Shown one piece after another: positions 1 to 64,000 of a stretch of 64,000 nucleotides of DNA (positions within the stretch are counted from its first letter, which is position 1; every line of letters starts with the position of its first letter). The stretch comes from Rhodoferax sp. U2-2l (GTDB lineage Bacteria > Pseudomonadota > Gammaproteobacteria > Burkholderiales > Burkholderiaceae_C), in contig NZ_JAJCTH010000015.1 of the NCBI RefSeq assembly GCF_020594515.1, positions 62,001 to 126,000 on the forward strand, written 5' to 3'. Made by a program: the position numbers and the translations under genes. Under the pieces are notes generated by a model. That model was not told where the DNA came from. It saw nothing but the letters and a program-made list of their open reading frames with translations, and made no database searches.

Positions 1-1050
1 GGCCGCCACCCCCATGCTCACCGTCAGCCGCCCCAAAGGCGCCTTGGCATGGGGCAGGTTCAACTGCTCCACCGATTGCCGCACGGCATCCGCCAGACGT
101 TGGCCGTCCTCGGCATGGGTGTTGGGCAGAATCAGCAGAAACTCTTCACCGCCATAACGCGCCGCCAGATCACCGGCCCGGCGCATGCCCGACTGGATCA
201 CCTGCGCGATGTGCCGCAGGCACTCATCACCGGCCAGATGGCCATAGTGGTCGTTATAGGGTTTGAAGAAATCGATGTCGATCATCACCACCGCAAAGGG
301 CTGCCTGGACCGCTTGAACCGCGCCCACTCCTGGGTCAGCGCTTGGTTGAGGTGGCGGCGATTGGCCAGCCCGGTGAGCTCGTCCTGGGTGGCCAGCTGG
401 CGGTTCTGGTCATCGGCCCGGTCTTTGGACATCAGAACAAAACCAATCGACAGCAGCACCAGGGTCACCAGCACGCCGAGCAGACTGATGACCTGCACCG
501 GATTGTTCCCGCTGGCGTCCAGCACCCCGACCGACCCGGTGCGAAGCACATCCAGCACCCGAAAGCTCAACAGCACCGTCGCCATCACCAGCCCGGTCAT
601 CAGAAAGTACTGGCCGCGCCCGGGGGTGTGGCGACGGGCCAGCAACATCAGCCCCAAGGCCAGCCCCGCCTGAAACACCGAAATCAGGTTGACCACCACA
701 AAGCGGATGGCGGCCTGCTCATACAGCAGCACAAAAATCACCACCTCGGCCATCACCGGGCCCCAGATCAGGCCCCGGGGTGCGGAACGACGGTAGAACT
801 CGAACAAACCCCGGGTGAACAGCGCCCAGGCACAGGCGCGTGTCACCACAGCGGCGAACAAACCCACAAACTGGCCCAAGGCGTCCACCTGGCTGAAAAA
901 CACATACGACGCCATGTGCAAGGCCAGCCCCGCAGCCCAGTAACGCATGCCATCACGCTGGTCCTGATGCGCCACCACAGCCACCGACACGGCCAGCACG
1001 GTCCCCATCAGAACAATCACCAAAAGCAAGGTATGGATGTCAACGGTCAT
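1..1050 (-). CDS. membrane-bound GGDEF diguanylate cyclase (3' end outside window)
   Basis: The gene reads leftwards from an ATG at 1050 and runs off the window, leaving 350 codons of an incomplete protein. The first ~200 residues are a series of hydrophobic segments, probably a sensory multi-helix membrane domain. They are followed by a GGDEF domain. The active-site loop reads GGEEF, and an RxxD inhibitory site (RAGD) sits five residues before it, so the protein should make cyclic-di-GMP and be product-inhibited. The signalling input is unknown. It is separated from the next gene by about 270 bases in which I see no other feature. Identification as a diguanylate cyclase is firm; the missing C-terminus cannot be judged. 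Confidence 0.9.
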   Translation of the reverse strand, partial: MTVDIHTLLLVIVLMGTVLAVSVAVVAHQDQRDGMRYWAAGLALHMASYVFFSQVDALGQFVGLFAAVVTRACAWALFTRGLFEFYRRSAPRGLIWGPVMAEVVIFVLLYEQAAIRFVVVNLISVFQAGLALGLMLLARRHTPGRGQYFLMTGLVMATVLLSFRVLDVLRTGSVGVLDASGNNPVQVISLLGVLVTLVLLSIGFVLMSKDRADDQNRQLATQDELTGLANRRHLNQALTQEWARFKRSRQPFAVVMIDIDFFKPYNDHYGHLAGDECLRHIAQVIQSGMRRAGDLAARYGGEEFLLILPNTHAEDGQRLADAVRQSVEQLNLPHAKAPLGRLTVSMGVAA

Positions 1051-1321
1051 GCGCCTATTGTCTCGTATGGTTGCTATGAGATTGGGAGTCGATCACGTGT
1101 TGCAAGAATCTGGTGAAGGTGGGGCGATTTGCTCCCGGGATAGCTCGTTTTCTGGGGGGTGATCCGCCTTTTGTGCACTTCATCACTCTCTGGCTTGGAA
1201 AACCGGGGAAGCGCAGATGGTTCAACAGTTGTGACTGGCAGGTGGCCAAGATGCAGCGGAAGCAAACGCAGGTCTGTGGCTAGCATCTATTATCGAAAGG
1301 AAACGATTGGAGGGTGATCAC

Positions 1322-2152
1322 ATGAGCCATAAGCTGGACTTGCTTGGCAACGCGATGGACAGCCTAGAGGAGGCGCTGAAGAAGTTCCAAGAGGGGGACG
1401 AAGGTGACCAGAAAGCCTACAAGTTCTGCGTGCTCCACATGGCGCACTTCATTGAACTGATCTTCAAGCACCACATCACCGAGAAGCACCCGCTGCTGAT
1501 CTACGCTAACCCTTTCGCAGCAAAGATCGACCCGGCGACTGCGAAGACCATCGGCCTGTGGGAAGCAGTCAACTTCATCAATAACGAAGAGAAGGACGCC
1601 GTTGCGGGAGATTTCAGGAAGGATTTGGAATGGCTGAAGAAGCTGCGGAACGAAATCGAGCATCACAAGTTCGAGATGGACGTGCCCGCCGCTCGAATCG
1701 CCATCGGCCGTCTATTTCGCTCTGTTCTGGAGTTCCTTGACTACTACGGAGTGGTAGACGTTGAGAAACGAATACCGGAGGAGACCAAAGCAATCTTCTC
1801 GGTTCTCTCTGATGATTACCAGTTCAAGCTGCACGATGCCCTCATGAAGGCTGATGATGTCGAGCAGGCGAACCCTGTCGACCCGATGGATCCTGAAGCC
1901 GCCCCTGTTCGCATGGATTGCGAGGAGTGCGGTAATCACACGATGGTGGTCAACGAGAAATCTGGAACGGGCTATCGCTGCACGTTTTGCAATAACGAGG
2001 ATGGGGATGACTTGCCTGCCTGCTGCTCGATTTGCGGCGCGCATATGACGTCGGGCGCGCTAGAAATCTGGAATGACGAACACTGCGTGGAGTACCGCTG
2101 CTACTACTGCTCAGGGCGCTATGCCGCCGACCGGGACCGGGACCGGGACTAG
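1322..2152 (+). CDS. HEPN-like protein with two C-terminal zinc ribbons, function unknown
   Basis: A 276-residue protein. The ATG at 1322 is chosen because GGAGGG (1309-1314) lies 7 bases upstream; a TTG at 1307 is in frame but overlaps that site. Residues ~1-150 are predicted mostly helical and contain RNEIEH, an R-X4-H motif like the catalytic signature of HEPN ribonucleases. From about residue 195 there are CxxC pairs CEEC, CTFC, CSIC and CYYC, enough for two zinc ribbons. The C-terminus ends in a DR repeat encoded by a tandem hexanucleotide. It stands alone on its strand next to the rloAB defence cassette, so a role in RNA-targeting defence is possible, but that is inference. It could equally be an uncharacterised nucleic-acid binding protein. 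Confidence 0.7.
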   Translation: MSHKLDLLGNAMDSLEEALKKFQEGDEGDQKAYKFCVLHMAHFIELIFKHHITEKHPLLIYANPFAAKIDPATAKTIGLWEAVNFINNEEKDAVAGDFRKDLEWLKKLRNEIEHHKFEMDVPAARIAIGRLFRSVLEFLDYYGVVDVEKRIPEETKAIFSVLSDDYQFKLHDALMKADDVEQANPVDPMDPEAAPVRMDCEECGNHTMVVNEKSGTGYRCTFCNNEDGDDLPACCSICGAHMTSGALEIWNDEHCVEYRCYYCSGRYAADRDRDRD

Positions 2153-2256
2153 GACCAGCCAAAAAAGAAGTTTGAAACACACCCTGGTGTGCATGCATTC
2201 AATTTTCGTTTCCAGCCCAAAGCTGACTTGCCTCCCCCGTCAAGGCATCCAGATGT

Positions 2257-2427
2257 GTTGACGGCGGATGGTGGGGTTGCCGGGCGCAGAACCCATTCGC
2301 GTGATGAGACTGGTGGCGTACCACCCTCAGCGGCAACACCCCAACAAGCGCCCAACCAACACCGCATCCCGCGAGGGGGCCGGAGAACGGTAACCCCGCC
2401 GCCCGCCTGGCGCCACGCGAACCCAAG
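2257..2427. repeat. 171-bp dispersed repeat, left copy (MITE-like)
   Basis: Hand alignment with 4653-4823 is gap-free, with about 14 differences over 171 bases, same orientation. The core 2263-2407 has near-perfect 19-bp terminal inverted repeats at 2263-2281 and 2389-2407, so the element resembles a small non-autonomous mobile element or REP-type doublet. The surrounding gene-free stretch 2153-2576 also holds a 6-bp-stem hairpin at 2178-2191 just after the HEPN-like gene (no T-run), the palindrome at 2464-2488 and the nifA scar at 2519-2569. Confidence 0.75.
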
Positions 2428-2463
2428 CGCCGAAAGCCCAATATACTGCGTAATCAATAGCTA

Positions 2464-2488
2464 CTAGCCCTTATTCCAACAGGGCTAG
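2464..2488. repeat. dispersed CTAGCCCT palindrome, copy 1
   Basis: Inverted repeat CTAGCCCT / AGGGCTAG with an 8-9 base loop. Read on the minus strand it is preceded by AAATTGGCCT and followed by AGTAGCTAT, the same flanks as the copies near 16161 and 19784. I recognise this as a common intergenic element of Comamonadaceae; it may act as a weak bidirectional terminator. Confidence 0.6.
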
Positions 2489-2518
2489 AGGCCAATTTCT
2501 CTTAGAACTCTCAAACTC

Positions 2519-2569
2519 AGCCGGGCGGCTTTGGCCTGAACCCAGCAGCAGCGCTCCATGGACCAGATC
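2519..2569 (-). pseudogene. 51-bp remnant of the nifA 3' region
   Basis: Matches 4898-4948 inside the Fis-type helix-turn-helix of nifA with four differences over 51 bases, same strand. In translation it keeps IW-MERC-WVQAKAARL. Similarity stops abruptly after KAARL. It lies immediately downstream of rloB, so the order nifA tail then repeat occurs on both sides of the rloAB cassette. It could instead derive from another NifA-like activator, but location and identity favour a local duplication. Confidence 0.7.
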
Positions 2570-2576
2570 GACCTTC

Positions 2577-3251
2577 TCAGGCGCGTAGCGTGGTCAGCAG
2601 CGTGACCAGTTCGTGCAAGGCGGTGAAGGGTTCGGGGTCGGTGTAGGCACTGAACTTCGCGGCCAGTGATTGCGCCCGTTGCGTCGCAGTTTCCAGCCGT
2701 GTGCGGGTGGTTGCAAATGCACCGCCTGCGCCCTTCTCGTAGCCGGGAATGTGGTGCTTCAAACGCGCCATCACTTCGTCGCGGTGGATCGGTGCCTGAA
2801 CATCCTCGTAGTGCAGCAGCAACCACAGCTCGAAGCTGGGAATGGAGGTGATGGCCTTAAAGCTGACCACTTGCCTGTCGTCGTTGCGCAGTTTGCCGTC
2901 CAGCGATTGCGCCAAACTCAGAGCGTTGAAATAGCTGCCGTGTTCGTCCCGGTCAAACACGGCATACACCCGATCGAAGCTCTTGGGGCGAATGCCTTTG
3001 ACCAAATCGCCTTCTTCAAACAGCTGCTGGGCGTAGCGCACCACCTGGATCGGCGCAGTGCCCAGTTGCCCCGGCTGCACAGCGACGTTGGCGGAGTGCA
3101 GCTGATGCGCGGCGCGGATCTCTTCCAGATACAGCGGCTCGGTTTTACTGCCCTCGGTGACGATCAAAATGCGGGTGTAACTGGCGCGCCGTGCCTCTTT
3201 GACCGTCTTGCGGCGCAGCTGGCGGTCTTTGGCCTGGTTATCACGCCCCAT
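2577..3251 (-). CDS. rloB: RloB-like putative nuclease of an rloAB/AbiL-type defence pair
   Basis: A 224-residue protein. A basic N-terminus is followed by IVTEGSKTEP (residues ~29-38), then FDRDEH (~100) and SIPSFELWLLLHYED (~137-151). These are the hallmarks of the RloB family, which carries a Toprim-like acidic Glu plus Asp-x-Asp arrangement suggesting metal-dependent nuclease activity. The start codon overlaps the rloA stop (TGATG), indicating translational coupling. Family knowledge: such pairs with an AAA ATPase act as abortive-infection systems (AbiLi/AbiLii and related). The target is not known here. The gene ends only a few bases from the nifA remnant. Confidence 0.8.
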   Translation of the reverse strand: MGRDNQAKDRQLRRKTVKEARRASYTRILIVTEGSKTEPLYLEEIRAAHQLHSANVAVQPGQLGTAPIQVVRYAQQLFEEGDLVKGIRPKSFDRVYAVFDRDEHGSYFNALSLAQSLDGKLRNDDRQVVSFKAITSIPSFELWLLLHYEDVQAPIHRDEVMARLKHHIPGYEKGAGGAFATTRTRLETATQRAQSLAAKFSAYTDPEPFTALHELVTLLTTLRA

Positions 3252-4522
3252 CAGGGTTGTACTCCCAGGGCCTGATTGCGCAGCAAGGGCAGTGCCCCGT
3301 AGCGCCCCTGCAGGTAACCGCGCTCCAGCGCTTCATTCTTGCGCGGGCTGAAGTCGAGCAAGGGATACAGCGATGAGCTTTGATCCGGGCGCTTTTCCAC
3401 AAACCAGACCTGATCGCGGCGAAACAGGCCGTAAGCATCGAGCAGCGAGGTGTCGTGCGTGGTAAAGATCAGTTGCGCACCGCCGGTGTTGGCTTCGGGG
3501 TTGTGGAACAAGCGCACCAGAGACTGCACCAGCAGCGTGTGCAGGCTGGTATCGAGCTCATCCACCACCAGCGTCAAGCCCTTGTTGAGGATGTCCAGAA
3601 TAGGCCCGGTCAGGAACAGCAGGTTGCGGGTGCCGCTGGATTCGTCCATCAGATCGAACACCGCTTTGCCGTGTTCAGTGATGTGGTGAAACTTCACTTC
3701 GTCCACGGCCTGCTCGCTGGCTGCCTCCTCGCGTTTGCCGGTGGCGAGGTCGAAGTTGATGGTATGCACCATGGCCTGCTTGGTGGCCACTTCAATGTCG
3801 GCAATGCTGATGTCAGCGGCACGCAGAAACTCACAAATGGCTTTGCGCTGCGCTTCCTGTTTGAGCAATTGCACCGAAAACTGCGGCGATAAGGGCGACT
3901 GCTCATTGATGATCACCAGCCGGTTGGCGAACCAGTCAAACACCGGGCGCAAGGCCTCGCTGTTGAGCTGCACAGCCACCGACAGGAACAAGGCATTGGG
4001 TCGGGTGGCCCCCTCCCACAGGTTCTTGGCACCTTTCAGGCTGGACCCGAACGCATACACATCCTTGCCGCTTTCAGCATCGAAGTGGCGCTCGAACCAG
4101 CGTTGTGGCTTGAAGGTCTTGTAGACCAAGAGATGCTCGCTGACGATGCGTTGCGCATTCATGGCAAACCCATATTGGTAACGCACACCGGCGAGGATGA
4201 AGGTGACCTCAAACTCCGTTGGCTGGCTGCCCGATGTGGCGTCCAGCTTGAAGGGCTGGAGTCGGTCAAAAGTCTGGCCCGGCTGCAGCGCGGCCGACGC
4301 CAGCACCACGCCATGCATGTACTGCAGGGCTTTGATGAGGTTGGACTTGCCGCTGGCGTTGGCACCGTACACCACCGCACTTTTGAGCACGTGTGGGGCC
4401 GCCTTCAGCCCGGTAGCCAAGGCATGGGTGTCCAGCAAGGTCTGGTCGGCGGAAGCAACCAGGCTGAGCACCTGCTCGTCGCGCAGGCTGCGGAAGTTCT
4501 TTACACGGAACTCGGTCAGCAT
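3251..4522 (-). CDS. rloA: RloA/AbiLi-like AAA ATPase, defence-associated
   Basis: A 423-residue ABC/SMC-type ATPase. It begins LTEFRVKNFRSL, followed by Walker A GANASGKSN at ~55, signature-like DESSGTRN at ~300, Walker B LTLVVDELDTSLH at ~320 and an H-loop TTHD at ~360. The ATG at 4522 is preferred over an in-frame GTG at 4531; GGGTG lies about 6 bases upstream of the ATG. It is presumed to sense infection or DNA ends and to license RloB. The upstream gap 4523-4652 is strikingly AT-rich (ATATTTTATATTTAAT on the minus strand) compared with neighbouring DNA, consistent with a horizontally acquired promoter region. Confidence 0.82.
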   Translation of the reverse strand: MLTEFRVKNFRSLRDEQVLSLVASADQTLLDTHALATGLKAAPHVLKSAVVYGANASGKSNLIKALQYMHGVVLASAALQPGQTFDRLQPFKLDATSGSQPTEFEVTFILAGVRYQYGFAMNAQRIVSEHLLVYKTFKPQRWFERHFDAESGKDVYAFGSSLKGAKNLWEGATRPNALFLSVAVQLNSEALRPVFDWFANRLVIINEQSPLSPQFSVQLLKQEAQRKAICEFLRAADISIADIEVATKQAMVHTINFDLATGKREEAASEQAVDEVKFHHITEHGKAVFDLMDESSGTRNLLFLTGPILDILNKGLTLVVDELDTSLHTLLVQSLVRLFHNPEANTGGAQLIFTTHDTSLLDAYGLFRRDQVWFVEKRPDQSSSLYPLLDFSPRKNEALERGYLQGRYGALPLLRNQALGVQP

Positions 4523-4652
4523 TGAATTCACCCATTAAATATAAAATATATTCGAATTATGAACCATTACTGCAAATAGTTGATTTATTTTCAATAAGAA
4601 TGTGTTTTCCGATAGGCTGGAATTGACCAACTCCAACTGTGGGTGCACATCA

Positions 4653-4823
4653 GTTGAAGGCGGGTGGTGGGGTTACCGGGCACAGAACCCATTCGCGTGG
4701 TGAGACATGTGGCGCACCACCCTCAGCGGCAACACCCCAGCAAGCGCCCAACCTATACCGTATCCCGCGAGGGGGCCGGAGAACGGTAACTCCGCCGCCC
4801 GCCTGGCACCACGCGAACCCAAG
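4653..4823. repeat. 171-bp dispersed repeat, right copy (MITE-like)
   Basis: Direct-repeat partner of 2257-2427. The core 4659-4803 (145 bp) has 19-bp imperfect terminal inverted repeats at 4659-4677 and 4785-4803. It lies a few bases after the nifA stop codon and before the AT-rich promoter region of rloA, so the two copies bracket the rloAB cassette. Confidence 0.75.
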
Positions 4824-4827
4824 AGCC

Positions 4828-6513
4828 TCAAAACTTGCGCACCTCGATGCCGTTTTTCTGTAAGGCATACCCCATCTGGCGCGGTGAGATCTTCAGCAGC
4901 CGGGCCGCTTTGGCCTGGACCCAGCCGCAGCGCTCCATGGCCCAGATCAGGCGCTCGCGCTCACCTTCGGGTTTGCCGTCGTTGTCGGGTGCGGCGGCGG
5001 GGGCCGGGCTGCTGGCGCTGGCCGCGTCTTCGGCCGGGGCGCTTTCTGGCTCAACGGCAGGCGGCGCCGCGCGCGGCGGCACCGGGCCTTCCACCACCGG
5101 GATCTCGCTGATGCGACCCGGGCTGACCGCGTCCACCCGGTCGATGTGGTGCAACACCTGGGTCAGGCAGCCGTTGCCCTGGCAGGGAAAAGCCAGGTTG
5201 GTGATGACGTTGTCATGTGCCATGGTCGCGGTGCGCTCCACACAGTTTTCCAGCTCACGCACATTGCCGGGCCAGTAACAACTGGTGAGCACCCGCATGG
5301 CGGCCGGGCTGAACTGGGTGTTGCGGCCGTTTTCCTTGTTGAAGCGTTCCAGAAACAGCCGGGCCATGGCCGGGATGTCTTCGCGGCGCTGGCGCAGCGG
5401 CGGCAGCTGGATGCTGACCACGTTGATGCGGTAATACAGATCAGCGCGGAACTCACCGGCCTGCACCATGCGCTCCAGGTTGCGGTTGGTGGCCAGAATC
5501 AGCCGCACATCGACCTTGACACTGGTGGTACCACCCACGCGCTCAAACTCGCGCTCTTGCAACACCCGCAGCAGCTTGGCCTGGAACGAGGCCGAGATGT
5601 CGCCAATTTCATCCAGAAACAGGGTGCCGCCATGTGACATCTCAAAGCGCCCCTTGCGCTGGCCTTGCGCGCCGGTGAAGGAGCCTTTTTCGTGGCCGAA
5701 CAGCTCACTCTCCAGCAGCGACTCGGTGAGTGCGGCGCAGTTGACGCGCACAAACGCCTCACGCTTGCGCGGCGACAGGTTGTGCAGGGCACGCGCAATC
5801 ACCTCCTTGCCGGTGCCACTTTCACCGCGCAGCAGCACCGTGGTGCGCGACGGTGCCACTTGGTGCACCTGCTCAAACACTTGTTGCATGGGTTTGGAAA
5901 TGCCCACCACCTGGTCGATCTGGTGCAGCGGCTTGAGCTCCTTGCTCATGCGGCGCACCTCGTCTTGCAGCGAGTCGTGCGCGGCGCTGACACTGCGCTG
6001 CAGCAGCAGCGCCTGGCCCATCAGGGTGGCCACCATTTTGAGCAGACGCAGATCGTTGGAAAAGCTGCGCGCCTCGTCCGGGTTCAGGCAGTCCACCGCC
6101 AGCACACCCACCGTACGGCGGTCGGCGCTGATGGGGGTGACCAACATGGCAATGGGCATGTCCGGGTTCTGGTCGCCACCGCCGGTGCGGTTCAAAAACA
6201 GGGGTTCGGTGTGCACGTTGGGCACCATCACCTGGATGCCATTGGCATAGACGCGCCCGACGATGCCTTCGCCAGACTGGTAACGCAGACGCTGCTGCTC
6301 CTCTTGCGTGAGCCCCACCGCGCACAGCCCTTGCAAACCGCCGTCTGTTTCACCCAGCACCACAAAGGCGCGGCGCCAGTCATAAGCGTGTGACAGGTAG
6401 TTCAGCGCTTCGCGAAAGGTTTTGGCCACGTCCAGCGACATGGCCAGCGTTTTGCTGACTTCGTAAATCGCGTTGAGCTCGCGCTGAAATTCAATTGCTT
6501 GTGTATTCACCAT
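4828..6513 (-). CDS. nifA: NifA, sigma-54-dependent activator of nitrogen fixation genes
   Basis: A 561-residue enhancer-binding protein. The ATG at 6513 has GGAG 9 bases upstream, and longer in-frame starts are unlikely. Residues ~1-180 form a GAF sensor domain. The AAA+ domain has Walker A GESGTGKE, GSFTGA and Walker B LFLDEIGD. The C-terminus ends with a Fis-type helix-turn-helix. The region after the AAA domain contains Cys residues spaced C-X11-C-X19-C-X4-C (CYWP...ENC...FPC-QGNG-C). This is the classic motif of oxygen/redox-sensitive NifA, so activity is probably limited to low oxygen without NifL. It activates sigma-54 promoters such as those before iscS and nifV. A possible -24/-12 site in its own upstream region suggests autoactivation. 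Confidence 0.95.
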   Translation of the reverse strand: MVNTQAIEFQRELNAIYEVSKTLAMSLDVAKTFREALNYLSHAYDWRRAFVVLGETDGGLQGLCAVGLTQEEQQRLRYQSGEGIVGRVYANGIQVMVPNVHTEPLFLNRTGGGDQNPDMPIAMLVTPISADRRTVGVLAVDCLNPDEARSFSNDLRLLKMVATLMGQALLLQRSVSAAHDSLQDEVRRMSKELKPLHQIDQVVGISKPMQQVFEQVHQVAPSRTTVLLRGESGTGKEVIARALHNLSPRKREAFVRVNCAALTESLLESELFGHEKGSFTGAQGQRKGRFEMSHGGTLFLDEIGDISASFQAKLLRVLQEREFERVGGTTSVKVDVRLILATNRNLERMVQAGEFRADLYYRINVVSIQLPPLRQRREDIPAMARLFLERFNKENGRNTQFSPAAMRVLTSCYWPGNVRELENCVERTATMAHDNVITNLAFPCQGNGCLTQVLHHIDRVDAVSPGRISEIPVVEGPVPPRAAPPAVEPESAPAEDAASASSPAPAAAPDNDGKPEGERERLIWAMERCGWVQAKAARLLKISPRQMGYALQKNGIEVRKF

Positions 6514-6571
6514 GGTTGGAACTCCGTCTATTTGTCTGCGGAACCCATACAGCCGCCCCTGCAGCAGTGAA

Positions 6572-6586
6572 GCAATAACTGCACCA
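6572..6586 (-). promoter_or_regulatory. possible sigma-54 promoter of nifA
   Basis: On the minus strand, TGGTGC-N5-TTGC keeps the essential GG-N10-GC spacing; the -24 element differs from TGGCAC at two positions. It lies about 60 bases upstream of the nifA start. This is a weak match, so it is only a candidate for autoregulation. Confidence 0.4.
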
Positions 6587-6728
6587 GCTGAAGGGTCGCG
6601 CGCTTCACACACGCGCTGCGTCGAGTCGTTCCCGACAAACAAGACACGGCCATCGACCGCCAACGCGCGCCATCTGACAAACGCAACAAATCCCCCGCAA
6701 ACAAACCCTGTTGAACCCTGTTTCAGCG

Positions 6729-6744
6729 TGGCATTGAAATTGCG
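6729..6744 (+). promoter_or_regulatory. sigma-54 (-24/-12) promoter of the isc operon
   Basis: TGGCAT-N5-TTGCG with exact GG-N10-GC spacing, ending 37 bases before the iscS ATG. No TGT-N10-ACA NifA activator site was found between nifA and this promoter, so the enhancer may be degenerate or lie elsewhere. Confidence 0.75.
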
Positions 6745-6780
6745 GATTGCGCCAGGTCAAACTTTTTCCTGGAGCCCGCC

Positions 6781-8025
6781 ATGTCAGACACACGCCAAGC
6801 CCAGTCCACAGCACGACCTGCCCAGCCGGTGTACCTGGACTACGCCGCCACCACCCCGGTGGACCGGCGTGTGGCGGCCAAGATGGTGCCCTACCTGACG
6901 GAAATTTATGGCAACCCGGCCAGCCGTTCCCACGCCTATGGCTGGGCCGCCGACGAGGCGGTGGAGCTGGCGCGCGAACAGGTGTGTGCGCTGATCCATG
7001 CCGACCCGCGCGAAATCGCCTGGACCTCGGGCGCCACCGAATCGAACAATCTGGCCATCAAAGGCGCGGCGCATTTCTACAAGAGCAAAGGCAAACACCT
7101 GGTGACCGTGGCTACCGAACACAAGGCGGTGCTGGACAGCATGCGCGAGCTGGAGCGCGAAGGTTTTGAGGTGACGGTGCTGCCGGTGTTGCCCAGCGGC
7201 CTGCTGGACCATGCGGTGTTCGAAGCGGCGCTGCGCCCCGATACGGTGCTGGCTTCCGTGATGTATGTCAATAACGAGACCGGTGTGATCCAGGATGTGT
7301 CCGCTTTAGGTGCCATTTGCCGCGCCAAAGGGGTGCTGTTCCATGTGGATGCCGCGCAGGCGGCGGGTAAAGTGGCCATCGATCTGGCGCAGTTGCCCAT
7401 CGATTTGATGTCTTTGTCAGCGCACAAAATTTATGGCCCCAAAGGCATTGGTGCTTTGTATGTGCGGCGCAAACCGCGCGTGCGACTGGAGGCGCAAATG
7501 CACGGTGGCGGCCATGAGCGCGGCATGCGCAGCGGCACCCTGCCCACCCACCAGATTGTGGGCATGGGTGAGGCCTTTTGGCTGGCGCGCGACACCATGG
7601 ACGCTGACAACGCCCGCATCCAATCCCTGCGCGACCGCCTGTGGGCCGGGTTCCAGAAACTGGACGCGGTGGTGCTCAACGGCGACGAGACCCAGCGCGC
7701 GGTGCAGTACCTCAATGTCAGCTTCAACTATGTTGAGGGTGAATCCCTGCTGATGGGCATCAAAGGTGTGGCGGTGTCATCCGGTTCGGCCTGCACCTCG
7801 GCCAGTCTGGAGCCCAGTTATGTGTTGCGCGCCATGGGGCGCAGCGACGAGCTGGCGCACAGCTCGGTGCGGTTTTCGATTGGCCGTTTCACCACCGAGC
7901 AGGACATCGACTACGCCATTGAGCAGGTGACCCAGGTGGTGACCCGGCTGCGCGCCATGAGCCCGCTGTGGGACATGGTGCAAGCCGGGGTCGACCTGAG
8001 CAGCATCCAGTGGTCTGCGCATTAA
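6781..8025 (+). CDS. iscS: cysteine desulfurase, IscS type, first gene of a nif-linked isc operon
   Basis: A 414-residue PLP enzyme that takes sulfur from L-cysteine for Fe-S cluster assembly. YLDYAATTP opens the fold near residue 20. The PLP lysine is in [10 protein letters not shown] (~220), and the persulfide cysteine is in [20 protein letters not shown] (~345). The C-terminal sequence [18 protein letters not shown] matches IscS rather than the shorter NifS. GGAG precedes the ATG. A sigma-54 promoter and adjacent nifA indicate that this is a nitrogen-fixation copy, doing the job that NifS does in other diazotrophs. Confidence 0.93.
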
Positions 8026-8062
8026 ATGAACACCCCCTTCAACTGACAACCGGAGAACACAC

Positions 8063-8497
8063 ATGGCCTACAGCGACAAGGTGGTGGACCACTACGAAAA
8101 CCCGCGCAACGTCGGCTCGTTTGCTGCGGACGACGAGAACGTGGGCACCGGCATGGTGGGTGCGCCCGCCTGTGGTGATGTGATGCGCCTGCAGATCCGC
8201 GTCAACGCCCAAGGCGTGATCGAAGACGCCAAGTTCAAGACCTACGGTTGCGGCTCGGCGATTGCGTCGAGCTCGCTGGTGACCGAGTGGGTGCGTGGTC
8301 GCACGCTGGACGAGGCACTGGCCATCAAGAACTCGGACATCTCCGAAGAGCTGGCGCTCCCCCCCGTCAAGATCCACTGCTCGATCCTGGCCGAAGACGC
8401 GATCAAGGCGGCGGTGGCGGACTTTCGCGCACGGCATCCGGCGGGTGCAGCCACCCTGGTGTCAGAGCAGATTGCGTGTGCATCGAGCACCCGCTGA
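8063..8497 (+). CDS. iscU: IscU Fe-S cluster scaffold
   Basis: A 144-residue scaffold on which [2Fe-2S] and [4Fe-4S] clusters are assembled with sulfur from IscS. The three ligand cysteines lie in APACGD (~35), TYGCGSA (~62) and KIHCSI (~105). The LPPVK motif just before the last cysteine is the recognition site for the HscA chaperone, which is encoded downstream. There is no NifU-like C-terminal Nfu domain, so this is an ISC and not a NIF-type scaffold. Its C-terminal tail after the core fold is about 15 residues longer than usual for IscU. Confidence 0.93.
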   Translation: MAYSDKVVDHYENPRNVGSFAADDENVGTGMVGAPACGDVMRLQIRVNAQGVIEDAKFKTYGCGSAIASSSLVTEWVRGRTLDEALAIKNSDISEELALPPVKIHCSILAEDAIKAAVADFRARHPAGAATLVSEQIACASSTR

Positions 8498-8536
8498 CCC
8501 CTTGCCCACTTTAACTTTTGTAGCAAAGGACTCACC

Positions 8537-8914
8537 ATGCAAGCGGCCTTACTAACTGAAAGCCCCGTGTCTGTGGGCGACATGCCCAGCCTGCTCGAAT
8601 TCACGCCCGCTGCGGCGGCCAAGGTGGCAGAGCTGGTTCTGGAAGAGGGCAACCCCGATCTCAAGCTACGCCTGTACGTCACCGGCGGCGGCTGCTCGGG
8701 CTTTTCCTACGGGTTTGCTTTTGACGACAGCGTGGCCGCTGACGACACCCTCACCGTCACCGAAGGCGTCACGCTGGTGGTGGACGCGATGAGCCTGCAG
8801 TATGTGATGGGTGCGCGGGTCGACTTTGAGGAAGGCCTGGAAGGCTCACGTTTCATCATCCACAACCCGAACGCCCAGACCACCTGTGGCTGTGGCAGTT
8901 CGTTTTCGGTCTGA
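8537..8914 (+). CDS. A-type Fe-S carrier, ErpA/IscA-like
   Basis: A 125-residue A-type carrier that accepts clusters from the scaffold and passes them to apo-targets. The three conserved cysteines are in [11 protein letters not shown] (~53) and the C-terminal CGCGSSFSV. About 18 residues precede the HesB/IscA domain, and the internal sequence resembles ErpA. It is followed after 10 bases by a second, shorter A-type protein, so the operon has two different carriers, perhaps for [4Fe-4S] and [2Fe-2S] targets of nitrogenase maturation. Confidence 0.88.
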
Positions 8915-8924
8915 GAGGTTTGCC

Positions 8925-9248
8925 ATGAGTGTGTCCCTCACCCCCGCAGCAGCCAGGCATGTGCAGAAGTCGCTATCCAAGCGAGGCAGTGGTTTGGGCC
9001 TGCGCCTGGCCGTCAAAACCAGTGGCTGCAACGGCTTTGCCTACGGGCTGGAGTTTGTCGACGCCACCAACCCCGAAGACGCCTGTTTTGAGCAGCACGG
9101 TGTGAAGGTCATTGTGGACCCACGCAGCCTGAGCATGCTGGACGGCACCGAACTCGACTTTGTGCGCGAAGGCCTCAACGAAGGCTTCAAGTTCAACAAC
9201 CCCAACGCCAAGGCCAATTGCGGTTGTGGTGAGAGTTTTACTGTATGA
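8925..9248 (+). CDS. iscA: IscA-type Fe-S carrier
   Basis: A 107-residue protein starting [13 protein letters not shown], the usual IscA length. The cysteines are in [12 protein letters not shown] (~36) and CGCGESFTV at the C-terminus. The start at 8925 follows GAGAGG. It probably cooperates with the upstream ErpA-like protein and IscU. It is the last gene before a 150-base gap holding a dispersed repeat, after which hscA follows on the same strand. Confidence 0.9.
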
Positions 9249-9249
9249 A

Positions 9250-9370
9250 GTTCCCCCCCGTTGCTTGCTCACTGCGTGTAGCCGCCACCCCCCTCAAGGG
9301 GGCAACACCGGCGGTCTGGCAAAGCCAGTCCCGCGGTGTTTCTGGCTTTGGCCTGCTGCTAACAACGGTC
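9250..9370. repeat. C/G-rich intergenic repeat between iscA and hscA
   Basis: Contains CCCCCTCAAGGGGGCAACAC and GGCAAAGCCAGTCCCGCGGTG, which I recognise as a dispersed intergenic element of Comamonadaceae and relatives. It has a CCCCCT-CA-AGGGGG hairpin. It breaks an otherwise tightly spaced operon and could attenuate hscA expression. Only one copy is in this window, so the repeat assignment rests on general knowledge. Confidence 0.5.
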
Positions 9371-9401
9371 GCCGCAGTTAGCACGATCTGAGAACACTTT
9401 T

Positions 9402-11276
9402 ATGGCTTTGTTGCAAATTGCCGAACCCGGTCAAAGCGCCGCGCCGCACCAGCACCGGCTGGCGGCGGGCATTGATCTGGGCACCACCAACTCGTTGATT
9501 GCCACGGTGCAAAGTGCCCAGGCGCGGGCGCTGCCCGACGAAGACGGGGCGCTGCTGCTGCCCTCGGTGGTGCGTTACCTGCCGGGCAATGGCATTGTGG
9601 TCGGTCGTGAAGCGCAGGACGCCCAAGCCGACGACCCCGAGAACACGATTGTGTCGGTCAAGCGCTTTATGGGCCGCAGCCTGGCCGACGTGACCCAAGC
9701 CGCTGGCCTGCCTTACCGTTTTACCGACGGGCCAGGCATGGTTGGAATCCACACCGTGAGCGGGGAACGCTCGCCGGTGCAGGTGTCGGCCGAGATCTTG
9801 ACTGCCTTGCGTGAACGCGCCGAAGTGTCCTTGGGCGGACCGCTGGCCGGGGTGGTGATCACCGTGCCAGCTTACTTTGACGACGCACAACGCCAGGGCA
9901 CCAAGGACGCGGCCAAGCTGGCTGGACTCAACGTGCTGCGCCTGCTCAACGAACCCACGGCGGCGGCCATTGCCTACGGGCTGGACAAAGCGGCCGAAGG
10001 CACCTTTGCGATCTACGACTTGGGTGGTGGCACCTTCGACATCTCTATCCTGCACCTGAGCAAAGGTGTGTTTGAGGTGCTGGCTACCGGCGGTGACTCT
10101 GCGCTGGGGGGTGACGACTTTGACCACGAGATTGCCGAGTGGTTTTGCACCCAGCACGGCATCGCTGGCTTGGCCGCCTTGCCACCCGGCGCCCAGCGAG
10201 GCCTGCTAGCCGCCTCGCGCCAAGCCAAAGAAACCTTGTCAAACCACGAATCTGCCGCGTTGGCGCTGACCAACGCCGATGGCAGCACCCAACAGGCGAT
10301 CCTGTCGCGTGCCCAGTTTGCCGAACTCGGCGAACCGCTGATCAAGCGCACCATGGCCGCCACCCGGCGTGCCCTGCGCGACGCCAAGCTCGGCATCGAG
10401 ACCATCTCCGGGGTGGTGCTGGTGGGCGGCTCCACCCGCATGCCGATGGTACGCACGGTGGTGAGCGAATTTTTCGGGCGAGAACCGCTGGTCGACATCG
10501 ACCCCGACCAGGTGGTGGCGATTGGCGCCGCTCTGCAAGCCAATGTGCTGGTGGGCAACGGCAGTGGCGACGACTGGCTGCTGCTGGACGTGTGCCCGCT
10601 CTCCCTGGGGCTGGAGACCATGGGCGGCTTGGTGGAGAAGATCATCCCGCGCAACTCCACCCTGCCAGTGGCCCGCGCGCAGGAGTTCACCACATTCAAG
10701 GACGGACAGACCGCGATGTCATTACACGTGGTGCAGGGCGAGCGCGAGTCGGTGGCACATTGCCGGTCGCTGGCACGGTTTGAGTTGCGTGGCATTCCGC
10801 CTGCGGTGGCGGGCTCGGTGCACATCCGCGTGACCTTTCAGATTGATGCCGACGGGCTGCTGTCAGTGACAGCGCGAGAGCGCATCAGCGGCATCGAGGC
10901 ACACATCGAGGTCAAACCCACCTACGGCCTGGCCGACACCCAGATCTCGGCCATGCTGCAGGACGCCATCAGCGCCAGCCAGGAAGACATGCAGTTGCGA
11001 TCTATGCGCGAGGCGCAGGTGGACGCCCGGCGCCTGCTCGATGCCACCGAGGCCGCCTTGCACGCGGATGCCGCACTGGTGTCGGCACCGGAAATCCAGG
11101 CGATTCATCTGGCCATGTACCGGGTGGGCGAGATGCTGGAAACCGAGGCGCCGCTGGCTGACCTGCGCCGTGCCACCAGTGCGCTGAGTTCTGCCACCGA
11201 TGAATTTGCCGCCCGGCGCATGAATGCCTCGATCAGTCAGGCGCTGGCCGGACAGAGCATGGACAGCCTGGCCTGA
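9402..11276 (+). CDS. hscA: HscA, Hsp70-type chaperone for Fe-S assembly
   Basis: A 624-residue Hsp70-family ATPase that binds the LPPVK motif of IscU and drives cluster release. The nucleotide-binding domain shows [14 protein letters not shown] (~25), [11 protein letters not shown] (~206) and [10 protein letters not shown] (~344). The substrate-binding domain starts around residue 400 with the HscA-like [14 protein letters not shown]. Its usual J-protein partner HscB is not encoded in this cluster, so it must come from elsewhere or be dispensable. It precedes fdx by 47 bases. Confidence 0.93.
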
Positions 11277-11323
11277 ACCCCGTCTGCCCGCCAGAGTCAC
11301 CCACCACCCCAAAAAAACACCAC

Positions 11324-11659
11324 ATGCCCAGAGTCCGCCTGCTGCCCCACCCCGAACTGTGCCCGCAGGGGCGGGACATCGAGATCAAACCCGGCAAGTC
11401 TCTGTGCGAAGGCTTGCTCAAGGCCGGTGTGGCGATTGAACACGCCTGCGAGATGGTGGCGGCCTGCTCCACCTGCCACGTCTATGTGCGCAAAGGCGGC
11501 GATTCGCTGGCTGGGGCTGATGACAACGAGAACGACCAGCTCGACAACGCCTGGGGCCTGGAGGCGCAGTCGCGCCTGTCCTGTTGTATCAAGCTGGGCG
11601 AGAGCGACATCACCATCGAGCTGCCCAGACACACGCGCAACCATGCGCGGGAGCATTGA
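11324..11659 (+). CDS. fdx: ISC-type [2Fe-2S] ferredoxin
   Basis: A 111-residue ferredoxin of the ISC/adrenodoxin type. The cluster ligands follow the C-X5-C-X2-C pattern in HACEMVAACSTCHVYV (~44-54), with the fourth cysteine in RLSCCIKLG. It supplies electrons for cluster assembly on IscU. It is the last gene of the isc operon, and its position after hscA is the canonical isc order. The short gap after it carries palindromes that probably belong to the hipB promoter. Confidence 0.92.
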   Translation: MPRVRLLPHPELCPQGRDIEIKPGKSLCEGLLKAGVAIEHACEMVAACSTCHVYVRKGGDSLAGADDNENDQLDNAWGLEAQSRLSCCIKLGESDITIELPRHTRNHAREH

Positions 11660-11690
11660 GAGATTCAAGCCGGTCGCCACGGCAGGCATA

Positions 11691-11753
11691 TGACCGATAG
11701 GTCATTTTTGCTCCCAAGTTCATCCCATTCGCCCTAGAATTACCGAACGGTAA
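11691..11753 (+). promoter_or_regulatory. palindromic operators upstream of hipB
   Basis: Two perfect inverted repeats: TGACC-N4-GGTCA at 11691-11704 and TTACCG-AA-CGGTAA at 11740-11753. The second lies 15 bases before the hipB ATG, where an autorepressor would overlap the core promoter. Binding by HipB is inferred from the usual autoregulation of hipBA operons. Confidence 0.55.
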
Positions 11754-11768
11754 GTTTTAGGACCAACC

Positions 11769-12047
11769 ATGAGCACAAGCAAAAAAATCATCCCGAACGG
11801 TCATTTTTTGACTGGCAGTGACCAGGTGATTCAGAGCACTGCCGAACTCGGCCAGCTGGCGCGTGAACGTCAACAACAGATGGCGCTCACGCAGCTGGAT
11901 GTTGCTGGCTTGAGCAACACCGGCAACCGCTTCATCGTCGAGCTGGAGCAGGGCAAACCCACATTGCAGTTGCAAAAGGTGCTTGATGTGCTGGCCTTGC
12001 TGGGCCTGGAGGTGGTGATTCGCGCCAAAGCGGGAGCCAGCCAGTGA
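11769..12047 (+). CDS. hipB: HipB-like Xre-family antitoxin/regulator
   Basis: A 92-residue protein with a HipB-type helix-turn-helix: ELGQLARERQQQ opens the first helix, and ELEQGKPTLQLQKVLDVLALLGLEV is the typical HipB end of the domain. It would repress its own operon and, in intact systems, neutralise the HipA kinase. Its last bases overlap the next gene (GTGA). Because hipA downstream is truncated, this is likely an orphaned antitoxin whose operator sites have survived. Confidence 0.75.
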   Translation: MSTSKKIIPNGHFLTGSDQVIQSTAELGQLARERQQQMALTQLDVAGLSNTGNRFIVELEQGKPTLQLQKVLDVLALLGLEVVIRAKAGASQ

Positions 12048-12526
12048 CACCCGAACCGATGCCCGAGATGGCGCAACTCGCGGTTTTTTTCGGTGATCAG
12101 CTGGTGGGCCACGTGTTTGACAGCGCGCCGTTGTCCTTCACTTACAGCGACGCGTGGCTGGCCCGCCCCGAGACAGCGCAAATTGCTGCCATCACACCTA
12201 CGGCAGGCCCGATCAGCAGCGCGGCAGTCACGGCCTTTTTTGAAAACCTGCTGCCCGAGGGTGAGTTGCGCCGCTTCATTGCGAGCAGCAAAAAAGCCTC
12301 CACCCTGTTTGCCTTGTTGCGCGAAGTGGCGGGGGACACGGCGGGTGGTTTTGTCATCTTGCCAGCGGGTCAAAGCCCTGAGCGCCCGGCCTACCAAGCC
12401 ACCACTTGGGCGGCACTGGCCGCACGCTTGAGGCTGCCAGGTGCCAAGACCCTGGCCCTGCGCCTGCAAAGCTTTGTGCGCACAACAACGCAGCAGATGT
12501 CCAAACGCCTTCTGAGTGAGTCATAG
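12044..12526 (+). pseudogene. hipA: truncated hipA (N-terminal domain only)
   Basis: An open frame of 160 residues from a GTG overlapping hipB. Residues ~8-130 match the HipA N-terminal (couple) domain: FFGDQLVGHV, FTYSDAWL, FFENLLPEGELRR and LLREVAGDTAGGFVILP. The kinase domain with its Asp and P-loop-like motifs is absent. After residue ~130 the sequence diverges and ends, and the convergent leuA gene begins 44 bases later, so the 3' two thirds have been deleted. A HipS-like stand-alone function (as in HipBST) is conceivable, but no HipT kinase follows. Confidence 0.7.
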
Positions 12527-12570
12527 AAGTAGCCTGCGTTGTGTGACAGTGGGCAAACTCAGCCCACCCC

Positions 12571-14298
12571 TCAGGCCGCTTCACTCTCCAACTCAAGTGC
12601 AGCCACCAAGCCCAGCCGGTTCACCCCACTGAGCAGCGCCTTGACCGAGGCGGTGACGATGTTGGTGTCCATACCCACCCCATAGCGCTCCGTGCCACCG
12701 GCAGCGGACACCAGCTCCAGAAAAGCGCAGGCCTGGGCATCCCCGGCGTGGGTGCTGGCGCGGGTGGATCGCTCCTCATAACTGCGCACCTGCACCTCGA
12801 TACCAGCGCCTTGGAGCGCATGCACCGCCGCGTCGATCGGGCCATTGCCCTCGCCGGTGAGCAACATGGGCTGGCCGTTCACCTCCACCCCGATGCGAAT
12901 ACCCTGCACACGGTTTTTGCTCCCCGGTGTGACATGGTCAAACAGGTGGTGCTCCACGTAACGCATTGACGCGCCGGGGGCGTCCAGATAGGTGCTCTCG
13001 AACAGTTTCCAGATGTCCTGTGCCGTCATCTCACCGCCGTGGCTGTCGGTGTAACTTTGCACCTCGCCCGAAAACTCCACCTGCAAACGCCGCGGCATGA
13101 CCACACCAAACTCGGCCTCCATCAAATACGCCACACCGCCCTTGCCACTCTGGCTGTTGACACGGATCACCGAGTCGTAACTGCGGCCCACGTCAGCCGG
13201 GTCAATCGGCATGTAGGGCACATTCCACAAGGCATCCGGCCCGGCAGCCTGCTGGGCGGCAAAACCTTTTTTGATGGCGTCCTGGTGTGAGCCACTGAAA
13301 GCGGTGAACACCAGGTCACCCACATACGGGTGGCGTGGGTGGATCGGCAACTGGTTGCAATGCTCCACGGTGCGGGCCACGGCGTTGATGTCAGAGAAAT
13401 CCAGCCCTGGGGCAATGCCCTGGGTGTACATGTTCAAAGCCAAGGTGACGATGTCGACATTGCCGGTGCGTTCACCATTGCCAAACAAACAGCCTTCGAC
13501 CCGGTCGGCGCCCGCCATCAGGCCCAACTCGGCAGCGGCCACGGCCGAACCCCGGTCGTTGTGCGGGTGCACGCTGATGAGCACGCTGTCGCGGCGTGCC
13601 AGGTGGGTGTGCATCCACTCGATCTGGTCGGCATGCACATTGGGCGTGGCCACTTCCACCGTGGCAGGCAGGTTCAAAATGACCTTGTTGTCGGGTGTCG
13701 CGCCCCACTCGGCGGTGACCGCGTCACACACCTCGCAGGCAAAGTCCAGCTCGGTGCTGGTGAACACCTCGGGGCTGTACTGCAAGACCCATTCGGTCTC
13801 AGGCTGCTGCGCACACAAGTCCTTGATGAGCCGCACCGAAGACACCGCCAGCGCCTTGATCTCATCCCGGCTCATGCCAAACACAATCTCACGAAACGCT
13901 GGCGAGGTGGCGTTGTAGACGTGCACGATGGCGCGGCGTGCGCCCTTGAGGGACTCAATCGTGCGCCGGATCAGGTGTTCCCGCGATTGGGTCAACACTT
14001 CGATGGTCACGTCGTCGGGAATGTGGCCGCCCTCGATCAGGGTGCGCACAAAGTCAAAGTCGGTTTGAGAGGCGCTCGGAAACGCGACCTCAATCTCCTT
14101 GAACCCAACCTGGCACAAGGTGCGGAACATGCGCATCTTGCGCTCCACATTCATCGGCTCAAACAGCGACTGGTTGCCATCCCGCAGGTCCGAACTCATC
14201 CAGATAGGAGCCTGGGTGATGCTGCGCGACGGCCATTGGCGGTTGGGCAAATCAATGGTGGGAAAGGCGCGGTATTTGGTGGCGGGGTTGGACAACAT
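12571..14298 (-). CDS. leuA: 2-isopropylmalate synthase (long, 575-residue type)
   Basis: Condenses acetyl-CoA with 2-ketoisovalerate, the first committed step of leucine synthesis. The TIM barrel shows [11 protein letters not shown] (~35), the metal-binding HPHNDRG (~250) and [12 protein letters not shown] (~285). A C-terminal LeuA regulatory domain runs from ~440 to the end. Length and the [16 protein letters not shown] opening match the type found in many actinobacteria and Burkholderiales. It is unrelated in role to nifV despite belonging to the same enzyme superfamily. The Lrp-type regulator upstream on the same strand may control it; the 212 bases between them show no clear leader peptide. 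Confidence 0.93.
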
Positions 14299-14510
14299 GG
14301 AGCAAGTTCCTCTGGAAGCGATAACGGACAGTGATAGCTATCGTAGGCTTGAAGCCGGGGTGAATGATTGCGTTTTTGTCATCTTTTCGATCTTTTTAGA
14401 CAGACTATTGCTGCTTTTATATTTATTCAGCAATTTTCGTGTCTCAATCAGACATCTGGCCAAAGAAAGCCAGACCCGCTACGAAGAATAGCCATGGCCG
14501 CAATTGCCGC

Positions 14511-14987
14511 TCACAGCGCACCACTCACCACCGACAGCGCCATCTTGCTGACCACCTGGCGCAGCACAAAGCTGGAGTGCACACCGGTCACACCCTCGAT
14601 GCGGGTGATCTTGTTGAGCAGCAAGGCCTGGTAATGGTCCATGTCGCGCACCGCCACCTTGAGCTGGTAGTCGGCCGACTGGCCGGTGATCAACAGACAC
14701 TCCAGCACCTCAGGCAGCAAGCTCACCGTAGCCTCGAAGTTGGCAAAACGCTCGGGCGTGTGCCGGTCCATGGAGATATGAATCAGCGCCATCAATGACA
14801 GGCCGAGCTTCTTGGCGTCGAGCTGGGCGTGGTAACCGGTGATCAGGCCCGACTCTTCCAGCGCCCGCACCCGACGCAGGCACGGTGACGGCGACAGGCC
14901 GATGCGGTCGGCCAGCTCCTGGTTGTTGATGCGGCCATCGGCCTGCAGGATGTCGAGGATTTGCTGGTCGTAGCGGTCAATCTTCAT
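14511..14987 (-). CDS. Lrp/AsnC-family transcriptional regulator
   Basis: A 158-residue protein. The N-terminal winged helix-turn-helix (DQQILDILQADGRINNQELADRIGLSPS begins at residue 7) is followed by an RAM/ligand-binding domain (LMALIHISMDRH, VLECLLITGQSADYQLKV). It is likely to respond to an amino acid such as leucine. It is divergent from a LysE-type amino acid exporter, a common pairing in which the Lrp protein controls the exporter, and it is also upstream of leuA. The exact ligand and target cannot be read from the sequence. Confidence 0.88.
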   Translation of the reverse strand: MKIDRYDQQILDILQADGRINNQELADRIGLSPSPCLRRVRALEESGLITGYHAQLDAKKLGLSLMALIHISMDRHTPERFANFEATVSLLPEVLECLLITGQSADYQLKVAVRDMDHYQALLLNKITRIEGVTGVHSSFVLRQVVSKMALSVVSGAL

Positions 14988-15389
14988 ATTTCTGCCAATG
15001 TTGGATTTGATTGAAGCATGTTATGCCAACTTAAAAGCAAATCAAGGCAACAACGCAATCTTCTGCCCCGGCCTGCGGCCTACACTGAAGGCATCTGTCA
15101 TCCACAGCACCCAGCAAGCTGGTCACGAGCCAGTGTTGCGCAGTGGGGCCTCACAAGGGACCTATTTGCAAGTCACCTTCCCCCGGGCATCACCCTTGCC
15201 TGCGGGGCTCGGCCTTTGAATCATCAAAATGGCTTTGGTGGCACGCACAAGCCACCGCCCAATCGCCCTGCAGCCTTCACCCACATTACGCCCTCAGCTA
15301 TCACAAATAGAGTGATTGCTTGTCGCTGCCCGGCATGCCGGTTTAAGATGAGGCGACCTGCCCTCAACCCCTGCATCTGCCTCATCGCC
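14988..15389. other. divergent intergenic region lrp/lysE
   Basis: About 400 bases without a convincing gene. It must hold the lrp and lysE promoters. The only clear structure is a perfect 12-bp palindrome CCGGCATGCCGG at 15330-15341, 48 bases before the exporter start, which could be a regulator site. The region near 15000 is AT-richer, consistent with the lrp promoter. Confidence 0.4.
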
Positions 15390-16010
15390 ATGTTTGACAT
15401 CCAGAACTACACCAGCTTTGTGCTTGCCGTGCTTGTCTTTCAGTTGGTTCCCGGTGCGGGCACCATCGCCATCCTGAATGCCACAGCACGCCACGGCATC
15501 GCAGTGGGTATGGCCGCCGTGCTGGGAACGCTGCTGGGTGACTTCATCATGATGTTCGCCGCCGTGGCCGGACTGGCCGCCACCATGCAGGCCAACCCGA
15601 TGCTGTTCCAGGCATTGCAGTGGTTTGGCGCGGGCTACCTGTGCTGGATGGGCTGGCAACTGCTGCGCACACCGGTCAACGCTGCGCCCGTCTCGCAGAC
15701 AGAACAAAGCTCGCCGCGCGTCTACTTCCGGCAAGCCTTGACCGTGAGCCTGACCAACCCGAAAGTGATCCTGTTTTTTGTGGCGTTCTTTCCGCTGTTT
15801 ATCCAGCCACAGGCCTCGGCGCTGACACTGGCGGTCATGATGGCCCATGTCACTGTGCTCAGCCTGCTGTACCAGGCCGGGTTGGTTCTGGTCGGCAATG
15901 CGGTGGCGGCCCGCCTGAAAGCCCTGCCCTCGGCGCGCAAGATAGCGACCCGGCTGGCCGGTTTGGCACTGATCGGGTTTGGGCTCAAGCTCGCGGCCAA
16001 CAACCGGTAA
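15390..16010 (+). CDS. LysE/RhtB-family amino acid exporter
   Basis: A 206-residue inner-membrane protein with about six hydrophobic segments. It opens with a LysE signature (VLVFQLVPGAGTIAILNATARHG), has SLTNPKVILFFVAFFPLF in the middle and a terminal helix GLALIGFGLKLA. Such proteins export amino acids or homoserine lactone-like compounds by proton antiport. The divergent Lrp-family gene suggests amino acid-responsive control. The ATG at 15390 is the first codon giving the family N-terminus; the reading frame extends upstream without homology. Confidence 0.88.
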   Translation: MFDIQNYTSFVLAVLVFQLVPGAGTIAILNATARHGIAVGMAAVLGTLLGDFIMMFAAVAGLAATMQANPMLFQALQWFGAGYLCWMGWQLLRTPVNAAPVSQTEQSSPRVYFRQALTVSLTNPKVILFFVAFFPLFIQPQASALTLAVMMAHVTVLSLLYQAGLVLVGNAVAARLKALPSARKIATRLAGLALIGFGLKLAANNR

Positions 16011-16486
16011 GAGCGGGCGCGATGAGCGCACCCCATTCCCCGTAGCGGCGATCTCCCCGGACGACGACCAGTAAGCCAGCTTGAGCCCAGACGGCAAATG
16101 CCTCTTCACGCACGAAGACGGCGCGGCGAAAGGATATGGCATCCCAGGCACTTGTGGATGAAATTGGCCTCTAGACCAGGTAAATCAAGGGTAGGTAGCT
16201 ATCATCAATAGAGAAGTTTGTTGACAGCTTGGTGTGCGTGGCGCTAGGCGGGTGGGTTGTGGGGAATAGATTTGGATTCAAGACAGCGAATCAATTGCCC
16301 GGCCTCGGAGATAGGTATCGACCCAAAGCGGAATTCGGTTGGCTCATGCTCTTTGCCTGATGGCAGACATTCCGGGCATTGACGTCAAAGTGGCCCCCTG
16401 ATCTTGCTGAAATCGTGCGATGCCAATTTAGGCAGCAAAACGATGGGAGTGAAGCGCGCAACCGCATAACCTAACGATGGCCTTCA
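16011..16486. other. gene-free stretch with repeat remnants
   Basis: About 475 bases with no supportable gene. It includes a degenerate copy of the CTAGCCCT palindrome at 16161-16205. The rest shows lower GC and no clear promoter or terminator. It lies between a core gene and a toxin-antitoxin pair and may be the debris of earlier insertions. Confidence 0.4.
16161..16205. repeat. dispersed CTAGCCCT palindrome, degenerate copy 2
   Basis: Reads AAATTGGCCTCTAG, then TAAATCAAGGG, then GTAGCTATCA, matching the flanks and core of the copies at 2464 and 19784 but with the stem partly destroyed. Confidence 0.55.
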
Positions 16487-17173
16487 TCATGCTCCTGCTA
16501 ACGATGCACCCAGATCGTCCAGCAACTTCATCAACTCTGCCTCGTAGTGAATGACGTGCTTGGAGTCCCTTTCATCCTGGATGTTGTTACTCTTCAGCCG
16601 ATCCCCAAACAAAATCACAACCTCACACGTGTTGTCTCGCACGGACATCCAGTGCAAGCCCTGCGCCTTTGGCATCGTCTTCCAGATGTGCAACGCCCAT
16701 TCTCGGGTGCGTGGGTAATCAGGCTTTTCCGTACCAAAAATTTCAGCCACAGTCAGACCCGCAGCACGCAAGCCAAGAGTGGTCAAGTTAACGAGGCTCA
16801 AATCCGTGAGCGAAATCCGCGAGAGGTGGTGATTGCCCGATTTGTCCCTCTCCCAGTCGTGCTGGTAGTTCGTAGATGGCGTTGGCACATCGTGCAGAAG
16901 GATTTCGGCCATGGCCCCGCGTACTGTCTTGGCGGCATAGATGGTCGGGATGACTTTACCGGTGCTATCGACCAAAGGGCTAAAGCGTGCATTTCCGCGT
17001 TTTGTGTCATTGAACTGGGTTGGCCCGTACAAGCCGGTGCTTGCGTCGTAGTTGTGGACTCGATACCAAATGCCAGCAGGAACTGAATGTTCTCTAAAGG
17101 AGTTTTTCGGAGGTGGGTACGGCAGTGGAGCCATGCTCGCCATAGAGGTGCTGACGGGCTTAGCACTAGCCAT
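16487..17173 (-). CDS. RES-domain toxin (NAD-degrading ParT/MbcT type)
   Basis: A 228-residue protein. The ATG at 17173 overlaps the antitoxin by 8 bases and has GGAGGG 8 bases upstream. The RES fold is visible as WYRVHNY (~40), GNARFSPL (~62), YAAKTVRGAMAEILLHD (~80) and later WALHIWKTMP. The conserved Arg, Glu and Ser that give the domain its name are present or plausible. Family knowledge: RES toxins deplete NAD+ or modify Prs and are held inactive by Xre-MbcA-ParS antitoxins, as encoded just upstream. Expression is probably coupled to and repressed with the antitoxin. Confidence 0.82.
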   Translation of the reverse strand: MASAKPVSTSMASMAPLPYPPPKNSFREHSVPAGIWYRVHNYDASTGLYGPTQFNDTKRGNARFSPLVDSTGKVIPTIYAAKTVRGAMAEILLHDVPTPSTNYQHDWERDKSGNHHLSRISLTDLSLVNLTTLGLRAAGLTVAEIFGTEKPDYPRTREWALHIWKTMPKAQGLHWMSVRDNTCEVVILFGDRLKSNNIQDERDSKHVIHYEAELMKLLDDLGASLAGA

Positions 17174-17849
17174 GCAAAGCACCCTCCACGTGCTCCTTTG
17201 CCAACTCGATTACGCTTTTTGGCTCATTGCTGAGCAGTTCCCTCGGGCGCTTGCCGCCTGCTGCGGAACTGGTCGATTCAAACCAGGATGCAACGCGAAT
17301 CGGTGTGTATCCCTCAAAACTCTTGAGCACTTCCGCTACCTCTGGGATCGGATTACCCAAATCATCAAAAATGTAGTTGGGGTAGTATTTCACGCCAGCA
17401 CGCTCAATCGCAAAGATCTTCCCAGCCTTTTGCCACCGTGAGACCAGCGAATGCTTGTTTTCGGCGAGCGGAGCTGCACGTTCCCCCACCTCTTTTGCCT
17501 TGAGCCATTCCGTACCAGAGAGGACAGCTTCAACGCCCCTTCGCCTCAGTTTGTCTTTGACCTGATCCAGGCCTCGAATTGGAGTCTCTTCTATTAAGGC
17601 TTTTGTCGCCCAGTGATCATCCACAGCTGATCTCTGAAGAACGTCCAAACCTCTTCTGAGTCCCTCCATGTCTTTCATCAGCTTTGCAAGTGTAAGTATG
17701 TAGGTATCGACCTTGTTTTTGTCCTTCAATCTAGACTTATCCAAAAGCGGCAGCAGTGACGTGAGAGCCGTGTTCTCTACGCGAGTGCGTTCAGTCGGTA
17801 CAAACGAACCATCTGCCGATCTGGCGCTTGATCCTTTTAAGTTAACCAT
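17166..17849 (-). CDS. ParS/MbcA-type antitoxin (long form)
   Basis: A 227-residue protein whose last ~50 residues resemble the DUF2384/ParS toxin-binding domain (VASWFESTSSAAGGKRPREL followed by LLSNEPKSVIELAKEHVEG). A middle part (EWLKAKEVGERAA...SLVSRWQKAGKIFAIERAG) looks like a helix-turn-helix segment and ends YYPNYIFDD, as often seen in RES-linked antitoxins. The N-terminal ~90 residues are helical and of unknown role, making it longer than the common ~140-residue form. GGAG lies 8 bases before the ATG at 17849. It overlaps the RES toxin gene, the standard antitoxin-first order. Confidence 0.75.
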   Translation of the reverse strand: MVNLKGSSARSADGSFVPTERTRVENTALTSLLPLLDKSRLKDKNKVDTYILTLAKLMKDMEGLRRGLDVLQRSAVDDHWATKALIEETPIRGLDQVKDKLRRRGVEAVLSGTEWLKAKEVGERAAPLAENKHSLVSRWQKAGKIFAIERAGVKYYPNYIFDDLGNPIPEVAEVLKSFEGYTPIRVASWFESTSSAAGGKRPRELLSNEPKSVIELAKEHVEGALHG

Positions 17850-17873
17850 GACTACTCCATGAAAACGGGGTCG

Positions 17874-17922
17874 ATAGTGCGATAAAAGCGATTGTATTTC
17901 GCAATCTCTATTGTCGCACTAT
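17874..17922 (-). promoter_or_regulatory. operator/promoter of the RES toxin-antitoxin operon
   Basis: Perfect 9-bp arms ATAGTGCGA (17874-17882) and TCGCACTAT (17914-17922) enclose an AT-rich core with TTGCGA and TTTTAT-like promoter elements on the minus strand and a weaker inner GATTG/CAATC repeat. The site is 25 bases upstream of the antitoxin start, as expected for autorepression. The remaining bases to 18215 show no gene. Confidence 0.6.
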
Positions 17923-18215
17923 GTTGCCAAATCGTTTCAGTAGTCTCCTGGGGACTTCTTGGGCGACGGGGCGTCGTTCAAAACCTCCAACCTGCCAAAA
18001 ACACCCAAATAGGCTAGCGAAACAATCGGCCCGCCCGCGCCGAAAACCGTTCCGCAGTCTCGCAAAAGAACACGATGCTTGCCGCGTGTTGACTCATGCA
18101 ATCAATTTCTAGGAATCGATCCAGGGAGGACAGGGCGACTCCAAAAGTTTAGGGTCATCCGAAGTCCAATGCCCACGATTGGCCTGCACAGTGCCCACCA
18201 AGGCCGGGCAGGCAA

Positions 18216-18815
18216 TCACAACAACCCCGTCACGATCTGCCCCAGCCGCCTCAGCGCCTGCTCCACATCCCTGTCCACCGGCCAGCCGCAGCTGATGCGC
18301 AGAAAGGCGTCAAAGAGCAGCAAGTTGGAGAACATCAGGCCGGGGCTGACCAGAATCTGCTCTTTCAAGGCCGCATCAAACACCCGTTTGCTCGACAGCT
18401 GCTGCGGCATTTCCACCCACAGCGACAAGCCACCGTCGGGCAGAGTCAGGCGGGTGCCGGGCGGGAAATGGCTGGCAATGGTTTCCGCCGTGTGTTGCCG
18501 CTGAACCTGCAAGGTGGCGCGCAAGCGGTGCAGATGGCGGTCGTAGGCGGGTGAGGCGATGAAGTCTGCCGCCGCCAGTTGTGACAGCTCCTCGTTGCTG
18601 CGGGTTTGGGTGAACTTGAGCATTTCGACCCGGGCTTGCCAGTGTCCGGCGGCCATCCAGCCCAGGCGCATACCGGGCGCGAGAATTTTGTGCAGTGATG
18701 CGCAGTAAATCACATTGCCCGTGGTGTCCCATGACTTCATGGCGCCCAGCGGTGCATCACCGCGTTGGCCTTCATTGACCAGCTCGCTGTAGGTGTCGTC
18801 TTCAATCCGCCTTGA
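18216..18815 (-). pseudogene. 3' fragment of a MocR-type (GntR/aminotransferase) regulator
   Basis: The frame reads EDDTYSEL, then ASLHKILAPGMRLGWMAAG (the PLP lysine region), then DGGLSLWVEMP and LRISCGWP, which is the C-terminal half of the aminotransferase-like domain of PdxR/MocR-type regulators. The GntR DNA-binding domain and the first part of the aminotransferase domain are missing. Homology stops at about 18815, where unrelated sequence begins. No sensible start codon exists, so this is a broken gene left in the accessory block. Confidence 0.78.
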
Positions 18816-19156
18816 CCGGCACGGCTGAGACAGGGTGATTGCGTCAGGCGACCGGGCTTGGGGGCCCAAGGCGCGCGTCTCAGGGGCTGGCGTACTGATC
18901 GGCATCACTCGCGCGTGATTGGGTCCCCAAACCGCATGCGCCTGGCCCAGTCGCCCTGGCGTGCATCGAGGAGGTTGTCTAACGGCACACTCACTCTGAC
19001 ATCGCCATATGGCCTGTGCGCTGGGTCTGGAGCCCCTTGATTTGGCACCACAATCCCATGTTCACTTTGACACGCGCGTCCACTGGGTCTGTCTGAATGA
19101 CGGGCGGCCAGTCGAGACGGATGTGATTTGATTCAACACATTCCTCACAACACAGC
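18816..19156. other. intergenic stretch upstream of the LOG gene
   Basis: About 340 bases between the MocR fragment and the LOG-family gene. It contains one short coding-like frame at 19009-19131 (40 codons, ATG to TGA) without a convincing ribosome binding site. No other gene, repeat or terminator is evident. Confidence 0.35.
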
Positions 19157-19738
19157 ATGAAAAATATTTGCGTTTATTGCGGCTCCAACCCGGGTCGACT
19201 GGAGGCCTATGCAGACGGTGCGCGCTCGCTGGCCAAGGCCTTGGTAGACCGCGACCTGGGGCTGGTTTATGGCGGTGCCAGCGTCGGCATCATGGGGCTG
19301 ATCGCCAACTCGGTCTTGCAACTGGGCGGGCGCGCCGTGGGTGTGATTCCCGAAGCCCTCAAGCGCAAGGAGATCGAGCACACCGGGCTGACCGAGTTAC
19401 ATGTCACCCGCTCCATGCACGAGCGCAAAACCCTGATGGCCGAGCTGTCAGACGGCTTTATTGCGCTGCCGGGCGGCATTGGCACGCTGGAAGAAATTTT
19501 CGAGGTCTGGACCTGGGCGCAACTGGGCTTTCATGCCAAACCCTGCGGCCTGCTCAATGTGGCGGGGTATTACGACGGTCTGACCACGTTCCTGGACCAC
19601 ACGGTGGCCGAGCAGTTCGTGCGGCCAGCACACCGCAGCACCTTGATGGTGGAGCCCACGCCCGACGCGCTGCTGGACCGTTTTGCCAGCTACCAGGCGC
19701 CTACCGTCCAGAAGTGGGTGGAGAAGGGTCAGACCTGA
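19157..19738 (+). CDS. LOG-family nucleotide 5'-monophosphate phosphoribohydrolase
   Basis: A 193-residue Rossmann-like protein beginning MKNICVYCGSNPG. It has the catalytic PGGIGTLEE motif (~110) and the SMHERK motif (~93), features of the LOG (lysine decarboxylase-like) family that cleaves cytokinin or purine riboside monophosphates to the free base. Full length for the family. The biological role in bacteria is usually nucleotide salvage. It lies upstream of nifV on the same strand but is separated by a terminator-like palindrome and the nifV control region, so it is not part of that operon. Confidence 0.88.
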   Translation: MKNICVYCGSNPGRLEAYADGARSLAKALVDRDLGLVYGGASVGIMGLIANSVLQLGGRAVGVIPEALKRKEIEHTGLTELHVTRSMHERKTLMAELSDGFIALPGGIGTLEEIFEVWTWAQLGFHAKPCGLLNVAGYYDGLTTFLDHTVAEQFVRPAHRSTLMVEPTPDALLDRFASYQAPTVQKWVEKGQT

Positions 19739-19783
19739 TCGCATCTGTTGGGCTGAAGCCCAGTTTGCGAATGAAATTGCCTT

Positions 19784-19808
19784 CTAGCCCTTATAAATCA
19801 AGGGCTAG
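19784..19808. repeat. dispersed CTAGCCCTT palindrome, copy 3 (terminator-like)
   Basis: Perfect 9-bp arms CTAGCCCTT / AAGGGCTAG around a 7-base loop, 45 bases after the LOG stop. This best-preserved copy could end LOG transcription before the nifV promoter. Confidence 0.6.
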
Positions 19809-19881
19809 CCACTATGGAAGTCGCAGCAATTCCACTTCTACCAACCGCAGGACAACTGCGTGTTGCTGCGCAGCCACGCTC

Positions 19882-19897
19882 TGTGCGAAACACCACA
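19882..19897. promoter_or_regulatory. NifA upstream activator sequence for nifV
   Basis: TGT-GCGAAACACC-ACA matches the NifA enhancer consensus TGT-N10-ACA exactly. It lies about 105 bases upstream of the -24 element, the normal distance for DNA looping by NifA. Confidence 0.75.
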
Positions 19898-20001
19898 ATT
19901 CCGACAAGCGCCGTCGGCCAGCTGGCCTGAAAGTGCCACCCAGAACCGACAAACTGGTCCGCCAATCGGGCTAAATGGCTGAAAAAGGGCGCAAATGCAG
20001 A

Positions 20002-20017
20002 TGGCATAAGCCTTGCA
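20002..20017 (+). promoter_or_regulatory. sigma-54 (-24/-12) promoter of nifV-nifW-rnf
   Basis: TGGCAT-N5-TTGCA with exact GG-N10-GC spacing, 26 bases before the nifV ATG. Together with the upstream TGT-N10-ACA site it marks a NifA-controlled operon. Confidence 0.85.
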
Positions 20018-20043
20018 AAGAGGTAGGCAAAGGAAGCGACACC

Positions 20044-21201
20044 ATGCCTCTGAACCCCATCATCAACGACACCACCCTGCGCGACGGCGAACAAACCGCC
20101 GGTGTCGCGTTCACGGTGGCCGAGAAGTGTGCGATTGCCACCGCGTTGTCAGCAGCGGGTGTGCCCGAGATGGAGGTCGGCATCCCGGCCATGGGTGAGG
20201 AAGAGATCGCCTGCATCAATGCCATCGCGGCCCTCCAGTTACCCGCCCAGCTGATGGTCTGGGGCCGCCTGACCGAGGCCGATCTGGCCAGCGCCCTGCG
20301 TTGTGATGCGGAAATCATCCACCTGTCGATCCCGGTGTCGGACATCCACCTGCAGCACAAGCTGAACCAGTCGCGCGACTGGGCGATTGAACAGGTCACG
20401 CGGGTGATCAGCCAGGCAGTGGCCAGCGGCCGCACGGTGTCGCTGGGCGCCGAGGACGCCTCACGTGCCGACCCGGCTTTTCTGGCCCAGGTGGCACGTC
20501 GGGCGCAAGCCTGTGGTGCCAGCCGCATCCGGTTTGCCGACACACTGGGGGTGCTGGACCCGTTCACCACCTATGACGCCATTGCCAGATTGCGCGACGC
20601 GGTCGACATCGAGATCGAGATCCATGCCCACAACGACCTGGGCCTGGCCACTGCCAACACCCTGGCCGCGCTGCGCGCTGGCGCCACCCATGCCAACACC
20701 ACGGTCAACGGTCTCGGTGAACGTGCTGGCAACGCGGCCCTTGAAGAAGTGGTGATGGGGGTGCGCCACCTACACCACGCTTGCACCGGTGTTGACACAC
20801 AAGCGCTGGTGACCATCTCGCACTTGGTCGCACGCGCTTCGGGGCGCCAGGTGGCGTTCAACAAAAGCATTGTGGGTGAGGCGGTGTTCACCCACGAGTC
20901 CGGCATCCACATCGACGGTCTGCTCAAAAACGCCTCGACCTACGAGAGTTTTGACCCGTCGGAGCTGGGGCGCCAGCGCCGCACCGTGCTGGGCAAACAT
21001 TCGGGCTCCCAGGCTGTGCGCCAGGCTTATGCCCAGATGGGGGTGGTGCTGGACGACGACGCCCTGACCGCCCGCCTGCTTGGGCGCATCCGCGACCATG
21101 CCATGCGTGTCAAGCAGGAAGCCACAGCGGACGAACTGCGCAGCTTTTTGCTGGAGTCTTTGGCACGGCCAACACCTCTGGCTTTTGCCAGAGCAGCCTA
21201 A
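20044..21201 (+). CDS. nifV: homocitrate synthase NifV
   Basis: A 385-residue enzyme condensing acetyl-CoA and 2-oxoglutarate to homocitrate, the organic ligand of the nitrogenase FeMo-cofactor. It shows [17 protein letters not shown] at the start, [11 protein letters not shown] (~197, metal-binding HxH), [14 protein letters not shown] (~224) and FTHESGIH (~285), all typical of NifV. The start at 20044 has AAGGA upstream; an upstream in-frame ATG at 19975 precedes the sigma-54 promoter and cannot be used. It is the first gene of a NifA-driven operon and is followed by nifW. Confidence 0.95.
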
Positions 21202-21250
21202 ACCACCGAACGCACCACTGCCCACCCACAGCCACACCGGAGGACACCCC

Positions 21251-21589
21251 ATGGAAACCTTTCTTCAACAGCTCAAAGCCCTCTCCTCGGCCGAGGACTT
21301 CCTGCATTACTTCGGGGTGCCGTTTGAGCAGAGTGTGGTCAACGTCAGCCGCCTGCACATCCTGAAACGTTTCTTCCAGTACATCCGCCAAGAGAACCTG
21401 CTGGCCGAGAGCAACGAAGTGGGCTTGTACACCGCCTACCGCGAGCAGCTGATCAAGGCCTACAACGACTTCGTCAAGTCCACCCCGGCACAGGAAAAGG
21501 TGTTCAAGGTGTTTCAGGACGTCAATGGCCGCCAGCATGTGTCGCTGGACAGCCTCAAGTCATCGCTGCCACGCCACGCCCTGGCCTGA
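21251..21589 (+). CDS. nifW: NifW nitrogenase-stabilising protein
   Basis: A 112-residue protein with the NifW pattern LSSAEDFLHYFGVPF near the start and HILKRFFQYI in the middle. NifW associates with the MoFe protein and protects it or assists its maturation under oxygen exposure. GGAGG precedes the ATG at 21251. It sits 49 bases after nifV, in the usual nifV-nifW order. Confidence 0.93.
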   Translation: METFLQQLKALSSAEDFLHYFGVPFEQSVVNVSRLHILKRFFQYIRQENLLAESNEVGLYTAYREQLIKAYNDFVKSTPAQEKVFKVFQDVNGRQHVSLDSLKSSLPRHALA

Positions 21590-21623
21590 AGCGCAGCACC
21601 TCGACAAGCCCCAAGGAGTCACC

Positions 21624-22676
21624 GTGTCCCAACGCCCTTCACACCCTGTCACGGCTGTCAGTCAGGCTGTTGTTGCGCCCCGGCAGGGTCTGCTGACCCG
21701 GCGCCGCCTGATGCTGCTGGCTGCGGCGGTGCCACTGGTGGCCTGGCGCGTTCAGCAAGGCGCCCATGCCGCCCCGTTGCAGTGGCAGGGGTTGGCCATG
21801 GGTGCGCCCGCCTCGGTCACCCTCCACCATGGGGGCGACACGACACGCGCCCAGGCGGCACTGTCGGCCATGCTGGCCGAGGTGAACCGACTGGAGGCCA
21901 TGTTCAGCCTGTTTCGCGCTGACTCGCTGATCTCCGAGCTCAACCGCAGCGGCCAACTCAAGGATGCGCCAACCGAATTTGTGTCACTGCTGGGCACCGC
22001 GCTGGACATGGCGGCAGCCTCCAAGGGCGTGTTTGACCCCAGCATCCAGCCGCTGTGGCGTCTGTACTTTGAGCATTTTGTGACCGGTGCCAACACAGCG
22101 CCACCGGCCAAGGAGCAGGTGGCGCAGGCCCGTGCTCTGGTGGACTGGCAGGGAGTGCAGATAACAGGCTCCCAGGTTCGGCTGGCCCGCCCTGGCATGG
22201 CGCTGTCACTCAACGGCGTGGCGCAGGGTTTCATCACCGACCGCTGCAGCGCGGTGTTACGCAGCCACGGCTTCAGCCACATGCTGGTCGACATGGGGGA
22301 GCCCCGCGCGGTGGCGCCCAAGCCCGATGGTTCGGCCTGGCAAATTGGTTTGGCTGACCCACGTGAACCGAGCCGGGAGATCCACACCCTGTCGGTGCTG
22401 GACCAAGCGGTGGCCACCTCCGGTGGTTATGGCACCCGGCTGGATGACGCTGGCCGCTACACCCACCTGATCAATGCGCGCTCAGGGCGCACCGCCCCCG
22501 CTTATGAAAGTGTCACGGTGGTGGCGCCCACAGCCACGCAAGGTGACGCCTTGTCCACCGCGCTGGCGCTGATTCCCAGCACCGATGTGTCAGCGCGGCT
22601 GGCCTTGTTGCGCACCCAACCGGGTTGCCGTGCCATTTGCATCAACCACGCTGGCCAGGTCAGTGAGCTGTCATGA
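21624..22676 (+). CDS. apbE: ApbE-like FAD:protein FMN transferase
   Basis: A 350-residue exported protein. The GTG at 21624 has AAGGAG 5 bases upstream. TRRRLMLLAAAVPLVAW (~28) looks like a twin-arginine signal. The ApbE domain follows with MGAPASVTLHHG, LDMAAASKGVFDPSIQPLW, SLNGVAQGFITDRC, LVDMGEPRAV and TSGGYGTR. ApbE attaches FMN to threonines in S/T-G-A-T motifs of RnfG and RnfD, which are encoded downstream in the same operon, so this copy is very probably dedicated to maturing the Rnf complex. Confidence 0.9.
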   Translation: MSQRPSHPVTAVSQAVVAPRQGLLTRRRLMLLAAAVPLVAWRVQQGAHAAPLQWQGLAMGAPASVTLHHGGDTTRAQAALSAMLAEVNRLEAMFSLFRADSLISELNRSGQLKDAPTEFVSLLGTALDMAAASKGVFDPSIQPLWRLYFEHFVTGANTAPPAKEQVAQARALVDWQGVQITGSQVRLARPGMALSLNGVAQGFITDRCSAVLRSHGFSHMLVDMGEPRAVAPKPDGSAWQIGLADPREPSREIHTLSVLDQAVATSGGYGTRLDDAGRYTHLINARSGRTAPAYESVTVVAPTATQGDALSTALALIPSTDVSARLALLRTQPGCRAICINHAGQVSELS

Positions 22677-23206
22677 ACACGCCCTACCCACCCGATGAAG
22701 CCTTGATCGAGGGCCTGGCCCGCGTGGTTGGTGTCGACGGTGACCGGGTCTGGCTGGCCACCGAGGCGCCACCGGCCTGCGGCAGCTGCGCCACCCAAAG
22801 TGCCTGTGGCAGTGGCAAGGCCAAACGCGGCGCCAGCTGGTGTGTGCCGCGCGACCTGGGGCCAGGCCAGCCCCTGCTGTCCTTGGGTGACCAGGTGTTG
22901 GTGGGGGTGGACCGCCGGGCGCTGACACGCGCCTCTCTGACCGCTTATGCCTTGCCGCTGCTGACGATGCTGGTCGCCGCCAGTGCCCTGCAAACGGCAG
23001 GTGACACGGTGGCGGTGGTCGCGGCGCTGGCAGGTTTGTTGCTGGGTGTGGCTGCGGCACGGGTGCTGGCGCGGCGTTGGCGTGAGGCGCTGGTGCCGGT
23101 GGTGCTGGGGCGCGCCAGCGGCGCGGCGGGCGCGGGCTGTGGGTCGTCCAGCGCAGAGCCGCTGCGCCGTGTCGCCATTCCCGTGGTTGAGCAGCGGGGT
23201 CTGTGA
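22673..23206 (+). CDS. rseC: RseC/MucC-family membrane protein
   Basis: A 177-residue protein whose ATG overlaps the apbE stop (ATGA). The N-terminal part has a cysteine set [13 protein letters not shown] (~36-48) typical of RseC. Two membrane helices follow ([18 protein letters not shown] and [20 protein letters not shown]). RseC proteins accompany rsx/rnf clusters, where they were linked to SoxR reduction; here a role in Rnf assembly or electron delivery is inferred. The cysteines could hold an Fe-S cluster. Confidence 0.85.
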
Positions 23207-23787
23207 TGCATGACTTTTTGCTTGTGTTACTGAGCACCGCCATTGTCAACAACGTGGTGCTGGCCAAGTTTCTGGGGCTGTGCCCGTTCATGGGCACCTC
23301 GTCGCGCATCGACACCGCCATTGGCATGGGGCTGGCCACCACCTTTGTGCTGACCCTCTCCACCGGTTTTGTCTGGGTGGCCGAGGCGCTGCTGCTGGCG
23401 CCGCTGGACCTGTCCTTCCTGCGCACCATGACTTTCATCCTGGTGATTGCTGCAGTGGTGCAGTTCACCGAGATGGTGATCCGGCGCATCTCACCGCCGC
23501 TGTACGAGGCGCTGGGCGTCTACCTGCCGCTGATCACCACCAACTGCGCGGTGCTGGGCATTGCGCTACTGACGATCCAGGCCGGTCACGGCTTTGTCGC
23601 CAGCCTGTTGCGTGGTTTTGGCGCGGCCTCGGGGTTTGGCCTGGTGCTGGTGATTTTTGCCGGGCTGCGTGAACGCCTGGCCCTGGCCTCGGTGCCCAAG
23701 GCTTTTGAGGGGGCGCCGATTGGTTTCATCACCGCCGGTGTTTTGTCGCTGGCGTTCATGGGTTTTGCCGGACTGGGAGGCCACTGA
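23206..23787 (+). CDS. rnfA: RnfA, membrane subunit of the Rnf complex
   Basis: A 193-residue integral membrane subunit beginning [16 protein letters not shown], the same length as family members. It has six hydrophobic helices and the conserved [16 protein letters not shown] (~15). RnfA and RnfE form the homologous membrane core. The start overlaps the rseC stop and its stop overlaps rnfB, so translation is coupled. In diazotrophs the Rnf complex uses the ion gradient to reduce ferredoxin or flavodoxin for nitrogenase. Confidence 0.95.
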
Positions 23788-24368
23788 TGGACGCAACCGC
23801 ACTCAGCCATGCCGCGCAGGCGGTGGGCGCCATCGGTGTGCTGGGCACGGTTCTGGGCGTGATTCTGGGGGTGGCGTCACGTTATTTGTCGACACCGGTG
23901 GATGACCGCGCCGAGGCAGTGGCCGCGCTGCTGCCAGGCTCCAACTGTGCCCAATGTGGTTTTGCCGGGTGCAAACAGGCCGCTGCCGCCATGGTGGACG
24001 GCCGCGCCGCCCCAAGCGCCTGCCCACCCGGTGGCGCCTCCACGGCACAACGTGTGGCTGATTTGTTGGGAATGCGGCTGGTGATGGATGGTTCAGACGA
24101 GGCCCTGCCGACGGTGGCGTGGGTGGAAGAAGCGCGTTGTATTGGTTGCACCCGCTGCATCCGCAAATGTGGCTCGGACGCGATAGTGGGAGCCGCCAAA
24201 CAGATGCACACCGTGCTGCCCGAGGCCTGTTACGCCTGTGGCCTGTGTGTGGCCGAGTGCCCGACCCAAGCGATTGTGATGAAACCGGTGCTGCCAACGC
24301 TGGCCACCTGGCACTGGCCCAAACCCAAGCCCAAAACGGCCGTGGCCAGCCCTTTGACAACCGAATAA
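23787..24368 (+). CDS. rnfB: RnfB, iron-sulfur subunit of the Rnf complex
   Basis: A 193-residue protein. One N-terminal helix (AIGVLGTVLGVILGVASRYL) anchors it. A CAQCGFAGC motif (~51) binds a [4Fe-4S] cluster, and two bacterial ferredoxin motifs follow (CIGCTRCIRKC at ~118, CYACGLCVAECP at ~149). It is the likely docking point for the soluble ferredoxin that feeds nitrogenase. The start overlaps the rnfA stop. Confidence 0.95.
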   Translation: MDATALSHAAQAVGAIGVLGTVLGVILGVASRYLSTPVDDRAEAVAALLPGSNCAQCGFAGCKQAAAAMVDGRAAPSACPPGGASTAQRVADLLGMRLVMDGSDEALPTVAWVEEARCIGCTRCIRKCGSDAIVGAAKQMHTVLPEACYACGLCVAECPTQAIVMKPVLPTLATWHWPKPKPKTAVASPLTTE

Positions 24369-24383
24369 CGAGGACGTTTCAGC

Positions 24384-25892
24384 ATGTGGTCTTTTCGTGT
24401 TCGTGGCGGCGTCAAGCTGCAGTACCACAAGGAACTGTCCAGCGAAAAAGCGGTGGTGCCTATGCCGCTGCCGCGCAGGCTCTACCTGCCGCTGCAGCAA
24501 CACATTGGCGCGCCTGCCCTACCCGTGGTGGCGGTGGGTGACACCGTGCTCAAGGGCCAGTTGATTGCCAAGGCGGCGCCGGGTTTGTCGGCGCCAGTGC
24601 ATGCTTCGAGCTCCGGCACGGTGGTTGCCATTGAAGAGTATGTGGCACCACACCCGTCCGGTTTGCGGCAAAAGACCATCATCATTGCCACCGACGGGCA
24701 AGACCGCTGGGCCGAGCTGCCCAAACCCATCACCGACGATTTTCCGCTGGGTGTGACACCCGCTGAACTCAACAGCCGCGTGGCAGCGGCGGGTATTGTG
24801 GGCATGGGCGGTGCGGCTTTCCCGTCTGCGGTGAAGCTCGACCTGAAAAGCCGTTACCAGCTCGACACCCTGCTGATCAACGGGGCCGAGTGTGAACCCT
24901 ACCTGACCTGCGACGACCGCCTGATGCGCGAAGAGGCCGCCGCCGTGATCGACGGTGTGCGTATCCTGGCCTATGCGCTGGAGGTGCAGTCGGTGGTGTT
25001 TGCGATTGAGCGCAACAAACCACAGGCGCTGGCCGCCATCCGCGAGGCAGCCCGGGTGGAGCCCTGGATCAAGGTGATGGCCCTGCCAACCCGTTTCCCG
25101 ATGGGCTCCGAGCGCCACCTGGTGCTGGCCTGCACCGGGCGCGAAACACCTTCACGCAAACTCACGGCAGACATCGGTGTGGTGGTGCACAACGTGGCCA
25201 CCGCACGCGCCGTGGCGCGCACCGTGCGCAGCGGTGAACCCCTGATCAGCCGGGTGGTGACGGTGTCTGGGCGCGGCATCCGCGAGCCAGCCAACATCAA
25301 TGTGCCCTTGGGGACACTGGTGGAAGACCTGCTGGTGTTCTGCGGTGGCCTGCACCCGGTGCCACACAAACTCATTGGTGGTGGCCCGATGATGGGTGCG
25401 CCCCTGCCGTCGGTGCAGGTGCCGGTGGTCAAGGGCACCAGCGGTGTGCTGGCGCTGACTGCCGACGAGGTCAACGACGGGGCCGAATCGCCCTGCATCC
25501 GCTGCGGCAGTTGTGTCTCGGCTTGCCCCTGCGGCCTGGTGCCGCTGGAGATGGCGCAACTGGTGCGCCGGGGCGACCTGCAAGGGGCACAAGCCATCGG
25601 CCTGCAGGACTGCGTGAGCTGCGGCTCGTGCTCCTTCATCTGCCCGTCGCACATCCCGCTGTCGCATTACTTCAACTTCGCCAAGGGGCAGCTGGGTGCG
25701 CTGGACCGCGACTCAAGGCGGCAGGACCGTATCCGCGCCCTGATCCAGGCGCGCAACGAACGCGCCGCGCGCGAGGCCGAAGCCAAAAAGGCCGCCGCCG
25801 CTGCCCGCAAAGCCGCCAAAGCTGCCGCCGCAGCCGCCAGCGCCGCCGCGCCGGTCGACACACCTGCCAGCCAGCTGGAGGAATCCACATGA
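24384..25892 (+). CDS. rnfC: RnfC, NADH-oxidising Fe-S/flavin subunit
   Basis: A 502-residue peripheral subunit. It has a RnfC barrel-like N-terminus, a NuoF-like region (GMGGAAFPSAVKLDLK, LINGAECEPYLTCDDRLM) and two ferredoxin motifs, CIRCGSCVSACP (~372) and CVSCGSCSFICP (~411). It accepts electrons from NADH. The last ~60 residues are an Ala/Lys-rich charged helix (AEAKKAAAAARKAAK), a common low-complexity tail in RnfC. GAGG precedes the ATG, and the stop overlaps rnfD. Confidence 0.95.
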   Translation: MWSFRVRGGVKLQYHKELSSEKAVVPMPLPRRLYLPLQQHIGAPALPVVAVGDTVLKGQLIAKAAPGLSAPVHASSSGTVVAIEEYVAPHPSGLRQKTIIIATDGQDRWAELPKPITDDFPLGVTPAELNSRVAAAGIVGMGGAAFPSAVKLDLKSRYQLDTLLINGAECEPYLTCDDRLMREEAAAVIDGVRILAYALEVQSVVFAIERNKPQALAAIREAARVEPWIKVMALPTRFPMGSERHLVLACTGRETPSRKLTADIGVVVHNVATARAVARTVRSGEPLISRVVTVSGRGIREPANINVPLGTLVEDLLVFCGGLHPVPHKLIGGGPMMGAPLPSVQVPVVKGTSGVLALTADEVNDGAESPCIRCGSCVSACPCGLVPLEMAQLVRRGDLQGAQAIGLQDCVSCGSCSFICPSHIPLSHYFNFAKGQLGALDRDSRRQDRIRALIQARNERAAREAEAKKAAAAARKAAKAAAAAASAAAPVDTPASQLEEST

Positions 25893-26977
25893 TCACCATG
25901 GCCACCCGGGCCGGGCCCTTCACCCACACCGTCAACAGCATCAGCCGCACCATGCTGTGGGTGATGGCGGCACTGCTGCCACCCACCGCCTACGGTTTGT
26001 GGCTGTTTGGCTGGCCTGCCATTTTTCTGTTTGCCATCACCCTGGCCACGGCCCTGGTCGCAGAGGCGCTGATGTTGAAGCTGCTGGGCCAGCCGGTGCG
26101 CGCCCGGCTGGCGGACGGCTCGGCCCTGCTGACCGGCTGGTTGCTGGCCCTGAGTTTGCCACCCTGGGCGCCGTGGTGGATCGGGTTTCTGGGCGCGCTG
26201 GTGGCGATTGTGCTGGGCAAACACCTGTTTGGCGGTTTGGGCCAAAACATGTTCAACCCCGCGATGGTGGCGCGTATCGTGTTATTGATTTCATTCCCGG
26301 TGCAGCTCACGGTGTGGGTGGCACCGGCGCCAATGGGCAGCCCTGGTGCGCCGTCCTTCCAACAGGCCCTGGCTTACTTCGCAGGCCACACCGCGCTGCC
26401 TGAACACATGAGTGCAGCCACCTCACTGGGTGTTCTCAAAACCGAACACTCACGCGGCATCTCTGTGGCCAAAACCACCGAACAGCTGCCACCCCCTGAG
26501 CAACTGGCCATTGGCCGCGAGTCAGGTTCGATGGGCGAAACCTCGGCTGGCCTGCTGCTGGCGGGCGGGCTGTTGCTGCTGGCCTTGCGCATCATCTCCT
26601 GGCACATCCCTCTGGCGATGCTGGGCACCCTGGCCACGCTGGCGCTGGTCTCCAACGCGCTGGACCCCAGCCGCTTTGCCGCGATGCCGATCCACCTGCT
26701 GTCCGGGGCCACCTTGCTGGGCGCCTTTTTCATCGCCACCGACTACGTGACCTCGCCGGTATCACGCAGTGGGCAACTGTTGTTTGGTGCCGGCATTGGT
26801 GCCCTGACCTGGGTGATCCGCTCGCTCGGGGCCTATCCGGAAGGGGTGGCCTTTGCCGTGGTGCTGATGAATGCGATGGTGCCGCTGATTGACAGGGGCT
26901 TTCGCCCGCGCGTGTTTGGCCGCAGTCGGCGTGGCCAGTCGCTGGATGCCAACTCGGGACAGAAGATCAAACTATGA
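25889..26977 (+). CDS. rnfD: RnfD, flavinylated membrane subunit
   Basis: A 362-residue membrane protein with multiple helices, starting at the ATG overlapping the rnfC stop. The FMN attachment motif SGAT appears in HLLSGATLLGAFFIATDYVTSPVS (~271), the target of ApbE encoded upstream. GLGQNMFNPAMVARIVLL (~117) is another conserved NqrB/RnfD segment. RnfD and RnfG relay electrons across the membrane between RnfC and RnfB. A stretch of about 60 periplasmic residues (~165-215) is of unknown function. Confidence 0.94.
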   Translation: MITMATRAGPFTHTVNSISRTMLWVMAALLPPTAYGLWLFGWPAIFLFAITLATALVAEALMLKLLGQPVRARLADGSALLTGWLLALSLPPWAPWWIGFLGALVAIVLGKHLFGGLGQNMFNPAMVARIVLLISFPVQLTVWVAPAPMGSPGAPSFQQALAYFAGHTALPEHMSAATSLGVLKTEHSRGISVAKTTEQLPPPEQLAIGRESGSMGETSAGLLLAGGLLLLALRIISWHIPLAMLGTLATLALVSNALDPSRFAAMPIHLLSGATLLGAFFIATDYVTSPVSRSGQLLFGAGIGALTWVIRSLGAYPEGVAFAVVLMNAMVPLIDRGFRPRVFGRSRRGQSLDANSGQKIKL

Positions 26978-27645
26978 ACACCACCGACACAACACCGCCC
27001 CTGGCGCCCGTGGCCAGTCTTTCGCAGCGTGTGGCCAGGCTCATGGAACTGGTGGGAGGCAAACACGCCGTGGTGCTGGGAGGCTTCTCGCTGGTTGCCA
27101 CCTTGTTGCTGACGGTGGCCTACAGCCTGACCAAGGCGCCGATTGAACAAAGCGCGCTGGAAGACCTGCGCCACTCGCTGGAGCAGGTGATTCCGGCCAG
27201 CATCCACGACAACAACCCGGCGGGCGACACCCTGGAGTTGCTGGTGGATGGTGCGCCAGTCCTGGTGTACCGGGCACGCCAAACCAAGCAGATCACCGGG
27301 GTTGCCTTTGAGACCAACACCTCCGGATACAGCGGCGACATCCGGTTGCTGCTGGGCATTGACAAAAACGGCCAACTGCTGGGTGTGCGGGTGCTGCACC
27401 ACACCGAAACGCCCGGTCTGGGTGACAAGATTGAAGTGACCCGCACCGACTGGATCACCCGCTTCACCGGAAAGTCTTTGACCAACCCGCCCGAAGAGAA
27501 ATGGGCGGTAAAAAAGGACGGCGGCCCGTTTGACCAGTTTGCCGGGGCCACCATCACCCCACGCGCGGTGGTCAAGGGCGTGCGCGACGGGCTGCGGCTG
27601 TTTGCCGCGCACCGTGACGAGTTGCTTCAGGAGGCCCAACCATGA
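26974..27645 (+). CDS. rnfG: RnfG, FMN-carrying periplasmic subunit
   Basis: A 223-residue protein. One membrane anchor (AVVLGGFSLVATLLLTVAYSL, ~30-50) is followed by a periplasmic FMN-binding domain with TNTSGYSGDIRLLLGI and HTETPGLGDKIE. The attachment motif is in FDQFAGATITPRAV (~192), reading AGAT instead of the more usual SGAT. ApbE-mediated FMN linkage to this Thr is expected. Start and stop overlap rnfD and rnfE. Confidence 0.94.
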   Translation: MNTTDTTPPLAPVASLSQRVARLMELVGGKHAVVLGGFSLVATLLLTVAYSLTKAPIEQSALEDLRHSLEQVIPASIHDNNPAGDTLELLVDGAPVLVYRARQTKQITGVAFETNTSGYSGDIRLLLGIDKNGQLLGVRVLHHTETPGLGDKIEVTRTDWITRFTGKSLTNPPEEKWAVKKDGGPFDQFAGATITPRAVVKGVRDGLRLFAAHRDELLQEAQP

Positions 27646-28331
27646 GTCAAGTTCGTGACATCATTTCTGATGGTGTGTGGCGCAACAATGTGGTGTTCAG
27701 CCAGATGTTGTCGCTGTGTCCCACCCTGGCCGTGACCTCGGCCGCGACCCAGGGCCTGGGCATGGGCGCGGCCACCATGGCGGTGCTGATCGCCTCCAAC
27801 GCGCTGGTGGCGTTGTTACGCGGCCTGATCACCGACGAGGTGCGTATCCCCGCCTTTGTGCTGATCATCGCCACCCTGGTGACGATTGTTGATTTGGCCA
27901 TGAACGCCTGGTTGCACGAGTTGCACAAGGTGCTGGGCTTGTTCATTCCGCTGATTGTGGTGAACTGCCTGATCCTCGGGCGGGCGGAATCTTTCGCCTG
28001 CAAAAACAGCGTGGCTTTGTCGGCGTTGGACGGGCTGGCGATGGGCGCGGGTTTCACTCTGGCGCTGACGCTGATGGGCGCCCTGCGTGAAATCGGTGGC
28101 AGTGGCACGGTGTTCTCTGGTGCCGCCAACTTGTTGGGGCCAGCCATGGGGGTGTTGGAGACTCGCCTGTACCCGGGCGACGGCGCGCTGGTGATGATCC
28201 TGCCTGCGGGCGGCTTCATTGTGCTGGGTTTGATGATTGCCGCCAAACGCACACTGGACGCCCGCAAAAAGGCGCCACGACCACAAGCCGCGCCAGCGGA
28301 CACACCCCCCAGCCTGGCTGCCGCATCATGA
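27642..28331 (+). CDS. rnfE: RnfE, membrane subunit of the Rnf complex
   Basis: A 229-residue integral membrane protein paralogous to RnfA. It begins VRDIISDGVWRNNVVFSQMLSLCP, with the conserved NN and Cys near residues 14-25. SFACKNSVALSALDGLAMGAGFT is typical of RnfE. About six helices and a Lys/Ala/Pro-rich C-terminal tail. The start overlaps the rnfG stop, and the stop overlaps rnfH. Confidence 0.94.
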   Translation: MSQVRDIISDGVWRNNVVFSQMLSLCPTLAVTSAATQGLGMGAATMAVLIASNALVALLRGLITDEVRIPAFVLIIATLVTIVDLAMNAWLHELHKVLGLFIPLIVVNCLILGRAESFACKNSVALSALDGLAMGAGFTLALTLMGALREIGGSGTVFSGAANLLGPAMGVLETRLYPGDGALVMILPAGGFIVLGLMIAAKRTLDARKKAPRPQAAPADTPPSLAAAS

Positions 28332-28597
28332 AGGTCAGTGTCGCCTACGGCTTGCCGGATCGGCAAACCTGGCTCGAGATCGAGGTGCCCGAACACGCTA
28401 CCGTGCGCGAGGCCATTGAACTCAGCGGCATCACCCGCAGCTTTCCATCGCTGGACCTGAGCACCCAGAAAGTGGGCATCTTCAGCAAAACCGTGTCGCT
28501 CGAGGCGCGGCTGGAGCCCGGCCAACGCGTGGAAATCTACCGCCCAATCACCGCCGATCCGGCGGCGTTGCGCGGCAATGCCGACGACAGCGACTGA
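28328..28597 (+). CDS. rnfH: RnfH (UPF0125, ubiquitin-like fold)
   Basis: An 89-residue protein with the RnfH pattern VSVAYGLPDRQTWLEIEVPEHATVREAI at the N-terminus and KVGIFSK, LEPGQRVEIYRPITADP near the C-terminus. RnfH ends several nif-linked rnf clusters, such as the rnf1 cluster of Azotobacter; its exact role is unknown. It is the last gene of the nifV-rnf operon, about 20 bases from the convergent permease gene. Confidence 0.92.
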   Translation: MKVSVAYGLPDRQTWLEIEVPEHATVREAIELSGITRSFPSLDLSTQKVGIFSKTVSLEARLEPGQRVEIYRPITADPAALRGNADDSD

Positions 28598-28616
28598 ACC
28601 ACCGGGCCCGACGGGT

Positions 28617-29942
28617 TCAATGACCTGCCGTGGTCGACGGCACGCTTGATGCCTGACCGTTGCCACGGTTCAACAACGCGTACAACACAATGGCACCAAA
28701 CGTGGCGGTACCGATACCACCCAGAGCAAAGTCACCAAACTTGAGCGTGAAGTCCCCGGTGCCCAGCACCAGCGTGATGGCGGCCACGATCAGGTTTTTG
28801 TTGTCGGCAAAGTCCACCTTGTTCTCCACCCAGATGCGGGCCCCGGCCACCGCGATCAGGCCAAACACCACAATGCTCACACCGCCCATCACCGGCAACG
28901 GAATGGTCTGGATGATGGCGCCAAACTTGGGGCTGAAGCCCAACACCACCGCCAGCAAGGCCGCCACCAGAAACATGGCAGTGGAGTAAATCTTGGTCGC
29001 AGCCATGACGCCGATGTTTTCCGCATAGGTGGTGACACCGGTGCCGCCAGCGCTGCCGCTGACCATGGTGGCAACGCCATCACCGATGAAGGCACGGCCC
29101 ATGTAGACGTCCAGGTTCTTGCCGGTCATGGCCGTCACCGCTTTCAGGTGGCCCAGATTCTCGGCCACCAGAATGATGGCCACCGGCGCAATCATCAGCA
29201 TGGCCTTGGCGTCAAACACCGGGCTGGAAAACGACGGCGCACCGATCCAGGCGGCATTGAACAGGCCCGACAGGTCCATTGGCTTGCCCAGACCCAGCCC
29301 GTTGGTCAGCAGCGCATACACCCCGCTGGCCACCACCAAGCCCACCAGAATCAGCAGCCGCTGCACCATGCCGCGTGTGAACACCGCCACCAGGGCCACG
29401 CACAGAAACGTGACGGCCTGCATCCAGCTGTCGAAATTGCTGGCGGCCATGTTCTTGATCGGCACCGAGGCCAGGCTCAAGCCGATCACCGCCACCACCG
29501 CGCCGGTCACCACCGGTGGCATCAGTTTCTCAATCCAGCGCGTGCCCACGACCTGAACCAGCAAGCCAATGGCGGTGTACAACGCACCACAGGCAATGAT
29601 GCCGCCCAGCGCCACACCGATGTTGGCATTGAAGCCACTGCCCGCATACCCGGTGGCCGCAATCACCACCCCGATGAACGCGAAGCTGGAGCCCAGGTAG
29701 CTGGGCACCTTACCTCCGGTCAAAACAAAGAAGATCAGGGTGCCGATGCCGCTCATCAGGATGGCCAGGTTGGGGTCAAACCCCATCAGGATGGGCGCCA
29801 GCACGGTCGAGCCAAACATGGCGATCACGTGTTGCATGCCCATCACGGCGGTTTGCGGCCAAGGCAGGCGTTCATCCGGGGCGATGACGCCGCCTTGTCG
29901 AAGTACATCGGTCGATTTTTCGGTCCAGTCCAGCAAGCTCAT
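28617..29942 (-). CDS. uraA: NCS2-family uracil/xanthine permease
   Basis: A 441-residue membrane transporter starting MSLLDW at 29942. ERLPWPQTAVMGMQHVIAMFGSTVLAP near the start and GDGVATMVSGSAGGTGVTTYAENIG (~265) are nucleobase-cation symporter-2 signatures close to UraA. It probably imports uracil by proton symport; xanthine cannot be excluded. The Shine-Dalgarno is weak, and a much longer in-frame extension upstream lacks homology. It is convergent with rnfH and not linked to nif or phenol genes. Confidence 0.85.
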   Translation of the reverse strand: MSLLDWTEKSTDVLRQGGVIAPDERLPWPQTAVMGMQHVIAMFGSTVLAPILMGFDPNLAILMSGIGTLIFFVLTGGKVPSYLGSSFAFIGVVIAATGYAGSGFNANIGVALGGIIACGALYTAIGLLVQVVGTRWIEKLMPPVVTGAVVAVIGLSLASVPIKNMAASNFDSWMQAVTFLCVALVAVFTRGMVQRLLILVGLVVASGVYALLTNGLGLGKPMDLSGLFNAAWIGAPSFSSPVFDAKAMLMIAPVAIILVAENLGHLKAVTAMTGKNLDVYMGRAFIGDGVATMVSGSAGGTGVTTYAENIGVMAATKIYSTAMFLVAALLAVVLGFSPKFGAIIQTIPLPVMGGVSIVVFGLIAVAGARIWVENKVDFADNKNLIVAAITLVLGTGDFTLKFGDFALGGIGTATFGAIVLYALLNRGNGQASSVPSTTAGH

Positions 29943-30200
29943 AAAGGTAGGTGTTGATCGTGAGAAAAAGAAGAATGGCCGCAGCGACAGGCCGCCGTCA
30001 CCGACAGCCATGCGGCTGATGGACGATGATGGACGGGTTGGGGAGGGGAAATGTCGAGCCGCTACGACGTGGGGTGCGGCTATTTTAGGCGGCGCGCCTG
30101 CGGCACCTGGCATGCGCAAAGCGAGGCGGTGCTGGGCGGTTCGGGCGTTGGAGGCTTGGGCTCTCATCCCGGGCGCTGACCCGGTATCCAGGCCCCCGGG

Positions 30201-30231
30201 GTCATGGCTTGCGGGTCAAGCCCGCAATGAC
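30201..30231. repeat. hairpin-forming intergenic repeat
   Basis: TTGCGGG-TCAAG-CCCGCAA with outer GTCA/TGAC arms. It resembles the CATTGCGGGCTTGACCCGC element dispersed in many proteobacterial genomes. It lies in the gene-free stretch 29943-30305, which also has an imperfect inverted repeat, ACCACCGTGGG / CCCACGGCGGTGGT, around 30267-30299. That second structure sits right after the dmpI stop and could terminate the meta-pathway operon. Confidence 0.45.
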
Positions 30232-30305
30232 GGCTTCTGGTGCAACCGCAGCCACTTTCTCAATGACCACCGTGGGGTGTCATCCCACGGCGGTGGTTGG
30301 TGCGG

Positions 30306-30497
30306 TCAGCGCCCCAGATCTTTGGCACTGACGCCGGCAATGCCCCAGTTTTCCTTGGGCACGTCCTGAATCCAGACCCGCACGTTGGCAATCGGAGCAC
30401 CCACCGCCTCCACCAGTGCGGCGGTGACCTTCTCGATCACGGCGCGCTTTTGTTCTTCGGTGCGGCCTTCCATGAGGTAAATCTGTGCAAATGGCAT
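30306..30497 (-). CDS. dmpI: 4-oxalocrotonate tautomerase
   Basis: A 63-residue enzyme. After removal of Met the N-terminal Pro (MPFAQIYL) is the catalytic base, and Arg residues near 12 and 40 (VRVWIQDV) complete the active site as in 4-OT. It converts 2-hydroxymuconate to 2-oxo-hex-3-enedioate in the dehydrogenase branch of the meta pathway. AGGAG precedes the ATG. It is the last gene of the meta operon. Confidence 0.93.
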   Translation of the reverse strand: MPFAQIYLMEGRTEEQKRAVIEKVTAALVEAVGAPIANVRVWIQDVPKENWGIAGVSAKDLGR

Positions 30498-30526
30498 GTT
30501 TGACTCCTGTGAGCTAAAAATTCAAA

Positions 30527-31315
30527 TTAAACGAAACGGATGCTGGTGCTGCCCATGCCCTGCACACGCAGGGTCACGTTGTCACCAGCCTGCACGGCCA
30601 CGGCTTCGGTGATGCCGCCAGACAAAATCAGCGTGCCCGCCGGAATGCACTCACCACGCTCGGCCAGCAGGTTGGCCAGCGCCGCAATGGCGGCAGCCGG
30701 GTGGCCCATCACGGCGGCACCGGCACCAAACGCCACCGGGATGCCGTTCTTTTCCATCACCACGCCCACGGTGCGCAGGTCGCAATCCGCCACGCTCATG
30801 GGCTGGCCACCAACCACGAAGCGCGCCGCCGAGGTGTTGTCCGCCACCACACTTTTCAGGTCAAACTTGAAGTCGCGGTAGCGGCTGTCAATGACTTCGA
30901 TGCCGGGCAAAACAAAGTCAGTGGCGGCCAGCACGGTGCCGATGTGGCAACCCGGGCCACGCAACTCGGTCTTGGTGACAAAGGCGATTTCGGGCTCGAC
31001 CTTGGGGTGGATCAATTCGCTGACTTTGCATTCGCCGCCGTCAGCCACCACGTAATCGTCGGTCATGAAGCCAAACACAGGGGTGCTGACGCCCATCTGT
31101 TTCATCTTGGCGTGAGACGTCAAGCCAGCTTTCAGGCCGACGATGGTGCGGCCCCGGGCCAGCTTGCGGCGGCGGATTTCGTTCTGGATCGCGTAGGCGT
31201 CATCCCAATCCATGTCGGGATGGTCGTCGGTGATTTTGGTGGTGTCGGTCTGGGTGAGCTGGCAATTTTCCAGCCGCTCGGCCAGGGCGTTGATGGTTGC
31301 GTTATCGAGTTTCAT
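30527..31315 (-). CDS. dmpH: 4-oxalocrotonate decarboxylase
   Basis: A 262-residue member of the hydratase/decarboxylase family. It decarboxylates 2-oxo-hex-3-enedioate to 2-hydroxypenta-2,4-dienoate and forms a complex with the hydratase. Conserved segments are GRTIVGLKAGLTSHAKMKQMGV (~54), VEPEIAFVTKTEL (~103) and SRYRDFKFDLKSVVADNTSAARFVVG (~143). Its position just before dmpI and after dmpG follows the dmp order, and comparison with the longer-diverged paralogue at 34721 supports decarboxylase rather than hydratase. Confidence 0.9.
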   Translation of the reverse strand: MKLDNATINALAERLENCQLTQTDTTKITDDHPDMDWDDAYAIQNEIRRRKLARGRTIVGLKAGLTSHAKMKQMGVSTPVFGFMTDDYVVADGGECKVSELIHPKVEPEIAFVTKTELRGPGCHIGTVLAATDFVLPGIEVIDSRYRDFKFDLKSVVADNTSAARFVVGGQPMSVADCDLRTVGVVMEKNGIPVAFGAGAAVMGHPAAAIAALANLLAERGECIPAGTLILSGGITEAVAVQAGDNVTLRVQGMGSTSIRFV

Positions 31316-31329
31316 AAGGTTCCTAAAAA

Positions 31330-32355
31330 TTAAGCTTGAGCGCGCGCTTTCGCCAACGTCATGGCAGTGTCTTCAATCATGTCTTCCTGCCCGCCCACCA
31401 TGCCACGGCGGCCCATCTCGACCAGGATGTCGCGGGCACTGACACCGTATTTCTTCTCGGCGCGTTTGGCAAACAGCAGGAAGCTGCCGTAGACCCCGGC
31501 GTAACCCAGCGTCAAGGCATCACGGTCGATGCGGATCGGGAAGTCCATGATCGGCACCACCAGGTCTTCGGCCACGTCCTGGATCTTGTAGACATCGACA
31601 CCGGTGGCGATGCCCATCAGGTCCAGCACCGAGACCAGCACTTCCATCGGCGTGTTGCCGGCACCGGCACCCAGGCCAGCCGCCGCCGCGTCGATACGGG
31701 TGGCACCCACTTCGATGGCGGCGATCGAGTTCGCCACCCCCATGGCCAGGTTGTGGTGGCCGTGAAAGCCCAACTCAGTCTCAGGCTTGAGTGCGGCGCG
31801 CACCGCGCTCAGGCGGGCTTTGACGCCGTCGGGCAGCAGGTGGCCGGCCGAGTCGGTGACGTAGATGCAGTTGGCCCCATAGCCTTCCATCAGTTTGGCC
31901 TGGCTGACCAGCTTTTCCGGGCTGGCCATGTGCGCCATCATCAAAAAGCCGACCGTGTCCATGCCCAGCGCACGGGCCTTGGTGATGTGTTGTTCACTCA
32001 CGTCAGCCTCGGTGCAGTGGGTGGCGACACGGATGGTGTTGACGCCCAGGTCCTTGGCCATCATCAGGTGGTCAACGGTGCCGATGCCGGGCAGCAGCAG
32101 CGCCGAGATCTTGGCCTGCTTCATCAACGGAATAACGGTGCTGAGGTATTCCTCGTCGGTGTGCGCCGGAAAGCCGTAGTTGACCGAGCTGCCGCCCAGG
32201 CCGTCGCCGTGGGTGACTTCGATCAGCGGGATTCCCGCGTCGTCCAGCCCGCAGGCGATGCTTTTCATCTGGTCGAGTGTCATCAAGTGGCGCTTGGGGT
32301 GCATGCCGTCGCGCAGGGTCATGTCGTGCAGGGTGATTTTTTTGGCTTGTGTCAT
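31330..32355 (-). CDS. dmpG: 4-hydroxy-2-oxovalerate aldolase
   Basis: A 341-residue aldolase cleaving 4-hydroxy-2-oxovalerate to pyruvate and acetaldehyde. [16 protein letters not shown] (~9) carries the metal- and substrate-binding residues, and [15 protein letters not shown] (~196) has the HxH metal site. AAGGAG lies before the ATG. It forms a channelled complex with the acylating acetaldehyde dehydrogenase encoded next to it. Confidence 0.95.
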
Positions 32356-32372
32356 GGTGTTTCTCCTTGGGG

Positions 32373-33287
32373 TCAGGCTTGCACGGGTTTGAGCGTCAGG
32401 CGACCCGCGAGGATTTCTTCGGCAAACATCTCTGCGGTGCGGGCGGCCGCTGCCGTCATGATGTCGAGGTTGCCAGCGTATTTGGGCAGGTAGTCGCCCA
32501 GGCCTTCGACTTCGAGGAAGACGGAGACACGGTTGCCGTCAAACACCGGGCCGTTGACCAGTTTGTAGCCGGGGACGTACTTTTGCACTTCCTTGATCAT
32601 GGCGTGGATGGATTCAGTGATCTTGGCTTGATCGGGTTCCGTTTCGGTCAGGCAATGCACGGTGTCGCGCATGATCAGCGGCGGCTCGGCGGGGTTCAGG
32701 ATGATGATGGCCTTGCCTTTCTTGGCACCGCCGACCTTCTCGACCGCGCTGGCGGTGGTGCGGGTGAATTCGTCGATGTTCTTGCGGGTGCCCGGGCCAG
32801 CGGATTTGCTGGACACCGTGGCGACGATTTCGCCGTAGGCCACGGGTTGCACGCGGCTGACTGCGGCCACCATCGGGATGGTGGCCTGGCCACCGCAGGT
32901 GACCATGTTGACGTTCATCTCACCCTTGCCGACGTGTTCGATCAGGTTGACCGGGGGGACGCAGAACGGGCCGATGGCCGCAGGCGTCAGGTCAATCATC
33001 AGCGCGCCCAGGGCGTTGACCTTGCGGCTGTTGTCGGCGTGGACGTAGGCGCTGGTGGCGTCAAACACGATTTGCACGCCGTCGGCCAGCATGTGGGGAA
33101 TGAGGCCGTCGACACCTTCCGCGGTGGTTTTGATGCCCATCTCGCGGGCGCGTTTGAGGCCGTCCGAATTGGGGTCGATGCCGACCATCCAGACCGGCTC
33201 CAGCACCGGGCTGCGTTGTAACTTGGCCAAGAGGTCGGTGCCGATGTTGCCGGGGCCGATCAGGGCACATTTGATTTTTTGAGACAT
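32373..33287 (-). CDS. dmpF: acetaldehyde dehydrogenase (acylating)
   Basis: A 304-residue enzyme oxidising acetaldehyde to acetyl-CoA with NAD and CoA. It has a Rossmann motif [17 protein letters not shown] (~6) and the catalytic Cys in [15 protein letters not shown] (~130). GGAG lies 7 bases before the ATG. It partners with DmpG to protect the cell from free acetaldehyde. Confidence 0.95.
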
Positions 33288-33307
33288 GAGAACTCCGTGG
33301 GTTGAAA

Positions 33308-34102
33308 TTAGATGAGTGAGCGCACCACGCCGCCTTCAACATGAAAGGCAGCGCCGTTGGTGGCAGCCGAGCGCGGGCTGCAAACGTAGGTCACCATGGC
33401 CGCCACTTCGGCGGGTTCGATGAAGCGCTGCAGCAGCGAGGTGGGACGGGCAAATTTGAAGAAGTCATGCTCGGCCTGTTGCAGGGTTTGGCCCGCATCA
33501 CGCGCCAGCTTCGCAAAAAACTCGCCGACGCCTTCGGTGCGGGTGGGGCCGGGCAACACGCTGTTGACGGTGACCTGGGTGCCGATGCAGGTTTCGGCCA
33601 AGCCGCGCGACACCGACAACTGGGCCGACTTGCTCATGCCGTAATGCACCATCTCGGCCGGTGGGCAAATACCCGATTCGCTGGAGATGAACACGATGCG
33701 GCCCCAATTGCGGGCCTTCATGGCGGGCAGGTGATGCCGCGCCAGACGCACGCCGCTCATCACATTGACCTCGAAAAAACGCATCCAGTCGTCGTCGCTG
33801 ATTTGCTCGAACGGCTTGGGCTCAAAGATGCCCAGGTTGTTGACCAGAATGTCCACCTCACCGGCATCACGCAGCAGTTGCTGGCACCCGGCGGCAGTGG
33901 ACAGGTCAGCCACCACGCCGCGCACGGTGGCCTGCGGGCACTCGGCCTGGATGCGCGCCAGAGCGCTGGCCAGCCGGGCGGCGTCACGGCCATTGAGGAC
34001 GACATGCGCGCCCTCCAACGCCAGCTCACGCGCGGTGGCCCAGCCGATGCCGGAGGTGGAGCCGGTGACCAGCGCACGTTTGCCTTGCAGTAACAAATCC
34101 AT
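33308..34102 (-). CDS. SDR-family oxidoreductase inside the meta operon
   Basis: A 264-residue short-chain dehydrogenase. TGSTSGIG (~13) is the cofactor-binding glycine motif, NNLGIF (~90) is present, and the catalytic Ser and Tyr-x3-Lys are in FISSESG and YGMSK (~155). AAGGA precedes the ATG. It is not part of the canonical dmp/xyl pathway. Its substrate cannot be read from the sequence, though an aldehyde or hydroxy-acid from substituted phenols would fit the context. It lies in the operon between dmpF and the ABM-domain gene, with gaps of about 20 and 12 bases. Confidence 0.85.
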
Positions 34103-34114
34103 ACAGCGTCCTTG

Positions 34115-34705
34115 TCAGGTTGTGTGGCGCGCTTGCGCATACAAAAAGGGTTTCAACCAGGTGGTCAGGCGCGGCGCCACCACCCAGGTCATGAGCAGCA
34201 CCACCAGCATCGTGATAACCATCACGCGCGGCAGCAGCGCCCAGTCGGCCAGAAAAGGCGCGACCGTCAGGAACAACACGTACACCGTCGGGCAAATGCC
34301 CAGCCAGGTGACCACCGCCACTTTCCAGCGCGGTGGCGGCTGGTGCGCCGCGCCTGCGGGCGGTGTGAACCAGTGACCCAGACCGCTGACCTCGCGCAGC
34401 TGGGTGCTGCTGAGCGTGTGCGGGGCAATGGCGGCCAGGCGCTCGGTGCGCTCGGGCGAGGTTTGCCAAGCCTGCAAATGCTCGGGCGTGTCAAAGGCAA
34501 ATACCGTGTGGTACAGGTTGCTTTCCTCGGCGTCGCCTTCGGGGTCCGGGTGCACCAGCTGCCCGCCCAGGTAACCGGGAAACGGCCGCGCGGCGGCAGT
34601 CATGGCGGCAGAGGCTTGCTCGAAAGCGGCCTCATGACCCGGCTTGACGCGGCGCGACACCAGCACGGTGACGGCGCTGACGGCTTGAGCTGCGGTGGTG
34701 GCCAT
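34115..34705 (-). CDS. membrane-anchored ABM-domain protein, role unknown
   Basis: A 196-residue protein. Residues ~10-105 form an antibiotic biosynthesis monooxygenase-like dimeric alpha-beta barrel (VTVLVSRRVKPGHEAAFEQA, FPGYLGGQLVHPD, NLYHTVFAFDTPEHLQAWQ). After a Pro-rich linker, residues ~125-190 hold two hydrophobic helices (VVTWLGICPTVYVLFLTVAPF, MVITMLVVLLMTWVVAP). Such proteins may oxidise or bind small quinone-like compounds at the membrane. Lying in the meta operon, it could detoxify catechol/quinone by-products, but this is inference. The start has a weak ribosome site. Confidence 0.75.
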   Translation of the reverse strand: MATTAAQAVSAVTVLVSRRVKPGHEAAFEQASAAMTAAARPFPGYLGGQLVHPDPEGDAEESNLYHTVFAFDTPEHLQAWQTSPERTERLAAIAPHTLSSTQLREVSGLGHWFTPPAGAAHQPPPRWKVAVVTWLGICPTVYVLFLTVAPFLADWALLPRVMVITMLVVLLMTWVVAPRLTTWLKPFLYAQARHTT

Positions 34706-34720
34706 GGCGCTGATGGCAGA

Positions 34721-35503
34721 TCAGGAGAAACGCACCGAGCAGCTGCCCAGCCCGCCGATGCTCACGCGGAAGTTGTCACCCGCTTTGGCCGGCGACATGG
34801 CGGCCAAGGCGCCCGACAAAATCACTTCGCCAGCCTTCATGCCAATGCCCAGCTGGCCCAGCGTGTTGACCAGCCAGGTGACGGCGTTGACCGGTGAGCC
34901 CAGCGCGGCAGCACCGGCGCCGGTGCCGATGATTTCGCCGTTTTTCTCCAGCACCATGCCGCAGGTGGACAGGTCCACGCGGCGCGGGTCCACCGCACGG
35001 TCACCCAGCACAAACACGCCGCAGGACGCGTTGTCGGCCACGGTGTCCTGGATCTTGATCTTCCAGTCGCGGATGCGGCTGTCGACAATCTCGAAACACG
35101 GCATCACGCATTCGGTGGCGGCCAGCACGTCAGCATTGCTGATGCCGGGGCCCATCAGGTCTTTTTTGAGGATGAAGGCAATCTCGCCTTCGGCTTTGGG
35201 CTGGATCAGCGTGCTGGCATCAATGGCCTGGCCTTCGTTGTAGATCATGCCGTCCAGTAAATAGCCAAAGTCAGGCTGATACACGCCGAGCATGTTCATC
35301 ACCGCGGCAGAGGTGACGCCAATTTTTTTACCCACCACACGCTCGCCAGCGTTCAGCCGGTTGGAGAGCATGCGCTGCTGGATGTGGTAGGCGTTCTCGA
35401 TGGTGATGTCGGGGTGGCGGCTGGTCAGCGGGTCGACCACGGTGCAGGTGCGCATGGCCTGAAAAAGCTCATCGCCCAGGGTTTCGATCAGTTTGGAATC
35501 CAT
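34721..35503 (-). CDS. dmpE: 2-oxopent-4-enoate hydratase
   Basis: A 260-residue hydratase adding water to 2-hydroxypenta-2,4-dienoate to give 4-hydroxy-2-oxovalerate. The family motifs are RVVGKKIGVTSAAVMNMLGVYQPDFG (~55-80), AEGEIAFILKKDL (~104) and DSRIRDWKIKIQDTVADNAS (~143). It is paralogous to DmpH. It follows dmpD on the operon, as in the dmp order. Confidence 0.92.
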   Translation of the reverse strand: MDSKLIETLGDELFQAMRTCTVVDPLTSRHPDITIENAYHIQQRMLSNRLNAGERVVGKKIGVTSAAVMNMLGVYQPDFGYLLDGMIYNEGQAIDASTLIQPKAEGEIAFILKKDLMGPGISNADVLAATECVMPCFEIVDSRIRDWKIKIQDTVADNASCGVFVLGDRAVDPRRVDLSTCGMVLEKNGEIIGTGAGAAALGSPVNAVTWLVNTLGQLGIGMKAGEVILSGALAAMSPAKAGDNFRVSIGGLGSCSVRFS

Positions 35504-35552
35504 AAAGTTGGTGTCCGGTTGGTTGGTTGAAGTGAATCAGGGTGGGTGCCAG

Positions 35553-36392
35553 TCAGGCAGCTTGGGCGTCCGCCTCGGCCAGAAAGTTGCCGACCAGTTG
35601 GCAAAAGCGCGCGGAGTGTTCGATTTGCGTCCAGTGGCCACAACGGCCAAACACATGCAGCTGCGAGCGGTTGATCCAGTCGGCCAGCGTCAGGGAGTTG
35701 GACAACGGAATCACCAAGTCTTCACGGCCGTGCAACACCAGGGTCTCGTGCGGCAGGGCACGGATGTCTTCTTCGCGGCTGGCCAGCGCGTCCACACCGT
35801 TTTGCCGGGGTGCCGGAAACATCGACTGGAAAGCCTCCTGAAAGCCGGGCTGGATGCTGGCCCGATAACGCAGCTCGGCCAGCTCGTCGCTCATCAGCGA
35901 GCGGTCATAGGCGAACAAATCCATCAGCTGGCGCATGTTGGCAATCGAGGGCTGGTAGCCCCAGACCGCATCGAGCCCCGGCGTAATCGGGAACGACACA
36001 CCAGCCGCGCCCATCAGCACCAGGCGGCGCACACGTTTTGGGTGGGCGATGGCCAGTGCCAGCGCCAGGCCACCGCCAAACGAGTTGCCGACCAGGTCAG
36101 CCTGCTCGATGCACAGCGCGTCCAGCAAGCCCACCGCCTGCGCCACCCAGGTGGCCATGTTGTACCGGATGCCGGCCGGGCGCTCGCTGTAACCAAAGCC
36201 CACCATGTCCGACGCAATCACCCGCCGATCTTGGGCCAGCACCGGAATGCTCAGGCGCCAGTTGGCCCAGGCGCTCACGCCCGGACCCGAGCCGTGGATC
36301 ATCAACAGCGGGAAGCCGGTGCCAACGTCGTGGTAGTTGGTACGGATGCCGTTGGCCACGATGGATTGGCCGATTTCAGGGTTTTGAGTCAT
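35553..36392 (-). CDS. dmpD: 2-hydroxymuconate semialdehyde hydrolase
   Basis: A 279-residue alpha/beta hydrolase for the hydrolytic branch of the pathway, splitting ring-cleavage products, particularly those from methylphenols, to 2-hydroxypentadienoate and an acid. HGSGPGVSAWANW (~35) forms the oxyanion loop. The nucleophile is the Ser in LVGNSFGGGLALA (~112), the Asp is in LHGREDLVIP (~235) and the His in GRCGHWTQIE (~262). The ATG at 36392 gives the family N-terminus; upstream in-frame sequence lies within dmpC. Confidence 0.92.
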   Translation of the reverse strand: MTQNPEIGQSIVANGIRTNYHDVGTGFPLLMIHGSGPGVSAWANWRLSIPVLAQDRRVIASDMVGFGYSERPAGIRYNMATWVAQAVGLLDALCIEQADLVGNSFGGGLALALAIAHPKRVRRLVLMGAAGVSFPITPGLDAVWGYQPSIANMRQLMDLFAYDRSLMSDELAELRYRASIQPGFQEAFQSMFPAPRQNGVDALASREEDIRALPHETLVLHGREDLVIPLSNSLTLADWINRSQLHVFGRCGHWTQIEHSARFCQLVGNFLAEADAQAA

Positions 36393-36403
36393 GGCGCGGA
36401 CTT

Positions 36404-37864
36404 TCAATACTTGATCATCACGTTGCGCAGCTCGGTGTAGAACTCCAGCGAGTGCACGCCGCCCTCGCGCCCGATGCCCGACTGCTTGGAGCCGCCAAAC
36501 GGGGTGCGCAGGTCGCGCAGGAACCAGCTGTTGATCCAGCACAGGCCCACTTCGATCTGCGTGGCCAGGCGGCTGGCGCGGCTGATGTCCTGCGTGTAGA
36601 TCGAGGTGGCCAGGCCGTACTTGGTGTCATTGGCCATGCGCACGGCTTCTTCCTCAGAATCAAACGGCTGGATGTGGCAGCACGGGCCAAAAATTTCTTC
36701 ACGCACCACGCTGGCCGTCTCGGGCAGGCCGGTCCAGATGGTCGGCTCGACCCAGCAGCCGTCTTTCAGGTCGTCGGGCATGTCGGGCACACCGCCGCCA
36801 AAGACGATATTGGCGCCCTCTTCCTTGGCTTTGGCGTAGTAAGACAGCACTTTTTTCTGGTGAATCTTGCTGACCAGCGGGCCGATCTTGGTGTCATGGT
36901 CAAACGGGCGGCCGGGCTTCATCTGCTCGGCCTTGACTTTCAGGGCGGCGACAAACTTCTCAAAAATCGGGCGCTCCACATACACGCGCTCGGTGCCCAG
37001 GCAGACCTGGCCGCAGTTCTCAAACACCGAGCGGGTGACGGTGTTGACGGCGTTCTCGAAGTCGCAGTCGGCAAACACCACGGCGGCGTTTTTGCCACCG
37101 AGTTCCAAAGACACCGGGCGGATGCCGTCCGCACCGGCTTTCATGATGGCGGTGCCGGTTTTGGTTTCACCGGTGAAGGTGATGCCGTTGACGCCTTGGT
37201 GGGCGGTGAGGAAGGCGCCAGCCGAGTTCTGCCCAAAGCCGTTGACGACGTTGTAGACGCCCGGGGGCACGCCGACCTTGTTCATGACTTCACCCAGCAG
37301 CGTGGCGGTGCTGGGGGTGGCTTCAGAAGGTTTGACGACCACGGTGTTGCCACACGCCATGGCCGGTCCGCATTTCCAGGTCATCAGCAAGAGCGGCAGG
37401 TTCCACGGACAGATGATGGCAATCACCCCGCGTGGCGTGCGCACGCCATAAGAGCGGGCGGTCTTGCCGTCCGGGGTGCGCATCTCGAACGACTCGGTCG
37501 AGACGTTTTTGATGGTGTCGGTGAATATCTTGAAGTTGGCAGCACCGCGCGGGATGTCGATGTGGGATGCCAGGTGTGCGGGTTTGCCGGTGTCGGCAAT
37601 TTCGGCTTGCAGGAAGTCGTCAAAGCGGTGGTTGATCTCGGCCACCAGGCCGTCGAGCATGGCGCAGCGGTCCACCACCGAGAGCTTGCCCCAGGGGCCG
37701 TGCAACGCGGCACGGGCGGCAGCCACGGCGGCGTCGACTTCGGGTTGACCGGCTTCATACACCATACCGATCAGGCTGTTGTCGACCGGGTTGCGTTTCT
37801 CGTAAGTCTTACCGCTGACGTTGGTAACGTACTGGCCGTTGATGAAGTTCTTGATTTCTTTCAT
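36404..37864 (-). CDS. dmpC: 2-hydroxymuconic semialdehyde dehydrogenase
   Basis: A 486-residue aldehyde dehydrogenase oxidising the catechol ring-cleavage product to 2-hydroxymuconate with NAD. The catalytic Glu is in LELGGKNAAVVF (~255) and the Cys in ENCGQVCLGTERVYV (~290). AGGAAGAG precedes the ATG. It is followed 11 bases later by dmpD. A gap of about 100 bases separates it from the GlcG-like gene upstream. Confidence 0.95.
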   Translation of the reverse strand: MKEIKNFINGQYVTNVSGKTYEKRNPVDNSLIGMVYEAGQPEVDAAVAAARAALHGPWGKLSVVDRCAMLDGLVAEINHRFDDFLQAEIADTGKPAHLASHIDIPRGAANFKIFTDTIKNVSTESFEMRTPDGKTARSYGVRTPRGVIAIICPWNLPLLLMTWKCGPAMACGNTVVVKPSEATPSTATLLGEVMNKVGVPPGVYNVVNGFGQNSAGAFLTAHQGVNGITFTGETKTGTAIMKAGADGIRPVSLELGGKNAAVVFADCDFENAVNTVTRSVFENCGQVCLGTERVYVERPIFEKFVAALKVKAEQMKPGRPFDHDTKIGPLVSKIHQKKVLSYYAKAKEEGANIVFGGGVPDMPDDLKDGCWVEPTIWTGLPETASVVREEIFGPCCHIQPFDSEEEAVRMANDTKYGLATSIYTQDISRASRLATQIEVGLCWINSWFLRDLRTPFGGSKQSGIGREGGVHSLEFYTELRNVMIKY

Positions 37865-37962
37865 GGTCCACTCTTCCTAAAGTGGCGCGTTGGCAAAAGC
37901 CTGGCGCCGTTAACGTGAAATAACTTTCATGGCCCGCAGGGTTGCCACCCGGGCCAGGAAAG

Positions 37963-38394
37963 TCAGCTGCTCAAACCGATCGCAGCCAACCCCGCTTGGG
38001 CACAGGCCTCGTCTTGTTCTTCGGAGCCACCCGAGACGCCAATGCCGCCCACGCGCTGCCCCGCCTCGACGATGGGCAAGCCACCACCAAACGCCACAAA
38101 ACGGGGGCGGCGCACGATGCCTTCGCGCACCGCGTCGGAATGCTGCTGCAGCGCGGCATGCCACTGGCTGGTCGGCAAACCAAAACTGGCCGCCGTGTAC
38201 GCCTTGTCGATGGCGATGTCGATCGAGTGCAAAAACGCGCCAGGCATGCGCAAAAACGCCGCCAGGTTGCCACCCACATCGACCACCGCCACGTTGATGC
38301 GAATACCCAGCTGGTCGGCATGCTGCACGGCGGCGTGCACCGCTGTGGCGGCGGCATCCCAGCCCACCACCGATTGGGCAACTGCGACCTGCAT
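37963..38394 (-). CDS. GlcG/HbpS-family (DUF336) protein in the meta operon
   Basis: A 143-residue protein with the DUF336 pattern GIRINVAVVDVGGNLAAFLRMPGA (~30-55) and GGGLPIV...GGIGVSGGSEEQDEACAQAGL (~103-137). The family includes heme-binding HbpS and unknown partners often found in aromatic degradation clusters. Its start overlaps the stop of the preceding catechol dioxygenase gene (TGATG), so it is translationally coupled. The function in the pathway is not known; it may protect or maintain the dioxygenase. Confidence 0.85.
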   Translation of the reverse strand: MQVAVAQSVVGWDAAATAVHAAVQHADQLGIRINVAVVDVGGNLAAFLRMPGAFLHSIDIAIDKAYTAASFGLPTSQWHAALQQHSDAVREGIVRRPRFVAFGGGLPIVEAGQRVGGIGVSGGSEEQDEACAQAGLAAIGLSS

Positions 38395-39320
38395 CAGCTC
38401 ACCACGCTCAGGAAAGCGCTGTTGAGTTTGCGGTCGTGGTAAAAAATGCCGCGGCCGACTTCGTCCCAGGTCCAGGTGATGGGGTGCATGTCGGGGTAGT
38501 GGTCATAACCGCCGCAGAAGGTCTCCAGCCGGTTGCCCGACGGGTCGAAGAAATATATCGTCGTGCCTTGGGTGATGCCGTGGCGCGTCGGGCCGATGTC
38601 GATGCTGACGCGGTTGATGCTCATGATGTCGGCGGCGCGCAGCACCTGCTCCCAGCTGGCGAGCTGGAACGAGATGTGGTGCAACTTGTCATCTTCCGCA
38701 TGGCGCACCATGGCCACGTCATGCGCCTTGGCACTGCAGGTCAGCCAGACCGCCAGGTCGGTGGCGCCGTCTTCGAGCTTGACACGCTCCACCAGGTTAA
38801 AGCCCAACACGTCTTCAAAAATCTTGCGCGAGCCGTCGATGTCGCCACCGTACAGCAGGGCGTGGTCCATGCGGATCGGGCGGATTCCCTTGCCGTCGAT
38901 CACGTCGACCTCGGGGTCGGTGTAGCCCATGCCGTTGCCGACATCAGTTTTGTCAGCGTACAGCTCCAGCGTGTGGCCGGTCGGGATCTTGAAGCGCACG
39001 CGCTCGCCGGTCTCCAGCATCTCACCGGCGGGCAGGCGCTCGGTGGCCACACCGTGGGCCTTGAGCTTGGCTTCCAGGTCATCGAGCGTGGCTTGGTTGA
39101 GCACCTTGTAGCCCAGGAAGTCCATCCCGGCGCGGTCGGCCTGGCGCAACACGATGCTGTTGTGGTCACGCTCGGCGCGGGTCTTGAAGTAGACGCGGCC
39201 CGAGGCATCGCGTCCAGTCTCCAGCAAGCCCATCACGTCGGTATAAAACTTGACCGACTCGTCCATGTCGAGCACGCGAAGCTGGGCGTGGCCGGGACGC
39301 AAAACACCTGTCATTGCCAT
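38394..39320 (-). CDS. dmpB: catechol 2,3-dioxygenase (XylE/DmpB type)
   Basis: A 308-residue extradiol dioxygenase cleaving catechol to 2-hydroxymuconic semialdehyde. Two vicinal-oxygen-chelate domains. The iron ligands are His in RMDHALLYG (~152), His in KLHHISFQL (~213) and Glu in PSGNRLETFCGGY (~264). It resembles the XylE/DmpB subfamily, whereas a second, different catechol 2,3-dioxygenase is encoded at 41824. A ferredoxin gene for its reactivation lies just upstream. Confidence 0.94.
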   Translation of the reverse strand: MAMTGVLRPGHAQLRVLDMDESVKFYTDVMGLLETGRDASGRVYFKTRAERDHNSIVLRQADRAGMDFLGYKVLNQATLDDLEAKLKAHGVATERLPAGEMLETGERVRFKIPTGHTLELYADKTDVGNGMGYTDPEVDVIDGKGIRPIRMDHALLYGGDIDGSRKIFEDVLGFNLVERVKLEDGATDLAVWLTCSAKAHDVAMVRHAEDDKLHHISFQLASWEQVLRAADIMSINRVSIDIGPTRHGITQGTTIYFFDPSGNRLETFCGGYDHYPDMHPITWTWDEVGRGIFYHDRKLNSAFLSVVS

Positions 39321-39337
39321 GTTGCATGTCTCCAGTA

Positions 39338-39679
39338 TCAGGTTGAGGGAGAGAGGACGCCTGCCGGTTCAACCACCCCGCAAACGCTTTTTTTCATCGG
39401 CCCCATCACCCGCAACAACAGGTCGCTGGTGGGTTTGATGCGACAGGCCAGCACGCAGCCGCTGGCTTCTTCTTCGGCACTGATGTGCGCACGGCTCATC
39501 ACCCGCTTGGTGTAGCTGCCGCTGAGAATCTGCACCTTGCAGACGCCACAGTCACCGCCGCGGCAGCCCACCGGAATCCCTTTCTTGCCCAGCGATTCCA
39601 TGCCTTCGAGCACGCTGCGGGTGTCGGTGCAGCGGTAGCTGCTGCCGTCGTTTTCAATGTGGATGGTGTAGCTTGGCAT
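39338..39679 (-). CDS. XylT/DmpQ-like [2Fe-2S] ferredoxin
   Basis: A 113-residue chloroplast-type ferredoxin. The ligands are in PVGCRGGDCGVCKVQI (C-X4/5-C-X2-C, ~39-47), with a fourth in CVLACRIKP (~79). XylT-type ferredoxins re-reduce the active-site iron of catechol 2,3-dioxygenase after inactivation by substituted catechols. It lies 17 bases before the dioxygenase gene and 9 after the LysR gene. Confidence 0.9.
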   Translation of the reverse strand: MPSYTIHIENDGSSYRCTDTRSVLEGMESLGKKGIPVGCRGGDCGVCKVQILSGSYTKRVMSRAHISAEEEASGCVLACRIKPTSDLLLRVMGPMKKSVCGVVEPAGVLSPST

Positions 39680-39688
39680 GATGCGTGT

Positions 39689-40600
39689 TCAGCGAACCGG
39701 TGGGAGGGAGGCGCTTTGCGGCCGGAATTGGCGCACGGTGTCCAGGAAAGCGGCCAGCACCGGCGAGGCATCATCCCGGCGGTACAGGCACACCAGTTCC
39801 ACCGTGGGCGCCGGGTCGGCGTCGAGCGGCCGGTACACCACTCCCGGCAGTTGCAGGCTGCTGGCTGCCTCGGGCGTCACGCACAGGCCAAAACCACTGG
39901 AGACCAGGGCCACCGCGGTGACGACGTCCTTCACTTGCAGCTCCACCTGGGCTTGCAGCCCGGCCATGCGAAACAAAGACAACACGTGGTCCGCAAAGCC
40001 TTCACGGGTGTTGTTGGGGTACAGAATGAGCGGCTGTGCACTGAGCTCGCGCACGCTGATGGCGGCCTGCTGTGCCAGCGGGTGCTCACCGTGCAGCGCC
40101 ACCAGCAGGGGCTCCTGGTACACCGGTTCGACCACCAGGTCCGGCTCGGGCCGGACATGGCGGTTGAAGCCAATGGTCAGACGCCGCTCACGCAATGCCC
40201 GAATTTGTTCGGCCTTGGTTTGTTCATGCAAGCTGATCTTCACCTGGGGGTACAGGCTGCGAAACTGCAACAGCAGACGCGGAATGTGGTGAAAGATGGC
40301 CGAGCCAAAAATGCCCACATCCAAGCGGCCCATTTCACCCCGACCGGCCTGGCCCGCGCGGTCTTTGGCGGCGTCCACCATGCCCAGAATGCGCCGGGCA
40401 TCGTCGAGCAAGGTGCACCCGGCAGCGGTCAGCGCCAAGCCTTTGGGCAGCCGCTCGAACAGGGGCGCGCCGATCTCGTTTTCTATGGCTTGCACCTGGC
40501 GGCTCAAGGGTGGCTGCGAAATGTGCAAGTGCACGGCCGCGCGGCTGAAGTTCAACTCTTCAGCCAACACCACAAAATTTTTCAGCTGCCGCAGGTCCAT
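39689..40600 (-). CDS. LysR-type regulator heading the meta-pathway operon
   Basis: A 303-residue LysR regulator. The N-terminal helix-turn-helix reads LRQLKNFVVLAEELNFSRAA, then LHISQPPLSRQVQAIE. The effector-binding domain follows, with FGSAIFHHIPRLL and FNRHVRPEPDLVVEPVYQEPLLVAL. It resembles regulators of the CatR/BenM class, and its place matches AphT in the aph cluster of Comamonas. It is the first gene of the operon that continues to dmpI, so it probably autoregulates while responding to a pathway intermediate such as muconate or a ring-fission product. Confidence 0.88.
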   Translation of the reverse strand: MDLRQLKNFVVLAEELNFSRAAVHLHISQPPLSRQVQAIENEIGAPLFERLPKGLALTAAGCTLLDDARRILGMVDAAKDRAGQAGRGEMGRLDVGIFGSAIFHHIPRLLLQFRSLYPQVKISLHEQTKAEQIRALRERRLTIGFNRHVRPEPDLVVEPVYQEPLLVALHGEHPLAQQAAISVRELSAQPLILYPNNTREGFADHVLSLFRMAGLQAQVELQVKDVVTAVALVSSGFGLCVTPEAASSLQLPGVVYRPLDADPAPTVELVCLYRRDDASPVLAAFLDTVRQFRPQSASLPPVR

Positions 40601-40740
40601 GGCTCAAACCCCGGACGCGGTGACGCCCAGGGCCTGGATGGCGGTCCGGCGGTCTAGGTGGCTGATTGATTGGCGGCGCATGTTGTCTCTTGGTTGTGGG
40701 GAGATCCCCAGCCGCTGACCCGTGTCCAGCGCTGGGTTGC

Positions 40741-40769
40741 CGGTATCGTAGAAATGCATTGCGATACCG
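40741..40769 (-). promoter_or_regulatory. candidate LysR operator before the meta operon
   Basis: Perfect 8-bp arms CGGTATCG (40741-40748) and CGATACCG (40762-40769) around a 13-base spacer, containing an ATC/GAT dyad of the kind bound by LysR proteins. It is 141 bases upstream of the LysR start. The rest of the 267-base gap to the outer-membrane gene shows no gene. Confidence 0.55.
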
Positions 40770-40867
40770 TCCAATACCATTTTCGAAGCCAAGCTATACC
40801 CCTTTTGCATAGCGCAAGCCGTGCTGCGCCCCCTGGCACCGTCTCGCATCAGGGAGCGTGGCATGAC

Positions 40868-41737
40868 TCAGAAGGCCTTGACGAAGGTGAAGCGCAGGGT
40901 CGAGCCCTTGGCCTGGGGGTTGCTGCCGCCCTTGGCGGAATACTCGTCGTAATAAGCGGCCTTGAGCATCACACCGGCCTCTTTCATCAGCGGGTAAACC
41001 ACCTCCACGCCGATGGCATGGCGCTCGGCGCGGTCGTTGCTGGCGCCCGTTCCCGTGTCGTCGCTGGTCTGCCATTGGTCGTAGCCGACCAGACCCAGCT
41101 GGACGGGGCCAACGGTCTTGCCAATGCCCCACTCCATGGTGACCTGGTCGCCGGGCTCAAACCCACGGTCGTCTTTGGAATTCATCTCGTAGCGCAGCAG
41201 GGCCGAACCACTCCAGCTTTTGGCAGCGTCAAAATAGTAAGTGCCGCCGCCCGTGAGCATGGTGGACTTGTAGCCATTGCCGGGCTTGGAAATCGAATCA
41301 CTGTTGGCGTTGTCAAACCAAAGACCGGCTGCCGCGACCGCATCCCAGTTGCCACCATGCCAGCCCAGCACCAGCGGGCCCAGGTAGACATCACCGATAC
41401 CGGAGCTGGACTCGCCAGCGAAGGCCATCGACTTGCGAATCACCGGCACGATGGCTTCCACGCCGTAGTCGGCACCCAAGACCTTGGTGTTGCTGATGTA
41501 GACAAAGCGGTTGGCCAGCGCGCTGACGGTGCCGGTGTTGCTGCCTGGCAGGCTGGTTTCGCTGCCGGGCGCGCGCAGCTCGTCAATGCTGTAGTTCACC
41601 AGGTAACCCAGGTAATACATGCCGGGTGGCGGCACGCTGGCGGCCTGGATGCCTTCAACGCCGGGCACGTAATGCCCGCCTGCGGTGGCGCACACGCTGG
41701 CCACGGTGGCCAGGGCGGCTAGAACGATTTTTTTCAT
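40868..41737 (-). CDS. phenol/meta-pathway outer-membrane channel protein
   Basis: A 289-residue exported protein. The signal peptide is MKKIVLAALATVASVCATAG. The mature part has alternating polar/aromatic beta strands (GMYYLGYLVNYSIDELRAPG, KSTMLTGGGTYYFDAAKSWS) and a C-terminal Phe (RFTFVKAF), as in the MetA-pathway-of-phenol-degradation family of outer-membrane proteins. It probably lets phenol or other hydrophobic aromatics cross the outer membrane. It is the last gene of the phenol hydroxylase operon, separated by 86 bases from the dioxygenase. Confidence 0.88.
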   Translation of the reverse strand: MKKIVLAALATVASVCATAGGHYVPGVEGIQAASVPPPGMYYLGYLVNYSIDELRAPGSETSLPGSNTGTVSALANRFVYISNTKVLGADYGVEAIVPVIRKSMAFAGESSSGIGDVYLGPLVLGWHGGNWDAVAAAGLWFDNANSDSISKPGNGYKSTMLTGGGTYYFDAAKSWSGSALLRYEMNSKDDRGFEPGDQVTMEWGIGKTVGPVQLGLVGYDQWQTSDDTGTGASNDRAERHAIGVEVVYPLMKEAGVMLKAAYYDEYSAKGGSNPQAKGSTLRFTFVKAF

Positions 41738-41823
41738 GCTTGTGTGGTTCAAAAAATGGGGGGACAAAAAACATGGGCCGCCACGCCACTCGGGGGCGCG
41801 GCGGGATGACACCGGTCAGGGAA

Positions 41824-42768
41824 TCAGGTGTACACCTCGGTGAAGGACGGCACCATCTCACCCGTGTGGTAAAAAATGCCGCTGCCCAGATGCGATTCGT
41901 CCCAGGTGGTCACAGGCCGGTCGCGCTGCGCCAGGTAACCCAAACCGGCAAAGGTTTCGTTGCGGTTGCCGCTTGGATCGAAGAAATAAATGGTCTCGCC
42001 GCGGGTGATGCCATGGCGGGTGGGGGCCACGTCGATGCGGGTCTTGGTCTTGGCCATCACATCGGCAGACTTCAGGATGTCGTGCCACGAATCCAGGAAG
42101 AAAGCGATGTGGTGCAGACCCATGCGCGGACCCGCCACAAAAGCAATGTCGTGCGGCGTGGTGGTGCGCGCCAGCCAGGTGGCGGCCTGCATGTCGCCGT
42201 TCGGGCCGACCAGGACTTGCTCGGTGAGGAAGAAGTCCAGCGCTTCAATGACAAATTGGGTGTTTTCTGCCACCTTGTTGACACCGGCTTCCGGGTTCAT
42301 CTCGCACATCAGCAGGCAGTGGTCGAGCCAATGGGCACCGGCGCCCTTGATGTTGTCCGGCCACGGGTCGGGGTTGTTGGTGCCGACTTCAGTGCCCACG
42401 TACTCTTTCATGGCGTACAGGCGCATCTCATGCCCGCTGGGCAGCTTGAACTGCAGCAAGCGTCCGGTGGACGGCAGCGTGCCTTCGTCCAGGACGGTGG
42501 TGGCAACGCCGTAGGCTTCGACCTTCTTTTGCAGGTCATCGAGGTCGCTGTCTTTTTCGACCTTGTAGGCCACGTGGTTCAGGCCGGCCTGGTCGGAGGG
42601 CGTCAGGATCAGGGAGTATTTGTCCCACTCGTCCCAGCACTTGAGGTACACGTTGCCGTGTTTGTCCTCCATCGTTTTTGTCATACCCAGCACGTTTTCG
42701 TAGTGCTTGAGTGCCGCGGCCATGTCCATCACCTTGATGCTGACGTGACCAATTCGCATGATGCCCAT
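41824..42768 (-). CDS. catechol 2,3-dioxygenase, second type (TbuE/AphB-like)
   Basis: A 314-residue extradiol dioxygenase beginning [29 protein letters not shown]. The iron ligands are His in HWLDHCLLM (~147), His in GLHHIAFFL (~220) and Glu in [11 protein letters not shown] (~270). It differs clearly from the XylE-like enzyme at 38394 and fits the subfamily that accompanies phenol hydroxylases in Ralstonia and Comamonas (TbuE, AphB). Lying directly after the hydroxylase genes, it would be induced together with them and take catechol first. Confidence 0.92.
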
Positions 42769-42792
42769 TGCTGTCTCCTTGTGGTTAAAAAA

Positions 42793-43140
42793 TCAGGCGT
42801 TTGCCGTGCTGGCAAAGCCTTTACAAAACGGCTTCTCAAACTTGCCTGTCACCTCCAGCCGAACGGCGGTGACCGGGGCGACACGGCAGGCCAGGGTGAA
42901 GCCCGCGGCCTCCTCCTCGGCGCTGACATGGGCGCGACTGATGGGGCCCAGCGACTGGCACGCCCCCTCGACGATGTGGACCTTGCAGACGCCGCAGCCA
43001 CCATTGACGCAGCCCACCGGGATGCCTTTGCGACCCAGGCGCAACATGGCTTGCAACAAACTCTCGTCATGGGCGCAGGGGAAGGTTTCGCCGGTCTGCA
43101 CCACGTGCACCGGCACTTTGGGGCGGGTATCAAAGAACAT
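42793..43140 (-). CDS. dmpQ: [2Fe-2S] ferredoxin of the phenol hydroxylase operon
   Basis: A 115-residue chloroplast-type ferredoxin with ligands in PVGCVNGGCGVCKVHIVEGAC (~44-52) and FTLACRVAP (~82). It corresponds to DmpQ/AphQ and probably reactivates the catechol 2,3-dioxygenase encoded 25 bases downstream. A paralogue precedes the other dioxygenase at 38394, so each dioxygenase has its own ferredoxin. Confidence 0.9.
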   Translation of the reverse strand: MFFDTRPKVPVHVVQTGETFPCAHDESLLQAMLRLGRKGIPVGCVNGGCGVCKVHIVEGACQSLGPISRAHVSAEEEAAGFTLACRVAPVTAVRLEVTGKFEKPFCKGFASTANA

Positions 43141-43149
43141 GGCCGCTCC

Positions 43150-44214
43150 TCACACGCGCTTGAACAAGGGGCTGCGCTGCTGGTTGGCATCGGCCGCCGA
43201 GAGGAACTTCTCGGTGAAGATGTCGCGCTCAAACAGGCGCCCTTGCATCAGGGTGGCAATGCAGGCCTCGATCATCACCGGTGGGCCACACAGATAGGCC
43301 TGGGTGCCGGAGAAGTCGCCCGAAAAATGCGCCTTGGCCACCTCGTGCACAAAACCTTGCGCACCCTGCCAGCCAGCCGCTTGGGCGGTGTCAGACAGCG
43401 CCGGCACGTAGGTGAAATTGGCGTGCTGCGCCGCCAGCGCACGAAACTCGGCGTCGTAATACAACTCGTCGGGCGTGCGCTGGCCGTACACCAGGGTGAT
43501 GGGCAGCGTGCTGCCGCCACCAAGCAGGTCCAGAATCATGGAACGCGGGCTGGACAGGCCAGACCCACCGGCAAAAAAGACCACCGGTTTGGCCGCAGAC
43601 TTGCGCACAAAAAAGCGGCCATAGGGGCCAGAGATGCGCAACGCGTCACCCGGCTTCAACTGCTCATGCAGCCAGGTGGTGCCCGCGCCCCCTGGGAGGA
43701 TGCGTACGTTGAGTTCCACTTCGCCGGTGGCTTGTACCTGGGCAGGTGAGTTGGCAATCGAAAACGCGCGACCACCTTCGACGCCGGGAATCACCACCTG
43801 CACATACTGCCCCGCCTGGAAGTGCAGCGGCTGCCCCAGCTTGAGAAAAATGGCCTTGATGGTGGGGGTGAGCACCTCGATGCGCGACACCACGCAGTCA
43901 AAGTCCCGCACGGCAATGATTTCGGCGTCAGGCTCTTCGTCGATGTCCGCTTCGATGCAGGCATCGCTTTGCAGCGTGGCGCAGCAGGCCAGCGTCTTGC
44001 CGGCATCGCGCTCGAAGTCCATCAGGGCGAACGGGTTGGCGTGGCCATGGTCGACCTCACCCTCGCTGACTTGCACTTTGCAGGTGCCGCACAAACCATG
44101 CCCGCAGGCGTGCGGGATGTAAATGCCCTGGCGCAGCGCTGCATCCAGCAGCGTCTGGCCTTCTTCCACCTCAATGGTGGCGCCCAGCGGTTCGATCGTC
44201 AGTTCATAACTCAT
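43150..44214 (-). CDS. dmpP: phenol hydroxylase reductase component (P5)
   Basis: A 354-residue reductase, the DmpP size, with start MSYELTIEPLG at 44214. The N-terminal [2Fe-2S] domain has ACGHGLCGTCKV (~36-45) and LACCATL (~76). An FAD domain (GGRAFSIANSP) and an NAD-binding domain (FFAGGSGLSSPRSMILDLL) follow. It passes electrons from NADH to the oxygenase diiron centre. Confidence 0.94.
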   Translation of the reverse strand: MSYELTIEPLGATIEVEEGQTLLDAALRQGIYIPHACGHGLCGTCKVQVSEGEVDHGHANPFALMDFERDAGKTLACCATLQSDACIEADIDEEPDAEIIAVRDFDCVVSRIEVLTPTIKAIFLKLGQPLHFQAGQYVQVVIPGVEGGRAFSIANSPAQVQATGEVELNVRILPGGAGTTWLHEQLKPGDALRISGPYGRFFVRKSAAKPVVFFAGGSGLSSPRSMILDLLGGGSTLPITLVYGQRTPDELYYDAEFRALAAQHANFTYVPALSDTAQAAGWQGAQGFVHEVAKAHFSGDFSGTQAYLCGPPVMIEACIATLMQGRLFERDIFTEKFLSAADANQQRSPLFKRV

Positions 44215-44262
44215 GGTCTTTTTGGAGGGTTCAGGTTTCAAATGGTGCTGAAGCGGCATCCC

Positions 44263-44619
44263 TTAGCTGCAGGAGCCGTTCAGGCCGGTGAGCCCTGGGG
44301 TTCTGAAGCGGATGGCGTCCTTGTGCTGCAGGCCGTTTTCTGCCAGCGACTTGGCGGGGTCGGGCTGCCAGGGTTCACCCGACTTGAACCACTGCACGGT
44401 GTCCCAGTCGATCTTGGCAAAGTCGGGGTGAACACCGTACATGGTCGGCAGCACCGCAGCACTCAGCGCGCCAAACGGCGTGTCGGGCGGCAATGGCAAG
44501 GCGAAGGGGGCGCAAAACATCAGGTGGTCTTCCCAGCCGATGAAGAGCAGTGGCGCGGGGAAGTTTTCGCGCACGTCCTTGGCCGGAAAGTTGTAGGGTT
44601 TGATTGATTTGACGCTCAT
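44263..44619 (-). CDS. dmpO: phenol hydroxylase small oxygenase subunit (P4)
   Basis: A 118-residue gamma subunit with the DmpO pattern SIKPYNFPAKDVRENFPAPLLFIGWEDHLMFCAPFALPLP and DFAKIDWDTVQWFKSGEPW. Its start overlaps the stop of the P3 gene. It is part of the (alpha-beta-gamma)2 oxygenase core. Confidence 0.93.
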   Translation of the reverse strand: MSVKSIKPYNFPAKDVRENFPAPLLFIGWEDHLMFCAPFALPLPPDTPFGALSAAVLPTMYGVHPDFAKIDWDTVQWFKSGEPWQPDPAKSLAENGLQHKDAIRFRTPGLTGLNGSCS

Positions 44620-46175
44620 TTTTGGTTTCCTTCTGCAGATTCACCGCGCCAGGCAGCAAAGTTTTTCTGGTCTTCCGAACCTTCAAAGTCGAAGTTGTCG
44701 CGGCCAACCTTGACGTTGTAGTAGTCCAGCACAGCCATCAGCGGGTCGAAGCCTTCGGCGGTCGGGTCCACGCCTTCCTTGAAGCAGTTGCCCTGGTAGA
44801 TTTGGTTCACTGGCAGCCAGCTTTGGACGTACTTTTCGGGTTCGTTGTCAAAGATGTCCTTGCAGTGGTCAGAGCAGGTGTGGTACTTGTTACCCAGGTA
44901 GTCGCTCTCGCGGTAGGCGATCTTGGTGGGGTCACCCTCTTCGGTGAAGAGCATCGGCACCTGGCAGGTGGTGCACAGCATGGGCAGCGTCATGTTGTAG
45001 AAGCGCTTGCCTTCTGCAGCCTGTGCACCCCAGTGCTCCCAGCGCGGACGGTAGTATTTGTCAAAGGTTTCGGGGTATTTCTCGCTCAGCCAGGCCAGTT
45101 CCTCTTTCTCGGGAACCCAGGTCTGGAACGCTGCGGCGCCGCCGTACTGGTAGAAGGTCGCCCAGGCTTGGTGGCTGATGTGGTCTTTGCCTTCGCAGGC
45201 CTGGATCCAGCCCTTGGGTTTGCGGATGCCATAACGCGCCAGGTCCTTGAACAGCGATTCGCCGTTGTCTTCCACATACATTTCCCAGCTTTCGCGCCAG
45301 CTCATCACCCGCTTGGGCAGCATGTAGTCCTGCATCATGGCCACGATGGTCAGCAGCCGGTAGCCGCGCCAGAACCACTTGTCGATCCAGCCCTGCACGA
45401 TCGGCACGTTGGCCGGGTCTTGCTCCAGCATGAACTTGATGCATTCGATGCCCAGCGTCATGTGGCGTGATTCGTCAGACTGCGCGCTGAAGCCGAAGGT
45501 CACCGTGGACATGTCGCCGTTGTGGGCCGCGCCGCTCATGAAGGGCACAAACAACAGGTTGGTCAGCACGTATTCGAACGAGAAGCTCACCGCGGTCAAA
45601 AACTCGAACGGGCCGCCGGTGTAAGCGTCTTCAAAGAACGACTTGGGCACCGACAGGTACCACACCCGGTCAAACATGTGTTTGGGGCTGTGCAGACCGT
45701 TGAAGTACTTGTTGTAGTGGCTCAGGGCGTGGGTTTCGGTCTGGTTATGGCGCAGCTCGTCGATCGACTGCATCTGGCAGGCCACGCGCGCACCGGCCCC
45801 GGTGAACTGGCGCCCGACGTGGGCAAAACCCCGGTAGGCGTAGTACTCCAGCGGCGTCACGCCGGTCAGGAAGATCTTGAGTGCGTTGATGTAGCGAGCA
45901 TCGGTCACGCCGAGCTGGCCGTTGTTTTGCGCAAAGGCTTCGATCACGGCGTAGAGCTTTTTCTCTTTTTCGCCCTGGTATTTCCAGTAGGCGTCCATGG
46001 TCAGGCGAAACGGGTCTTCCCACTTGTCCCAGTCGTGGATCTTGATGCCTTCGTATTTGTCATACGGGAAAACCTTGTCCATGGGCTGGTAGGTGGTGTC
46101 CCAGGCCAGTCCACGCGTCATGGCGGCATAACGTTCTTTGAGACTGAGTTTCTTTTTTTGTACAGGGGTGTCCAT
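44616..46175 (-). CDS. dmpN: phenol hydroxylase large oxygenase subunit (P3)
   Basis: A 519-residue alpha subunit, close to DmpN length. The diiron-site helices contain MQSIDELRHNQTETHAL (~137-153) and AQSDESRHMTLGIECIKF (~231-248), the DE/SxxH motif pairs of bacterial multicomponent monooxygenases. Near the C-terminus CTTCQVPM and HTCSDHCKDIFDNEP form a YHS-type metal-binding module usual in this subunit. It inserts one oxygen atom ortho to the phenol hydroxyl, making catechol. Confidence 0.95.
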   Translation of the reverse strand: MDTPVQKKKLSLKERYAAMTRGLAWDTTYQPMDKVFPYDKYEGIKIHDWDKWEDPFRLTMDAYWKYQGEKEKKLYAVIEAFAQNNGQLGVTDARYINALKIFLTGVTPLEYYAYRGFAHVGRQFTGAGARVACQMQSIDELRHNQTETHALSHYNKYFNGLHSPKHMFDRVWYLSVPKSFFEDAYTGGPFEFLTAVSFSFEYVLTNLLFVPFMSGAAHNGDMSTVTFGFSAQSDESRHMTLGIECIKFMLEQDPANVPIVQGWIDKWFWRGYRLLTIVAMMQDYMLPKRVMSWRESWEMYVEDNGESLFKDLARYGIRKPKGWIQACEGKDHISHQAWATFYQYGGAAAFQTWVPEKEELAWLSEKYPETFDKYYRPRWEHWGAQAAEGKRFYNMTLPMLCTTCQVPMLFTEEGDPTKIAYRESDYLGNKYHTCSDHCKDIFDNEPEKYVQSWLPVNQIYQGNCFKEGVDPTAEGFDPLMAVLDYYNVKVGRDNFDFEGSEDQKNFAAWRGESAEGNQK

Positions 46176-46202
46176 GTGTGCTCCTTGCGGTGGGGTTCGG
46201 GT

Positions 46203-46472
46203 TCAGTTGTTCCATTTCAGCGTGAGCTGATCGTCGTCTTCGTCAATGTGGCCCGAAAGGGTCACCAGGTTGACGTGGATTTGCTGCAAGTCGAAAGAGC
46301 GACCGACCAACTCTTCAATGGTGGCGCGGCGCACCACCAGGCTGCCGGGGGCATCAATCTTGACCAGGCCGGTGGGGTAGCTGGCCTGCGCAGCGGCGTT
46401 GTCGGCCAGGATGGCCTCGATGATGGGACGCGAATCTTCGTTGTCCTGGAAGGCGATGAAAACATTGGACAT
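46203..46472 (-). CDS. dmpM: phenol hydroxylase regulatory/coupling protein (P2)
   Basis: An 89-residue effector protein beginning MSNVFIAFQDNEDSRPIIEAI, matching DmpM. It binds the oxygenase and is needed for efficient coupling of electron transfer to hydroxylation; it has no cofactor. Confidence 0.94.
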   Translation of the reverse strand: MSNVFIAFQDNEDSRPIIEAILADNAAAQASYPTGLVKIDAPGSLVVRRATIEELVGRSFDLQQIHVNLVTLSGHIDEDDDQLTLKWNN

Positions 46473-46511
46473 GCTGAGGTCTTTCGTGAATGAAGGAAGG
46501 GCTTGGCGCGC

Positions 46512-47507
46512 TCAGGCCACCAGACCGGCTTTTTTGCAGCGCACGTCGAGCGCTTCGCGCACCTCTTGCAAGATGTCGGCGCCATGGGCACCCAGCGCCA
46601 GTTCGGCCACGGGTGCCAGCGCGGTCTGGGCGCGGTCCGTCCAGGCCTTCACCCAGCCCGAGATCAGCTGGCGGTTGGCGTCGGATTCAGCCGCCGCCAC
46701 CTTGACCACCGCATCGATCCAGCGGGCGCTCTCGGTATGCCACTCGGGCATGAAAGCCGCCAGCATCGACACCGCGGTGCCGCCTTGCAAGGCGATGTGG
46801 TCATCGACAAAGTGGCCGTAGATCAGCGGGTAAAGCAGGCCGTCGAGCGCCAGGTTTTGCGCCACGAACAATTCAAACGGGTCCTGCAGCACCAGCGTGT
46901 CTTCCACGTAGTGGCGCAGCGGCTGCCAGCAGGCGGTGTGGAGCCAGTCGTTTTTGCCGGCGTCCAGAATGGCAGGTTCGTCCAGCGCCAGGCCCAGGCG
47001 GGTGATGAACTGCGCCGCACCCAGCTGATCCATGGCGTGGAACATGGCCGGGGCGGTGAACACCGTGCCATAACCGTAGGCGCCAATCGCGCTGTTGTTC
47101 ATGTTGCCACCCCAGGCCACATGGCGCAGCGGCATCAGCACCTCACAGGCCTTGCGGCGCACGACATCGGTCATCTTGGCAACCAGCCCGCGGGACTGCA
47201 CAAACTCGTAGCTCGACTCGATGGCGTCTTGCTGACGGGCGCGGGCCATGGTCCAGGTTGCGTAGTAATACTGGCGCGGGTCACGCAACACGTTCCAGTC
47301 GGCCAGCTTCACGGCCGTGCGCGACTTGTCAAAAATCTCGTGCTCGGGGTCCCAGGTGGGGCGGTAGTGGAAGTTGTCCGTCGGTTGTGTGTCGAGCGTG
47401 GCCTCCTGGTAGCGCGACGCGGGTTTCTCATGGCCGACATAGTGGGCGGTGTGGGAAAAGGTGTTGCGCAGAGGTTTGATTTCACGCGTATGGAGATCAA
47501 CTGACAT
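46512..47507 (-). CDS. dmpL: phenol hydroxylase beta subunit (P1)
   Basis: A 331-residue protein of exactly the DmpL length. It has TDNFHYRPTWDPEHEIFD near the N-terminus and DPRQYYYATWTMARARQQDAIE (~76), conserved in the beta subunit. It has a ferritin-like fold without metal ligands and helps build the oxygenase core. Confidence 0.94.
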   Translation of the reverse strand: MSVDLHTREIKPLRNTFSHTAHYVGHEKPASRYQEATLDTQPTDNFHYRPTWDPEHEIFDKSRTAVKLADWNVLRDPRQYYYATWTMARARQQDAIESSYEFVQSRGLVAKMTDVVRRKACEVLMPLRHVAWGGNMNNSAIGAYGYGTVFTAPAMFHAMDQLGAAQFITRLGLALDEPAILDAGKNDWLHTACWQPLRHYVEDTLVLQDPFELFVAQNLALDGLLYPLIYGHFVDDHIALQGGTAVSMLAAFMPEWHTESARWIDAVVKVAAAESDANRQLISGWVKAWTDRAQTALAPVAELALGAHGADILQEVREALDVRCKKAGLVA

Positions 47508-47543
47508 GGGGACTATCCTTTTAAAAAGAAGCTTTGAGGGGAA

Positions 47544-47750
47544 TCAGTCATTCAAGCGCTGCACTTGGTTGCGGGCACAAAAATCGTCAAAAGCAACCTG
47601 CGGCAACATCAAATCAACAAACAACTCCGGCCAGCCAATAGAAAACTCGAAGCAGACTAGTCCGCCTGGGCGCACTTCCTTGATGCGAACAAACTTGTGT
47701 TGGATCTCGACGCTGGCTTCATCCGTGCCCGGCGGGGTCTGCGGGTTCAT
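47544..47750 (-). CDS. dmpK: phenol hydroxylase assembly protein (P0)
   Basis: A 68-residue protein with the DmpK core KFVRIKEVRPGGLVCFEFSIGWPELFVDLMLP. The ATG at 47750 has GGGAG 8 bases upstream, which gives a protein slightly shorter than DmpK. P0 assists iron loading and assembly of the oxygenase. It is the first gene of the operon, with a leader of about 90 bases after the sigma-54 promoter. Confidence 0.9.
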   Translation of the reverse strand: MNPQTPPGTDEASVEIQHKFVRIKEVRPGGLVCFEFSIGWPELFVDLMLPQVAFDDFCARNQVQRLND

Positions 47751-47852
47751 GCTCGGCTCCCTGAGAACCGAGGCACGGCAGGCCCGACTTGGCGCTGAAA
47801 ACAATGGGTGATTGGCATGGCAGTGATGGGGTGGGCTTGACCCTCAGCACTT

Positions 47853-47868
47853 TGCAAAGAGCTTGCCA
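47853..47868 (-). promoter_or_regulatory. sigma-54 promoter of the phenol hydroxylase operon
   Basis: On the minus strand TGGCAA-N5-TTTGCA keeps the GG-N10-GC spacing of a -24/-12 promoter. It is about 100 bases upstream of dmpK and faces away from the DmpR-type activator gene, as in the dmp Po promoter. Confidence 0.85.
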
Positions 47869-47964
47869 GCTTTGTCACAAACCCATGAAATCTCGATATT
47901 TATAGGGATAACCCCTAAAAATGGGCCATCGCTTGATCTGGAAAATTGGCATGGATTCGACGCT

Positions 47965-48115
47965 GTTCGGGTTTACCCGAACGTCAAAAGTGCCGCCAAA
48001 TTCGAGAATTTGCCGATTTAAGCAAGCCTCTGTACCTAAAATTCATCAAATGAGCAAATCGAGAAAGATGACGGGGCTGCCAACGCGCCTCGGCGTGAAT
48101 CTCGAAATATCGAGA
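47965..48115. promoter_or_regulatory. three perfect inverted repeats between dmpK and dmpR (candidate activator sites)
   Basis: GTTCGGGT-TT-ACCCGAAC at 47965-47982, CAAATTC-GA-GAATTTG at 47997-48012 and TCTCGA-N4-TCGAGA at 48100-48115. The first two are about 100 and 135 bases upstream of the -24 element, the distance used by DmpR/XylR enhancers. The third lies just before the regulator gene and may serve autoregulation or the GntR repressor. The assignment of each to a protein is inference. Confidence 0.5.
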
Positions 48116-48147
48116 CAATGCCTGCTCCACGACCCAGTGATCCGCCC

Positions 48148-49848
48148 ATGAACGTCAAATACCCTTCCGACCTCGATTTGCGACGCCTGTTGCGCTTTGA
48201 ACCCGACAGCGGCACGATTTGGCTGGGCGACCGGCGCATGGTGCTGATGCACACGGCGGCCTTGGCGGCGCTGCGCCAGGACCTGATCACCTCGGTGGGG
48301 GCGGACCACGCCCGGCGCCTGCTGACGCGCATGGGCTACGCATGCGGCCTGAGCGATGCCGAATACGCCATCAAGCAACGGCCCAACGAGTCGCTGGAGA
48401 GCCGGTTTTTGGTCGGCCCGCAGTTGCACATGCTGGAAGGCGCGGCGCGTGTCACGCCGGTCAAGCTCAACATCGATGTGGCGGCAGGTCAGTTTGATGG
48501 CGATTTCCGCTGGGACAACTCCTGGGAGGCCTACGCCCACCGGCGCCATTTTGGTCAGGTGGAGCACCCGGTCTGCTGGGTGCTGCTGGGTTATGCCAGC
48601 GGCTACACCAGCGCTTTCATGGGCAAGCTGATCCTGTTCAAGGAAACCCTGTGTGCCGCCTGTGGCGACGACCACTGCCACATCGTCGGGCGCCCGATTG
48701 ACGAATGGCCCGATGGCGAAGCGCACCGCATGTATTTCACCGACGACTCGCTGATGGAGAAGCTGGCGGCGCTGCAGTCGCAGGTGGAGGCGCTCAAGTC
48801 CAGCATCGCACCCGAACCCCAGAGTGGGCAACTGATCGGCCAGTCCAGCGCCTTTCGCAAGGCCTACACGCTGATGGAAAAAGCCGCCAAAACCCAGGTC
48901 ACGGTGCTGCTGACCGGCGAAACCGGCGTGGGCAAAGAGCGTTTTGCCCGCGCCCTGCATGAGCTGTCGCCGCGCAACGGTGCGCCCTTTGTGGCCGTCA
49001 ACTGCGCCGCCCTGCCCGCCGAACTGATCGAAGCCGAGCTGTTTGGCGTGGAAAAAGGCGCCTACACCGGTGCCCACGCTGCGCGTGCCGGACGTTTTGA
49101 GCGCGCCCACGGCGGCACCCTGCTGCTCGACGAAGTGGGTGAAATGCCCCTGCCTGCGCAAGCCAAACTGCTGCGCGTGCTGCAGGAAGGCGAGGTCGAG
49201 CGGGTGGGCGCCGAGGTCACGCGCCGGGTCAATGTGCGGCTGATTGCCGCCACCAACGTGGACCTGGAAAAAGCCGTGCGCGAGGGCCGCTTTCGCCAGG
49301 ACCTGTGGTACCGGCTCAATGTGTACCCGATCTGCCTGCCGCCGCTGCGCCAGCGTGTGGCCGACATCACCCTGCTGGCGCAGGCCATGCTGACGCGCTT
49401 TGGCGCGTTACACGACAAACGCATCAGCGGCTTTGCCGAACGCGCCCTGCAAGCGCTGGAGCAGCACGACTGGCCGGGCAACGTGCGTGAACTGGAAAAC
49501 CTGGTCGAACGCGGTGTGATTCTTGCAAGCCAGGGCGGGATGATTGAAGTCGAACATCTTTTCCCGCACCTGATGGACGCCAAACAAACCAGCCTGAACG
49601 CCCACGGCCAACTGGCCGAGCTGCCCAGCCCCAGCGACGACGACCTGAGTGCGCGCATTCTGGACAGCGGCAGCTCGCTGGACGACATCGAGGCGCGGGT
49701 ACTCAACCACGCCGTGGCTCGCGCAGGTGGCAACCTGTCGCAGGCAGCGCGCTTGCTGGGCCTGAGCCGCGCCCAGCTGGCCTACCGGCAAAAACGCAGC
49801 CTGGAGCGCGACCCCGGCCCCGCCACCGGTGCCACCCCCCTTGATTGA
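48148..49848 (+). CDS. dmpR: DmpR/AphR-type phenol-responsive sigma-54 activator
   Basis: A 566-residue protein when started at [11 protein letters not shown] (48148), which aligns with the DmpR N-terminus; an ATG at 48118 is an alternative. Residues ~1-210 are the XylR_N/V4R sensor. The Cys/Glu/Cys/Cys pattern (Cys, 23 residues to Glu, then E-TL-C and C 8 later) matches the zinc site described for MopR-type phenol sensors. The AAA+ domain has GETGVGKE and GAYTGA, a variant of GAFTGA. A Fis-type helix-turn-helix ends the protein. It should bind phenols directly and activate the sigma-54 promoter at 47853. Confidence 0.93.
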
Positions 49849-49862
49849 CAGGACGCCCCACC

Positions 49863-50579
49863 ATGCCTGACCTGAAACAACCGACTGCCAGCCATGTCGA
49901 CACCGACATCACCACCCCGCGCACCCTGGCCGAGCGCGCCTACCTGAGCCTGCGCAGCGATGTGATCAACGGCAAGCTCGCCCCCGGCGAAAAACTGCGG
50001 GTGGAGCACCTCAAAGACCAGTACCAGGTGGGCGCCAGCACGCTGCGCGAGGCGCTCTCGCTGCTGGTGTCGGACGCGCTGGTCAGCGCCGAAGGCCAGC
50101 GCGGTTTTCGGGTGGCGCCGATTTCACTCACGGACCTCGAAGACGTGACCAACACCCGGGTGATGCTGGAAACCGAGGCGCTGCGCCAGTCCATCCGCCA
50201 CGGCGACGCCGCCTGGGAGGCGCGCCTGAGAGCCAGCTACGATTTGCTGACCCAGACCGAAACCCAGACCGAAACCCAGATCGAGGACATCGAACCCTTG
50301 CAATGGGAGGCGCGCAACAAGGCGTTTCACGACGCGCTGATTGCCGCGCACGATTCACCGTGGACCAAGTACATGCTGTCGATTTTGTACCGCCACGGCG
50401 AGCGCTACCGCAAGATCAACTGGCGCCTGACCGCCGCGCATGCGGTTGAACGGCGTGTCCACGAAGAACACGACACCATTTTTCAGGCCGCCATCAACCG
50501 CCAGGAAGCCCGCGCCGCGCTGGCACTGGAAGCCCACGTGCGCATGACACACGACATTGTCAAACGGCAAAACGCATAA
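49863..50579 (+). CDS. GntR/FCD-family regulator next to dmpR
   Basis: A 238-residue protein. The GntR winged helix is LAERAYLSLRSDVINGKLAPGEKLRVEHL, then STLREALSLL, followed by an all-helical FCD effector domain with the metal-binding motifs of that family (NKAFHDALIAAH). AGGA precedes the ATG, 14 bases after dmpR. In Comamonas a GntR protein (AphS) next to aphR represses the phenol operon, so a repressor role is likely but inferred. A 12-bp tandem repeat (50250-50284) encodes TQTETQTETQI in the linker. Confidence 0.85.
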   Translation: MPDLKQPTASHVDTDITTPRTLAERAYLSLRSDVINGKLAPGEKLRVEHLKDQYQVGASTLREALSLLVSDALVSAEGQRGFRVAPISLTDLEDVTNTRVMLETEALRQSIRHGDAAWEARLRASYDLLTQTETQTETQIEDIEPLQWEARNKAFHDALIAAHDSPWTKYMLSILYRHGERYRKINWRLTAAHAVERRVHEEHDTIFQAAINRQEARAALALEAHVRMTHDIVKRQNA

Positions 50580-50601
50580 CGTCGTGGCCGCGGTGGCCGA
50601 C

Positions 50602-51588
50602 TCAGCCGCCCGCCACGTCCACCACCACACGCCCGCGCACCTGCCCCTGCAGCAACGCAGCGGCCACATCGATGGCTTGAGCGAGGCCGATGTCACGCGT
50701 CATGGCCTCCAGTTTGGCCACGTCCAGGTCGCGTGCCAGGCGTTGCCAGGCTTGCAGACGCAACGCCAACGGTGCCATGACACTGTCAATGCCATACAGC
50801 GTGACGCCGCGCAGGATAAACGGCGCCACCGAGGCCGGGAAATCCATGCCACCGGCCAGCCCGCACGCGGCCACGGCGCCACGGTACTTGGTGGTGGCGC
50901 AGGCATTGGCCAGGGTGTGGCTGCCCACCGTGTCAATCACGCCGGCCCAGCGCTCCTTGCCGATGGGTTTGCCCGGCGCCGACAGCGCGCTGCGGTCGAT
51001 CACCTGGCTGGCGCCCAGCGCCTTGAGGTAGTCTGATTCCGCCAGGCGCCCGGTCGAGGCCACCACGGTATAGCCCAGTTGGGCCAGCAAAGCGATGGCG
51101 ACACTGCCCACGCCACCGCTGGCACCGGTGACCAGCACCTCGCCATCGGTCGGCGCGATGCCGTGACGCTCCAGCGCCAGCACGCACAACATGGCGGTGT
51201 AACCGGCGGTGCCAATCGCCATCGCCTGGCGTTCGGTGAAGGCGGCGGGCAACGGCACCAGCCAGTCGCCCTTGACCCGCGCCACCTGGGCCAGGCCACC
51301 ACAGTGGGTTTCACCCACGCCCCAGCCGTTGAGGATGACTTGGTCGCCCGCCTTCCAGGCCGGATGGGTGCTGTCGGTGACGGTGCCGGCGAAATCAATG
51401 CCCGGAACCATCGGGAACCGGCGCACCACGGGCGACTTGCCGGTGATGGCCAGGGCGTCCTTGTAATTGAGGGTCGACCAGGCCACCTGCACCCGCACGT
51501 CGCCCTCTGGCAGCACCGCCTCGTCGATCATCTGAAGTTCGGCCTGGTAGCCAGCGTCGCCTTGGGTGATGAGGATGCCTTTGAACAT
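50602..51588 (-). CDS. AcuI/YhdH-type NADPH-dependent acrylyl-CoA reductase
   Basis: A 328-residue medium-chain reductase of the quinone-oxidoreductase type. [32 protein letters not shown] opens the family fold, and [23 protein letters not shown] is the NADPH-binding Rossmann segment. AAGGAG lies before the ATG. AcuI reduces acryloyl-CoA to propionyl-CoA; related YhdH enzymes may reduce other 2-alkenals. It faces the GntR gene convergently and has no evident role in phenol breakdown. Confidence 0.88.
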
Positions 51589-51664
51589 GCTGTCTCCTTG
51601 AGGGTTGAAATGTGTCGATGTGGCATGGGTCATGCCCATCCCGGCGAGGTGGGTCCGGCGAGGT

Positions 51665-51877
51665 TCAGGTCGGAACAGGCTTGGGGCTGAGGTTCGCCCC
51701 ATCCGCTACCCGGTGGCTGGCAACGCCCTTTCGCCATTCGTCAATGGCCTCGAATTCCAGCCCACAACCGGTGCAACGGTTGAGGCCAGACCTGTTCATG
51801 ACACCTTGCTCATCGCGCTTGATGACAGGTTTGTAGCTGGTGGCACCGCAATGGTGACATTTGTTGATGGATTTCAT
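51665..51877 (-). CDS. small zinc-ribbon protein, function unknown
   Basis: A 70-residue protein. [19 protein letters not shown] and [18 protein letters not shown] give two CxxC knuckles, as in short zinc-ribbon proteins. The start at 51877 is the first Met that gives this domain; upstream frame lacks homology. No clear ribosome site. It may bind nucleic acid or act as an accessory factor. Confidence 0.65.
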
Positions 51878-52028
51878 ACAGCGAGCATACAGTGCCCGCC
51901 GACACGCGTCCTTGCTGGCAAAAATGCCGCACCGCCCTGTCTGGATTGCGTGAATCCCATGGTCATCGCAATGCGACTGCCGCTCTGTTAGCCTTTGACC
52001 ACTTTTCAAAAAATCACAAGGACATGCC

Positions 52029-53009
52029 ATGCAATACCGACGTCTTGGCCGCAGCGGCCTGCAGGTGAGCGAACTCTCGCTGGGCTCCTGGGTGACCTAC
52101 CACAACCAGGTGGATGTGAGCGCCGCCCGGGACATGATGGCTGCCGCTTTTGATGCCGGTATCAATTTTTTTGACAACGCCGAGGTGTACGCAGGTGGCC
52201 AAAGCGAAACCGTCATGGGCGAGGCGCTCAAAGCGCTGAAGTGGCCCCGGCTCGACTACATCGTCTCGACCAAGTTCTTCTGGGGCCTGCACCAAGACGG
52301 CCCGACGGCCAACAAAAAAGACACGTTGAACCGCAAATACCTGAGCCAGGCCATCGACGGCTCCCTGCAACGCCTGGGGCTGGATTTTGTTGACCTGGTG
52401 TATTGCCACCGCCCCGACCCGCACACGCCCCTTGAAGAAACCGTCTGGGCGATGAGCGACATGATCACCCGTGGCAAAGCCTTGTACTGGGGCACCAGCG
52501 AGTGGTCGGCGCAAGAGATTCAAGCTGCCTGGGACATCGCGGACAAACACCACCTGCACAAGCCGGTGATGGAGCAACCGCAGTACCACCTGTTTCACCG
52601 CCAGCGGGTGGAGAAAGAGTACGCCCGGCTTTATGACGACATCGGGTTGGGCCTGACCACCTGGAGCCCGCTGGCCAGCGGTTTACTGACCGGCAAATAC
52701 CGTAGCGGTATTCCGGCTGGCAGCCGGGGTGCGCTGCAGGGCATGGGGTTTCTGGTCGATGGCCTGACGGATGCCGCCAAGAACGCTGCCGTGGCGCAAC
52801 TGGACGCGGTGGCGGCTGACCTGGGGTGCAGCTTGAGCCAGCTGGCGATTGCCTGGGCGGCCAAGAATCCGCGTGTCAGCACCGTTATCACCGGCGCGTC
52901 AAAATTGTCGCAACTGACCGAGAACCTGGGCGCGCTGGCGGTTTTGCCCAAGCTCACGCCGCAGGTGCTGGCGCGCATCGACGACATCACCGCTGCCCTG
53001 GCACATTGA
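52029..53009 (+). CDS. aldo/keto reductase
   Basis: A 326-residue NADPH-dependent reductase similar to YghZ and potassium-channel beta-like proteins. It starts [21 protein letters not shown]. The catalytic Asp/Tyr region is [14 protein letters not shown] (~47), the Lys is in STKFFWG and the His in YCHRPDP. The NADP-binding part is [13 protein letters not shown] and [14 protein letters not shown]. It is probably active on aldehydes such as methylglyoxal. It stands as a single gene with its own start region. Confidence 0.9.
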
Positions 53010-53072
53010 CCGGGCCGATTGCCTCTTTTTATCACCCGCTGCACTGTCGCAGCCCACTTGGAGAAACGCACC

Positions 53073-53501
53073 ATGACCACCAAACTCGAAAAAGTTGTCT
53101 ATCAAGCCCACGCCACATCCACCGGCGGACGAGACGGTACCACCCGAAGCTCCGACGGTCTGCTGGACCTGAAACTGGCCGTCCCCACAGAAATGGGCGG
53201 TGCGGGCGGCGGCGTCAACCCCGAGCAGCTGTTTGCCGCCGGCTACAGTGCCTGTTTCATCGGTGCCATGAAGTTTGTCGCAGGCAAACAAAAAATCACG
53301 CTGCCAGCCGACACCCGCATCGATGCCACCGTGGGCATTGGCCCGATTCCGGCCGGGTTCGGCATTGAAGTGCAGTTGGTCGTCAGCATTCCGGGCATGG
53401 CGCACGATCAGGCGATGGACCTGGTCAACCAGGCGCACATCGTCTGCCCCTACTCCAATGCGACGCGCGGCAACATCGAGGTGACGCTGACCGTGGCGTG
53501 A
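53073..53501 (+). CDS. ohr: organic hydroperoxide resistance protein Ohr
   Basis: A 142-residue OsmC-family peroxiredoxin-like enzyme. The two redox cysteines are in [18 protein letters not shown] (~57) and [14 protein letters not shown] (~122), the Ohr pattern. It reduces organic and fatty acid hydroperoxides, using lipoylated proteins. The ATG at 53073 has GGAG upstream. Confidence 0.92.
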
Positions 53502-53541
53502 ACACACCAGGGCAGGCGATCACCCCCGCGCTGTGTTTGGC

Positions 53542-54177
53542 ATGACCCACCGTCCGCAATCCCTGGGTGAAGAAATCGCCAACAGCGTCAGCCATGGGGT
53601 GGCGCTGGTGGGCGCGGTGGTCAGTGTGCCTTTTCTGGTGATGTCGGCTCGCCACCAGAGTGTGGCCAGTTTTGTCGGCACCCTGGTGTTTGGCGCCACC
53701 ATGGTGCTGTTGTATCTGGCATCAACGCTGTACCACGCCCTGCCCGCCGGGCGCGCCAAGCGTGTTTTTTGCAAACTTGACCACGGCGCCATCTACCTGT
53801 TCATTGCGGGCACGTACACGCCGTTTGCCTTGGGCGCCCTGAGTGGCGCCTGGGGCTGGAGCCTGTTTGGCGTGGTGTGGCTGCTGGCTGCCATCGGCAT
53901 CACGCTGAAGGCGCTGGACCGGCTGTCGCACCCCTGGCTGTCCACCGGCCTGTACCTCGCCATGGGCTGGCTGGTGGTGGTCGCTGCGGTGCCTTTGCTG
54001 GAGCGTGTGCCCCTGCCGGGCGTGATGTGGCTGGTGGCAGGCGGTGTCGCCTACACGGTGGGGGTCATTTTCTTTGTCTTTGATGCACGGATGCGCTACG
54101 CACACACCGTCTGGCATGGTTTTGTGGCGATGGGCACGGTCTGCCACTTTGTGGCCGTGCAGCACTACGCGGCCTGA
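53542..54177 (+). CDS. hemolysin III family / YqfA-like membrane protein
   Basis: A 211-residue protein with seven hydrophobic helices. It shows EEIANSVSHGVALVGA near the N-terminus, LYLASTLYHALPAGRAKRVFCKLDHGAIYLFIAGTYTPF (~52-90) and YAHTVWHGFVAMGTVCHFVAV at the end; the conserved His residues probably bind zinc, as in PAQR-like receptors. A GTG at 53533 is an alternative start. The function in bacteria is not settled. Confidence 0.87.
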   Translation: MTHRPQSLGEEIANSVSHGVALVGAVVSVPFLVMSARHQSVASFVGTLVFGATMVLLYLASTLYHALPAGRAKRVFCKLDHGAIYLFIAGTYTPFALGALSGAWGWSLFGVVWLLAAIGITLKALDRLSHPWLSTGLYLAMGWLVVVAAVPLLERVPLPGVMWLVAGGVAYTVGVIFFVFDARMRYAHTVWHGFVAMGTVCHFVAVQHYAA

Positions 54178-54238
54178 TCATCGCTGCCGCGCGTTGCCGC
54201 CTGAACGCCCCGTCACATGGATGGGGGCCTGCACCCGC

Positions 54239-54560
54239 TCAGCAGGTGGTCCACTTCTCTTGGGTGCGGGCGGATTCAAGCACCCTGTCAATGAAACGCA
54301 CCCCACGGGCGCCGTCTTCGACCAGCGGGTAGTCCGCCGTGGGGGCCTGGTTACCGTCCAGCCTGGCCCGGATGTCAGCGGCCACCCCCAGATAGATGTT
54401 GGCAAACGCCTCAATAAACCCCTCGGGGTGCCCGGAAGGCACACAGATTTGCGAAGCCACCAGCACAGCGCGCACCCCTCCGCGCAGGCGCAGCAAGAGG
54501 TTGACGTCATCGTCAAGCGTGCGCCCGGCGCCGACGACGCCACTTGTGTTAAACCTGCGC
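54239..54560 (-). pseudogene. remnant of a Gfo/Idh/MocA-family dehydrogenase
   Basis: The minus-strand frame reads [26 protein letters not shown] and then jumps to [29 protein letters not shown], two conserved pieces of the C-terminal half of this family with about 60 intervening residues missing. The N-terminal NAD-binding domain is absent, and the next gene on the other strand begins at the break. So this is an internally deleted fragment. Confidence 0.7.
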
Positions 54561-54562
54561 CC

Positions 54563-55225
54563 ATAACCACCCCCATCAAAATTGACTTTGTCTCGGACGT
54601 CTCCTGCCCCTGGTGTGTGATTGGCCTGAAATCGCTGGACATCGCGCTGCAGCGGCTACACGGTGACGTGCAGGCCACGATCCACTTTCAACCCTTTGAG
54701 CTCAACCCGGACATGCCGCCCGAGGGCGAGGAGATCAACGAACACCTGAGCCAGAAATACGGCGCCACACCCGAGCAGCTGCAACAAACCCGGGAGGCCA
54801 TCCGCGCGCGCGGTGCGGCTTTGGGTTTTGAGTTTGGCATCGGCAAACGTGACCGGATCTACAACACCTTTGATGCGCACCGCCTGCTGCACTGGGCGGG
54901 ATTGGAAGGACCGCCGGGTTCACAACAGGCGCTCAAGCTGGCGCTGTTTTCAGCCTATTTCACGGACGGACTGAGCCCGGCCTCGCATGCGGTGCTGTTG
55001 CAGAAGGCGGCACAAGTCGGGCTGGACCCGGTGCGCGCCCAAGCGGTCCTGGCGGGCGATGCCTATGCTGCGGAAGTGCGCGAGACGGAGCGGTTCTACA
55101 CCAGCCACGGCATCCACTCGGTGCCCGCAGTCATCCTCAATGACAAACATCTGATCTCCGGCGGCCAGCCACCGGAGGTGTTTGAGCAGGCCTTGCGCCA
55201 GCTGGCAGCGCAGCAGGACCCCTGA
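54563..55225 (+). CDS. DsbA-family FrnE-like oxidoreductase with apparent ATA start
   Basis: A 220-residue protein with the thioredoxin-fold motif [12 protein letters not shown] (~12), [15 protein letters not shown] (~43) and C-terminal [21 protein letters not shown], characteristic of the FrnE/polyketide-synthesis-associated DsbA family. Family members start [18 protein letters not shown]; here that position (54563) is ATA and no ATG, GTG or TTG gives a family-length protein. Upstream in-frame starts would overlap the dehydrogenase pseudogene. The ORF may have lost its start by an ATG to ATA change, or may use a rare start. Confidence 0.75.
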
Positions 55226-55349
55226 ACCAGGCTCGCCAAGGCGCGTTTCCGGGTACCGGTCGCGGATCTGTTCAGCCTGGGTTCATGCCATCACGCGCAA
55301 ACTGCCGCAGTACCATTGCCGCCAGCCCTGACCCAACCCTGACCCCGCC

Positions 55350-55586
55350 ATGAAATTCCTGACCGCCCTGACCACCGCGCTGCTGATGACGCTGACCCTG
55401 CCCGCCTGGGCCGATGTCAGCCGCGATGACGCCGCAGCCACCGCGCAGAGAAGCAGCGGCGGTCGTGTGCTGGCGGTGGACCGGGCTGAACAGGGCGGGC
55501 GCGCGGTCTGGCGGGTGAAAGTGCTCACGCCACGGGGCGAGGTCAGGGTGATCCTGGTCGATGTGGCCAGCGGTCGCACGATGTAA
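55350..55586 (+). CDS. small PepSY-domain periplasmic protein
   Basis: A 78-residue protein. The signal peptide MKFLTALTTALLMTLTLPAWA is followed by a single PepSY domain (GRVLAVDRAEQGGRAVWRVKVLTPRGEVRVILVD). It lies 22 bases before a two-component response regulator, an arrangement common in Burkholderiales, where the PepSY protein may modulate the sensor kinase or be its target gene. Confidence 0.85.
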   Translation: MKFLTALTTALLMTLTLPAWADVSRDDAAATAQRSSGGRVLAVDRAEQGGRAVWRVKVLTPRGEVRVILVDVASGRTM

Positions 55587-55608
55587 CGCACCCGCCACGG
55601 CCCCGCAC

Positions 55609-56280
55609 ATGCGCCTGTTGTTGATTGAAGACGACGCCGTGTTGCGCCTCGGTGTCAAACGCCAGCTGGAGGCCGATGGTTACCGGGTCGACACCGCAGC
55701 CGACGGTGAAGACGGCCTGTTTCAAGCGCGCGAGTACCCTGTTGACCTGGTCATCGTCGACTTGGGGCTGCCCAAGATCAACGGGCTCACGGTGGTGCAG
55801 ACCCTGCGCGCCGAGGGCCGGACGTTGCCGATCCTGATCCTGACTGCACGCGGCAGCTGGCAGGACAAGGTCAAGGGGCTGGAGACCGGGGCTGACGACT
55901 ACCTGGTCAAGCCATTCGACTACCCCGAGCTGGCCGCCCGCGTCAAGGCGCTGCTGCGGCGCGCCCTGAAAGCCAGCTCCCATGTACTCACCTTCGGTTC
56001 GCTAGAGATCGACTTCTCGGCCCAAGCCGCCAAACTCAACGGCCAACCGCTGGACCTGACCACCTTTGAATACCGGGTGCTGGCCTACCTGGTGCGCGAG
56101 CGCGCCCGGGTGGTGAGCAAACAGGAGCTGTCGGACTACCTGTACCCGCACGATGAAGACCGCGACAGCAATGTGCTGGAGGTGCTGATCGGGCGACTGC
56201 GGCGCAAACTCGACCCCGAGGGCAGCTTGGCGCCGATTGAAACGCTGCGCGGTCGCGGTTACCGCTTTGTGCTGCTGTGA
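55609..56280 (+). CDS. OmpR-family response regulator
   Basis: A 223-residue regulator. The receiver domain has LLLIEDDAVLRLG, the phospho-Asp in LVIVDLGLPKINGL (~51), Thr/Ala in LILTARG and Lys in DDYLVKPFDYPEL (~102). The winged-helix DNA-binding domain ends LIGRLRRKLDPEGSLAPIETLRGRGYRFVL, like QseB/PhoP. It is translated together with the kinase gene that starts within its last codons. Confidence 0.93.
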   Translation: MRLLLIEDDAVLRLGVKRQLEADGYRVDTAADGEDGLFQAREYPVDLVIVDLGLPKINGLTVVQTLRAEGRTLPILILTARGSWQDKVKGLETGADDYLVKPFDYPELAARVKALLRRALKASSHVLTFGSLEIDFSAQAAKLNGQPLDLTTFEYRVLAYLVRERARVVSKQELSDYLYPHDEDRDSNVLEVLIGRLRRKLDPEGSLAPIETLRGRGYRFVLL

Positions 56281-57638
56281 AGGTGCCACTGTCCATCCGC
56301 ACCCGCCTGACCTGGGGCGCTTTTTTGGTGTTGTTGGCTTTTCTGGCCCTGGCGGGCTGGGCGGTGCAACAGGCTTTTGCTGACAGCATCCGGGCGCAAC
56401 GATTTGCCCGGCTGCAAACCACCGTCTACGTGTTGATGGCGGCAGCGGAGCTGGATGGCGCGGGCCGTCTGGTCATGCCGCCTTCGTTGGCAGAGCCCCG
56501 TTTGTCCTTGCCGGGCTCGGGGCTGTATGCCAGCATCCACAACCTGGGCAGCGGCGAGACCTGGCAGTCGTCGTCCACGGCGGGGGTCCAGGCACCGTTT
56601 CAGCGCAGCCAGGCCACGGGCCAATGGCGCTTTGACACGGTGGCAGCGGCTCAGGCGCCTGGCGGTGACGCCGCCGCGTCGGGCCGGGCCTTTCTGGCCG
56701 CCACCTACGCGGTCACCTGGGCGGTAAATGACCAGGTGACGCACCTGGCTTTTGCAGTGCTGGAGGACACGGCCGAATTGGCTCAGGAGATGGCAACCTT
56801 CCAGCGCACCCTGTGGAGCTGGCTGGGCGCCACAGGTCTGCTGCTGCTGCTCACCCAGACTGTGCTGTTGCGCTGGGGCCTGGCACCGTTGCGGCACATG
56901 GCGCGCGAAATCCAGCACATCGAGACCGGCGCACAAACCCGGGTCGAAGGCCGCTACCCCAGCGAATTGGCCGGACTCAGCCACAACCTCAACCTGCTGA
57001 TTGACCAGCAACAGGCGCGCCAAACCCGCTACCAGGACGCGCTGGCCGACCTGGCCCACAGCCTGAAAACGCCGCTGGCGGCGATGCGGGCCGCCCTGGC
57101 TGAACCTGCTGAGTTATCCGCCTCCGTGGCGCAGCAGGTCAGCCGCATGGACGACATCGTGCGGCATCAGCTGGGCCGGGCCGGTGCCCGCGGCGCCAAC
57201 CGCTTTGCGCCCAACCTGGTGCTGGCACCCGTATTGCAAAGGGTTTGCGACACCCTGGCCAAGGTCTATCAGGACAAGAACTTGGCGTTTTCGGTGGTCT
57301 GCCCGCCGGATTTGGCCTGGCGTCTTGACGAGGGTGACGCGTTTGAGATGCTGGGCAATGTGCTCGACAACGCTGCCAAATGGGCCAGGCACGAGGTGGG
57401 CGTGCGCCTGTGGCTTGACGCGCACGGCCTGACCATCCGCGTCACGGACGACGGCCCTGGTTTTGCCGACCCGCAAGCCAAACTGGCGCGCGGCGTGCGC
57501 CTGGACGAATCGGTGCCCGGGCACGGCATCGGGCTGTCAGTGGTGCATGACCTGGTGGCCAGCTACCACGGTGAGTTGAGCTTGGCCAAGACGCCTGCGG
57601 GCGGGGCGCAAGTCGACATCGTGTTGCCGCGCGCTTAA
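56277..57638 (+). CDS. sensor histidine kinase (PhoQ/QseC type)
   Basis: A 453-residue kinase with a GTG start overlapping the regulator stop. An N-terminal helix, a periplasmic sensor of about 140 residues, a second helix (WSWLGATGLLLLLTQTVLL) and a HAMP region lead to the phosphorylation site in ADLAHSLKTPLAAMRAAL (~262). The ATPase domain has N box NVLDNAAKWAR, G1 TDDGPGF and G2 GHGIGLSVV. The signal sensed is unknown; the PepSY gene in front suggests the periplasm or cations. Confidence 0.93.
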   Translation: MKVPLSIRTRLTWGAFLVLLAFLALAGWAVQQAFADSIRAQRFARLQTTVYVLMAAAELDGAGRLVMPPSLAEPRLSLPGSGLYASIHNLGSGETWQSSSTAGVQAPFQRSQATGQWRFDTVAAAQAPGGDAAASGRAFLAATYAVTWAVNDQVTHLAFAVLEDTAELAQEMATFQRTLWSWLGATGLLLLLTQTVLLRWGLAPLRHMAREIQHIETGAQTRVEGRYPSELAGLSHNLNLLIDQQQARQTRYQDALADLAHSLKTPLAAMRAALAEPAELSASVAQQVSRMDDIVRHQLGRAGARGANRFAPNLVLAPVLQRVCDTLAKVYQDKNLAFSVVCPPDLAWRLDEGDAFEMLGNVLDNAAKWARHEVGVRLWLDAHGLTIRVTDDGPGFADPQAKLARGVRLDESVPGHGIGLSVVHDLVASYHGELSLAKTPAGGAQVDIVLPRA

Positions 57639-57732
57639 GCCCGGCCGCCGACCAACTTTCATGCATCGGTTCAGCTTGCGTTCAGTCCGGCACGCGCAAG
57701 ATGGGGGCCACACTTACCCTCAAGGAGTTTTC

Positions 57733-58185
57733 ATGAAACCTCGCATCACCCTCCCATCGCTTGCAACCGTCGCCATTGCCCTGGGCGCGCTCGCAGCAGC
57801 CTCATCGGCACAGGCCCGCAGCGATGTGACTTTCTCTGTCGGCGTGCAGGTGCCCGGCGTGTATGTGCAGAGCGCACCGGTGTATGTGACACCCAGGGCC
57901 TACTTCGCCCCCGCCCCGCACTACAACCGGCACTTTGACCAGGGCCGACACTACAGCGGGCAGAATTGGCAGAGCCGCGGCCCGTATGGCGACCGGGACC
58001 GGGATGGCATTCCCAACATGTACGACGCGGGCCACCAGCGCGGCCAGTGGCAGCAGGCACGGCTCTATGGCCCCTATGGTGATCGGGACCGCGATGGCGT
58101 TGTGAACCGCTACGACCGTGACCGTGATGGCGACGGCATCCGCAACCGCTTTGATCGCCTGCCGGACAGCCCCCACCGCCGCTGA
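57733..58185 (+). CDS. exported protein with thrombospondin type 3-like Ca-binding repeats
   Basis: A 150-residue protein. AAGGAG precedes the ATG. The signal peptide ends around ...AAASSAQA. The second half holds calcium-binding-type acidic repeats: GPYGDRDRDGIPNMYD, GPYGDRDRDGVVNRYD and DRDGDGIRNRFDRLPD, the DxDxDGxxxxxD pattern. The N-terminal part is Tyr/Pro-rich. It is presumably periplasmic or at the surface. The gene follows the two-component system on the same strand by 94 bases and may be its target, but no direct evidence exists. Confidence 0.75.
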   Translation: MKPRITLPSLATVAIALGALAAASSAQARSDVTFSVGVQVPGVYVQSAPVYVTPRAYFAPAPHYNRHFDQGRHYSGQNWQSRGPYGDRDRDGIPNMYDAGHQRGQWQQARLYGPYGDRDRDGVVNRYDRDRDGDGIRNRFDRLPDSPHRR

Positions 58186-58298
58186 CCACCGCGACGGGGC
58201 CCACCTGATGCGCTGACGGCCAACAAGGCCCTGTGGCGAAGGCTTGGCGCACGCGACAATCGCGGCGTATCAAACCGCCTGCACAGAGCACAGAAAAC

Positions 58299-59690
58299 AT
58301 GGCAAAAAATGACACCACAGCCGCAACGCGGCTCACACCGGCACTGGCGCGCGCCGGTTTCACCAGCAGCTTTGGCGTGCTGGCAGCCACCCTCGGCTCC
58401 GCCGTGGGCTTGGGCAACATCTGGAAATTCCCGTACCTGACCGGTGCCAATGGCGGGGCGGGCTTCTTGCTGGTGTATGTGCTGGCCACGGTGCTGGTGG
58501 CGCTGCCGGTGATGATGGCCGAGATTTCGCTGGGGCGCGCAGGCAAGGCCAACCCTATCACCACCTTGCAAACCCTGGCGCCCAAAGGCCAGCCGTGGTG
58601 GCTGATGGGGGTGGCGGGCATGCTGGCCGCTTTTCTGATCCTGTCGTTCTATTCCGAAGTGGTCGCCTGGGTGTTTGCCTACGTGGTCAAGGCCGCCAGC
58701 GGCGCCATCCTGAGCAGCGACCCGCAGGTGACCGAGGCCGCGTTTGGCGCGCTGATCAGCGACCCGCTGCAGTCGCTGCTGTGGCAGTGGGGTGTACTGG
58801 CGTTTATTGGCGGCATTTTGCTGCTGGGGGTGACCAAAGGCATCGAGGCCATCACCAAGAAGCTCATGCCGATCTTGTTGCTGCTGCTGGTGCTGCTGTG
58901 CGCGGTCAGCCTGTCCCTGGACAAGGCGGTGCAAGGTCTGGCGTTTCTGTTTCAGCCTGACTTCAGCAAGATCACCGCCTCGGTGGTGCTGACCGCGATG
59001 GGGTTGGCATTTTTCAAGCTGTCGATCGGCATGGGCACCATGATGACCTACGGCAGCTATTTCCGGGACGACCAGAACATCCCGCTCACCACGGTGCGGG
59101 TCATGGCGGCGGATGTGTGCATCTCGATGCTGGCGGGCATCGCCATTTTTCCGGCGGTGTTCACCTTCGGGTTTGCGCCCACGGCCGGGCCCGCGCTGGT
59201 TTTCATCACCATTCCGGCGGTGTTTTCGCAGATTCCGATGGGGCAAGCGCTGATGGTGGTCTTTTTTGTGCTGGCGTCCATCGCCGCCACCGGGGCCATG
59301 TTGTCGCTGATGGAGGTGCCGGTGGCCATTCTGCATGAGCGCATGGGCTGGTCGCGCCCGAAGGCCACGCTGCTGACCATGGGGCTGCTGGTGCTGTTGG
59401 GGTCGACCAGCGCCCTGAGCAACAGCACACTGGCCGACTTCAAACTGGCCGGGATGACGCCGTTTGACCTGTTTGACTTTGTGTCGTCCAACATCCTCCT
59501 GCCCGTCGGCGGCATTTTCATCGCGCTGTTTGTCGGCTGGGTGTGGGGCTTCGAGAAGTTCAGCCGGTCCTTGACCAACCACGGTCAATTACACAACCAC
59601 CGGGTGGCCCGGGCGGTGTTTTTCCTGCTGCGTTATGTGTCGCCCGCGCTGATCCTGATGGTGATGCTCAAGGGCCTGAAGGTTTTTTAG
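58299..59690 (+). CDS. sodium-dependent neurotransmitter-symporter (SNF) family transporter
   Basis: A 463-residue transporter with about 12 helices. GVLAATLGSAVGLGNIWKFPYL and TGANGGAGFLLVYVL (~25-65) are the sodium/amino acid binding motifs of SNF transporters (LeuT family). ILSFYSEVVAWVFAYV and SIGMGTMMTYGSYF are further conserved pieces. It imports an amino acid or related compound with Na+. The 3' end overlaps the convergent histidine kinase gene by about 20 bases. Confidence 0.9.
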   Translation: MAKNDTTAATRLTPALARAGFTSSFGVLAATLGSAVGLGNIWKFPYLTGANGGAGFLLVYVLATVLVALPVMMAEISLGRAGKANPITTLQTLAPKGQPWWLMGVAGMLAAFLILSFYSEVVAWVFAYVVKAASGAILSSDPQVTEAAFGALISDPLQSLLWQWGVLAFIGGILLLGVTKGIEAITKKLMPILLLLLVLLCAVSLSLDKAVQGLAFLFQPDFSKITASVVLTAMGLAFFKLSIGMGTMMTYGSYFRDDQNIPLTTVRVMAADVCISMLAGIAIFPAVFTFGFAPTAGPALVFITIPAVFSQIPMGQALMVVFFVLASIAATGAMLSLMEVPVAILHERMGWSRPKATLLTMGLLVLLGSTSALSNSTLADFKLAGMTPFDLFDFVSSNILLPVGGIFIALFVGWVWGFEKFSRSLTNHGQLHNHRVARAVFFLLRYVSPALILMVMLKGLKVF

Positions 59691-62046
59691 CCGGATCAAA
59701 GCCCGTGATCTCCAGCAGCAACCTGACCAGGTGCTGCAGGTCAAACGGTTTGCCAACGTGGTCGTTCATGCCCGCAGCCAGGCACGCGTCGCGGTCGCTG
59801 GCCATGGCATTGGCCGTCATGGCAATCACCGGCAATTGGCTCAGACCCACATCCTGGCGGATGGCGCGGGTGGCGGCAAAACCGTCCATCACCGGCATCT
59901 GGATGTCCATCAGCACCGCGTCAAACGGCAGGTTGTTTTGGGCCTCGGCCACCGCTTGCACGCCACAGGCGCCGTTGTCGGCCAGCGTCACCAACGCCCC
60001 CTGGCCTTGCAGCAGTTCGCGTGCCACTTGCTGGTTGATCAGGTTGTCTTCCACCACCAAGAGCCGCATGCCCTGCAAGCGACCGGTTGTTTGCGCCGTG
60101 GGTCGGCTGTGCGCGCGCAAATTGCCGCAACCCAGCCGGGCCTGGGTGACGGCCTGGACCAACACCGACGGCGTGAAGGGCTTGATCAGGTAGGCCTGCA
60201 GGCTGGCCTGTTCCGCCTCAGTGCGCAGCGCCAGGGCGTTGCGGTCGTGCCGGGTGACCATCACCAGCGTGGGCAGCGGGCCGCCTGCCATGATCTGGCG
60301 CAGGCGCGCAAGGGTCTCCCAGCCGTCCATGCCAGGCATTTCCCAGTCGATGAAGACGGCCTGAAACGGTGCCTGCCCGCGTGCTGCCCGCGTGGCCACG
60401 CGATCCAGCGCCTGTGGCCCGGACGCAGCGGTGGCCACCTGCCAGCCCTGTGACTGGGCGATGGTGGCCAGCACATCGCGCGCCACCGGGTTGTCGTCCA
60501 CCACCAGCACATCCAGCACCTCGGGCTGGCGTGGCGTCTGGCCGGGGCCCGCTGGCTCGGTGACCGGGGCGTTGGCCAGGGTCAGGGAGAAATAAAAGGT
60601 GCTGCCCTGGCCGGGTACGCTGTCAAGCTGCAGCTCGCCACCCATCAGCGTCACCAGACGCTTGCTGATGGACAGGCCCAGCCCGGTGCCGCCGTAGCGG
60701 CGGGTGGTCGAGGCCTCGGCCTGGGAAAAGTCTTCAAAGATGCAGGCTTGCTGCTCGGCCGTCAAGCCGATGCCCGTGTCTTTGACCGCAAAGCGCAGCG
60801 TGGTCTGCTGGGCCGTGCGCGCCATGACCCGGATCTGCAACACCACCCCGCCCTGCTCGGTGAACTTGATGGCGTTGCCGCTGATGTTGAGCAGCACCTG
60901 CTGCAGCCGCAGCGCATCACCCACCAGGTAGGCCGGCAGGGTGGGGTCGATGTCGTAGAGCACGTCCAGCGGCTTTTTGCCCAGCGTGGACGACAGGATG
61001 ACCGACAGGTCCTGCAGCAGCAGGTCCAGCTTGAAGGGCTGCAGCTCCAGCGTCATCTTGCCTGCGTCGATTTTGGAGAAGTCCAGGATGCCGTTGATCA
61101 GCCCCATCAGCGACTGCGCCGCCCCCTGGGCCTTGCTGGTGTAATCGTTTTGCCGGGCGTTCAGGTCGGTCCCCTGCAGCAGTTTGAGCATGCCCAGAAT
61201 GGCGTTCATGGGGGTGCGGATTTCGTGGCTCATGTTGGCCAGAAATTGCGCCTTGCCGCGCATCGCCAGCTCGGCCTTGTCGCGCGCTTCCTTCAGCGAA
61301 GTCTCGTACTGGATGCGCTCGGTCACGTCACGGAAACAAAACACCCGGCCGATGGTGCGGTCGCAGTTGCGCGCCGGATGTGAAAAACATTCAATCACCC
61401 GGCTGTCATGCAGCGTCAAGGTCTCGAAGGTGTCACCCACCGGCTCGGCCTGCAGACCAATCACCTGGCTGAGCATGGTGGGCGGGTGGGCTTGGCCCGT
61501 GTCACCCCGCAACAAGCTGTTGAGGAATGCCACGATGCCCTGGTCATCACGCGCCTCCAGCAGCGCCTGCGGCAGTGGCCACAACTCGGCAAACCGCCGG
61601 TTCATGTTCAGGATGTCGCCGTCGTTGTTGGTCAGCACCAGCGCGTCTTCGGTGGCCTCCAGCGTGGCCGCCAGGTGCAGCCCGAGGTCGGTGTTTTCCG
61701 GCTCGAAGCGTGGCGTGCCGCGCATCGGCCGGGCCCGCACCGCATAAAACTCAGCCTGCGGGCCCGATGGGCGGACGTGTTTGCGTATCTCGATGATCGC
61801 CCCATCCAGGCGGCGGTAGCTGCCCGTGGCGTCCAGGGGACCCGCGCTGGCGCGCAGCTCATCCCAGAAAAACAGGTCGGAGATGGCGCACTCGATGTCG
61901 CTCATGGCGCAGCCCACCAGGGTGCCGGCGGGATAGTGCAGTTGATCGTGCGCGGCCTGGTTGGCGCTGAGGATGCGCATCGAGCGCGCATCCAGCAGCA
62001 TCAACATTTCACTCGACACATCCAGCAGCAAGTTCTCCATGGGCAT
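59668..62046 (-). CDS. hybrid sensor histidine kinase with two receiver domains
   Basis: A 792-residue protein without membrane helices. Two N-terminal PAS-type domains run from ~1 to ~250 (LMLLDARSMRILSANQAAH, VLTNNDGDILNMNRRFAELW). The His kinase part has MSHEIRTPMNAILGML (~280), and the ATPase NISGNAIKF, KDTGIGL and GGTGLGLSISKRL. Two receiver domains follow, with phospho-Asp in FIDWEMPGMDG and LMDIQMPVMDG. It starts on the ATG overlapping the stop of the HD-GYP gene, so the two are co-translated. Confidence 0.92.
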   Translation of the reverse strand: MPMENLLLDVSSEMLMLLDARSMRILSANQAAHDQLHYPAGTLVGCAMSDIECAISDLFFWDELRASAGPLDATGSYRRLDGAIIEIRKHVRPSGPQAEFYAVRARPMRGTPRFEPENTDLGLHLAATLEATEDALVLTNNDGDILNMNRRFAELWPLPQALLEARDDQGIVAFLNSLLRGDTGQAHPPTMLSQVIGLQAEPVGDTFETLTLHDSRVIECFSHPARNCDRTIGRVFCFRDVTERIQYETSLKEARDKAELAMRGKAQFLANMSHEIRTPMNAILGMLKLLQGTDLNARQNDYTSKAQGAAQSLMGLINGILDFSKIDAGKMTLELQPFKLDLLLQDLSVILSSTLGKKPLDVLYDIDPTLPAYLVGDALRLQQVLLNISGNAIKFTEQGGVVLQIRVMARTAQQTTLRFAVKDTGIGLTAEQQACIFEDFSQAEASTTRRYGGTGLGLSISKRLVTLMGGELQLDSVPGQGSTFYFSLTLANAPVTEPAGPGQTPRQPEVLDVLVVDDNPVARDVLATIAQSQGWQVATAASGPQALDRVATRAARGQAPFQAVFIDWEMPGMDGWETLARLRQIMAGGPLPTLVMVTRHDRNALALRTEAEQASLQAYLIKPFTPSVLVQAVTQARLGCGNLRAHSRPTAQTTGRLQGMRLLVVEDNLINQQVARELLQGQGALVTLADNGACGVQAVAEAQNNLPFDAVLMDIQMPVMDGFAATRAIRQDVGLSQLPVIAMTANAMASDRDACLAAGMNDHVGKPFDLQHLVRLLLEITGFDPAKKPSGP

Positions 62047-63371
62047 CAGCGTGCTCCGGTGGGTTCTTCGGGGCCGCCTGCGTCAAAGAAGTAGGTCGTG
62101 CGTTTTCGCGGGTTCAGATAGGCACTCACGCTGGGTGACAACTGGCCGGGCCGGATCGATTTGATGATGCTCAGGTGCGGCTCATACGCCAGGTTGAGCG
62201 TGATGGCCTCGTCTTTCGGGATGCTGGCGTCATACACCAGCACCCAGGGACGCAGCGGTTTGCCCGGGTTGACCGAGGTCACCACCGCCAGCGACTGGTC
62301 CGACAGCAGCAGGATCGAGCCCGGCGGGTGCACCCCCAGACTGCGGATGAGCAATGGCAGGGCCTGGGCGTCAAATTTGCTGCGGCATTGCGCAAACATG
62401 TACGACAGCGCTTCGTGCGGCGTCATGGCGCGGTGGATATCGGGCGGGTTGCACAGGTTGTCGTAAAAATTGACCAGCGCCACCACTTTGGCGGCCAGAC
62501 TCATCTCGGGGCCCTTCAGGCCCAGCGGGTAGCCGGTGCCGTCATCGCATTCATGGTGCTGCGCCACCACCGCCAGCGCCTGCGCCGACAGCCCGACGCG
62601 GCGGCCCAGCGCGACACCCAGATCAATGTGGGTGGCGCGCAAATTGCGCTCGGCCGTGGTGGATTCGCTGGCGGGTTTTCTGGCAATGCGATCGGGAATG
62701 TCGTTCAGGCCCAGGTCGTGCAGCATCGCACCGATGCCCATCTCGCGCGCCACCTCGGGGCTCAGGTTCAGGCCTTTGGCCAGCATCATGGCCAGGATGG
62801 TGACGTTCAGGCTGTGGAAATACACATCTTCGCCACCACACTTGTCGCTCATCACGTGCAAGGTGGCATCGGGGCTGTCCAGAAAGGCGGTCACCATGTC
62901 TTGCACCAGCGCGCCGAGTTCGTCCAGCGTTTCCTGGGGACGGGCGTAAATGTTGCGGCTCAGGCTCTTCATGACGGTGGCGGCCTTGGCAAAAGCTTTT
63001 TCCACCTGCGCAATGGCGACACGGCGCTGTTGGACCCTCACCATGCGCTGGCGCTTGTCCATGGCCTCCGCATCCCTCGGATCGGCCAGCTGGGCTGGCG
63101 CGGCGCCCGGCGCCAGACCGGGGTCCAACGCTCTGCCTGCCAGGTCGTCGTTCAGGGGCGTGAGCCCGGGCAGCGGGTCGCTGCGGGCGGGGTCGAAGCG
63201 GTAGCGCGCCAGCTTCAGGGCGCGCAGTTCGCGCAGCTGATCATCCGTGCGGATCTTGAAACTGTTGAGCGCAAAGTCGTGTTGAAACCAGGGCAAATCC
63301 AGCAGGACAAAAACGCCGACACGCAGTTGATCTGCGGTTAGAAAGACGTGTGGAGAGTCGTCGGAAGCCAT
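62046..63371 (-). CDS. HD-GYP domain cyclic-di-GMP phosphodiesterase
   Basis: A 441-residue protein. An N-terminal DUF3391-like domain (~10-150) precedes an HD-GYP domain with [14 protein letters not shown] (~207), [11 protein letters not shown] (~240) and the complete [11 protein letters not shown] motif (~295), so it should degrade cyclic-di-GMP. A C-terminal extension of about 100 residues follows. It overlaps the hybrid kinase gene downstream (TGATG) and may be regulated by it or act with it. Together with the diguanylate cyclase at the left end, it marks c-di-GMP signalling in the window. Confidence 0.9.
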
Positions 63372-63650
63372 GCAAAAGAGTTGAGCCCGTCGCCGAAGTG
63401 GTCGTTTCCTGAACTGGGAAGAGCTGGCATTTTAGGAGGCGTGGCATCCTGCAAGGCAGGGGCGGACAAAAATGCACGCGAGGCCTCCAGGCAAGGCCCT
63501 CATGTCAGCCATCTCCCGCAGACCTGGCTGCGCCAGCGTGGGTGTGATGTTGCGCGGGGTAATCGCTTTGACCGGCCGGTACGTGGCCAGCCCCACTGTT
63601 GCGCCGCAGCGTTTCGGCGTAAGCTCAGACTTCCTCTTGAGCCGACCGAG

Positions 63651-64000
63651 ATGGACACCCCACCCACACTCCCCGCACCGGTTTTCAGCGCCCGTGGCCT
63701 GACCAAGGTGTATGGCGCGGGCGACACCGCCGTGCACGCCTTGCGCGGGGTGAACCTGGACATCGTGCAAGGTGAATTTGTGGTGCTGCTGGGGGCCTCC
63801 GGCAGCGGCAAGTCGACCCTGCTCAATATTCTGGGCGGCCTGGACAGCGCCACCAGCGGCTCGGCCTGCTGGACCCATGCGGGCCAGACGCACGAACTCA
63901 TTGGCGCCGGCGATGCCGAGCTGACACGTTACCGGCGCGAGCATGTGGGCTTTGTGTTCCAGTTCTACAACCTGATCCCCAGCCTGACCGCGCGTGAAAA
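63651..64000 (+). CDS. ABC transporter ATP-binding protein, LolD/MacB-like (3' end outside window)
   Basis: The first 116 residues are present. [49 protein letters not shown] contains the Walker A motif (GASGSGKST), and [20 protein letters not shown] is the Q loop of the LolD/MacB class, which works with FtsX-like permeases. The ATG at 63651 gives the usual start. The upstream 280 bases to the HD-GYP gene hold its promoter but no gene. Confidence 0.88.

Follow-up and report, generated by a model that had tools for sequence, protein, structure and literature searches.

Prophage integration of the icd type displaces the tail of the target gene to the far end. The two-gene insert behind nifA that we describe here, in a 64,000-nt stretch of the Rhodoferax sp. 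U2-2l genome (the window), likewise has a displaced gene tail at its far end, but has no integrase and no fixed crossover point. Insertions with long target duplication (Nobusato et al. 2000; Furuta et al. 2010), as far as the excerpts in PMC3031569, PMC1643837 and PMC2749054 portray them, resemble this locus in having defence-type genes within a long and variable direct target duplication with no transposase seen. Compared with those excerpts, the cargo found here is AbiL-like, toxin-antitoxin (TA), Fic and PDC-M25, the duplications lie at gene 3′ ends, and at two loci the two copies resemble different parental alleles. According to the sections of Oliveira et al. (2017, PMC5635113) on which we draw, integrase-free hotspots evolve by homologous recombination in the flanking core genes, and half of the surveyed horizontal-transfer hotspots show no evidence of mobile elements. 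Our locus shares with the hotspots of those sections variable cargo between fixed core genes, a tract that reaches into the flanking gene and, for the most part, no mobility genes among the cargo scanned; it differs in its tail scar, which amounts to one non-homologous junction, whereas a plain double crossover leaves none. The pairing of one homologous with one non-homologous junction has a precedent in the part of PMC4615327 consulted.

Layout of the rloAB locus

The locus contains two pairs of direct repeats, one of 182 nt at 90% identity (2250-2431 versus 4646-4827) and one of 52 nt at 92% identity formed by the nifA tail (2518-2569 versus 4897-4948). Their length and identity exclude a chance origin. 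The preliminary description had read the locus as nifA, repeat, spacer, rloA, rloB, a piece of the nifA tail and a second repeat in the same orientation; we found this order and orientation, with a tail piece of 52 bp and a repeat of 182 bp. Full-length nifA (4828..6513, minus strand), named from its domains (GAF, sigma-54 activator and HTH_8) and its nif neighbourhood, contains the tail segment that is duplicated (4897..4948, minus strand). Directly 3′ of its stop codon lie the proximal copy of the dispersed 182-bp repeat (4646..4827, minus strand), an AT-rich spacer that presumably holds the rloA promoter region (4535..4645) and is kept in some other rloAB copies up to ~4591, rloA (3251..4531) and rloB (2577..3251), both genes on the minus strand. 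The displaced nifA-tail scar (2518..2569, minus strand) follows 7 bp past the rloB stop codon and lacks the final ~57-70 bp of nifA; when compared with nifA tails only, it was closest to those of Rhodoferax (92% to its own and that of BLA1; 90% to those of U11-2br, R. antarcticus and L123). Beyond the scar come a palindromic dispersed repeat of a second family (~2432..2500, minus strand) and the distal 182-bp repeat with its flank (2212..2431, minus strand), the flank being common to BLA1 (to 2212) and U11-2br (to 2220). A neighbouring cargo slot (1322..2152, plus strand) holds a PADLOC candidate PDC-S64 with a weak DUF3644 match below the Pfam cut-off; a DUF2971/PDC-S31 gene stands there instead in BLA1 and a GNAT acetyltransferase gene in U11-2br. 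No mobility genes were detected with Pfam and PADLOC among the four window proteins scanned, and the insert comprises rloA and rloB only, in agreement with the earlier remark that an integrase is absent.

RloA matches the AAA_21 ATPase family (E = 5.7e-37) and the PADLOC AbiLi model (E = 3.7e-102), while RloB matches PF13707 (E = 2.3e-36) and the PADLOC AbiLii model (E = 6.2e-23). An AbiLi-type AAA_21 ATPase gene thus adjoins an AbiLii/RloB gene, the arrangement that identifies an AbiL/RloAB pair, and the module is predicted to be an AbiL-like two-gene abortive-infection system. Judged from the genes alone, it resembles the AbiL/RloAB and PARIS AriAB ATPase-plus-TOPRIM defence pairs, as far as the available part of PMC10440598 presents them, in that both families fit Pfam and PADLOC models and rloA precedes rloB. 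Related rloAB copies occupy unrelated sites and have no sequence in common beyond ~10 bp past rloB, homology to the window module stopping at 2566-2577 in 5 of the 8 other rloAB loci compared. One of them, in the draft assembly of G023, which is fragmented and has Ns at this point, follows an ABC gene and comes with a duplication of 331 bp at 90% identity; G070 has the same ABC gene without rloAB. A flanking tail duplication was not found at the rloAB loci of G010, G034 (a 4-kb contig), G094 and G118; G077, G089 and G108 provided short loci only. The rloAB locus of G062 resembles a repeat array, with several repeats and genes taken by eye for AbiE, and was left out of the evidence since no gene-tail scar was identified there.

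The nifA-nifB interval in related genomes

The closest relatives of the locus belong to Rhodoferax. Finding rloAB in the same place without the duplicated tail had been named beforehand as evidence against the proposed reading; BLA1 carries the whole arrangement, rloAB and scar, and U11-2br, which has OadB/OadG-like genes at nifA, carries neither. Regions downstream of nifA in related genomes, a comparison suggested at the outset, included both empty sites and sites with other cargo: among 59 resolvable contigs, the nifA-nifB gap was occupied (at least 900 bp) in 25 and empty (<600 bp) in 30. The interval is therefore an insertion hotspot with mostly unrelated cargo and, because 25 of these gaps are occupied, the view that nifA is not a usual defence hotspot fails here. 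The cargo ORFs of 28 gaps numbered 74, of which 60 lacked a relative in any other gap, indicating high turnover between the same core genes. Among the 40 of these 74 ORFs that were scanned, about 10 had the look of defence or TA genes, none matched an integrase, and the mobility-type genes were an IS-type DDE transposase (L111), a weak HTH_Tnp_1 match (L087) and a TrfA-type plasmid replication gene (L101). A direct target duplication flanks the insert, whereas U11-2br, where different cargo is present, lacks a tail scar and empty sites are single-tailed; a scar is present in only 2 of the 25 occupied gaps. In L114, a tail match of 16 bp was discounted as fortuitous.

BLA1 and U11-2br differ over a block whose adjoining DNA, at both ends, is 94-98% alike in the two genomes. 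The block, which has a sharp right edge, runs from the 3′ end of nifA until shortly before nifB and takes in nifA sequence and a GGDEF-type gene. Site patterns along nifA change near +1400 (P = 1.2e-5, for a cut point picked after seeing the data). Two further loci carry displaced nifA tails. In L092, a metagenome assembly, the tail occurs with an oad operon, and the 437 bp past the scar share 92.9% identity with the sequence that immediately follows nifA in L086. In L113 (Hydrogenophaga flava) a weaker tail, the weakest nifA scar counted (46-64 bp, 78-83%), occurs with a hydrolase gene. With this weak scar included, the scars of the three loci start ~121, 80 and 51-64 nt before the gene end, hence at no fixed crossover position.

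Gene-tail scars at other genes

Scanning 1.6 Mb from two Rhodoferax genomes, with ORFs called naively by script, yielded nine cases of a gene tail copied downstream of the intact gene, two of the copies being only 44-51 bp long; four bracket defence or TA cargo and none was recognised in the other five. Of 44 pairs, 26 that had no gene call and 6 'mid' pairs were dropped before placements were counted; an earlier scan of the U2-2l genome with other settings had given 17 pairs. Tail copies downstream outnumbered head copies upstream (9 versus 1, P = 0.021); against all three other tail and head placements, P = 0.146. A cysN tail scar in U2-2l brackets a Gp49/HI1420-type TA pair, G024 representing the empty site, and only in G024 does the DNA downstream of cysN match what lies past this scar; in BLA1, U11-2br and R. 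antarcticus it does not. BLA1 has a tail scar of htpG, which brackets a PDC-M25A/B pair. The glyoxalase scar L193 counts for less, as two full copies of that gene are present in both BLA1 and U11-2br, and no defence cargo was recognised between the copies of the photolyase tail L204. L179 was rejected as a tail scar, its duplicated part being the head of the gene.

Entry of the rloAB module

On balance, we think that rloAB entered by homologous recombination at the nifA end combined with illegitimate joining at the other end, with no integrase of its own. DNA of a relative, with a gene tail followed by cargo, would have entered the cell, and homologous recombination would have joined it to the resident nifA, which would thus retain a complete end, perhaps of donor origin. 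On its other side, the cargo would have been joined non-homologously within the resident nifA tail, either directly, by homology-facilitated illegitimate recombination, or through ring closure of the fragment and its subsequent entry by one crossover. In this way the old tail, palindrome and repeat would be displaced downstream, the tail decaying as a scar. That incoming DNA restored the nifA end and left the old end behind had been proposed in the preliminary description; it is supported by the comparison of BLA1 with U11-2br, by the 437-bp match of L092 to L086 and by the scar allele of L212, a locus of the U2-2l genome. Direct observation covers the geometry, which BLA1 shares, sites elsewhere that are empty or hold different cargo, and scars beside different cargo and at different genes. 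We infer the donor origin of the nifA tail, the joining reaction and the uptake route. ComEC is present; it has matches in 10 of 14 control genomes too, so that its presence does not establish competence. Allele comparison favours a donor-borne tail at two loci; at nifA it is unproven, the 52-bp scar being too short alone to show whether the tail was donor-borne or self-duplicated.

Strict insertion with long target duplication, in which insertion itself copied the recipient nifA tail and the two tails stem from a single recipient sequence, is rather unlikely but retains some weight. The geometry is that described for restriction-modification genes in the excerpts of PMC3031569 and PMC1643837, the two ABC gene copies of G023 are mutually closest (222/241, versus 219/241 and 208/241 to G070), and for the cysN scar no other parent was found in the comparison; neither of the last two comparisons separates target duplication from a donor-borne tail. 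However, the L212 scar agrees better with U11-2br (111/123) than it does with the intact copy (102/123), with 13 sites shared with U11-2br, 4 with the intact copy and 6 of a third kind, a borderline count. Likewise, the L092 scar is nearer to L086 (91%) than to its own tail (87.5%), the last 52 columns of which are closest to L084 (98%).

It is improbable that the 182-bp and palindromic repeats acted as recombination sites between which cargo was passively swapped. Cargo between repeats does differ between BLA1 and U11-2br, and in U2-2l HipBA lies between two repeats, at a place where BLA1 and U11-2br show a single repeat without HipBA. However, the 182-bp repeat was not found at the L092, L113, cysN, L212 and G023 ABC duplications, the window duplication begins within nifA, outside the repeats, and the block that distinguishes BLA1 from U11-2br extends over nifA sequence and the GGDEF-type gene. 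Repeat-free scarred insertions thus run counter to this reading, but later exchanges at the nifA locus may have proceeded by the repeats. Matches to the 182-bp repeat (E ≤ 0.001, partial ones included) number 12 in the U2-2l genome, 10 in G004 and 14 in BLA1; the repeat is therefore dispersed and not peculiar to this insert. In 14 of the 19 copies with a called ORF on that side (20 copies examined), it lies 3′ of a gene in one orientation. The palindromic repeat also sits between nifA and the 182-bp repeat in BLA1 and U11-2br, a position from which it is absent in U2-2l. Since the 182-bp repeat is dispersed in U2-2l and several other Rhodoferax and missing at those five duplications, an element end or integron-like site was rejected, as was an RNA element (no Rfam match to E = 1 across positions 2150-5000 of the window; unremarkable fold, z = −0.47).

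It is very improbable that a site-specific integrative element or satellite, its integrase since lost, used the 3′ end of nifA as a target in the manner of icd-type attachment sites. A restored gene end with a displaced old end is the classical outcome of such integration, but scars begin at different positions in nifA, which makes the satellite-type element considered earlier unlikely; moreover, an insert of two genes, the lack of integrase matches among the 40 cargo ORFs scanned and the unrelated surroundings of related rloAB copies all speak against it. Least credible of all is a tandem duplication of tail and repeats with rloAB inserted between the copies later: duplicated glyoxalase genes in BLA1 and U11-2br show that local duplication occurs, but no duplicated nifA tail without cargo between was found in the 80 contigs screened, some of which hold little downstream DNA, and the scar lies very close to the rloB stop codon.

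Significance of gene-tail scars

With entry by one homologous and one illegitimate junction as the preferred reading at nifA, we tentatively suggest that gene-tail scars could represent a general, integrase-independent entry route for small cargo, often defence or TA genes, at the 3′ ends of core genes. If so, a fragment of tail plus cargo would recombine at a gene end and close illegitimately, and each scar would record one acquisition. The entry of defence modules at such hotspots has so far been mostly a matter of inference. From a displaced gene tail the joining can be read: the tail places the homologous and illegitimate junctions, separates old from new DNA and is countable in any genome. 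Countable scars would make integrase-free entry of defence genes testable by genome scan and by transformation.

A predicted AbiL-type pair lies between nifA and a partial copy of its 3′ end

Read along the minus strand, the locus begins with nifA (4828-6513), one copy of a 182-bp repeat, an AT-rich spacer, rloA and rloB, after which come a 52-bp partial copy of the nifA tail (the scar), a palindromic repeat and the other 182-bp copy. Identity is 90% between the 182-bp copies and 92% between the nifA-tail segments. The rloA product is an AAA_21 ATPase (AbiLi in PADLOC) and the rloB product belongs to PF13707 (AbiLii), making rloAB a predicted AbiL-type defence pair. According to PMC10440598, RloB is related to OLD_TOPRIM domains, and AbiL brings about abortive infection through two genes, with a TOPRIM protein as effector. 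The next gene along (1322-2152) has a PADLOC match to PDC-S64, a defence candidate.

A search of a collection of named genomes placed the closest matches of this nifA in Rhodoferax. Strain BLA1 shows this arrangement too, scar included, with one more palindrome between nifA and the first repeat; its rloAB DNA is 93.4% identical to that of the window. Beyond its distal repeat follow a DUF2971/PDC-S31 gene and two genes named by eye, a GGDEF-type gene and nifB. The corresponding place in strain U11-2br holds palindromes and one full and one partial repeat with OadB- and OadG-like genes in between, followed by a GNAT gene in the next slot; comparison of its own nifA end with the downstream DNA revealed no nifA-tail scar. 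In R. antarcticus, nifA and nifB are 416 bp apart, with a partial repeat.

The 182-bp repeat is not confined to this locus. A 211-base query found it in 9 of 60 genomes, giving 12 matches in the U2-2l genome and 10 in U11-2br; BLA1 gave 14. Of the 19 copies with a called ORF, 14 lie behind the 3′ end of a gene in a single orientation. The repeat is preceded by the palindromic intergenic repeat (window 2432-2500), itself dispersed in the U2-2l genome. Elsewhere in that genome (C8:76000-83500, 2461-4892), a HipBA pair is flanked by two palindrome-plus-182-bp copies; behind the same gene, BLA1 and U11-2br carry a single repeat copy and no HipBA. Another rloAB (G062:C1:550000-566000) lies amid several direct repeats and AbiE-like genes (by eye), possibly a repeat-bounded defence array.

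The nifA-nifB interval is an insertion hotspot

We sampled 80 contigs with a nifA relative, 59 of which carry nifB downstream. The gap between the two genes is below 600 bp in 30, 600-899 bp in 4 and at least 900 bp in 25. Cargo was surveyed in 28 gaps (the 25 of at least 900 bp, two of 600-899 bp and one open-ended), where 60 of 74 cargo ORFs (naive calls of at least 100 aa) have no relative in any other gap. We scanned 40 of the 74 against Pfam, and some also against PADLOC. About 10 of the 40 read as defence or toxin-antitoxin-like: Fic/SoFic, PIN, nucleotidyltransferase-substrate-binding, DUF6036 nucleotidyltransferase, Mrr, HipA, AAA_14/DUF4143 (PDC-S01), an MmeI N-terminal piece, DUF2971/PDC-S31 and an AbiLi-type ATPase (L123). 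Pfam assigned no family to eleven of the 40, and the rest are metabolic or miscellaneous, with an IS-type transposase (L111), a weak HTH_Tnp_1 match (L087) and a TrfA-type gene (L101) among them.

Comparing the own nifA end of each contig with the DNA downstream of it revealed further tail copies in BLA1, contig L092 and Hydrogenophaga flava (L113), the last a weaker scar, set apart from nifA by an alpha/beta hydrolase. The operon that separates nifA from the scar in L092 is that of a biotin-dependent decarboxylase. Here the scar still adjoins its old neighbour DNA, since the 437 bp beyond it are 92.9% identical to the DNA directly behind nifA in L086. This scar is 91% identical to the L086 tail versus 87.5% to its own tail, while the intact L092 nifA is closest to L084 over its last 52 columns (98%) and, over its last 130, to L084 and L088 (93.8%), slightly ahead of L086 (91.5%). 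In this small sample, the pattern is consistent with a nifA end carried in by the donor. The nifA scars start about 121, 80 and 51-64 nt ahead of the gene end, a scatter indicating that no single crossover site is in use. As only 2 of the 25 occupied gaps contain a scar, most insertions left none or lost theirs.

Tail copies flank cargo at other genes

In genome G023, an ABC-transporter ATPase gene precedes a related rloAB whose rloB is partly missing; 331 bp comprising the tail of the ATPase gene and downstream DNA recur on the other side of rloAB (90% identity), and genome G070 has the ATPase gene without rloAB. A scan of 800 kb each of the U2-2l and BLA1 genomes under a single rule yielded 44 repeat pairs. 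Nine are gene tails copied downstream of an intact gene (four in U2-2l, five in BLA1); the others are one tail upstream, one head upstream, one head downstream, six 'mid' and 26 lacking a gene call. In four of these nine the enclosed cargo is of the defence or toxin-antitoxin type: a Gp49/HI1420-type pair at cysN (named by eye; GTP_EFTU domain), a large kinase-like ORF (by eye) plus a Gp49/HTH pair at a 127-aa gene (L212), a SoFic-like gene at a glyoxalase gene (L193) and a PDC-M25A/B pair at htpG of BLA1. The other five enclose non-defence genes or DNA of unclear content, and two of them are only 44-51 bp long. For cysN, genome G024 offers an empty site: the 1084 bp that come after the scar match its post-cysN DNA at 89%. 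The DNA behind cysN is different in BLA1, U11-2br and R. antarcticus. Evidence from the glyoxalase gene is weaker, as relatives have two full copies of it. These stand, with fragments, a few kb apart in BLA1 (G120:C1:79946-84265) and U11-2br (G004:C32:4627-10423). At C2:60001-80000 of the U2-2l genome (17141-19515), a porin-like gene (by eye) has its 5′ head duplicated some 2.3 kb downstream, beyond a PIN-domain gene.

Parentage of the copies and probable exchange reaching into nifA

At L212, 13 sites group the scar with U11-2br against the intact copy and 4 the scar with the intact copy against U11-2br; at 6 more the scar is the odd one out. In its 5′ part the U2-2l gene is 82% identical to R. 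antarcticus and 60-66% to the others. This pattern fits an old native tail next to an incoming gene end. Copy comparison favoured neither parentage for cysN and the G023 ABC gene, and the window scar is too short to tell which copy is old.

Between BLA1 and U11-2br, identity is 94-98% next to either end of the interval (87-98% in patches further upstream). The matching parts from the nifA end to the GGDEF-type gene reach only 73-85%, and the cargo differs. On the right the change is abrupt, from 65-82% as far as the end of the GGDEF-type gene to 98-100% ahead of nifB. Sites in nifA grouping BLA1 and U11-2br against the window amount to 140 of 183, dropping to 17 of 42 from about +1400 (p = 1.2e-5, the cut having been picked after the data were seen); the 3 kb upstream are likewise uneven (210 of 365). 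The comparison supports exchange by homologous recombination that would have extended into nifA.

A mixed junction would explain the scars

The scar geometry is best read as one homologous junction, which would lie at the gene end, and one illegitimate junction, which would lie at the far end of the cargo. Homology-facilitated illegitimate recombination and ring closure with a single crossover both appear in PMC3240628, and either route would probably give this geometry. ComEC is encoded in the U2-2l genome, but also in 10 of 14 control genomes, so this strain may be competent at most.

Known precedents include 'insertion with long target duplication' of restriction-modification genes in Helicobacter pylori (as cited in PMC3031569, PMC1643837 and PMC2749054), a duplication that has a homologous and a non-homologous junction (mentioned in PMC4615327) and hotspots lacking an integrase, with recombination in flanking core genes (mentioned in PMC5635113). 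Among open-licence papers listed in searches on nifA-nifB insertions, on toxin-antitoxin cargo with flanking gene-end duplications and on long target duplication, no title or abstract opening described the present arrangement.
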